Origin: a virus
IMG/VR virus record: IMGVR_UViG_3300044729_002364
Coordinates: 1 to 28,078 of that record
Length of the DNA stretch: 28,078 nucleotides
Reading direction: 5' to 3' (one strand)
The notes beneath the pieces were generated by a model. That model was not told where the DNA came from. It made no database searches and was given only the letters and a program-made list of their open reading frames with translations. Made by a program: the position numbers and the translations under genes. Shown in pieces: positions 1 through 28,078 of the stretch (position 1 is its first letter; the number at the start of each line of letters is the position of its first letter).

Positions 1-2917
1 CAGACCCGCCAGGCGCAGCAGTAGCAGCACCCATATCAGGCAGCGTCATTGCCTGGCGCATTAGATCGGCGGCTTCTCTTGCGCGATCACGGACATGATC
101 CGCGACCTTCATTTTGTAATCTTCTACTGAGCGCACATAGGAGAGCTTGCGTTGCTCAATGTCTTCTATTTCGCGTGCATTTGTGCGCTTGTAATCCTCA
201 ACATCACGATTGAGCTTCGCCATCGCAAGCTCAAGCCTGTTTCTTGACTGTTCAATATCAGCCTCACCTTCCTTCCTGGAGCGCACTACTTCGCGCACAT
301 TTGTTAGCAGTTGCTGTTCAAAGCCAACAGCCGCCGCAAATGTTTGGCGAGCATTCAGATCGCTACCTTCAATGCGGTTTTGTGCCCTGGCGCGATTATT
401 CTCAATCTGCTTTTCTGCCGCTTGTTGGCGCAAGTCAAATATCTCACGTTCTTTTTTGTAACTGTAATCAGCAATGTCTTTGTTTAGCTTCGCGCCATCG
501 CGCTGTAAGTCATACGCTTGCCGTTGCAGGCCGAACGCTTCGCGATAGGCCGACTGTATTTGGTCGGCAATCTTGCGCGACTCTTGGATCTGCGCCATTT
601 CGCCAGCAAGTTTTTCTTGCGGCGTTTGCGGTACTTGCGCCCGTTCGTTGGCGAAGCGCTTAGCAAGCTCTTGCTTAGATAACTCGCTAAGTCTGGCTTC
701 ATACTTTTTCTTGTCACCACCAAAGCCAAGCTGAACGCCAGCAACGTTGACCGCAAAACGTGAACTTTCTCTGGTGGCCTGGGATCGAAGTTGCTCAAAC
801 CTTTTGGAGTCGGTTCTTTCAAGCCTGCTCTGACTGGAGAAACCGGAAATATCGCCAGCAGCGTTACCGATAAACTCTACGAAGCCCTGGAGAACAGGCA
901 GCAACCGTACCTGTATCTCCGAAGCTATTAACCCAAACTGCTCCTGTACTTTTTGCTGTGCCGTATTGAGCTTCCCTAGCTCAGTTAGCGAGCCAGGGCC
1001 AAGGCGCTTTTGTACTTCCTGGAGTACCAGTGTCTGCGCATCGTAAGAACGACCGACTGCAGTTAGCTGGTCAACGTAAAGCCTTGTTTGTTCAAGGCCC
1101 CTGCTAGAGGCAAGGCCGCTTTTCTCTAAAGCATCGAGCGCTTTGCTTGGGCTTCTAATTGCATCGGCAAGTTCAGTTAAATTATTTACTGTAGTGTCAA
1201 CCGCCTGGCCGATTGCTGTGCCGATCAGCGATAGGCCAAAGCCGAAGTTGCCGCCTGCCAGGCCGCCCACAAGGCCGCCCGCTGCGCCGCCTGCCGATGC
1301 GCCAAGGCCCTGGCCGAACAGCGCCGGGAAGGCGCCACCGATCAGCGCGTCACCGATTGCGCTGCGTGCATCGCCCTGGAAGAAGGCCCTTTGGCCTTGT
1401 TGGCGTTTCTGCTCTGCCAGGTAGGCTGGTGAGCCCACCATCGTCTTGGTGCCGCCGATAGGCGAAGCTGGGCCACGGCTCCCGACAGGCTGGCCAGCTT
1501 TCTGGGCTCTCGCTTGGGCATCCAAGTATGCAGGAGAGCCAATCATTGTGGCAGTGCCACGGATCGGACTTGCAATTTGGCGTAAACGTGCAATACGATT
1601 GCGCTCCGCCTGTTGTTCCCGCAAAGCGCGTTCATTGTCCCTGGCCTGCAAGCGTGCTACGCGATCAGCCTCTTTTCGCTGTGCCTCAACATAGGCCGGC
1701 GAGCCGGGTAGATCCTTTCTTCCTTTTACGCTTTCTCTTGGGCCGCCCCTGTTAATAGCCCTCTGCAGTTGCCGCTGCTGCTCTTCGTAGTAGGCCGGCG
1801 AGCCAACTAGATCCTTTCTGCCGCTGATGCTTTCTCTTGGGCCGCCAAGCCGCGCCAGTCGATCCATGTAGGCAGGGGAGCCGGCCATCTGAGCGCCGCC
1901 ACGAATGGGCAGACTTGGCCCGCCGCGACTCATCGCAGCCCGTAAACTTGCCGCTGCCGCATTTAGTTCGCGTGTATATCTGCCAATCGAAGCATTCATG
2001 CGCAACGTTGCTGCGCGTGAGCCTGCAATGTCGCCCGTATTGCTGGCGGAAATTACATCTGTTGCTTGCGAGCGAAGCCTTCTGATTCGCGCTGGGTCTG
2101 CTCCCGGCATCGCAGACAGGGCGGTGATCCTTTCCTGGCCGCGTCTACCCGTCTCGAAGCCGGTAGACCGCCCAGTGCGACCACGGTTTAGCTCGTTTTG
2201 CTGGCGCAATAGCCCCGCCATTTCAGTGGCGATTCGCTGCATTAGTTGCAGATTTTCTCTGCCGCCAGCAGTCGCTAAGTCCCAAGCGCCACGGACGTTA
2301 CGGGCTTGCTGTTGCAATTCCTGACTCAACCCAGCGCCGCCACCGCCCCTCGCAAATTCCCGTTGCCGGCCTTGGTATAAATTGGTAAGGTAATTGCCGC
2401 GACTTGCGTTACCAATACCTGCCGAAGCGCTTGCTACCTGAGTGGCTGCGTCTACGCCCCTGCGCTGTATGTTTTCCTGGATATTGCTAGTACGATTGAG
2501 CGCTTTTGCGTATCTACGCTCGGCAGCGGTAACTAAGCGGCGGTTTTGCAGTTCTTCTCTTAAGGCTCGATCCGACTCCCTTACGTCACGCTGGGCAAGC
2601 CGTAGTTGAGAGTTTGCCAGTCTTCGCGCCGTAGCATTTGGCCCGCCAGCAGCAAAGCGCCCAGTATCAGGATCGCGGCGCATTGCCACGTTTCCGACAG
2701 TGCGACTGGCGCTAGAAAGATCGCGCCCTGCTTGCGCCCTGCGACCAGCGGCTCTGTTGACGTTGCGAGTGGCAGATTGCGCAATCTGGCCTACGTTAAG
2801 CTGTGCGCTTTCAAGGTTGCCGTATAGCTGGTTAGCTCTTTCAAGCGCTGCGTTAAGTTGGCGAATTTCGCCAAGACCTTGTACGCCAACACTGATTAGC
2901 CCCCGATAATCAGCCAC
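1..2917 (-). CDS. Tail tape measure protein (3' end beyond the window)
   Basis: Open frame of at least 972 codons running off the left edge, so the C-terminus is missing. Tape measure proteins set tail length and are threaded through the tail tube. Seen: N-terminal helical, Arg/Gln/Ala-rich region; five in-frame GSPAY motifs at about residues 345-499, two of them preceded by a GGPRES..GRKDL module; a Gly/Ala-rich hydrophobic stretch at about 515-575 (possible membrane segment); then long charged heptad-like helices to the edge. It follows the two tail chaperone ORFs, the standard position. The start chosen is GTG at 2917 (protein begins MADYRGLISVGVQGLG), 28 nt after the preceding stop; no ATG lies between that stop and the GTG in this frame. 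The call rests on length, composition and position. Confidence 0.9.
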   Translation of the reverse strand, partial: MADYRGLISVGVQGLGEIRQLNAALERANQLYGNLESAQLNVGQIAQSATRNVNRAAGRRAQAGRDLSSASRTVGNVAMRRDPDTGRFAAGGPNATARRLANSQLRLAQRDVRESDRALREELQNRRLVTAAERRYAKALNRTSNIQENIQRRGVDAATQVASASAGIGNASRGNYLTNLYQGRQREFARGGGGAGLSQELQQQARNVRGAWDLATAGGRENLQLMQRIATEMAGLLRQQNELNRGRTGRSTGFETGRRGQERITALSAMPGADPARIRRLRSQATDVISASNTGDIAGSRAATLRMNASIGRYTRELNAAAASLRAAMSRGGPSLPIRGGAQMAGSPAYMDRLARLGGPRESISGRKDLVGSPAYYEEQQRQLQRAINRGGPRESVKGRKDLPGSPAYVEAQRKEADRVARLQARDNERALREQQAERNRIARLRQIASPIRGTATMIGSPAYLDAQARAQKAGQPVGSRGPASPIGGTKTMVGSPAYLAEQKRQQGQRAFFQGDARSAIGDALIGGAFPALFGQGLGASAGGAAGGLVGGLAGGNFGFGLSLIGTAIGQAVDTTVNNLTELADAIRSPSKALDALEKSGLASSRGLEQTRLYVDQLTAVGRSYDAQTLVLQEVQKRLGPGSLTELGKLNTAQQKVQEQFGLIASEIQVRLLPVLQGFVEFIGNAAGDISGFSSQSRLERTDSKRFEQLRSQATRESSRFAVNVAGVQLGFGGDKKKYEARLSELSKQELAKRFANERAQVPQTPQEKLAGEMAQIQESRKIADQIQSAYREAFGLQRQAYDLQRDGAKLNKDIADYSYKKEREIFDLRQQAAEKQIENNRARAQNRIEGSDLNARQTFAAAVGFEQQLLTNVREVVRSRKEGEADIEQSRNRLELAMAKLNRDVEDYKRTNAREIEDIEQRKLSYVRSVEDYKMKVADHVRDRAREAADLMRQAMTLPDMGAATAAPGGS

Positions 2918-2944
2918 TTCCCGTCCCGGCGCCAGTGTCCCACC

Positions 2945-3103
2945 CTAGCGCCTCCTGGGTTGGCTGGCCTGTGGGACGGCTGGTATCTGATCGGCCAGGA
3001 TTTCAAAATATGCAGCAAGCATAATTATGTCATCCTGACTTGCGTTGTTTGCGAGCTGAGAAGGTGTCATTCCCAGCTCCTTACATAACGCAAGTCTAAG
3101 CAT
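2945..3103 (-). CDS. Tail assembly chaperone, downstream ORF (lambda T-like position)
   Basis: A 52-residue ORF whose ATG lies inside the last codons of the upstream chaperone, in the +1 frame. The sequence runs ELGMTPSQLANNASQDDIIM and then LAAYFEILADQIP, resembling short downstream partners of G/GT chaperone pairs. In lambda and many siphophages this part is made as a fusion by ribosomal frameshift and recruits tail tube subunits to the tape measure. Here the frame is open upstream of its ATG back to a run of six A (plus-strand T run 3117-3122), so a fusion made by +1 or -2 slippage is possible, as is independent initiation. Tape measure follows directly. Confidence 0.7.
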   Translation of the reverse strand: MLRLALCKELGMTPSQLANNASQDDIIMLAAYFEILADQIPAVPQASQPRRR

Positions 3104-3476
3104 CAGGGCCGAATCCTTTTTTATCGCTTCCTTGATCGCTTTTGGGATCTTCGCCCACTAGCATACCTCCGTTAAAGATCAGGGCTTCCATCATGGTAGT
3201 CAAGTCTGACTTGGCATATTCCTGGCGCATTACGCCTTTATCGACAACGGGGTCGAACATCTTTGTGCCATCTTCGTACTCAGCACGCTTAATAAGCACG
3301 CTCAAGCCATAGGCGTTGGTATTCCTGTCATTCCTAACTGCTTCCCTGATTGTTTCGTCCTCTGCATCGGTAAGGGGCCACCAATACATGTCAAACGATG
3401 CGCCAGTGGATAGCGTGATCTCCACTTTGCGACGTTGGCGAGTCGCCTTAAGAAGCTCTTTGACGTTTTTGGCCAT
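3096..3476 (-). CDS. Tail assembly chaperone, upstream ORF (lambda G-like position)
   Basis: 126 residues. Small acidic-tailed protein directly upstream of the T-like ORF and the tape measure, between tail tube and tape measure, the position of chaperone G. N-terminus has a basic helix (MAKNVKELLKATRQRRKVEI), then a beta-strand segment with MYWWPLTDAED and a Glu/Asp-rich helical part; the C-terminus GSDKKGFGPDA is low complexity and likely flexible, as in frameshifting chaperones. It is the first gene after a strong terminator and an extended -10 promoter at 3500-3508, so chaperones plus tape measure appear to be a separate transcription unit. Assignment is from context and general resemblance. 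Confidence 0.7.
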   Translation of the reverse strand: MAKNVKELLKATRQRRKVEITLSTGASFDMYWWPLTDAEDETIREAVRNDRNTNAYGLSVLIKRAEYEDGTKMFDPVVDKGVMRQEYAKSDLTTMMEALIFNGGMLVGEDPKSDQGSDKKGFGPDA

Positions 3477-3499
3477 GGGAAGGATGTTGCAACGAGGGA

Positions 3500-3508
3500 A
3501 TCATAGCA
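3500..3508 (-). promoter_or_regulatory. Extended -10 promoter for chaperones and tape measure
   Basis: Minus strand reads TGCTATGAT, a TGn-extended consensus-like -10 hexamer, 15 nt after the T-tract of the tail tube terminator and 24 nt before the ATG at 3476. No convincing -35 hexamer is visible. The same TGCTATGAT string recurs at other unit starts in the window. Confidence 0.6.
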
Positions 3509-3522
3509 CCGGGCCAAGGCAC

Positions 3523-3548
3523 AAAAAAAGCGGGGCCAGAGCCCCGCT
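3523..3548 (-). terminator. Intrinsic terminator after tail tube gene
   Basis: On the minus strand an 8 bp GC-rich stem (AGCGGGGC/GCCCCGCT, short loop) is followed by seven T. It lies 21 nt after the stop of the tail tube gene and directly before the promoter of the chaperone unit. Confidence 0.9.
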
Positions 3549-3568
3549 GTGTGACGATCCGCAAACGA

Positions 3569-4402
3569 TCAGAAGTCAGTCAAGCCAAAAAGGTTGGTGG
3601 GGGTGTCCGAGATTCGATAGTTAATCGAAATCTCAGTCGGGCTATCATCTTGTGAGATAGCGCCGCTGAGGCCAAGCAGGACGATGGGGAAGCTGCATTG
3701 CAATGAAGCAGCATCGTCAACCATGTTCGGGTTGCCAGTGGTAGCGACGGCACTAAAGTACGCCTTCAACTGGGCACCGTTTTGATCGTTAAACATCGTA
3801 CCTTGAATAATACGATTGGTGAAAGCAAGACGATCCTCAGTAAGGCGCACAGTCAGGGTGCCATTGCCATCTGCAAAACCGGCCTGATACCTGCGGAATC
3901 GGGCAAGTTTAGGGCCAATGCCAGAGCCAGGCTTACAAGGAAGAGAGGTAATGTCAATCTCGCCCCTGGTAAGGGTAAGGTCAACAGATGGTACTTCGCA
4001 CATGGCGTAAGCCGTAGCGAAGCTCATCTCGATGTGGTTGCCTTCGCCTGGAGTGTTTGCGCCACCAGCGCCACCGTTACCAGTAAAAGCAAGCGCAGCG
4101 CCGCCAAGAGTGGCAGAGATAGTGCAAGACGTGGAAGTGGGACGAGTCTTGATGTAATAAACTGTTCCATCAGTGATGGCAGCATCAAGGTTAGCGGTTC
4201 CTTTTTCCGTGAAAGTTACAGGATCACCAACACGAAAATCAGAATTAGCAGGAATATGAAGAACCGAAGTGGTAGCAGGACTAACGGGAGCAGGAAAATC
4301 AGTTTTGTCAAGCAGGCAGGCCAGAGTACCGGGGGGCTTCATGGCGATCATGCCATCTTGGCCCGTTAAAACGCTGACAGGGCCACAATTCGCGACGGGC
4401 AT
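3569..4402 (-). CDS. Major tail tube protein with inserted beta domain
   Basis: 277 residues. Assigned as tail tube subunit from its position between the tail terminator and the chaperones, its size and its beta-rich sequence ending with GAISQDDSPTEISINYRISD, a typical tube-protein C-terminal strand pattern. Residues about 45-110 (HIPANSDFRVGDPVTF, then DGTVYYIKTRP and LGGAALAFTGNGG) look like an inserted small beta domain of the kind seen repeatedly in phage tail proteins, with VGD.VTF and G.VYYI signatures. It is the last gene of the connector unit and is followed by a strong terminator, fitting high expression. Start ATG 4402; a purine-rich AGGTCGG lies upstream. Confidence 0.7.
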   Translation of the reverse strand: MPVANCGPVSVLTGQDGMIAMKPPGTLACLLDKTDFPAPVSPATTSVLHIPANSDFRVGDPVTFTEKGTANLDAAITDGTVYYIKTRPTSTSCTISATLGGAALAFTGNGGAGGANTPGEGNHIEMSFATAYAMCEVPSVDLTLTRGEIDITSLPCKPGSGIGPKLARFRRYQAGFADGNGTLTVRLTEDRLAFTNRIIQGTMFNDQNGAQLKAYFSAVATTGNPNMVDDAASLQCSFPIVLLGLSGAISQDDSPTEISINYRISDTPTNLFGLTDF

Positions 4403-4444
4403 AGGAGGTCCGACCTGTGGCCGGTGATTGCTGTAGCCGCCAGT

Positions 4445-4876
4445 CTACTCCCTGTGGCGAGCCCTGAAGGGCATAGAGAACCGGGTAAAGTGATGCGCCC
4501 GGTCCTGTAGTTGCGCCTGGGTCGGCCCTGTGAGCGTGCCGACGCGAGCGATGATCTGCTGGGTTGGTGGCGGGATCGAGCCGTTCAGGGCCGATAGCGC
4601 GTCGATCACAGGGCCGGCGATGACCAGGCCCCGGCCAGGGCCGATGCTTTTGCGGGTGAAGATTTCGCACACCAGGGAGCCTCGAATGTGCCACGAAGCC
4701 TGGGCGCCAATGGCTTGCTCTTGCATCAAGCCAAAGTTGACTCGAACAAGACAGTATTCATCATCATCTGCAAACTCAGTAGCAAGTTGATTTTCGACAT
4801 AAACCCGCACCGGACTGGCGGCATCAATCACAATGCGCTCATAGATGCCACGAACCTGCTGAAAGGGGACTGTCAT
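4445..4876 (-). CDS. Tail terminator / tail completion protein
   Basis: 143 residues. Begins with a helix (VRGIYERIVIDA), then alternating strands: PVRVYVENQL, EYCLVRVNFGL, HIRGSLVCEIFTRKSIG, a helix DALSAL and a final strand segment. This order and size match tail terminator proteins (DUF4128-like / lambda U-like), which cap the tail tube and join it to the head. Its start overlaps the stop of the upstream connector gene by 4 nt (ATGA), indicating translational coupling. Neighbours: connector upstream, tail tube downstream. The family call is by eye. Confidence 0.6.
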   Translation of the reverse strand: MTVPFQQVRGIYERIVIDAASPVRVYVENQLATEFADDDEYCLVRVNFGLMQEQAIGAQASWHIRGSLVCEIFTRKSIGPGRGLVIAGPVIDALSALNGSIPPPTQQIIARVGTLTGPTQAQLQDRAHHFTRFSMPFRARHRE

Positions 4877-5496
4877 TTTTTGTTTACAGGAATAAGGAAG
4901 CCGGCTTTTGCGCCCTTTTTAATAGCAGCCTTGAACTTGCCGCCTTCCATGTAGGTACTGTACCAGTCTTTCTCTGCCGTTGACATTGCTGGCCGCTTGC
5001 CCGATTCCGCTATCGCGTCTGTTGACATTTCCTTAACATCGCCCCGGTACTTGCCAACCCTTCTGCCTATTGCAACTGGCGCTTTAATTGGATCTTCTTC
5101 TTGCCGTATAAACCTGCCAGGGATAAGATCCATTGCCTCTTGCGCATAGGGGGAAGAGTTGCCGATAAGCAGCTCAATTTTGCTTCCGCTTGCTGGCAAC
5201 GAAGAAGTAAACTGGCCCTTTGCGTTACGGCCTTGGGTCTTAAGCAAGGGGATGTTAAAAAGATTGTACTTACCATCTTTGCCGCCTGGCCTTGCGCCTC
5301 TTTTGCCATCGGCAGTTTCAACATACCAGCTATCCCTGAAGTCACCGCCCCAAGCTGGGCCAATAGCAGCAAGATCGTTTACTACTTCCTTGGCGGCATT
5401 ACGCAATGCAGTAAATGCAGCGTCCCTAATCTCGTCAGACATTTTCTCAAGACCGAAGCCTTTGCCTTTCTTCGCTGGTTTACGCCGTCTCGCCAT
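4873..5496 (-). CDS. Neck/minor tail protein (HK97 gp10-like position)
   Basis: 207 residues, strongly basic N-terminus (MARRRKPAKKGKGFGLEKMS) followed by a helix DEIRDAAFTALRNAAKEVVN and the segment DFRDSWYVE, a pattern common in HK97-gp10/lambda Z-like neck proteins in which an N-terminal helix precedes a 'RD/GxLR.S' strand. Lys-rich C-terminus. The start shares one base with the stop of the upstream gene (TAATG) and the end overlaps the next gene by ATGA, so it sits in a tightly coupled connector operon. It probably helps join head and tail; the exact role is inferred from order. Confidence 0.55.
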   Translation of the reverse strand: MARRRKPAKKGKGFGLEKMSDEIRDAAFTALRNAAKEVVNDLAAIGPAWGGDFRDSWYVETADGKRGARPGGKDGKYNLFNIPLLKTQGRNAKGQFTSSLPASGSKIELLIGNSSPYAQEAMDLIPGRFIRQEEDPIKAPVAIGRRVGKYRGDVKEMSTDAIAESGKRPAMSTAEKDWYSTYMEGGKFKAAIKKGAKAGFLIPVNKK

Positions 5497-5978
5497 TATT
5501 CCGCCCTCGCTGTAATCTTGCTTGCGTACATAGCAAAGGTTGGCCTTTCGTCTTCAGAGCCTTGTATGACAATGGCTTTGCCGCCCAGTGTAGTAATCAT
5601 TTTGCCGTCTAGCGTCGTCAGGTAGATTGGTCCGACGATAACGCCGTCAATACCACTACCATAGCTTTCGACTTCTGTTACCTTCCACTTGCGCCCCAAG
5701 TATTCGAGTCTGTCATTGGAACTGATAGGCCAAGGCACCGTGTCATGGTCAACCCATGCGCTGACTTCGTTGCCTTGCTCGACTCCATTGCGTTCTGACT
5801 TTTTAAAGCGCGTTACAGCACCGGCAGCATTAAATCTTGCTTCAGTAATTGCAACTGTGCCTAGCGTTTCATTGTAAACGCCAGGAGTTACTTTGATGTA
5901 TGTAAGCGACTGGGATCTGTACTTATCTATCATCCGTTTTGACAACGGTTTTGCCCAAGCATCTTGCGGAGCGTTCAT
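5496..5978 (-). CDS. Head closure / head-tail connector protein
   Basis: 160 residues. Beta-rich middle: YIKVTPGVYNETLG, ITEARFNAAGAVTRFKK, WPISSNDRLEYLGRKWKVTE. The 'D.L.Y.G..W.V' strand pair resembles head-closure (lambda FII / SPP1 gp16-like) proteins that report geometry such as 'D.v.v.G..y.V..v'. It lies directly (TAA then ATG) after the gp6-like connector gene and one base before the gp10-like gene, the usual slot for head closure. An atypical C-terminal extension (LTTLDGKMITTLGGKAIVIQ) is rich in short Gly turns. Confidence 0.5.
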   Translation of the reverse strand: MNAPQDAWAKPLSKRMIDKYRSQSLTYIKVTPGVYNETLGTVAITEARFNAAGAVTRFKKSERNGVEQGNEVSAWVDHDTVPWPISSNDRLEYLGRKWKVTEVESYGSGIDGVIVGPIYLTTLDGKMITTLGGKAIVIQGSEDERPTFAMYASKITARAE

Positions 5979-6536
5979 TTAGCCTCGCACAATGCGAACA
6001 GAGCTTTCGTTCTGCCGGTCAACCCAACAGCCGATTAAGTCCAGTAGCCACGGGTAAAGCCGTAGCACGGTGGGCGAATAACTGCCAACACGCTTGTCCT
6101 TCGGCAGCACTTGCGCCATAGTGGTAGGGGCAAAGTATTCTTGCTCGAATACGTCGAACTTCTCTCGCTTAACAACTGGTGCCGGCAACTGGCTAGAGGC
6201 GCCAATAACTGCGGTACTGTTGCTAAAAAGTACCAACGCAAGCTCTGAGGCAGCAGCAAGATAGCCTGCCGTTAGGCTGTTACCGCAACAAGTCGCTTCA
6301 TCAGTACACCAGCGTAATGTACGCAGCGCAGCTTGAGCAGAGTTAAGGGCTTGCGCCTTCTGCGTTGCGTTGAGCGCGGTCCAGGCAGCCGCCTTGAGCG
6401 TTGCCCCCATGTAGTCGTCAACTTGCTCCACCGTGACCAGCGCCGGGGGCGTGCAGTTGCAGGCACGTTCGCCATTGACGCTGGAGTAGTAATAGGGATC
6501 GGCCAGGCGATGCCAGGGCCACCAGGAAGCGTTCAC
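5979..6536 (-). CDS. Head-tail connector (gp6-like adaptor)
   Basis: 185 residues from a GTG at 6536. This start overlaps the upstream TGA as GTGA, the same coupling used elsewhere in the operon; the longer upstream in-frame extension would overlap the previous gene by 43 nt and is less likely. Helical composition (VEQVDDYMGATLKAAAWTAL, ATQKAQALNSAQAALRTLRW) resembles gp6/gp15-type portal adaptors: short N-terminal strand, helices, then Trp-ending helix. Cysteines at NCTPP and TEATCCGN are unusual for this family. C-terminal LYPWLLDLIGCWVD is hydrophobic. Next gene follows with no gap. Role inferred from fold pattern and order. Confidence 0.55.
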   Translation of the reverse strand: MNASWWPWHRLADPYYYSSVNGERACNCTPPALVTVEQVDDYMGATLKAAAWTALNATQKAQALNSAQAALRTLRWCTDEATCCGNSLTAGYLAAASELALVLFSNSTAVIGASSQLPAPVVKREKFDVFEQEYFAPTTMAQVLPKDKRVGSYSPTVLRLYPWLLDLIGCWVDRQNESSVRIVRG

Positions 6537-6727
6537 ACCGCGTACACACGCCAGGCGGTGCCGTTGTACCAGCACTTCGCACTGGCCGCGCCGCCGCCCA
6601 CGGGGGCGGCGCCTACGGTGGGGGAAGTGAGGCTGCCGACCACAAGACTCATGCCTCGCCGGGGATTCGCGGGCAGAGTGGCGACCGTGTAAACCTTGCG
6701 ATATTCGAGAAAATTAAAGAGCGCCAT
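6533..6727 (-). CDS. Small beta-rich structural protein, capsid-adjacent
   Basis: 64 residues. Sequence has the layout YTVATLP (strand), GMSLVVGSLT, PTVGAAPVGGGAAS and KCWYNGTAWRVYAV. The 'VATLP..P..G', 'GGG' and 'YNGTAWRV' elements are typical of small beta modules found at the ends of phage tail fibres and as free proteins near capsid genes. It is the first gene after the capsid terminator and is read from a -10 at 6754-6759. It is coupled by GTGA to the connector gene. It could be a decoration protein or head fibre; function is not known to me. Confidence 0.6.
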   Translation of the reverse strand: MALFNFLEYRKVYTVATLPANPRRGMSLVVGSLTSPTVGAAPVGGGAASAKCWYNGTAWRVYAV

Positions 6728-6753
6728 CGGGAGACGGTACGGGGCCAGCCTCG

Positions 6754-6759
6754 ATCATA
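6754..6759 (-). promoter_or_regulatory. Promoter for connector and tail tube operon
   Basis: Minus-strand TATGAT preceded by GAGC, 18 nt downstream of the T-tract of the capsid terminator and 27 nt upstream of the ATG at 6727. No clear -35. The placement suggests that genes 6533-4402 form one unit, ended by the terminator at 3523-3548. Confidence 0.5.
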
Positions 6760-6776
6760 GCTCAGATCGGGCCATG

Positions 6777-6812
6777 AAAAAGCCCCCCAGGAATCTGACC
6801 TCCTGGGGGGCT
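6777..6812 (-). terminator. Strong intrinsic terminator after major capsid gene
   Basis: Perfect 12 bp stem on the minus strand (AGCCCCCCAGGA and its complement, 8 nt loop) followed by a T-run, starting 24 nt after the capsid stop codon. It is the strongest hairpin in the window and would insulate the abundant capsid transcript from the connector operon. Confidence 0.95.
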
Positions 6813-6836
6813 GGAATCCAACTCGGAGTCAACCGA

Positions 6837-7889
6837 TCAGATCGTACCACCGTAGGGGCTGTTTGTCACCAACCGGACCAGCGGGATCAGTCGCGCATCG
6901 TTGTAAGCAAGCGCGTGCTGAGAGCCGGTAGCTAGCTGAGCGTTGCTTGGGTTGTCAACAGCAGTACCAGACAAGGTAGTGCCAGGAACGTGGAAGCTGT
7001 GATGGTAGTCCACAATAATGCCATCTTGCTTGGATGGTGCATTGCGAACCGTCTCGATCTCAAGGGGAGTTTGTTCACCCTCAAGCATGACGCCATCGCC
7101 ACAAAGGTAGCTAACAAACTGCCGTTGTTGGCCGCTGGTGCCAATGATCGGAAGTTGGTCATCAACCACAACCTTAACGTTAAAAGCGCTACCAATCAGC
7201 AAGCGCGTGTTAATGCCCCTGCGGTCAGCATCGTAGGTCAGGAAGCCCACTTGCTCAAGATAGGCTTGAACAGAAGAGTGACAGAACAGAGTAGTAATCT
7301 CAGACTGCCGTTCGCCCAACTTGTAACGAGCTTCGATAACGTTTTCAGCTGTCAACCAGTTGGCGATGGTAGAGCCAGTGGTGACAGACTTGTTTACGTT
7401 ATTGGTGGCATTAAGCGGGCCGCCAGTGCCAAGCAAGCCCTCAAGTTGCGCAATCATTTTGCGGGTCTTGATCTTGTTGAGCGCCGGCTCAAGCTGATTC
7501 GCAAGTACCTGCAAGGGATCTTCGCCGCTGGCCAGCTTCGAGAGCTTGTCAACAGCGTAGGCAAAGCCCCGGTGGGTGATAGTGGCGTACTGAGTGGCGC
7601 TGGTGATGCCCTGGAAGGTAAAATGGCCCTCGCCAGATTCGCCCCACTCACGGCCAGAATCCATCCTCTCTTCCACCGGGTCAATCGGTCGGAAAAAAGG
7701 CGCCTCGACCCGAACGCCGGTAGTGGATGTGAGGAGCTGGTTGCTTCTGGCCAAAATGCCAGAAGCAACCATCATGGACTTGTTGAAAATCTCTTCTTGA
7801 AGGTAGGCGGCAAATTCACCAGAAGTAGCAAGCCGCGTAAGGCTTGTTACATCGCCGGCAAAAGTACCGCCCAGGTTACCAAGGAACAC
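6837..7889 (-). CDS. Major capsid protein
   Basis: 350 residues from a GTG start (MFLGNLGGTFAGDVTSL); the frame has a stop just upstream and no ATG nearby. The sequence has the layout of coat proteins of the P22/HK97-fold group: N-terminal helix EFAAYLQEEIFNKSMMVASG, a spine-helix segment LANQLEPALNKIKTRKMIAQ, the ENVIEARYKLGERQ helix, then LFCHSSVQAYLEQVGFL and VKVVVDDQLPI with later beta strands. It follows the scaffold gene, and ends in a very strong terminator, as expected for the most abundant virion protein. There is no obvious Shine-Dalgarno; CTTTTCCTCCA precedes the GTG. Confidence 0.85.
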   Translation of the reverse strand: MFLGNLGGTFAGDVTSLTRLATSGEFAAYLQEEIFNKSMMVASGILARSNQLLTSTTGVRVEAPFFRPIDPVEERMDSGREWGESGEGHFTFQGITSATQYATITHRGFAYAVDKLSKLASGEDPLQVLANQLEPALNKIKTRKMIAQLEGLLGTGGPLNATNNVNKSVTTGSTIANWLTAENVIEARYKLGERQSEITTLFCHSSVQAYLEQVGFLTYDADRRGINTRLLIGSAFNVKVVVDDQLPIIGTSGQQRQFVSYLCGDGVMLEGEQTPLEIETVRNAPSKQDGIIVDYHHSFHVPGTTLSGTAVDNPSNAQLATGSQHALAYNDARLIPLVRLVTNSPYGGTI

Positions 7890-7965
7890 TGGAGGAAAAG
7901 CAGAGGTTGTTTAGTCGGCATGACCGCACAGCCGTCGATGCTTTTGCCCAGGGTTCGGCACGGCT

Positions 7966-8661
7966 TTACCCTTGGCTGCGAGCAGCAGCGCTCGCTTCAG
8001 CCTTCAGCTTAGCAGCTAAATCAGGATCTTCCTGCTGTATGGCGATGCGTGCGGTCACGTTTCCACCAGGAAGCCACGGATTAGTGACAATGCCGCCACC
8101 AGGATCGGCAGGAGCGCCCGTAGCCGGCCTGGAGCCCATGCCACCGCTACCGCCTTGGGGCTTGAACAGATAGGCGTACTGAGGGTTTTTGCGGAGCTTG
8201 CCGGCAAGGTCGGCGATAACAACCTCTAAGCCATCAATAACTGCAATAGTTTTGCCGTTCTTGTCTTGAACAAGAGAATGTAGCAATGCCCATGCGTGCT
8301 CGGGATGGAACACTTCGGCGGCATTAAAGACAGCAAGAAAATCAGCACGCTTACGATCTTCGACGCGCTTAGCGTCTGCCTCCGCAATGGCCTTGTCCTT
8401 TTCTTCGTTTTGCTTTCGCAAGGCTTCAATGTTTTGGTTTGCCTGTTTTAGCAGCTCCTGAAACTCGCCTTTTTGCTCCATCTCTTTTCTTTGGCGCTCT
8501 GTTTCTTTGTCTCTTAGCTCCTTAAGTTCGTCGGCTACTTTTTTCTTTTCAGTTAAAATTGTCTCCTTGTTGCCATTTACAGCAGCCAGTTGCTGCCTGA
8601 GGTCTTCGGCTTCTGCGGCCTTGCGTTGCAATTCTGCAATTTGTTCAGCAGTGAGTTCCAT
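7966..8661 (-). CDS. Scaffolding protein
   Basis: 231 residues. The first 110 residues are almost pure charged coiled coil (MELTAEQIAELQRKAAEAED, later KKKVADELKELRDKETERQR). A Gly/Pro-rich linker follows, then a C-terminal segment NPWLPGGNVTARIAIQQEDP with DLAAKLKAEA. That 'NP.....N.T.....DP.LA..LK.EA' tail is a recurrent feature of small-phage scaffolding proteins, where the C-terminus contacts the coat. It lies directly upstream of the capsid gene. Expressed from the minus arm of the bidirectional promoter at 8678-8694. No protease domain is visible. Confidence 0.8.
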   Translation of the reverse strand: MELTAEQIAELQRKAAEAEDLRQQLAAVNGNKETILTEKKKVADELKELRDKETERQRKEMEQKGEFQELLKQANQNIEALRKQNEEKDKAIAEADAKRVEDRKRADFLAVFNAAEVFHPEHAWALLHSLVQDKNGKTIAVIDGLEVVIADLAGKLRKNPQYAYLFKPQGGSGGMGSRPATGAPADPGGGIVTNPWLPGGNVTARIAIQQEDPDLAAKLKAEASAAARSQG

Positions 8662-8677
8662 GGCCTGATTGGTGGAT

Positions 8678-8694
8678 GCGCTATACTGTAGCGC
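8678..8694. promoter_or_regulatory. Overlapping divergent promoter with palindromic core
   Basis: Inverted repeat GCGCTA/TAGCGC around a 5 nt centre. Plus strand reads TATACT (8682-8687), 27 nt before the ATG at 8714; minus strand reads TACAGT (8685-8690), 24 nt before the ATG at 8661. The two -10 boxes overlap, so polymerase could occupy only one direction at a time. Inferred from sequence; no -35 is obvious for either. Confidence 0.5.
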
Positions 8695-8713
8695 GTAACC
8701 GATTCATTGCACC

Positions 8714-9043
8714 ATGGCAACAGCCGCCCCGACTCCAGCCCCTGCGGCAAAGCCCAGCGTTCCGGCCCCTGCGGTTGTCGCGCCCGTGGCTCTTGCATTT
8801 GATCCAGACAGTGAGATCGCACAGCTCAAGGCCGAAATAGCGCGGCTTCGGTCGCCTTCCGAGAACCCACCGGCAGACGAAAACAAGCCGACTGGCCCCG
8901 AGACGATTGACATGGCCGGCCTTGTGCTTCGGAAGACCGTTGATACGGACGGAAAATGCAAGACCGAAGTGTTGAAAAAGCCGATGATTGATCGTGAGTC
9001 GATTCGGGCCACTAAGGCCGTTCAGCGTGAGTCTGGCTTCTGA
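8714..9043 (+). CDS. Reversed single-gene cassette between portal and scaffold (moron-like), unknown function
   Basis: 109 residues. N-terminus is Ala/Pro-rich and probably disordered (MATAAPTPAPAAKPSVPAPA), followed by a short coiled coil SEIAQLKAEIARLRS, an acidic Pro-rich linker and a more compact C-terminal half (TIDMAGLVLRKTVDTDGKCK, RESIRATKAVQRESGF). No family recognised. It is the only plus-strand gene inside the virion block and has its own promoter (8682-8687) and its own terminator (9059-9120), the arrangement of a moron. Short ORFs on the opposite strand here lack such signals. Start context is ACCATGG. Confidence 0.7.
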   Translation: MATAAPTPAPAAKPSVPAPAVVAPVALAFDPDSEIAQLKAEIARLRSPSENPPADENKPTGPETIDMAGLVLRKTVDTDGKCKTEVLKKPMIDRESIRATKAVQRESGF

Positions 9044-9058
9044 TCGCAGCGCCTAACT

Positions 9059-9120
9059 GAAACCCCCACTTGACATCAAGCTGAACTGCTGCATGTAGCG
9101 GTTCAGGGGGTTTCTTTGTG
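9059..9120 (+). terminator. Branched (three-way-junction) terminator
   Basis: Outer stem GAAACCCC (9059-9066) pairs with GGGGTTTC (9107-9114) and encloses two adjacent hairpins: CTTG-ACAT-CAAG (9069-9080) and a 10 bp stem starting CTGAAC, with one U-G pair (9081-9106). The downstream sequence TTTCTTTGTGTTTTC is T-rich. It lies between the convergent 8714-9043 gene and the portal gene, and probably ends the plus-strand transcript; the minus direction lacks a T-tract. Confidence 0.65.
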
Positions 9121-9123
9121 TTT

Positions 9124-10623
9124 TCACGCACTGCCAGCGCCTGCTTTTCGATTAGCTCCAGAAGGCGGGAGCGAGCGTCCTGATCCTGCGGCACCATTGG
9201 CGTTCTGCGCTTTTTGCTGTTCAAGCATAACACGTTCTGCCTCTTTTTTCAATTCTTTAACGGCTTCACCTAGCTTAACTAGGTCCACGTCCTCAGGTAT
9301 CCATTCGCCTTGGGATAGGATGCGAAGGAATAGCTCAGTTGTGATCTGGCCATTGGCTTCTATGTCGGCCAGTACGCTCACATCTTGTCCTAGCAAGCGA
9401 TAGAAGTCAAAGTCTTTGTCGATAACAACCCTAGGTGGTTCTATGCTTCTGTATTCTGCCGCCATTCTAAATGCTTCATTAAGCGCAGCCTGCGTTTCAG
9501 TAGCAGCCACTGATAGCACGCAGTTGGCCTGCTGGTGGTCAATGCGCTTTGCGTCGGCACTTTCGGCTACATGCTTCTGGCCTAGCAGTTTTGTGACGCC
9601 AAGATGCGAGATTTCATTCTCCAGGCGATCAAGTAAAGCTGCTTGCGCCGCAAAGGAACCGGCGTCACACTGGACCCAGTACGCTTTACTGCCGATATTC
9701 ATTCTGATGGCATAATTCTGCCCCGTAATCGCCTCGTTGCCATCGTATTCTTCCAGTACCAGCAAGCCAATAGCAGCGATATGCAACGAATGCAGAAGGT
9801 CTGCTAGGCGCCGGTAGTGAGCGATATTTAGGTGCGCAACGTCAGCCAATGGGGGAGTAGCACATAAATAGCCCTCTTTTTCAGCATAAATATGCACTAA
9901 AGGAATATAGTCGAGAGGAGTGAACCCAATATCACCTATTGTTTTATTCGACTCAAACACTTCGTAAGCGCCAGGGACAAGAACGCGAGCAACAAAAACG
10001 TACTCTTCCCCGTAGGCGCCTTTAGCAACTTTGCGCTCTTCCTGATAGCGAAACATTGTTAGCTTTGCGCCAGGATCGTCACTTTCTCGCCGGCTACCTA
10101 AATACTGCCATGGATCAACCGGCACGAAGTATGGGCGCAGTGGTTCGATTTGATCGTTGCCGGATTGCGCTTCGCGCCTCTCCGCGTCAACGATTATCGA
10201 CGACATGCCATAAGTAAGCGCAACTTCTAGCCGCTTTAGAGCGAACAGGTCCAATGAAGTACCGTCGCCATCAACATCTTTCCTAAACTCCTCTTCCCAA
10301 TATGGATCACCGCCTTCTAGTTTAATCATCTTACGCATGACCATGCCGGCTGCGTTATGAATTAAGCGCTTTGTGAACGGCGCCAAAACAGAAAGATTAA
10401 CGCGAGTCTTCCATGGGTCGGTTTTAGTTTTGGGATCTTCCTGCTCTCTTGGTTCACGCGGCAGGTAGATATGTGCATTTGCGTGTAAATACTCAGTCCC
10501 CTTTGTGACGGCTTGCATTATTTCCCACTTTTGCTGCATTCGCCTATTTATGTCGTCCATATAAAATGGACTATCTACGTCTATGTAGTTTGGCAGCGAT
10601 ATTTTTCTGGTTGTTAGGTTCAT
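9124..10623 (-). CDS. Portal protein (DUF4055-type)
   Basis: 499 residues, a usual length for portals. Seen: N-terminal RRMQQKWEIMQAVTKGTEYL, the segment DPWKTRVNLSVLAPFTKRLI followed by VMRKMIKLEGG, the central PLADVAHLNIAHYRRLADLL helix, and QAALNEAFRMAAEYRSIEPP near the C-terminal crown; the 'pLaDvAhLNiaHyr..aDllh' segment is a hallmark of DUF4055 portals. The last 40 residues are Gln/Asn/Gly-rich and likely disordered. Portals form the dodecameric DNA entry ring and bind terminase. Divergent from terL; a weak -10 (TAGGCT, 10645-10650 minus) may serve it. The terminal position upstream of scaffold and capsid is canonical. Confidence 0.85.
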   Translation of the reverse strand: MNLTTRKISLPNYIDVDSPFYMDDINRRMQQKWEIMQAVTKGTEYLHANAHIYLPREPREQEDPKTKTDPWKTRVNLSVLAPFTKRLIHNAAGMVMRKMIKLEGGDPYWEEEFRKDVDGDGTSLDLFALKRLEVALTYGMSSIIVDAERREAQSGNDQIEPLRPYFVPVDPWQYLGSRRESDDPGAKLTMFRYQEERKVAKGAYGEEYVFVARVLVPGAYEVFESNKTIGDIGFTPLDYIPLVHIYAEKEGYLCATPPLADVAHLNIAHYRRLADLLHSLHIAAIGLLVLEEYDGNEAITGQNYAIRMNIGSKAYWVQCDAGSFAAQAALLDRLENEISHLGVTKLLGQKHVAESADAKRIDHQQANCVLSVAATETQAALNEAFRMAAEYRSIEPPRVVIDKDFDFYRLLGQDVSVLADIEANGQITTELFLRILSQGEWIPEDVDLVKLGEAVKELKKEAERVMLEQQKAQNANGAAGSGRSLPPSGANRKAGAGSA

Positions 10624-10644
10624 TGCGGCAAAGCGTTTCCGGTC

Positions 10645-10695
10645 AGCCTAGCCTGCCGGCGCCAGGATGCACGGGTTACAGTCGGTGGATAAGAT
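10645..10695. promoter_or_regulatory. Divergent promoter region between portal and terL
   Basis: The 81 bp between the two divergent starts holds TAAGAT on the plus strand (10690-10695), 9 nt before the terL ATG, and TAGGCT on the minus strand (10645-10650), 21 nt before the portal ATG. If the plus box is used, the terL transcript would have almost no leader. Weak matches; no -35 seen. Confidence 0.3.
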
Positions 10696-10704
10696 CGAGT
10701 CTCC

Positions 10705-12078
10705 ATGGCGACAGCTACTGCCCCCACGGGACTTCGCCCAAGTGGCGACATTGTAGTAGGCAAAAACCGGCTTTCTCTGCGGCCAATGCAGGGGATGATT
10801 TTTAATGATCGACGCCGTTTTCGTGTTGTCTTAGCTGGCCGGCGTGGTGGAAAGACGGTGCTAGGGGCAATCGAAATGCTGCGCGGCGCTAGTGAGCGCA
10901 AGGGCAATTACTATTATGTTGCGCCAACGTATCGGATGGCAAAAGAGATCGCTTGGGATACTTACAAGAGTATTATTCCAGAACGCTGGATAAGAAAGAA
11001 AAACGAATCAAACCTTAGAATAGACTTGATTAACGGATCTTGCATCTACCTTAAGGGTTCTGAAGATCCAGACGCTTTGCGCGGTCCTGCACTAAGCGGA
11101 GTAAATTTAGACGAATGCGCTTTTCAGACGGAATATACATGGAGATCAGTTGTCCGTCCTGCACTTTCTGACCGCAACGGCTGGGCGCTCTTTACTACCA
11201 CTCCCTCGCCTGAGGGCACCGCAGGTTGGTTCTACGAAACAATCTTGCTTTTGAAAAATGCTGATATGGCCGATCCTGGCCTAGAAAGGCTTGACCCTAA
11301 GCAATGGTCATTATATGAGTACACATCCTTGCAAGGCGGCAACATTCCAGCAGCCGAAATTGCGGAAGCCAGAAAAACGCTAGCGCCTGAAGTGTTCGAG
11401 CGCGAGTACGAAGCAAGGATACTATCAAATACGGGTCTTGTGGTGTCGTGTTTTTCGATGGATAATATCGACTCAACGATTGAGGACGATCCAAGGTTGC
11501 CGCTATATGTTGGAATGGACTTTAACAACGATCCGCTTACTGCTATTTGCGCAAACATTATTAAGGTAAACGGCAGAGCTGTAGAATTGCGAATTTTTAA
11601 TGAACTGAACCTAAAGGGCGCCAATACATGGGACATGGCAGACGTGCTAATTGATCTATATGGTGGCGAATGCTGGGCAAGCGAAGACGCGGATACTCGC
11701 CGCCGCATTATTGCTTGTCCTGATCCAACCGGCAAAAGAAAGCAAACGTCTGGCGTTGGCGTTAGCGATCACCAGATTCTTAGGAAGGCCGGAATTACCG
11801 TTTTTGCCCCTGAAGCGCCCTATAACACCGCTGACAAGATTCGATCTGTGAACGCAGCATTGCGTACCGCAGACGGGGAAGTGCATACCAAGATCCATCC
11901 ACGTTGCCGGGAGCTGACAAAGTCATTCCGCACACTTGGTTACGCCGAAGGCACAAGAATGCCAAACAAGAAACTTGGCGTCGATCATGCTTTCGACGCC
12001 TTCGGCTATTTATGTCTGGGCAAATTTAACCTTGCAAAAGGCGAATCGGGTACTGTTACTACCCACAGAGTCTACTAA
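10705..12078 (+). CDS. terL: Terminase large subunit
   Basis: 457 residues. N-terminal packaging ATPase: Walker A AGRRGGKT (about residues 44-51), adenine-side segment YYYVAPTYRMAKEIAW, Walker B-like LSGVNLDECAF with catalytic Glu, and motif III FTTTPSPEGTAGWFYE. C-terminal RNase H-like nuclease: first Asp in LYVGMDFNNDP, later ACPDPTGKRKQTS and the final Asp in GVDHAFDAFGYL. It translocates DNA into the procapsid and cuts genome ends. Unlike most phages, terL is not in line with portal but divergent from it, and no small subunit lies directly upstream; a candidate is encoded at 17749-18324. Start ATG is in CTCCATGGCG context without Shine-Dalgarno. Confidence 0.95.
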   Translation: MATATAPTGLRPSGDIVVGKNRLSLRPMQGMIFNDRRRFRVVLAGRRGGKTVLGAIEMLRGASERKGNYYYVAPTYRMAKEIAWDTYKSIIPERWIRKKNESNLRIDLINGSCIYLKGSEDPDALRGPALSGVNLDECAFQTEYTWRSVVRPALSDRNGWALFTTTPSPEGTAGWFYETILLLKNADMADPGLERLDPKQWSLYEYTSLQGGNIPAAEIAEARKTLAPEVFEREYEARILSNTGLVVSCFSMDNIDSTIEDDPRLPLYVGMDFNNDPLTAICANIIKVNGRAVELRIFNELNLKGANTWDMADVLIDLYGGECWASEDADTRRRIIACPDPTGKRKQTSGVGVSDHQILRKAGITVFAPEAPYNTADKIRSVNAALRTADGEVHTKIHPRCRELTKSFRTLGYAEGTRMPNKKLGVDHAFDAFGYLCLGKFNLAKGESGTVTTHRVY

Positions 12079-12129
12079 TTCTCTATATTTTGCCTTTTTC
12101 TGGCGATTCTGGCGGTGGTAGTCGAGCAA

Positions 12130-12149
12130 TTGGCCCCCGCCTCGGCCAA
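12130..12149. terminator. Stem-loop between convergent terL and dNMP kinase genes
   Basis: Inverted repeat TTGGCC/GGCCAA with an 8 nt GC-rich loop in the 79 bp between the two convergent stop codons. There is no proper T-tract on either strand, so it is a weak or factor-assisted terminator at best. Confidence 0.3.
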
Positions 12150-12157
12150 GAAAACCG

Positions 12158-12691
12158 CTAGCCAGCGTAGTAGCCTTTGGAGGAAAAAAGATTTTGAAGT
12201 TTGCCTACAAACGAGTCCAAGTTTTTTTCAGGTCCATGGTTATCGCAATAAAGTTCAGCGTCGTAGATGGTCAGCTCCATCGAATCCTCGCTTTCCAGGG
12301 GCTTGCGCTGCCGTGCGTCAACCCAAATAACGCAATCAAATAATCTAGCTTTGCGGCAAGCGTTAAATTCGTCTCGCCTTCGCATCCCAACGTACATATC
12401 GTAACCACGCTCAAGCATGGTTCGAGCCGTTCGTGTTTTGTCAGGGGTATTGTAAGCGGAGATTAAATCTGCCCATGTTTTTCGATGATTAACTCTATCC
12501 GCAAACATTTCCTCAAAAGTGTGGTAGCGGTCACGGCCCCACGTTGGCCAAATACATTCTTGCCCGACAAAAACTGAAGAAGAGGTAAACGCCAGGTCCA
12601 TTCTGTCGCGGATTTTTTCAGCAAGGGTATCCTTGCCGTGACGCGCATGGCCGATAATAAGCAATTTAGGCTTGCGGCGTGAAGGATTCAT
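12158..12691 (-). CDS. Deoxynucleoside monophosphate kinase-like P-loop protein
   Basis: 177 residues from ATG 12691 (MNPSRRKPKLLIIGHARHGK); a longer in-frame form would overlap the upstream gene and is not preferred. P-loop IIGHARHGKDTLA matches the GxxxxGKD Walker A of T4 gp1-like/adenylate-kinase-like phage kinases, which phosphorylate dNMPs to feed replication. Later MYVGMRRRDEFNACRKARLF and DCVIWVDARQRKPLES give the LID-like Arg cluster and a strand ending in VDA. It lies 4 nt after dCTP deaminase, so the two form a nucleotide metabolism pair. Substrate range cannot be read from sequence; a DNA-modification precursor role is also possible. Confidence 0.7.
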   Translation of the reverse strand: MNPSRRKPKLLIIGHARHGKDTLAEKIRDRMDLAFTSSSVFVGQECIWPTWGRDRYHTFEEMFADRVNHRKTWADLISAYNTPDKTRTARTMLERGYDMYVGMRRRDEFNACRKARLFDCVIWVDARQRKPLESEDSMELTIYDAELYCDNHGPEKNLDSFVGKLQNLFSSKGYYAG

Positions 12692-12695
12692 AACT

Positions 12696-13211
12696 TTAAC
12701 CCTTTGATGGGGTAACGATTGCATTGTTATTGTACCTGCCGGTGACGGCGTAAGAGAGCCTAGGTTCGGAATCCATCGTAGAAAACTTCATCTGCCCGAT
12801 TTTGAGCCCTGGATAAATGCCTATCGGCCAAAGCTGGCGAACGTTTAGAAGCTCAAGCGTTAAGCGCGAGCCGTGCCAGCCGGGATCGCAAAAACCAGCC
12901 ATCAAATGCTGTAATCCACTTCTGGCGCGAGAGGATTTAAGGATAAATTGGCCTTCTAAGTCGTTGGGAATGTTGAAGATTGGGTCAGTTTCAACCAGGA
13001 AGAACTGTCCTGGCACTATGAGATAAGGATTTTCTTCTGTGTATTTAGCGATTGAAACTAGCACCATTTCTGGGCTTTCTGCTGATTCGATCATAATGTT
13101 GCTGCCCAAGCGCAAGTCAAGCGATGCCGGGTTGACCAGCGCAGGATCATACGGAGTGACCATGCCAGCCATGCAGCGTTTGTGGATCTGCCAGTCAACA
13201 AGAGTGCCCAT
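12696..13211 (-). CDS. dcd: dCTP deaminase / dUTPase-family protein
   Basis: 171 residues. Family signatures in order: SLDLRLG near residue 30, LKSSRARSGLQHLMAGFCDP about residues 91-110 (equivalent of the GKSSLARLGL...DPG motif with catalytic Ser/Arg), and WHGSRLTLELLN containing the catalytic Glu. dCTP deaminase converts dCTP to dUTP, feeding dTTP synthesis; bifunctional members also hydrolyse dUTP. MPGLKIGQ-like segment (YPGLKIGQMKFSTMDSEP) matches the conserved C-terminal strand. First gene of a two-gene unit with the dNMP kinase; promoter TAGAAT at 13235-13240. Which of mono- or bifunctional type it is cannot be told by eye. Confidence 0.85.
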   Translation of the reverse strand: MGTLVDWQIHKRCMAGMVTPYDPALVNPASLDLRLGSNIMIESAESPEMVLVSIAKYTEENPYLIVPGQFFLVETDPIFNIPNDLEGQFILKSSRARSGLQHLMAGFCDPGWHGSRLTLELLNVRQLWPIGIYPGLKIGQMKFSTMDSEPRLSYAVTGRYNNNAIVTPSKG

Positions 13212-13234
13212 GGTGCGTTGATTGTTGCAGTGTC

Positions 13235-13274
13235 ATTCTATCACGTTGCTTGCCGGCAAGGGATGAGCTATGAT
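13235..13274. promoter_or_regulatory. Symmetric divergent promoters around a 12 bp palindrome
   Basis: Minus-strand -10 TAGAAT (13235-13240) serves dcd; plus-strand -10 TATGAT (13269-13274) serves the 13281 gene. Between them lies the perfect palindrome CTTGCCGGCAAG (13249-13260), whose centre is exactly 14.5 bp from the near edge of each -10. It would cover the -35 region of both promoters and looks like a shared operator. Confidence 0.5.
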
Positions 13275-13280
13275 TGAGCC

Positions 13281-13448
13281 ATGGAACGCCCCCGCGAGTT
13301 CACGATGGTCCGGCACAACGGCGAGATTGGCTGGAAACTGCCATATTCCTACAAACTGTTACCATCTTCTGCAACGGCTGGCGTTGTTGTCGTGGACCCC
13401 AAGGGGATTACGCGACTTGTTGCTCGCAAAACGCTGACGCTGCGATGA
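13281..13448 (+). CDS. Small protein of unknown function, probably leaderless mRNA
   Basis: 55 residues, beginning MERPREFTMVRHNGEIGWKL and ending VVVVDPKGITRLVARKTLTL plus R. No family recognised; the pattern of short strands with VVVVD suggests a small beta protein. ATG at 13281 lies 6 nt after a good -10 (TATGAT 13269-13274), so transcription should begin at or within a base or two of the A of the ATG, giving a leaderless message. The next gene begins 15 nt downstream and has its own -10. Too short for ordinary length cut-offs, but promoter placement and start context CCATGG support it. Confidence 0.55.
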   Translation: MERPREFTMVRHNGEIGWKLPYSYKLLPSSATAGVVVVDPKGITRLVARKTLTLR

Positions 13449-13451
13449 TTG

Positions 13452-13460
13452 TGCTATGAT
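13452..13460 (+). promoter_or_regulatory. Extended -10 at the start of the 13463 gene
   Basis: TGCTATGAT immediately followed by TG and ATG (13463). A transcript from this box would start just at or inside the start codon region, so it may give a leaderless message or feed the downstream peptidase gene. Confidence 0.4.
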
Positions 13461-13462
13461 TG

Positions 13463-13756
13463 ATGGGTAATCAGCAGGAAACGACCTTGGAACTCACGCC
13501 AGATGCAGTGCGCGCTTTTAATGAGATAATAAAGGCGCTGCACAGCTTTGCGCAAAACCCTGACATAAACTGTCGAAAGCCTTCAGTTGATCTTGAACCT
13601 CGGCGCGAAGTTGATAGGCTGCGCACTGCTGACATTCTTCAGGCAATGACCATGCGCAATGCTACTGATCAAGCTATTCCCGAAGAGTGGATGGACGAAT
13701 TAGACGATCTTGTTTGGCGTGAGCGTGATAGACTGGCCGCTGACGCTGGAAGCTGA
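13463..13756 (+). CDS. Small acidic helical protein, unknown
   Basis: 97 residues from ATG 13463 (a TTG three bases upstream is in frame). Content is charged and helical: LTPDAVRAFNEIIKALHSFA, then DLEPRREVDRLRTADILQAM and PEEWMDELDDLVWRERDRLA. No family recognised. It ends 2 nt before the C39-like peptidase gene (TGACCATG), so the two are co-translated and may act together, for instance as an accessory or lysis-timing protein, which is only a guess from position. Confidence 0.65.
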   Translation: MGNQQETTLELTPDAVRAFNEIIKALHSFAQNPDINCRKPSVDLEPRREVDRLRTADILQAMTMRNATDQAIPEEWMDELDDLVWRERDRLAADAGS

Positions 13757-13758
13757 CC

Positions 13759-14298
13759 ATGACCGCAACTTCGCCCAGGTTCCCCAATCCTCTTGATGTC
13801 AAGTGGCAGTCTCAAAACGATAACGCCAGTGGCCGTGGCTACCGGGAGTGCTTCAGCTCTAGCTGCGCCATGCTGGCCATGTTTCATGGCAAGATTGCCA
13901 ACGACGACGCCTACAACCGGATTCGTCGGCAATTTGGTGACACAACGGACGTAACGGCACAGCTCAGGGCATTGCAGTCACTAGGTTTACGCCCTTATTT
14001 TACGAAAAATGGCAAGCTGGCAGACATTGAAGCCGAGATTGACGCCGGCAATCCAGCCGCTGTGGCATGGCTGCACGAAGGGCCAGTGTCGGCTCCGATT
14101 GGTGGTGGTCACTGGTCGGTAATTGTGGGTTACACAGCCACCCACTGGATTCACAATGATCCGAACGGTGAAGCGCTGTTAGTCAGTGGTGGTTACACAG
14201 GTAATCGAAACGGATACAGGCTTGCGTACAGCCGGAAAAACTGGAATCCTCGGTGGCAGGAAGGCGGGGAAGCCTGGATGCTTACTTGTAAGCCTTGA
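13759..14298 (+). CDS. C39-like cysteine peptidase, candidate endolysin
   Basis: 179 residues. N-terminal QSQNDNASGRGYRECFSSSC contains the probable catalytic Cys in the 'CFSSSCAMLAMF' helix; GGGHWSVIVGYT carries the His and HNDPNGEALL the Asp/Asn, the Cys-His-Asp order of papain-like C39-type peptidases. C-terminus YSRKNWNPRWQEGGEAWML is a conserved tail in the phage versions I know, which are often encoded near lysis or tail genes of cyanobacterial phages. A peptidoglycan-cleaving role at lysis is the likeliest; no signal peptide, transmembrane helix or cell-wall-binding repeat is seen. Preceded by two small plus-strand genes and followed by two more. Confidence 0.7.
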   Translation: MTATSPRFPNPLDVKWQSQNDNASGRGYRECFSSSCAMLAMFHGKIANDDAYNRIRRQFGDTTDVTAQLRALQSLGLRPYFTKNGKLADIEAEIDAGNPAAVAWLHEGPVSAPIGGGHWSVIVGYTATHWIHNDPNGEALLVSGGYTGNRNGYRLAYSRKNWNPRWQEGGEAWMLTCKP

Positions 14299-14304
14299 TT
14301 TATG

Positions 14305-14313
14305 TGCTAGAAT
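14305..14313 (+). promoter_or_regulatory. Extended -10 promoter upstream of the 14341 gene
   Basis: TGCTAGAAT, 27 nt before the ATG at 14341. Immediately upstream, overlapping the peptidase stop, is a GCTTAC-TT-GTAAGC inverted repeat (14280-14293). No -35 is visible. Confidence 0.5.
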
Positions 14314-14340
14314 CAAACTGTCCCAACTCAACGGACCACC

Positions 14341-14655
14341 ATGGCAAAGCCTTACAGCTACAACCAAATCAACCCTGTGGCGATGTTCCGCGCCTTGGGC
14401 GACGTAGCTGAGCGTTTCCCGTGCGTCGCGTTTAACCTTCAAAGTACAACTGATTTTGATTTTCTACATTCGTTTGGTGTACCCGATCAACTGGTGAATT
14501 CTGGTATTGACTGCACCGCTACTTTCCGTTTCCTTTTGGATCAACCGGCCATGCGGTTGGCATTAGGTGCTGCCTACAAGCAACACAGCGGGAATGATGC
14601 TCCATTCCTTTCAAATCCAGAGCGTGAGGCCGTTGATTCGGGTCGCTGCCCATGA
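14341..14655 (+). CDS. Unknown protein, 104 residues
   Basis: Begins MAKPYSYNQINPVAMFRALG; the rest mixes helices (LVNSGIDCTATFRFLLDQPA, MRLALGAAYKQHS) with short loops. No family recognised, no membrane segment. Its leader CAACTCAACGGACCACCATGG is nearly repeated before the next gene (14702), suggesting a reused translation start region. Promoter at 14305-14313. It is part of the plus-strand cluster that contains the C39-like peptidase, so a role in lysis or host interaction is possible but unproven. Confidence 0.65.
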   Translation: MAKPYSYNQINPVAMFRALGDVAERFPCVAFNLQSTTDFDFLHSFGVPDQLVNSGIDCTATFRFLLDQPAMRLALGAAYKQHSGNDAPFLSNPEREAVDSGRCP

Positions 14656-14701
14656 TTGACGCCACCCGGCTTCCGATGACCACCCAACCCAACAGACCAC
14701 C

Positions 14702-14935
14702 ATGGATGAAGTTCTAACGCCAAAGCCTCAGCAGGATGTTCACCCGGACCCCGAAGAGGATCTAATGCAAAGGATTCTTGCTGAGTGCATGAAGACTGAT
14801 CTTTCTGCTGTACATGCTGCTGGTACGTGCCACGCTGTTGGCGTGCTACTTTTGGCGCAGGCTTACAATTTGACACAGAGAGAAGAAGTGCAGCCCCTGC
14901 CGCTTGGGGATGACATTGAGTTTATTGAGCCATAA
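14702..14935 (+). CDS. Unknown acidic protein, 77 residues
   Basis: MDEVLTPKPQQDVHPDPEED is acidic and Pro-rich; then a helix LMQRILAECMKTDLSAVHAA and GTCHAVGVLLLAQAYNLTQR, a moderately hydrophobic helix; the end GDDIEFIEP is acidic. No family recognised. The start has the ACCACCATGG leader shared with 14341. The gene is the last of the plus-strand unit and is followed 25 nt later by an intrinsic terminator. Confidence 0.6.
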   Translation: MDEVLTPKPQQDVHPDPEEDLMQRILAECMKTDLSAVHAAGTCHAVGVLLLAQAYNLTQREEVQPLPLGDDIEFIEP

Positions 14936-14960
14936 ACGCAACCCCTGCCCCGGTTGCATG

Positions 14961-15001
14961 TACGCCAACTTATACGCTAGCTTGTACGCTGGCGTATTTT
15001 T
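14961..15001 (+). terminator. Intrinsic terminator of the plus-strand unit
   Basis: Stem TACGCCA (14961-14967) pairs with TGGCGTA (14990-14996), followed by five T. The 22 nt loop can fold further. It ends the 13281-14935 unit. Confidence 0.7.
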
Positions 15002-15178
15002 GTATGTGGGCATATTGTTTGGGAGAATGTTGGGGCGGGATATTATATTGGGAGAATACTGGTGCGAGATGGGAGAGGTATGGGCACCCCCTCCCCGCTA
15101 CACGAAAACCGCAACCCTGCCCCCGGTAAGCATAACAAACCGGGGGAGGATTGGAGAGTGGTAGCGATAGCCAATTGC
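15002..15178. other. Convergent intergenic region with a GC-rich stem-loop
   Basis: Between the plus-strand terminator and the minus-strand gene ending at 15179 I see no convincing gene. It contains an 8 bp perfect stem CCCCCGGT/ACCGGGGG (15120-15127, 15139-15146; 11 nt loop). No T-tract follows on either strand; it may aid termination of the minus-strand unit. Confidence 0.4.
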
Positions 15179-15433
15179 TCAATATTGCGGCATGGCAAAG
15201 GTGAGGATAGCAGCGTTAGGATGCTTCCAAGTATAACCATCTAAGTAAGATTCAGTCTTAGCATTGCTACCGTTCAAGCCTGCTACCTTGCGTAGCGCGG
15301 TAATAACTTGCCTGTCTGTTAAGTTGTCGGCTAAAGTTATCTCTTCCCTGTGACACCAACAACCATTGACTGACCATCCGTTGCCATCATTGATGGCATC
15401 TGACGTTTCGACAATCCAAGTAGTTTGTGACAT
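15179..15433 (-). CDS. Unknown protein, 84 residues
   Basis: MSQTTWIVETSDAINDGNGW, with CWCHREEITLADNLTDRQVI and later a Tyr-rich segment YLDGYTWKHPNAAILTFAMP. Mixed alpha/beta, no recognised domain; the TDRQVITALRKVAGLNG part looks like an amphipathic helix. Leader contains three CCCATCAT repeats. It is the last gene of a minus-strand set of small unknown proteins (15179-16248) probably transcribed from the 16275 promoter. Confidence 0.6.
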   Translation of the reverse strand: MSQTTWIVETSDAINDGNGWSVNGCWCHREEITLADNLTDRQVITALRKVAGLNGSNAKTESYLDGYTWKHPNAAILTFAMPQY

Positions 15434-15471
15434 TGTGGTAGTAGCGATGGGATGATGGGATGATGGGATAA

Positions 15472-15720
15472 TTAACGTTTGGAGATTATACCTAAAGGGT
15501 ATATATCACGCGCCTTGTCTAATGCCTCATTGCGGCAAGATGCCCTAACATGATCAGAATGCAGCCCGTCATAATCACTGATACAATATAACCTTTCACC
15601 GGTTCCCCAGTATTCGGGATACTTACCGTAGGTGTAACCTTGTGGATTTAGCCTTACATGCTGGCAATATACCCTGCCAGTGTAGGTTTTAGCGGCTAAT
15701 CTTTCATCGTAAATTGACAT
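15472..15720 (-). CDS. Unknown protein, 82 residues
   Basis: MSIYDERLAAKTYTGRVYCQ, then HVRLNPQGYTYGKYPEYWGT and DYDGLHSDHVRASCRNEALD. Tyr-rich, two to three predicted strands and one C-terminal helix EALDKARDIYPLGI; pattern 'Y.....D.......R..nrk.Al..A' resembles small phage proteins of unknown role. Leader CCATCATTCCATCGCC resembles that of the next gene at 15433. Confidence 0.6.
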   Translation of the reverse strand: MSIYDERLAAKTYTGRVYCQHVRLNPQGYTYGKYPEYWGTGERLYCISDYDGLHSDHVRASCRNEALDKARDIYPLGIISKR

Positions 15721-15753
15721 TGCGTTAGGGCGATGGAATGATGGAAATTAAGA

Positions 15754-16248
15754 TCAATCACCATAGGCACACTCTATGGGTTGGCTACAATGATCGACGC
15801 TAACAGCGGACTCGGCTAATGGTAGAAAGTGTGATTTGTCCTCATTTTCGCAGTCACTACTGATAAAGTAACGAATTGACGTAGCTTGCCCCTTGCTATC
15901 GACAATCGCCCAAAAATGGCCAGAGGGTAAGGTCTTAAGTGAATTGTCGTTATGTATGTATTTTTCTGGCAAGTCGCACCAGTTAGCGTAGAACTTACCA
16001 TTACACCAACGACCGTGTACTTGATTCTTGGCTAGGGTAACGGTCCTAACGTGATGCCAAAGGAAGAGAACAGTCTCTTTGCGCTTATCAGCCAAGCATT
16101 GATAATTAGCGGATTCCAGGATACCTTGCCAAACGTCTTGCATCTGCTGCATAGTCTTGTAGTCGTTCTTAGCGCAGTCCCATTCATAGGTGATCCGCCA
16201 TGCTAGAGAATGCATGGCGGAGCTTTGCTTGGCAAGTGACGCGGGCAT
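15754..16248 (-). CDS. Unknown protein, 164 residues
   Basis: Start taken at ATG 16248 (MPASLAKQSSAMHSLAWRIT), because the upstream in-frame ATG at 16284 lies inside the hairpin and -10 of its own promoter. Helical first half (DYKTMQQMQDVWQGILESAN), a central VLFLWHHVRTVTLAKN, then a strand GRWCNGKFYANWCDL and a segment GHFWAIVDSKGQATSIRYFI. Six Cys and many Trp. No family recognised. First gene of a three-gene unit. Confidence 0.6.
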   Translation of the reverse strand: MPASLAKQSSAMHSLAWRITYEWDCAKNDYKTMQQMQDVWQGILESANYQCLADKRKETVLFLWHHVRTVTLAKNQVHGRWCNGKFYANWCDLPEKYIHNDNSLKTLPSGHFWAIVDSKGQATSIRYFISSDCENEDKSHFLPLAESAVSVDHCSQPIECAYGD

Positions 16249-16274
16249 GACCTTGTTTGCTTTGGTACTTGCAT

Positions 16275-16327
16275 ATCCTACCATGCCTTAGCACGGTAGG
16301 ACGGTGGACGCTTAACAGTTTGCAAGG
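16275..16327 (-). promoter_or_regulatory. Composite operator-hairpin-promoter a
   Basis: Operator-like CTTGCAAACTGTTAAGC (16310-16327), a hairpin CCTACC..TGC/GCA..GGTAGG, and a -10 candidate TAGGAT (16275-16280) in that order on the minus strand. Gap from operator to -10 is 29 nt. No T-tract follows the hairpin. Serves the gene starting at 16248. Confidence 0.5.
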
Positions 16328-16346
16328 TTGGCACGGTGGCCAGAGG

Positions 16347-16706
16347 TTAAATATAGTTTCCCTTTTCTACTATGTCACCATAGCAAGCGACAACGTAGCG
16401 CCCAGTTTCGCAGAATCGTATAATTGTAGGAATGTAAGGATCACCTACGTTCAGATAGTCAAAACCTTTGTTTTTAAAAATAGTATCATCTTTATGCGCA
16501 ACGTATTCTACGCCACAAGTCTCAGCGATTGCATCCAAAACCGTTAGTCTGATTTGAGACGTTTTTGCCGGGTGAAATAACGCAGACAAGTGTTTAGCCC
16601 CTGGATGCTGTTTTAATTCTTTTCTACTCAATTCTAGGACGCGCCTAAGGTCCTTCCCTAGGCCGGGGAAAGCAGAATTTAACGTTTTGATGCTTGGGAG
16701 GTTCAT
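16347..16706 (-). CDS. Conserved-looking phage protein of unknown function, 119 residues
   Basis: N-terminal half basic and helical (GLGKDLRRVLELSRKELKQH); C-terminal half has the pattern LDAIAETCGVEYVAHKD ... YLNVGDPYIPTIIRFCETGR YVVACYGDIVE. The 'gvEy......y.N.GD.Y..Ti......y.v...GDivE' layout recurs in short phage proteins of unknown role that I have seen in many tailed phages; I cannot name a family. The leader is a tetranucleotide-like TTCATTCATTCA stretch. Co-directional with 16737-17006, 30 nt downstream of it. Confidence 0.6.
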   Translation of the reverse strand: MNLPSIKTLNSAFPGLGKDLRRVLELSRKELKQHPGAKHLSALFHPAKTSQIRLTVLDAIAETCGVEYVAHKDDTIFKNKGFDYLNVGDPYIPTIIRFCETGRYVVACYGDIVEKGNYI

Positions 16707-16736
16707 TGTTCTAATGAATGAATGAGTGAGTGAATG

Positions 16737-17006
16737 CTAGGCAGACTGACAGAGAAAATAATAATTACTAGCATCATGGCCCCTGCCAACTATCTTGAGG
16801 TTGTTCTCGTATGGCCAGGATGCTAGTAATTTTTCGGCAGCTTTTAAGTGGTTTTCTTCATCGCTTAAGGCATTGTCAACATTAAGATAACAGCGCCAAG
16901 TTGTACCATTATCTCTCTTGTGTGTTGCCAAAACACGGGACTCCCTATTGTTGGTAGCACAACAGTATTTTGTGATAATTACTGGGCCGAGAATTAGGTC
17001 AGACAT
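16737..17006 (-). CDS. Unknown protein, 89 residues
   Basis: MSDLILGPVIITKYCCATNN, then RVLATHKRDNGTTWRCYLNV and a helical ENHLKAAEKLLASWPYENNL followed by IVGRGHDASNYYFLC. The plan (strand, strand, helix, strand) with W.....N...AA..LL suggests a small alpha/beta phage protein; no name can be given. Its start overlaps the end of the 16999 gene by 8 nt, indicating coupling. Confidence 0.6.
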   Translation of the reverse strand: MSDLILGPVIITKYCCATNNRESRVLATHKRDNGTTWRCYLNVDNALSDEENHLKAAEKLLASWPYENNLKIVGRGHDASNYYFLCQSA

Positions 17007-17331
17007 TAGCCGAACCCTCCCTAATTTGTTGGGCAGCTTCCTTTAAGATGCAAACAGCGCCGGCAAGCGTAAGAAAGTCGCCACACCTGCGCAACAGTGT
17101 ATCTGACTCCATGGGAATAGGCAATGATAGCCGATCCCAAGCGCTTAAAGGTATGTCGTTAAAGTATGGATCTTTGCTGCCTTTAATGTCGAAAGGCAGG
17201 TTTTTGAGCCTAATAAAATGGGCGGGAGTCACGAACTGAGCATAGTAGGCGCGATGAGCCGCCTGCCGCCAGGCGCGGTCTGCATGGCGAGGATCGGCCA
17301 TGTATTCAGCTCTTGAGATCAATTCGGCCAT
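16999..17331 (-). CDS. Unknown protein, 110 residues
   Basis: MAELISRAEYMADPRHADRA, a helical segment WRQAAHRAYYAQFVTPAHFI, then PLSAWDRLSLPIPMESDTLL and a C-terminal helix AGAVCILKEAAQQIREGS. The RAEYMADP..H..YYAQFV layout resembles small phage proteins with 'y....s...HR.YYaqfv' but no function is known to me. First gene of a three-gene unit read from the 17356 promoter; start in ACCATGG context, leader CGCACCGCCCCACC without Shine-Dalgarno. Confidence 0.65.
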   Translation of the reverse strand: MAELISRAEYMADPRHADRAWRQAAHRAYYAQFVTPAHFIRLKNLPFDIKGSKDPYFNDIPLSAWDRLSLPIPMESDTLLRRCGDFLTLAGAVCILKEAAQQIREGSANV

Positions 17332-17355
17332 GGTGGGGCGGTGCGTGTTTGCTTA

Positions 17356-17406
17356 ATAGTAGCATGGTTGTTAAGCGTGTGTGCTGGACGCTTAACAATT
17401 GGTAAC
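17356..17406 (-). promoter_or_regulatory. Composite operator-hairpin-promoter b
   Basis: Operator GTTACCAATTGTTAAGC (17390-17406) overlaps the stop codon of the upstream gene; -10 TACTAT with TGC before it (17356-17361); gap 28 nt. The operator half TTGTTAAGCG is repeated inverted, forming a 10 bp stem with an 11 nt loop (17368-17398). Serves the gene starting at 17331. Confidence 0.55.
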
Positions 17407-17625
17407 AGTGGCAGTATTGTCAAGGCTTAGTAATTTTTCGCTTATCTCTCCTAAGGTTCTTGCGTAGAAACAATCTTTATTGTCTCTTCTTTGCGCAAGC
17501 CATCTATACCTTGAGCCTATAGGGTTAGCTCTTTTAATAAACCATATTCCATCGTTGCCGGCTGAATACCCTATGTATTCGCCTGTCCGACAACTTATGT
17601 CAATGTTAGGAAAGGATGCGCCCAT
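17392..17625 (-). CDS. Unknown protein, 77 residues
   Basis: Start taken at ATG 17625 (MGASFPNIDISCRTGEYIGY); the in-frame ATG at 17652 lies immediately against the -10 of its own promoter. Beta-rich pattern: YSAGNDGIWFIKRA, then SRYRWLAQRRDNKDCFYART and a final helix GEISEKLLSL. No family recognised. The stop codon TAA is embedded in the operator of the next unit, which ties this gene's 3' end to downstream regulation. Confidence 0.6.
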   Translation of the reverse strand: MGASFPNIDISCRTGEYIGYSAGNDGIWFIKRANPIGSRYRWLAQRRDNKDCFYARTLGEISEKLLSLDNTATVTNC

Positions 17626-17652
17626 GAATGCCTCTTTGTGAATGGCTCCCAT

Positions 17653-17704
17653 ACGATAGCACCCTAACAGGGCCAGCGCCTATGAATGCTTAACATTTAG
17701 TTGC
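17653..17704 (-). promoter_or_regulatory. Composite operator-promoter c
   Basis: Operator-like GCAACTAAATGTTAAGC (17688-17704), -10 TATCGT preceded by TGC (17653-17658), gap 29 nt, then ATG at 17625. Between them only a small CCCT/AGGG hairpin. It lies just downstream of the candidate small terminase gene. Confidence 0.45.
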
Positions 17705-17714
17705 ATGAATGGCC

Positions 17715-17859
17715 GTCTCAGATGAGACTCATTGCGCCGCAAGGGTTCTCAACAAGTCTCAGTCTCAATCTCAACCGTCTCATCGTTGAGACTGGGCGCT
17801 GTCTCATCTGAGACCGGCTGAGACTCACCGGCAGCAATCGCAGGGGCTTCGACTGAGAC
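17715..17859. repeat. Cluster of ten GTCTCA/TGAGAC boxes
   Basis: Hexamers at 17715, 17723, 17756, 17762, 17777, 17787, 17801, 17809, 17819 and 17854, several as head-to-head pairs such as GTCTCATCTGAGAC. They cover the 3' end of the 17749-18324 gene and its downstream flank. Three more lie at 18525-18549. Chance would give roughly 14 per 28 kb on both strands, so ten in 145 bp is a strong cluster. Confidence 0.8.
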
Positions 17860-18324
17860 GGTCAACACAAGGTCCTCCTCGCTCAAGCCAGCACTCTCAC
17901 GCATCTCCCCAGCGATCTCCCCGGCACGCTCTAGCCCCTTGAGCGCTGGCCCCCAATCACGGGTCGCCAAGGCCCCCTGAATGGCCGTCTGGCGGGCTGC
18001 GGCCACCATGGCGCGGCGCAACTCTGGCGGAGCGCTCTCAGCGGCTAGCAGAGCACGCTCAGCCTTGCGCTGAATGCGAGTCAGGGTGGCGTTGGTCAGG
18101 CACGGATGCGCCTTTGCCAGCTTCCACCTAACCTGAACCGGCAACAATCCAGCGGCGTAATAACTGAATGCCTCTTGTGTTAAGGCTTCTAAATCTGGCG
18201 CTTCTTCTTTCTCGCTACTTTGGTCCCAAGATGCCTGCCAAACGTTATGGGTGCGTAGCAATCTCTCGCTGTCTGGCCGGCAGTGGATAGGAGTTGGGTT
18301 AATGCGAGAAAGCGACGAATCCAT
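17749..18324 (-). CDS. Candidate terminase small subunit / DNA-binding protein
   Basis: 191 residues. A helix-turn-helix-like segment lies at about residues 47-90 (ALTQEAFSYYAAGLLPVQVR then LAKAHPCLTNATLTRIQRKA), followed by long helices ELRRAMVAAARQTAIQGALA and DWGPALKGLERAGEIAGE, the DNA-binding plus oligomerisation plan of small terminases. The C-terminal tail is acidic and Thr/Glu-rich and is coded by the GTCTCA box cluster. Small terminases recognise the packaging site, often close to or inside their own gene. It lies far from terL and on the other strand, so a general DNA-binding role is the alternative. Promoter: TAGTAT at 18349-18354 (minus). Confidence 0.45.
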   Translation of the reverse strand: MDSSLSRINPTPIHCRPDSERLLRTHNVWQASWDQSSEKEEAPDLEALTQEAFSYYAAGLLPVQVRWKLAKAHPCLTNATLTRIQRKAERALLAAESAPPELRRAMVAAARQTAIQGALATRDWGPALKGLERAGEIAGEMRESAGLSEEDLVLTVSVEAPAIAAGESQPVSDETAPSLNDETVEIETETC

Positions 18325-18434
18325 TTTGCTCTTATTCGTGATTACAGGATACTACAGCGCGGCATAGTTTCATGCTTTTATCTTGCCGGCAGGAAGAAAA
18401 TGGTCTTATAGGCTTGACTTATGGCGGATAATCG

Positions 18435-18667
18435 CCTGCATTTTCAGTAACATGCCCAAAAGCCTGATGGGAGCTGGTAGAGATAGAGAGAATAGAAGAA
18501 AATACTTTTTTTCACTTTTTCTCTGTCTCATTGAGACTCATAGTGAGACTGTATCACCCTGATACACGTTTAGGCCACCTTTTTTATTAGGCGTTCTGTC
18601 TCCTTTTGCGTTTTTCCCACGGATCGTTGCGCCGCAAGGCTTTTGAATGTGTTACTGAAAATGCAGG
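18435..18667. repeat. Long inverted repeat
   Basis: Arm CCTGCATTTTCAGTAACA at 18435-18452 is the exact reverse complement of 18650-18667 (18 of 18). After a 4 nt unmatched spacer the match resumes for nine bases (CAAAAGCCT at 18457-18465 against 18637-18645). The arms are separated by about 170 bp that include the GTCTCA boxes. Confidence 0.85.
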
Positions 18668-18723
18668 TTTATCTCCTCGACACCTTTTTCCTTATAGATC
18701 GTTGCGCTGCAAGGCTTTTGAAT
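18622..18723. repeat. 27 bp direct repeat containing a TTGCGCCGCAA palindrome
   Basis: Copies at 18622-18648 and 18697-18723 differ at one base (TTGCGCCGCAA versus TTGCGCTGCAA) and continue with weaker similarity. A third partial copy, TTGCGCCGCAAGG, is at 17733-17745 inside the GTCTCA cluster, linking the two repeat areas. Confidence 0.85.
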
Positions 18724-18794
18724 AGATCACTACTCGATGCAGACCCCAAAAATGACCATAAGCCAGCCTGATCTGTCCAGGTTGAGAATCCAAT

Positions 18795-18822
18795 GAGAAA
18801 GCTGGGACTTGAAAGCCCCAGC
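18795..18822 (-). terminator. Terminator after the 18850 gene
   Basis: Minus-strand stem of about 9-10 bp (GCTGGGGCTT with AAGTCCCAGC, one G-T pair) followed by TTTCTC. It lies 28 nt beyond the stop of the small gene at 18850-19026. Confidence 0.55.
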
Positions 18823-18849
18823 CCCCATGATTTACCTTGCCGGTTGTGT

Positions 18850-19026
18850 TTAAGAATTAAAGTAGTCATGCTCATAGTCGCTTAATTCGTCTTCCACTTG
18901 TTCAAGAAACTCATCCATAGCTTCGGCGTCAGTTAATGGTCTTCTTCTTGGTAAGACAGCAAAAGGATTGGCGGGATTGTTGTTCCAGCGACGGTCAAAA
19001 AGGCGCTGATTAAATTTTTTAGCCAT
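18850..19026 (-). CDS. Small acidic-tailed protein, 58 residues, unknown
   Basis: Starts MAKKFNQRLFDRRWNNNPAN, basic in the first half, then PFAVLPRRRPLTDAEAMDEF and a strongly acidic end (LEQVEDELSDYEHDYFNS). No family recognised. Supported by a clean frame, a leader that is a near-identical 52 nt copy of the leader of the 19443 gene, and a terminator directly after it. The bipolar charge suggests a nucleic-acid- or protein-binding peptide, which is only a guess. Confidence 0.6.
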   Translation of the reverse strand: MAKKFNQRLFDRRWNNNPANPFAVLPRRRPLTDAEAMDEFLEQVEDELSDYEHDYFNS

Positions 19027-19078
19027 GGGATGATTGTGGATAGTTGGGATTAAGACAGAGACTGTTTACCTTGCCGGC
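19027..19078 (-). repeat. 52 nt leader repeat, copy 1
   Basis: Differs at one base from 19453-19504. Includes CCGGCAAGGTAAA, an ACAG-TCT-CTGT inverted repeat, TGTCTTAAT (possible extended -10) and a C-rich stretch ending in ATCATCCC before the ATG. A shorter piece of it recurs at 18831-18843. Confidence 0.85.
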
Positions 19079-19086
19079 CAATCTTG

Positions 19087-19443
19087 CTAAGCGTAAACTA
19101 AGCCGTCATCGCCAACATAAGCCTCAATCTCTGGTTTGTGATTGGCCAACCTTGTTAGAGTGTCGCCCATTTCCTTGCCCCAATCACCGTCCCAGAATCC
19201 AGCGCCATGGTGATTACGAGTGAGAATATAGTCATGTTCAAGCATTCCATCAATATCGCCACTGCCAATGTAGTGATCCTTGGCATCGAAATTTTTTGGC
19301 AGCGAATCCAAAAACTCCTGGAAGTCAGCAGCTAAACTTGTTTTTAATTCTTCCGAGACTTCACGGTTGCCACTGTCAAGCGGGTTGCCATCCCCGTCAG
19401 CGGAACTCCAAAGCAAGGTGGCGACTAATTGGTTAAGGTTCAT
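19087..19443 (-). CDS. Conserved-looking phage protein of unknown function, 118 residues
   Basis: MNLNQLVATLLWSSADGDGN, with EELKTSLAADFQEFLDSLPK, and the distinctive DYILTRNHHGAGFWDGDWGK followed by EMGDTLTRLANHKPEIEAYV. The 'D..LTRN.HGAGFWD...G' block recurs in small proteins of many tailed phages with no known role. Acidic overall. Start after the 52 nt leader copy 2. Sits between two other small conserved-type genes. Confidence 0.7.
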   Translation of the reverse strand: MNLNQLVATLLWSSADGDGNPLDSGNREVSEELKTSLAADFQEFLDSLPKNFDAKDHYIGSGDIDGMLEHDYILTRNHHGAGFWDGDWGKEMGDTLTRLANHKPEIEAYVGDDGLVYA

Positions 19444-19452
19444 GGGATGATT

Positions 19453-19504
19453 GGGATGATTGTGGATGGTTGGGATTAAGACAGAGACTGTTTACCTTGC
19501 CGGC
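19453..19504 (-). repeat. 52 nt leader repeat, copy 2
   Basis: Near-identical to 19027-19078. Its 5' part on the minus strand is the 3' end of the 19492-19722 coding sequence (CCG GCA AGG TAA), so copy 1 looks like a duplicated gene end plus leader. Confidence 0.85.
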
Positions 19505-19722
19505 TTATTAAAAAATGGATCATAAGCGAAAGGAATGTCATACCATAAACTGCCGTCAATGTTTGAGACAAATTTATTGGGCAACTTTTGCAACAGGCTG
19601 CCAGGAAGCAAAACATGATCCACAATAATAGCCAAGGCTTTTGGAGTACACTTGACATAAAGGTCTGATGCGTGATGGTCAATCACGCAGCTAGCAGCGG
19701 TAAGCTCTTCATAAAGTGTCAT
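19492..19722 (-). CDS. Conserved-looking phage protein of unknown function, 76 residues
   Basis: MTLYEELTAASCVIDHHASD, LYVKCTPKALAIIVDHVLLP, NKFVSNIDGSLWYDIPFAYD plus PFFNKPAR. The 'DhH.SDLYV......' and 'F.SNIDG..WYDIPFAYDPF' blocks are typical of a small phage protein family of unknown role. Alternative frames over the same region are less convincing. Leader contains CTGCCGGCAG. Co-directional with 19087-19443. Confidence 0.7.
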   Translation of the reverse strand: MTLYEELTAASCVIDHHASDLYVKCTPKALAIIVDHVLLPGSLLQKLPNKFVSNIDGSLWYDIPFAYDPFFNKPAR

Positions 19723-19782
19723 TGGATGAACCGGCTTGCTGCCGGCAGAATGGTGGGTCAGGAATCGAATGTAAGTGAAGGA

Positions 19783-19989
19783 TTAGACAGGTTGCAATCT
19801 AAAACCCCATTCAGGAGATTCACGCGCAACAGAAGCAAGTAACGCACTAGCATCACGCTTGCTATATGATCGCTCAGCGTTTGCTGTCCAAAGAATATGC
19901 CCGCCAACAGAAGTGTCGCTTGCATAGCGAACGTACATACTGCGAAGCCTTCCGCCGCCTAAGCGTGCTTCAGCGATGACGTAAAACAT
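19783..19989 (-). CDS. Unknown protein, 68 residues
   Basis: Start taken at ATG 19989 (MFYVIAEARLGGGRLRSMYV); the in-frame ATG at 20019 is part of the -10 box itself. Pattern of strands and a final helix: YASDTSVGGHILWTANAERS, SKRDASALLASVARESPEWG. Resembles small alpha/beta phage proteins that start with a strand and end in '.A......e.g...'; no function known. Read from composite promoter d. Confidence 0.6.
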   Translation of the reverse strand: MFYVIAEARLGGGRLRSMYVRYASDTSVGGHILWTANAERSYSKRDASALLASVARESPEWGFRLQPV

Positions 19990-20014
19990 TGGCTTTTGTC
20001 GTTTGAACAAATTA

Positions 20015-20077
20015 AGCATAGCACATAAAAAAGCGAGCTTGCTAGGCTCGCCTCTTAACGCTTAACAGTTTGTAAGG
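20015..20077 (-). promoter_or_regulatory. Composite operator-terminator-promoter d
   Basis: Operator CTTACAAACTGTTAAGC (from 20060 up), intrinsic terminator, then TGC-TATGCT (-10 at 20015-20020), gap exactly 39 nt. The downstream leader begins TTAATTTGTTCAAACGAC and leads to the ATG at 19989. Confidence 0.65.
20027..20052 (-). terminator. Intrinsic terminator inside element d
   Basis: Stem GCGAGC/GCTCGC with a 7 nt loop, followed by six T on the minus strand. Ends the 20082-20378 transcript. Confidence 0.85.
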
Positions 20078-20081
20078 TGGC

Positions 20082-20378
20082 TCAGTGACGCATCTTGGGC
20101 GGATTGGTGACTATTGGCTGGTGCTCCAAGCCAATATACCTAGCCGAAACAGGCCAGTCACAGCCTCCAAGGTGTGAAAAATGCTCTAATGGTCGCGCTG
20201 ATGTAATTGCTCTTAACCCTAAATGAAGATCGACAGAATCATGGTTGCCGCTGGCGAACATGTACGCCGCCCAATGGGTGTCAATCATTTTTGCATATTT
20301 TTTTGTGGCTAGCTGACCGCTGCCCCTTGCCAAGATGGCAGCGTTGGCAGCTTGGATGATTTTGTCAAGGGCAGTCAT
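20082..20378 (-). CDS. Unknown protein, 98 residues
   Basis: Start taken at ATG 20378 (MTALDKIIQAANAAILARGS), after the -10 and leader of element e; longer in-frame versions run through the promoter. Helical N-terminal half (LATKKYAKMIDTHWAAYMFA), then SVDLHLGLRAITSARPLEHF and a C-terminal PVSARYIGLEHQPIVTNPP. No family recognised. Single-gene unit bracketed by composite elements e and d. Confidence 0.55.
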   Translation of the reverse strand: MTALDKIIQAANAAILARGSGQLATKKYAKMIDTHWAAYMFASGNHDSVDLHLGLRAITSARPLEHFSHLGGCDWPVSARYIGLEHQPIVTNPPKMRH

Positions 20379-20403
20379 CGGTCTGTGTCGTTTGAACAAA
20401 GTA

Positions 20404-20466
20404 ATCATAGCACAAAAATGGGCCAGCGCAGTACGCCAGCCCATAAGTGCTTAACAGTTTGTAGGG
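20404..20466 (-). promoter_or_regulatory. Composite operator-terminator-promoter e
   Basis: Operator CCCTACAAACTGTTAAGC (20449-20466), terminator, TGC-TATGAT (-10 at 20404-20409), gap exactly 39 nt, leader TTACTTTGTTCAAACGAC. Directs the gene starting at 20378. Confidence 0.7.
20413..20444 (-). terminator. Intrinsic terminator inside element e
   Basis: Minus strand ATGGGC...GCCCAT outer stem with inner GCG/CGC and two G-U pairs, about 11 bp, followed by TTTTTG. Ends the 20471-20917 transcript. Confidence 0.8.
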
Positions 20467-20470
20467 TGGT

Positions 20471-20917
20471 TCAGCCTTTGCCGCCTAGCAACTTAGGAAG
20501 CCTGAACCAGGTAAAGAGCTTTTTCACGCCATCCGAATCGCCCCATTGTGGCATCAGCTCAGCCTGAACCACGTTAATGGTTACAGTCATTACGCTTGCG
20601 TTGCCGGCCATCTGTCTGCCGCCAATACTTGGCGGCAGGAAGCCAATTAACGGCTTATTGTACAGATAGTATAGGGTGAATGGCGTATCTTTCAATGGGG
20701 AGTGGTATGTCAAAACGCCGGCATCGTGAAGACGCTCTATAAAGTCACTATCTGATTCGCCATCGGCTGGCCGCAGCTCAGAATCTGCGACAATTCGCTC
20801 GACTACCGCGCCAAACTCTTGTGCCTGAATACGCTCCGCAATATGGCGGGCAAAGGCATTTTTGCGGTCTTCTGGTGCGACTGATTCCAGATTAATGATC
20901 GAAGCGGTTGATTTCAT
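20471..20917 (-). CDS. Unknown protein, 148 residues
   Basis: MKSTASIINLESVAPEDRKN, helices AFARHIAERIQAQEFGAVVE and a beta-rich second half: TPFTLYYLYNKPLIGFLPPS, NASVMTVTINVVQAELMPQW. Acidic middle part (ADGESDSDFIERLHDAG). No family recognised; no membrane segment. A single-gene unit read from element f and ended by the terminator in element e. The leader CAACCGGCAACAAGCCGAA has no Shine-Dalgarno. Confidence 0.6.
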   Translation of the reverse strand: MKSTASIINLESVAPEDRKNAFARHIAERIQAQEFGAVVERIVADSELRPADGESDSDFIERLHDAGVLTYHSPLKDTPFTLYYLYNKPLIGFLPPSIGGRQMAGNASVMTVTINVVQAELMPQWGDSDGVKKLFTWFRLPKLLGGKG

Positions 20918-20956
20918 GTGGGGGTTCGGCTTGTTGCCGGTTGTTTGAACAAAGTA

Positions 20957-21019
20957 ATCATAGCATGAAAAAAGCCGGACTTGCTAGGTCCGGCTGAAAG
21001 TGCTTAACAGTTTGTAAGG
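20957..21019 (-). promoter_or_regulatory. Composite operator-terminator-promoter f
   Basis: Operator CCTTACAAACTGTTAAGC (21002-21019), terminator, TATGAT (-10 at 20957-20962) with TGC before it, gap exactly 39 nt, leader TTACTTTGTTCAAACAAC. Directs the gene starting at 20917. Confidence 0.7.
20968..20995 (-). terminator. Intrinsic terminator inside element f
   Basis: Perfect 8 bp stem AGCCGGAC/GTCCGGCT with a 7 nt loop and a T-run of six on the minus strand. Ends the clamp-like gene transcript. Confidence 0.95.
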
Positions 21020-21044
21020 TGTTACTCTTCACTTTCCACTGCCA

Positions 21045-21707
21045 CTACCATGCCACGGCTAGCGAATAAAGATCATTGGCTTTATCCACTAATGGCATTA
21101 GCAAGTATTCCATGGTCACTGACAATTCTGGCATGTTTACCCAAGCGCTAAAGATCATTGGCGTATTGTATCTGTTGCGCTTGCTAACCACAAGATCAGT
21201 ATGTGAGTACAGCTTAACTATTGTTAGGAAGTCAGCTAGGTAAGCAGCATTAAATCCAATAGGCGTATCAGTCTCCTTTCCATATTGACTGGGCCATACC
21301 CGATCCGAGTCTGGATAAAGTGTAGCGGGATTTACGCTTGTATAGGCATCTGCCGCAGCTCCGTATTCACATTGCCACATTGCCGGCAATGATTGCATGT
21401 ATTCCGTTAGCTTTTTGCCGCCATAGATAGCAGCGCCGCCTGCGTGTACGTCAAGCTCAGCGTAGCTGGCGTACGGTATGCGCTTCTTGAACGCTTTACC
21501 TGCCAACAGTGTTGGCTCATTACATACCCATTTAGGATCTGGGCATGTAACACGAAAAGCTCTGTGTCCATCAGTGGAGCTAATAATAACTCCCCCACCA
21601 TCTGCCGGCCTGACTAAAATGCCAGTCAGTGTTTGCTTAACAGAATCTGGTGAGGTAAACTGTGCTGCTGCGTGCAACATTGCGACTGGAAGAATGGCGT
21701 TTGTCAT
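21045..21707 (-). CDS. Sliding-clamp-like protein (DNA polymerase III beta-like)
   Basis: 220 residues, clearly shorter than the 360-380 of bacterial beta clamps. Seen: MTNAILPVAMLHAAAQFTSP start, the clamp-like ISSTDGHRAFRVTCPD segment (STDGhRa is the usual first-domain motif), a middle FNAAYLADFLTIVKLYS helix, and near the C-terminus MEYLLMPLV, matching the terminal '.yLlMP.' of beta clamps. Phage homologues of this reduced size exist; they may act as processivity factor for a phage or host polymerase. No polymerase or clamp loader is seen in the window. Co-transcribed with the small gene at 21750 from element g. Confidence 0.65.
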   Translation of the reverse strand: MTNAILPVAMLHAAAQFTSPDSVKQTLTGILVRPADGGGVIISSTDGHRAFRVTCPDPKWVCNEPTLLAGKAFKKRIPYASYAELDVHAGGAAIYGGKKLTEYMQSLPAMWQCEYGAAADAYTSVNPATLYPDSDRVWPSQYGKETDTPIGFNAAYLADFLTIVKLYSHTDLVVSKRNRYNTPMIFSAWVNMPELSVTMEYLLMPLVDKANDLYSLAVAW

Positions 21708-21749
21708 GGCGGCTTGGGTTGTTGGGGAAAGAATGGGATTGTTGACTAA

Positions 21750-22037
21750 CTAATTACGGCTGTAGCCAATCATGCCATAGGCAATAGCCAGGCTTCGGGA
21801 AGGCTCGACTTTGGCGGCACGGGCCAAGCATCGCCGCCAGTTGCGACCTAAGTTGCCTTGATCACTGCGTCTGGTGCCTTCAGTGTCAAGAATCAAGGCA
21901 TATTCAACAGCCTGTAGTGCTGTCGAAAAATCCTCTTTATGCCTGGTCAGACTGTGACGCATTAGAAACTTTTGAGCAGATGCTTCAATACGTTGCCGGT
22001 CAGCGGTCGTCAGTTCTCGAATTGGCAAAAATGCCAT
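21750..22037 (-). CDS. Unknown basic protein, 95 residues
   Basis: Start taken at ATG 22037 (MAFLPIRELTTADRQRIEAS), after the promoter and C-rich leader; the frame is also open to 22076. Mostly helical: AQKFLMRHSLTRHKEDFSTA, LQAVEYALILDTEG and NLGRNWRRCLARAAKVEP, then AIAYGMIGYSRN. Basic, possibly nucleic-acid binding. It directly precedes the clamp-like gene, and both starts share the leader CAACCCAAGCCGCC before ATG. A role in replication is a positional guess. Confidence 0.55.
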   Translation of the reverse strand: MAFLPIRELTTADRQRIEASAQKFLMRHSLTRHKEDFSTALQAVEYALILDTEGTRRSDQGNLGRNWRRCLARAAKVEPSRSLAIAYGMIGYSRN

Positions 22038-22064
22038 GGCGGCTTGGGTTGTTTGAACAATGTA

Positions 22065-22126
22065 ACTATACAGCATCTAAGCGCCAACATGCTAGGCTCA
22101 GCGTTGGATGCTTAACAGTTTGTCAC
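22065..22126 (-). promoter_or_regulatory. Composite operator-hairpin-promoter g
   Basis: Operator-like GTGACAAACTGTTAAGC (22110-22126), a CCAAC/GTTGG-based hairpin lacking a T-tract, then TATAGT (-10 at 22065-22070), gap exactly 39 nt, leader TTACATTGTTCAAACAAC. Directs 22037 and the clamp-like gene. Confidence 0.65.
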
Positions 22127-22398
22127 AAAGCGGCATTCTGGATAAACTCTTCAAACGACATGCCGCCAGCAGTCCTTGCAGATACTGCGGCTTCATCCAT
22201 GACCCGTACCATAGCAGCTTCCCTAAAGCGTATCCTGTCATTCTCGATAGTGTCTGCTGTTATCGCCATGTATCTCGATATTTTCTGATACCAGCGATAG
22301 CTGTAGTAGAATACCTGATTGATCCTAACCCTTTTGAACGTTAAGCGCTTAAGTCTTAAGTCTCTGATCTTAGTGTCATGCGCGATTAGGTTAGCCAT
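22123..22398 (-). CDS. Unknown basic protein, 91 residues
   Basis: MANLIAHDTKIRDLRLKRLT, strongly basic; FKRVRINQVFYYSYRWYQKI is aromatic-rich; then a helical ISRYMAITADTIENDRIRFR and an acidic C-terminus SFEEFIQNAAL. Could bind nucleic acid; the N-terminal basic patch plus short helices suggests a small regulator, but no helix-turn-helix is convincing. Overlaps the end of the HNH-like gene by 8 nt (coupled). Its stop codon lies in the operator region of element g. Confidence 0.55.
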   Translation of the reverse strand: MANLIAHDTKIRDLRLKRLTFKRVRINQVFYYSYRWYQKISRYMAITADTIENDRIRFREAAMVRVMDEAAVSARTAGGMSFEEFIQNAAL

Positions 22399-22981
22399 CG
22401 GCTGCGTCTTCCTTCGCTGCTATAAATTGATTATCGAGCGTAAGTAGTCGGGCATGGAATTGTGTATTGACAGCCAGTGAATCGGCTGCGTCTTCCTTCG
22501 CTGCTAACCGCCTTGCCGCTGCCGCCTCTGCCTGTGTCAGGAAAGTACCTGGCAACAGGGCGCCATCGTATCGAGCCGTCCATTCGCCGGTCGCCCGATT
22601 GCGCTTCAGGTCCTTCTTGAACCAGCCAGGCCGCTTAGCTCGTCGGCCACGGGGATTGATATAACGGTGCGGGGTGTCTTGTATGGCCAGGTTATAATAA
22701 GACAGGTTAAATGGATTGCCGTCAAGGCATATAACATAGCGCAGCCATTTGCCATCGGCAGGATCGACGCCACGACCTAACGCCCAGGCAACATTGGCGG
22801 CCTTGTACTCTTTGCCGTGAATGTAGACGATTGGCAGGCCATTGCGTGTGCTATCGGCCAAGTCGCCAGGCTTCTTGGGGCCACGTTGCTGGAGATAGGT
22901 TATAGTCCCGTCTACTGGGTTGTAGTGGAATAGGGACTGAAGTTCCCCGATTGGTGGTAGTGCTGTCATCTTGTTTACCAT
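22391..22981 (-). CDS. HNH-endonuclease-like protein with degenerate active site
   Basis: 196 residues. The layout follows phage HNH proteins: ELQSLFHYNPVDGTITYLQQ (the 'f.Y.p.tG.l' start), PIVYIHGKEYKAANVAWALG (usual 'v.i.gk.y.aHriaWal') and YVICLDGNPFNLSYYNLAIQ (usual 'idHinGdr.dNr..NL'). The expected His residues are replaced (AANVAW, VICLDGN), while N and NL remain. The C-terminal part has an AP2-like basic region GWFKKDLKRNRATGEWTARY. So it is probably a catalytically dead DNA-binding derivative. A 26 bp direct repeat codes AAKEDAAD twice at the C-terminus. It overlaps the upstream gene by 7 nt. Confidence 0.6.
   Translation of the reverse strand: MVNKMTALPPIGELQSLFHYNPVDGTITYLQQRGPKKPGDLADSTRNGLPIVYIHGKEYKAANVAWALGRGVDPADGKWLRYVICLDGNPFNLSYYNLAIQDTPHRYINPRGRRAKRPGWFKKDLKRNRATGEWTARYDGALLPGTFLTQAEAAAARRLAAKEDAADSLAVNTQFHARLLTLDNQFIAAKEDAADG
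22397..22506. repeat. 26 bp direct repeat, two copies 84 bp apart
   Basis: Copies at 22397-22422 and 22481-22506 are identical; the offset is 28 codons, in frame within the HNH-like gene, and both code AAKEDAAD. Looks like a recent local duplication. Confidence 0.85.
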
Positions 22982-23307
22982 GCCTGCTGCTCTCGCTTCA
23001 TCGAGTGCTCTAAGCGCCTTATAAGCTCCAGAATAAGCTTAAGCGTTGAGCAAACTTTAATAAACTTAATAAGAAATTCTCCCGATTTTACTCCCTCAAG
23101 CGCAGTACAAACAAAAAAGTCACTGGACATGACAAAGTAACTGCCGACTCCAAAGCGGCATAATTCAAAATTACCGTCACCTGTAGTCATTGTGCCTTCC
23201 CAGACTTCAACAGGTTCCGACTTGCAGCTAAACATAAGCGATGAATTTGTCAGTAACCTTGGGCATTCACCGGCCTTGATTGCTTTAATCAGTTCAGAGT
23301 AATCCAT
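22975..23307 (-). CDS. Unknown protein, 110 residues
   Basis: MDYSELIKAIKAGECPRLLT, beta-rich middle (EVWEGTMTTGDGNFELCRFG, VGSYFVMSSDFFVCTALEGV) and a helical basic end (LKLILELIRRLEHSMKREQQ). No family recognised. Starts immediately after the stop of the upstream gene (TAAATG) and overlaps the HNH-like gene by 7 nt, so it is part of a coupled set read from further upstream. The MDYSEL.KAIK.G....LL start resembles small phage proteins of unknown role. Confidence 0.6.
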   Translation of the reverse strand: MDYSELIKAIKAGECPRLLTNSSLMFSCKSEPVEVWEGTMTTGDGNFELCRFGVGSYFVMSSDFFVCTALEGVKSGEFLIKFIKVCSTLKLILELIRRLEHSMKREQQAW

Positions 23308-23661
23308 TTACTTGCCCACCATAGATGGGTTGCGCTCTGCTGCGCTCAAGCTAGGCTCTGGACCTAAATCCTCCTCTGCCCATTCTTCGCAGATCATCGT
23401 TACTGGCATATCCTTCAGCCAACCATCTGCCTTGCCATTTTCGAGTAAAGCGTTAAGTTCGTAAAGGCTGTCAGGCTCTAAAAATTCGTGAACGGGAAAA
23501 GAAAGGTAAGTTTCCGGCATACCTTGCTGACGTGGTAGCCATGGCTTTACCTCTCCCTCCCCTTGCCGGATCTCAGCGGTAAGGGGGAACCGCAGATCCT
23601 TAAGTTCTGCCTCTAGCGTTGTCTCGTCTGGAATGTCGTCGAAGTTAAAAGTTCTTTCCAT
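23308..23661 (-). CDS. Unknown acidic protein, 117 residues
   Basis: MERTFNFDDIPDETTLEAEL, KDLRFPLTAEIRQGEGEVKP, FPVHEFLEPDSLYELNALLE and the end ICEEWAEEDLGPEPSLSAAE. Very acidic, a feature of DNA-mimic anti-restriction or anti-CRISPR proteins, but acidity alone does not prove that. No family recognised. Start ATG 23661 lies inside the 3' end of the overlapping small membrane-protein gene (23613-23771). An extended -10 (TGCTATTAT, near 23733-23741 minus) may serve it separately. Confidence 0.6.
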   Translation of the reverse strand: MERTFNFDDIPDETTLEAELKDLRFPLTAEIRQGEGEVKPWLPRQQGMPETYLSFPVHEFLEPDSLYELNALLENGKADGWLKDMPVTMICEEWAEEDLGPEPSLSAAERNPSMVGK

Positions 23662-23771
23662 GGTAGGAGAAGCAGGATTGCGGAAAGGAAAAGAATAGCG
23701 GAAACATGTAGGACGGCGGTAGAACCGCTAAGCAATAATAGCACGGCTGCTACCATGCTGCGCTTGTTCAT
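23613..23771 (-). CDS. Small hydrophobic protein, 52 residues
   Basis: MNKRSMVAAVLLLLSGSTAV, then LHVSAILFLSAILLLLPWKE and a polar tail. Nearly the whole N-terminal 38 residues are hydrophobic after a KR pair: two short or one long membrane segment. The ATG overlaps the stop of the 23768 gene (ATGA), the same coupling as its upstream neighbours; the 3' end overlaps the 23308-23661 gene out of frame by 49 nt. A holin-like or membrane-peptide role is a guess. Overlap with another gene makes this call tentative. Confidence 0.4.
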   Translation of the reverse strand: MNKRSMVAAVLLLLSGSTAVLHVSAILFLSAILLLLPWKELLTSTTFQTRQR

Positions 23772-24049
23772 GGGGGCGGGATCTCCAGTGGCATAAGTGC
23801 GGTGACATGAATATGGTTGACTCGGCAGCCAGATCGCTTGGCGATGTATCCCGTGAGTAAATCTACGCAGGTTAGCGGGTCAAAGCTGTCAAAGTCAAAA
23901 GAGATTGTTCCGTTCATGTACGTTTGACCTTGGCTTTCTTCCCAGAGTGTGGCTGCATAGAAAAACCATCGCTGTTTTCGGGTCGTTCGATTCTTGCTTC
24001 GTAGCCTGGAAAACGATTTCAGAAAATTGTCAAAACCTAGCTTGTTCAT
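23768..24049 (-). CDS. Unknown basic protein, 93 residues
   Basis: MNKLGFDNFLKSFSRLRSKN, RTTRKQRWFFYAATLWEESQ, then NGTISFDFDSFDPLTCVDLL and RVNHIHVTALMPLEIPPP. A basic N-terminus, an aromatic centre and strand-helix-strand C-terminal part. No family recognised. It is coupled by ATGA at both its start (to the 24046 gene) and its end (to the 23613 gene). Confidence 0.55.
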   Translation of the reverse strand: MNKLGFDNFLKSFSRLRSKNRTTRKQRWFFYAATLWEESQGQTYMNGTISFDFDSFDPLTCVDLLTGYIAKRSGCRVNHIHVTALMPLEIPPP

Positions 24050-24216
24050 GGGTCTTCTTGCGGTGAGTCAGTCAAGCGTCTGTCGGGTCGAACTTCGACA
24101 TTAAGGCCGACTGTGGTGCTAAACGCAGCAAGCTCGTCCATATCGGATTGATCCCCGTAGCAAAGGATCTTCGAGCCTGCTGGCTCGGTAAGCCAGAGAT
24201 TGAATCGTTCTATCAT
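24046..24216 (-). CDS. Small acidic protein, 56 residues, unknown
   Basis: MIERFNLWLTEPAGSKILCY, GDQSDMDELAAFSTTVGLNV then EVRPDRRLTDSPQEDP. Strand-helix-strand plan, resembling a miniature alpha/beta protein. Coupled by ATGA overlaps on both sides: its start overlaps the stop of the 24213 gene and its stop overlaps the start of the 23768 gene. The perfect chain of overlaps is the main support for it being real. Confidence 0.55.
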   Translation of the reverse strand: MIERFNLWLTEPAGSKILCYGDQSDMDELAAFSTTVGLNVEVRPDRRLTDSPQEDP

Positions 24217-24329
24217 TTACAAAAACAAGAATTGGATAGGTGTTCGGTAAAGCGTTGCGGCAGGTTGCTCTTGCCAAGCAAGCTCGCCGCCATTAAGATA
24301 GCAAGAATAACGGCGAGGAAGCGTGTCAT
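24213..24329 (-). CDS. Small secreted or membrane peptide, 38 residues
   Basis: MTRFLAVILAILMAASLLGK, then SNLPQRFTEHLSNSCFCK. The N-terminus is a basic residue followed by a 16-residue hydrophobic segment, like a signal peptide or a single membrane anchor; the C-terminal part is polar with two Cys. Start overlaps the stop of the 24326 gene (ATGA) and its stop overlaps the 24216 start. Function unknown; spanin-, holin- or exclusion-type peptides are possible. Confidence 0.5.
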   Translation of the reverse strand: MTRFLAVILAILMAASLLGKSNLPQRFTEHLSNSCFCK

Positions 24330-24420
24330 TGTCGGTTAAGTGTACTCTCGACAAAAACAATAACACAAGCTGACAGGCAAAGAAACCCTGTCAGGAATGC
24401 TAAGCATTCAAGAACTTCAA

Positions 24421-24424
<4 letters not shown>
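24326..24424 (-). CDS. Tiny membrane peptide, 32 residues
   Basis: MIEVLECLAFLTGFLCLSAC followed by VIVFVESTLNRQ. One hydrophobic helix (about residues 5-26) with three Cys and acidic ends. The LSAC string resembles a lipobox, but the N-terminus is acidic, unlike a lipoprotein signal. ATG overlaps the stop of the Ala-rich protein gene (ATGA) and its stop overlaps the next ATG. Its start shares the sequence TTCGCCAATCGCCCCATG with the start region at 25086. Confidence 0.45.
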
Positions 24425-25086
<662 letters not shown>

Positions 25087-25120
25087 GGGGCGATTGGCGA
25101 AGTGGTGGTTGATGTGGAAG

Positions 25121-25297
25121 TTAGTGCCAAGTGACCAGCTTGCGGACCAAGGGAATTGATCCTGCCCAGGCACCCAATACAGTCACGGGGTAGAATCCAC
25201 AACTGCCCCAGCCTTGGGCAAAGGATGATCCTGTATTGGCCCACACAAGCCTGCCGATGTAGCCACCGCTGCTTGTGATGCGGATAAAGTCGTTCAT
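25121..25297 (-). CDS. Small protein, 58 residues, unknown
   Basis: MNDFIRITSSGGYIGRLVWA, NTGSSFAQGWGSCGFYPVTV then LGAWAGSIPLVRKLVTWH. Gly/Trp-rich with beta-like first part and a weakly hydrophobic end; no family recognised. The leader CCAACCGCCCC before ATG resembles those of 25086 and 24424. It ends 34 nt before the Ala-rich protein start. Second gene of the unit started by element h. Confidence 0.5.
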   Translation of the reverse strand: MNDFIRITSSGGYIGRLVWANTGSSFAQGWGSCGFYPVTVLGAWAGSIPLVRKLVTWH

Positions 25298-25335
25298 GGG
25301 GCGGTTGGTAAAGGGATGGTTGGCGTAATTAGGTT

Positions 25336-25494
25336 TCAGTCCTGATTTTTGCCAGAGTTAAAGTCAAAGTCAACTTGAACTTTGGCAATGCCTGCCGCAG
25401 AAAGAAGAGAAATAATTGCAATCATGCTAAGTTCAAAAATGACTACTAAATCGGCTAAGGCTCCAACAGTGTCGTGAAGGGTTTGCAGGTCCAT
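25336..25494 (-). CDS. Small membrane protein, 52 residues
   Basis: MDLQTLHDTVGALADLVVIF, ELSMIAIISLLSAAGIAKVQ, VDFDFNSGKNQD. One clear membrane helix (about residues 13-36), a short N-terminal polar helix and an Asp-rich C-terminal tail. No family recognised. First gene after composite promoter h, with a 36 nt gap from -10 to ATG. The N-terminal Asp/His and C-terminal acid tail suggest a small inner-membrane protein; a role in lysis or superinfection exclusion is only a possibility. Confidence 0.5.
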   Translation of the reverse strand: MDLQTLHDTVGALADLVVIFELSMIAIISLLSAAGIAKVQVDFDFNSGKNQD

Positions 25495-25530
25495 GAGCGG
25501 TTCGTGGCTGGTTGTTGGTTGAACAATGTA

Positions 25531-25589
25531 AGTGTAGCGTGTTAGCGGCCCCTGCTGCGCTGTGTTTCAATCTCTTAACATTTAGTAAC
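25531..25589 (-). promoter_or_regulatory. Composite operator-promoter h
   Basis: Operator GTTACTAAATGTTAAGA (25573-25589), which overlaps the stop codon of the helicase gene, and TACACT (-10 at 25531-25536); gap 36 nt. Leader TTACATTGTTCAACCAAC. No strong terminator hairpin lies between them. Directs the small membrane protein chain. Confidence 0.5.
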
Positions 25590-26988
25590 ATAGCTCCGCT
25601 TCGCCGCAGTGGCCATAAGGCAGGCCCATGGCACGCTCGATGCGGCGCCGCTGATCGTTGCTAAGCCCCTCTGGGGAGCTGGCAAATGCGTTAAGGATTA
25701 CTGGACTCCAGCCCTTGCGCTCGACAAGGTGTAAGTTACGATTGGCACCTTTAACACGCTTTTTGATTCTTTCTGCGTATATCTCTTCAATGGACAACTC
25801 TTTCAACTCTCTCCTGTCACCTTTGGCTAGCGTAACTCGCTCTTGTTTTTCTGGTTTTTCAACCACTTCCTTGTTTTCGTTAAGGTGAAACTTGGTCTTC
25901 TTAAACTTGACTTTGCCTTCTAGCGTCCAGTCGATAGGTTCGTGAGGCAAAGGCAAGCGCTCCCAGCAGTTGCCATGATCAATGATTAGTGCTATCTTAT
26001 CTGGATTAGATGGATCAGTGCGCAATACCCTGCCAATTAACTGTTTCCATAGGCGCAGGGAGCGTGTTGGCCTGATTAGTTGCAGGCACGCTGCTGCCGG
26101 CAGGTCCAAGCCTTCATCAATTAACGCAACGGATACAATTACCTGCAACTTGCCGGCAGTAAAGCGCTCGAACGCATAGTCTCTATCACGCTCTGAAGTA
26201 GTGCCGATAATAACTTCAGCGCTAACACCTTGCGCGTTGTACTCAGCGGCTATTTTGTGTGCGTGTTCTACGCTGACGGTAACTGTGATTGTAGGCTGTA
26301 AGTCTGGATTGAAGTGCAGCAGATCGCGCAGGAAATCGCCTTGCACATTAACGATGCGCTCTTCAATCTCTTCTTTCTTAAAGTCTCCGCCTCTTATGGT
26401 GACACCCTCTGTATCGACTACAGCAGTATCACCACCAAACATCCTGTATCTGCACAATGAACCTTCGTCCATTAGCTGCTTGGGTTGTGGGCCAAGGATT
26501 AGCTTGGTGATACCAAACTTCCCAAGGCCAGTACCAGTAGGAGTAATCGGCGTAGCACTTGCACCGGCAAAGAATGCTGGCTGCATTGCACGAATGATCT
26601 CTTGGTATGTCTTCGCTTGAATATGATGCGCTTCGTCCAGCAGAAGCACCCTGCCACGAAAGGTAGAGATTGCATCACGGCGGCGAGCAAGTGTTGGCAT
26701 CATCGTTACCATGATGCCTTTGTCTTCTGTTGCACGTTTAGCAGTGTAGAAGCCGACCGATTCGCCGCAGTGACTGCGGCATGACTTGGCAAGCTGTTTA
26801 ATTATCTCATTACGATGCGCAGCCAGCACAACTTGATAGCCCCATTCACGGTAGAGCCGTGCAATTTCGGCCATCATTACTGTTTTGCCGCTGCCGGTAG
26901 GGGATACCAAGCAAGGCGCCCCGCCTTCGTTCATGTGCGCGATAGTTTCGCGCACTAACGGATTTTGGTATCCCCTAAGGTCAAACAT
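25582..26988 (-). CDS. SF2 DEAH-type helicase (RadD/YejH-like)
   Basis: 468 residues. Motifs in order: Q-like N-terminal RGYQNPLV, Walker A SPTGSGKT (about residues 29-36), motif Ia VVLAAHRNEI, DEAH box LLLDEAHHIQ (about 116-125), SAT motif GASATPITPTG (about 144-154), a second RecA-like domain with IVSVALIDEGLDLPA (motif V region) and QLIGRVLRTD (motif VI). This is the plan of RecG/RadD-type DEAH helicases used by phages in replication, recombination or transcription. No nuclease or zinc domain is visible. Its last codons overlap the operator of the next unit. Role in phage replication is inferred from family. Confidence 0.85.
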   Translation of the reverse strand: MFDLRGYQNPLVRETIAHMNEGGAPCLVSPTGSGKTVMMAEIARLYREWGYQVVLAAHRNEIIKQLAKSCRSHCGESVGFYTAKRATEDKGIMVTMMPTLARRRDAISTFRGRVLLLDEAHHIQAKTYQEIIRAMQPAFFAGASATPITPTGTGLGKFGITKLILGPQPKQLMDEGSLCRYRMFGGDTAVVDTEGVTIRGGDFKKEEIEERIVNVQGDFLRDLLHFNPDLQPTITVTVSVEHAHKIAAEYNAQGVSAEVIIGTTSERDRDYAFERFTAGKLQVIVSVALIDEGLDLPAAACLQLIRPTRSLRLWKQLIGRVLRTDPSNPDKIALIIDHGNCWERLPLPHEPIDWTLEGKVKFKKTKFHLNENKEVVEKPEKQERVTLAKGDRRELKELSIEEIYAERIKKRVKGANRNLHLVERKGWSPVILNAFASSPEGLSNDQRRRIERAMGLPYGHCGEAELCY

Positions 26989-27014
26989 TGCTGACTAACT
27001 TTGTGCCGATAATG

Positions 27015-27299
27015 TTACTCATAACAAGAGGACCCTTCATCAATAGTTGTTGTAAAGCCTCTAAGAAAAAAGTGTCTTGTCGGCCCAAAGGGGTTGCGCC
27101 AGGAATCCCAGCGTAATACTTTGTATATTAGCTTGAGCGTAAAGTCTGAAACACTGTCGGGAATCATGTACTGTATCGCTTCACCAGTAACAGGGTTAAA
27201 GGCTGTTAGACTCTCCACTCTCTTGCCATTTTGGTAGACAGTTAATCCTTGCCCTAGCGAAGTGTTCGCGTAAACCATGGCGCTTTTAGTGTTACTCAT
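27015..27299 (-). CDS. Unknown protein, 94 residues
   Basis: Start taken at ATG 27299 (MSNTKSAMVYANTSLGQGLT), overlapping the upstream stop as ATGA; a longer frame back to 27326 is less likely. Contains VYQNGKRVESLTAFNPVTGE, a strand-rich middle and LIYKVLRWDSWRNPFGPTRH. No family recognised. The segment 'F.P.TGE.I.YMIPDSVSDF' looks like a short beta structure. It lies 26 nt upstream of the helicase start and is probably co-transcribed. Confidence 0.6.
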   Translation of the reverse strand: MSNTKSAMVYANTSLGQGLTVYQNGKRVESLTAFNPVTGEAIQYMIPDSVSDFTLKLIYKVLRWDSWRNPFGPTRHFFLRGFTTTIDEGSSCYE

Positions 27300-27676
27300 T
27301 TCACTACCTGCGCTTTCCAGGTACATGCTTTCTCGGCCATTTCTGCCTTGCCGGCATCAAGGAACAGTCCCTCGATCTGACGCTTTAAGCTGTTAAATTC
27401 TTCCTTGCATTCTTCGTTCGGCTTAAAGTAGGTGCCAGTCCCTTGACGGCTAAGGCGTACTTTCTGCACGCTTTGATCGTCAAACAGTAGCTCTAAGTTA
27501 CTTTTCGCAGGGATAACGTGTTCAGAGTACAACTTTTCGCATTCTGCCTTGATTCCTTTAACTTCTTCTGCGATTTGTTTTTCCGTATTTTGCAAGTACA
27601 TCAGTCTGGCGGCAAGCCTGCTGGTTTCTTGCTGGACCTGTTCTGGAGTGAGCTTGGCTGGTGCTGGAGCTTGCAT
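27296..27676 (-). CDS. Coiled-coil protein, unknown, 126 residues
   Basis: N-terminal half is a charged heptad-like helix (LTPEQVQQETSRLAARLMYL, NTEKQIAEEVKGIKAECEKL), the second half LFDDQSVQKVRLSRQGTGTY then CKEEFNSLKRQIEGLFLDAG. No family recognised; a DNA-end or single-strand-binding accessory role beside the helicase would fit, but that is a guess. The C-terminal helix AEMAEKACTWKAQVVK is amphipathic. It couples by ATGA to the next gene. Leader CTTCAACCCAACACGTC has no Shine-Dalgarno. Confidence 0.6.
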   Translation of the reverse strand: MQAPAPAKLTPEQVQQETSRLAARLMYLQNTEKQIAEEVKGIKAECEKLYSEHVIPAKSNLELLFDDQSVQKVRLSRQGTGTYFKPNEECKEEFNSLKRQIEGLFLDAGKAEMAEKACTWKAQVVK

Positions 27677-27694
27677 GACGTGTTGGGTTGAAGG

Positions 27695-28057
27695 TCAACT
27701 CGTTAATTGTAGCACCTGTTCAAGCTGTTCTAACACCCTTTCCTTGGTAAGGTCAGTAATTCGCGTTTTGCCACTGGCCGAGCGAAACTCGTAAGAGCGA
27801 CCCGGAAAGGCAACGCCCCCGATGACTCGATCTCCGCAGGCGTACTCGATGCGTACAAGCCAGCCGATCTCAAAACCATCAAGTATCACCGGCACCGTGG
27901 CAAATGGCGGCGGGATAGCATCGTGGCCATCCGGTGGCTTGCCCAAGGCCAAGGCCATCTGAAGGCTTAGCTCATCGGCTGGGTCGCAGCCTGGCGGCCA
28001 GATCGCCAATTCCCCCAGGATCGTCATTTCGCCAAACGTCAGGCGTGAATTGGTCAT
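27695..28057 (-). CDS. Unknown acidic protein, 120 residues
   Basis: MTNSRLTFGEMTILGELAIW, PPGCDPADELSLQMALALGK, then strands ATVPVILDGFEIGWLVRIEY and GVAFPGRSYEFRSASGKTRI, ending in a helix TKERVLEQLEQVLQLTS. Resembles a small alpha/beta domain with a Pro-rich loop; no name can be given. The full ORF lies inside the window; its upstream promoter lies outside it or in the last 21 bases. Followed 19 nt later by the coiled-coil gene. Confidence 0.55.
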   Translation of the reverse strand: MTNSRLTFGEMTILGELAIWPPGCDPADELSLQMALALGKPPDGHDAIPPPFATVPVILDGFEIGWLVRIEYACGDRVIGGVAFPGRSYEFRSASGKTRITDLTKERVLEQLEQVLQLTS

Positions 28058-28078
28058 GGCTGCAGCCAGAATTGAGCG

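Follow-up and report, generated by a model that had tools for sequence, protein, structure and literature searches.

The window analyzed here is a 28,078-base IMG/VR virus contig (IMGVR_UViG_3300044729_002364), taken at full length. Genes for portal, scaffold, capsid, and tail proteins occupy its minus strand, and several small genes in a row include those for a dCTP deaminase, a clamp/RusA-like protein, and a helicase. At a distance of 5.7 kb from the gene for the large terminase (TerL), and on the opposite strand, lies a gene for a candidate small terminase (TerS), which is enclosed by two groups of the hexamer GTCTCA and its complement TGAGAC (hereafter, boxes; plus and minus signs give their strand) and adjoined by several further repeats:

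10705–12078, plus strand: TerL, the presumed partner of TerS; matches phrog_2 (E = 1.9e-36) and Pfam Terminase_6N
17715–17859: downstream array of 10 boxes, from exact word search and simulation, at 17715+, 17723−, 17756+, 17762+, 17777+, 17787−, 17801+, 17809−, 17819−, and 17854−
17732–17742: TTGCGCCGCAA palindrome, just 3′ of the terS stop codon and adjoining a box pair; kept in near relatives
17749–18324, minus strand: candidate TerS, 191 amino acids, 20.7 kDa, with a predicted helix-turn-helix (HTH) domain at about residues 45–97, a hairpin at 100–145, a DLVLTVSVE segment, and an acidic disordered tail at 163–191
18435–18452, plus strand: left arm (18 bp) of an inverted repeat that is limited to close relatives
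18480–18524: A/T-rich, purine/pyrimidine-skewed tract, almost invariant in near relatives
18525–18549: upstream group of three boxes (18525+, 18532−, and 18544−)
18551–18565: short palindrome GTATCACCCTGATAC that adjoins the upstream boxes; several relatives have similar ones, as judged by eye
18622–18648: first copy of a 27-bp repeat, with the core TTGCGCCGCAA at 18627–18637
18650–18667, plus strand: right arm (18 bp) of the inverted repeat, likewise kept in close relatives only
18697–18723: second copy of the 27-bp repeat, with the core TTGCGCTGCAA at 18702–18712
13809, 16519, 16555, 19564, and 24465: single boxes outside the two groups

Homologues of the candidate TerS were recovered from 33 IMG/VR contigs, with 55 to 92% protein identity, and 8 of the longer ones served for genome-scale comparison; sequence searches found no relative of the 191-residue product in GTDB bacterial genomes or INPHARED phages. 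By major capsid protein, the nearest isolates are the marine virus AG-345-A17 (40%) and the cyanophage S-2L (32%), on which account a cyanobacterial host is likely for this aquatic phage group. A block of fast-changing accessory genes separates terL from the candidate terS (window positions 10705–18324). In one relative (G001; C1:22004–22627, L055), a second, partial TerL-like frame with 44% identity to TerL residues 21–240 lies directly beside terL.

The window holds 18 exact copies of the box. The original prediction of 13 in two stretches proved exact as a count (10 plus 3), but they are not confined to these stretches, the remaining five being the single copies listed above. Eight of the 10 downstream boxes lie within the coding end of the candidate terS and two just past its stop codon, while the upstream group precedes the start codon by about 210 bases (200 to 225); the two groups thus flank the gene about 670 bases apart, with a total spread of about 0.8 kb. 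Their density is far beyond chance: the densest 150 bases hold 10 boxes and the densest 850 bases hold 13, against maxima of 3 and 4, respectively, in 300 first-order Markov windows and a maximum of 5 per 150 bases for any hexamer in 40 simulated windows. Likewise, in a scan of all hexamers GTCTCA formed the top cluster in the window and in relatives G001, G011, and G012, and was among the top clusters in G002 and G009, where its rivals were CATTCA and alanine-repeat or CAGCAG-type repeats. The extended consensus of the box is S-H-GTCTCA. Convergent pairs have spacers of 0 to 4 bases, most commonly 2, direct pairs mostly 0 to 9, and a test for helical phasing of the boxes found none (Rayleigh P of 0.11 to 0.52). 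Such loose spacing is as expected for independently tethered HTH domains and not for a rigid dimer operator.

The other repeats of the locus fared unevenly. The 27-bp direct repeat and its partial third copy near 17733 are present as had been claimed; its two full copies are identical at 26 of 27 positions, and what recurs at all three places (17732, 18627, and 18702) is a core 11-bp near-palindrome (TTGCGCCGCAA or TTGCGCTGCAA). The TTGCGSCGCAA elements, two upstream and one just past the stop codon, are kept in near relatives, as is the A-rich tract. The 18-bp perfect inverted repeat is also there, within 31-nucleotide arms of 87% complementarity, but it failed as a conserved part of the site: most close relatives retain 15 to 18 of the 18 pairs and one (L023) retains 10, by hand count on the alignment, and no comparably long inverted repeat was found in most of the distant relatives examined. 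Being limited to close relatives and imperfect even there, it was rejected as a conserved element and is best regarded as a minor feature. The description of this stretch as the only long noncoding one of the window holds roughly for 18325–18668; an open reading frame at 18669–18875, present in the two closest genomes only, overlaps one of the repeats. A search of the locus against Rfam matched no RNA family, and a scan of it for promoters and terminators gave results at the level of chance.

The gene between the box groups probably encodes TerS, a call with strong indirect support that combines elimination, predicted architecture, and weak reciprocal homology in a sister clade. Of the genes in the stretch from 12.1 to 21.0 kb, none but this one is shared by all eight larger relatives, and the remaining genes common to all eight are structural or terL. 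An AlphaFold2 model built with 27 sequences predicts HTH helices at 45–57, 62–72, and 78–97, in a block with pLDDT values of 82 to 94, followed by hairpin helices at 100–120 and 124–145 (pLDDT of about 80) and a disordered tail at 163–191. This prediction has an HTH, a hairpin, and a tail, the plan given for small terminases in a review together with their size (PMC9611059); the candidate agrees with it in its size (class of about 15 to 21 kDa) and in its predicted N-terminal HTH. The conserved DLVLTVSVE segment further suggests a stalk, although the AlphaFold2 model has no strand there. Sequence searches of Pfam, PHROGs, and the PDB returned no match for the product, to a TerS family or otherwise. 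By structure, Foldseek placed the TerS of G20c at rank 11 with an E value of 1.0, below significance, and BFVD gave weak matches to models labeled as TerS; the VIA-align rows shown contained no TerS, and the matches there, generic helical hairpins with Z scores under 8, were set aside as uninformative. Known small terminases were also tried by profile: the G20c TerS and a terL-adjacent candidate of Vibrio phage LP.2 aligned to neither the candidate family nor the sister family described next.

The sister clade comprises phages whose TerL is about 50% identical to that of the present group. A profile of the candidate TerS family found its best matches outside the clade in a gene that lies within about 1.4 kb of terL, in 45 contigs among the matches listed (E values of 0.001 to 0.5); this sister family has at least 588 confirmed IMG/VR stretches and is unannotated. 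A comparison of the two families by hhalign is weak (P value of 8e-5, probability of 61%). In the reverse search over all open reading frames of eight genomes, the candidate terS supplied the top four matches and ranked first in four genomes, each match being weak (E values of 0.017 to 0.45), and in the joint alignment both families begin with the HTH, continue with the hairpin, and close with a hydrophobic V-E segment. The candidate does not adjoin terL in its own clade, but its weak homologue does so in the sister clade. The original prediction had reckoned with a recognized terS directly upstream of terL in a related genome as evidence against its call; the terL neighbor found in these relatives is itself a relative of the candidate, the opposite of a refutation, and the call gains support from gene conservation, domain plan, and weak reciprocal homology alike. 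No box array was found beside the putative terS of the sister phages. Of separate interest is gp36 of cyanophage S-2L (L082:24280–24657), an unannotated protein encoded just upstream of the head genes, which matches the joint TerS profile weakly (E = 0.023) and could possibly be the TerS of that phage.

Conservation of the boxes supports the claim that they are a DNA element tied to this gene. Box groups are present in nearly all of the 33 IMG/VR relatives and mostly flank the candidate terS. In close relatives (86 to 92% identity), most boxes occupy the same positions; at 55 to 70% identity, groups persist at the 3′ end of the gene and often upstream of it too, with differing positions and numbers (0 to 7 upstream and 3 to 11 downstream). 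In the lineages of G010 and G014, exact boxes are rare, and the end of the gene retains a cluster of GAGAC cores, many of them in the form CGAGAC (Poisson P of 2e-4 to 2e-3); a related pair (L038 and L036) shows TGAGAC versus CGAGAC at matching places. In the whole genomes of G001, G002, G009, and G011, 10 to 14 of 16 to 26 copies fall within 700 bases of the terS start, and elsewhere no 250-base bin exceeds 2 copies. Among ten distinct close sequences, the synonymous pair difference is 0.086 in box codons versus 0.232 in other codons (permutation P of 0.0027) and just 0.018 in the last codon block of the gene. The coding boxes are therefore under selection at the level of DNA in close relatives, as judged from this codon comparison. 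The ET, ES, and VS repeats of the protein tail correspond to in-frame GAGAC/GTCTCA boxes (GAG-AC. reads E-T), and the acidic, ET/ES-rich tail is thus partly a by-product of these boxes.

Taking these observations together, we propose, with moderate confidence, that the locus is a packaging-initiation module of a double-stranded DNA tailed phage, consisting of a displaced terS and a bipartite, P1-like hexamer-array pac site. The earlier reading had left packaging site and replication origin side by side; of the functions considered for the boxes, a pac site is the likeliest, ahead of origin or operator. We infer that the HTH domains of TerS would recognize the boxes and that the two groups, the large one over the 3′ end of the gene and the small one upstream, would together form the pac site. 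Like its counterparts in other phages, TerS is presumably a ring; it might use avidity to hold on to many weak boxes, bridge the two groups or wrap them, and pass the DNA to TerL, which would make its first cut nearby and then package the concatemer by the headful mechanism. The TTGCGSCGCAA elements and the A-rich tract could be sites for a second, accessory protein, for bending, or for the first cut. In a TerS ring with outward-facing HTH domains, binding per domain is weak (PMC4737164), and 10 plus 3 short, loosely spaced boxes would fit recognition by avidity, just as the bipartite layout would fit looping or wrapping. On the other hand, pac-type small terminases, once purified, usually bind DNA weakly and with almost no sequence preference (PMC4737164 and PMC9611059), which counts against a specific reading of the boxes. 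Provided that the gene is terS, arrays that overlap or flank it in nearly all relatives amount to a cis element in or near terS. Relatives also carry genes for a RecB-like exonuclease, an ERF-like annealing protein, and a RuvC-like resolvase (sequences read by eye), which fit the formation of concatemers and concatemeric replication. Four near-complete relatives have exact end overlaps of 39 to 127 bases, yielding circular maps that are cut at unrelated points; such assemblies are compatible with headful packaging, fitting pac and direct-repeat packaging alike.

Packaging signals in or beside terS are already established in P22, P1, and SPP1. The pac site of P1 consists of seven TGATCA/G hexamers with Dam sites, in two groups within 161 bases inside pacA, with an IHF site between them (PMC10028697). 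The present locus resembles it in having hexamers in two groups that overlap the small-terminase gene and lie within coding sequence, and may work in a similar way; it is, however, distinct from the P1 type proper, as its 13 boxes are GTCTCA without GATC, its groups lie about 670 bases apart on either side of the gene, and both phage and protein are unrelated. The pac site of SPP1/SF6 with its protein G1P offers another parallel, with repeats beside terS, a bipartite site, and an HTH small terminase (PMC4737164); it differs in that the SPP1 repeats span promoters and the start of terS and that the TerS domain of SF6 showed little preference for the repeats, and no sequence similarity was found. 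P22/Sf6-type phages also carry the packaging signal inside terS (PMC8022706 and PMC9611059), but the pac site of P22 is one asymmetric 22-bp sequence and not an array of short boxes.

The boxes might alternatively be the iterons of a replication origin, in which case the HTH protein would be not TerS but an initiator or an origin-binding factor, a reading that we consider unlikely. Dense, short inverted and direct boxes beside an A/T-rich tract do look iteron-like, and such an origin has a conceivable model in the sister clade. Three freshwater sister phages (L148:2550–2740, L153:2580–2770, and L161:670–845) carry a comparable array, with about eight inverted hexamers inside the 3′ end of their PrimPol-helicase gene, about 7.4 kb from terL, with the words TGTCCA/TGGACA or GTTGTCCCACTG/CAGTGGGACA (GTCCCA type). 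This is a natural place for an origin, and these arrays are probably candidate origins; an origin is therefore thinkable at the GTCTCA locus too. In both kinds of array, short inverted hexamers occupy the 3′ part of a coding sequence; the two differ in the box (TGTCCA or GTTGTCCCACTG) and in the sister array being in a replication gene. The GTCTCA boxes are, by contrast, 30 to 37 kb from the replication genes in complete genomes (gene assignments by eye), and the turning points of the cumulative GC skew are found at terL and close to the replication genes rather than at the boxes. The protein, moreover, shows the plan of a TerS, and the homologue in the sister clade lies near terL rather than beside replication genes. 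Packaging is favored over replication because the array lies in a nonreplication gene, far from replication genes, and off the skew turn; an origin remote from these landmarks, or an element that is shared or has moved, would still be compatible with the data.

Less likely again is a transcription regulator of the phage as the gene product, with the boxes as its operators, the upstream group at its own promoter and the 3′ group controlling the downstream operon. The upstream boxes precede the start codon by 200 to 225 bases, and the 3′ group is followed directly by a conserved TTAAG...TATTGT leader of the next gene (by eye); autoregulation would, for that matter, also be possible for a TerS. 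Ten variably spaced boxes, mostly inside coding sequence, would nevertheless be unusual operators, relatives keep the array but have a different gene following it, and the promoter scan gave only chance-level results. A regulator would also leave the hairpin and tail plan and the terL-adjacent sister homologue without explanation.

It is improbable that the locus is instead a cos-type site with fixed cohesive ends, the boxes serving as TerS anchors in the manner of lambda cosB. In lambda, the R sites of cosB, bound by gpNu1, are multiple TerS sites beside the small-terminase gene of a phage with fixed cohesive ends, and repeated TerS sites beside terS would thus fit cos phages as well. The TerL sequence cannot separate pac from cos, as its identity to phages of known packaging type is 38% or less. 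Several contigs of relatives, about 20 in all, end within about 1 kb upstream of the candidate terS, and these ends were considered as a physical terminus; the idea was dropped, since near-complete circular contigs end elsewhere, and such ends are largely forced on short contigs that must hold both the query gene and the terL hallmark. Fixed ends would favor breaks at one place, but the four near-complete relatives circularize at unrelated places, none of the four ending at the locus, which thus differs from lambda in showing no sign of a fixed end.

That the boxes are restriction/modification sites or a functionless repeat expansion is hardly credible: GTCTC is the recognition word of BsmAI, and in near genomes GTCTCA is somewhat scarcer outside the cluster than expected (in G001, 4 copies versus 12.4 expected; rank 111 of 2,080 hexamers), as under restriction avoidance, a real but modest depletion that was given no weight, but avoidance predicts fewer copies and not a conserved cluster, and the persistence of clusters while positions turn over in distant lineages, together with the synonymous constraint on the boxes, fits neither version.

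For the protein family, the box word, the gene-enclosing layout, and a terS located on the strand opposite to terL and 5.7 kb away from it, no description was found in the open-access literature. It is conceivable, if rather doubtful, that the locus represents a new type of packaging signal, in which a hexamer array in two groups over about 0.8 kb encloses terS, is read by avidity by the TerS ring, has written the C-terminal tail of the protein through selection, and possibly serves as an origin too. In the last case, origin and pac would be combined in one element, and replication and packaging would share their start. The field still lacks an answer to how small terminases of the pac type locate their site; the candidate site offers about 4 to 14 copies of the word in natural variants, with TGAGAC shifting toward CGAGAC in some lineages, so that the roles of avidity, box number, and box identity can be tested directly. 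The proposal would further assign a first function to a protein family that has no annotation, and to the large sister family, and would annotate a packaging signal in a group of aquatic phages without a close isolate.

Several other sequence features of these phages merit mention. Gene starts carry many repeats of CATTCA(T), such as AAGAGGCATTCATG, as in the start region at 17392–17652 of the window, and forms clusters 1.2 to 1.8 kb downstream of terS in L036, L043, and G002; these repeats are probably a stereotyped ribosome-binding or start context. In the region 24397–25173, the minus-strand gene at 24421–25173 encodes a long alanine-rich repeat tail, also found in G002 and partly in G004, and on the opposite strand an open frame reads as a glycine/valine repeat. 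Finally, many palindromes of 6 bases are strongly avoided in the whole genomes of G001, G002, G009, and G011, with no AGATCT where about 90 are expected (both strands counted) and zero counts for ACGCGT, ATTAAT, GAGCTC, TCCGGA, and CCCGGG as well, which suggests hosts with many restriction systems.
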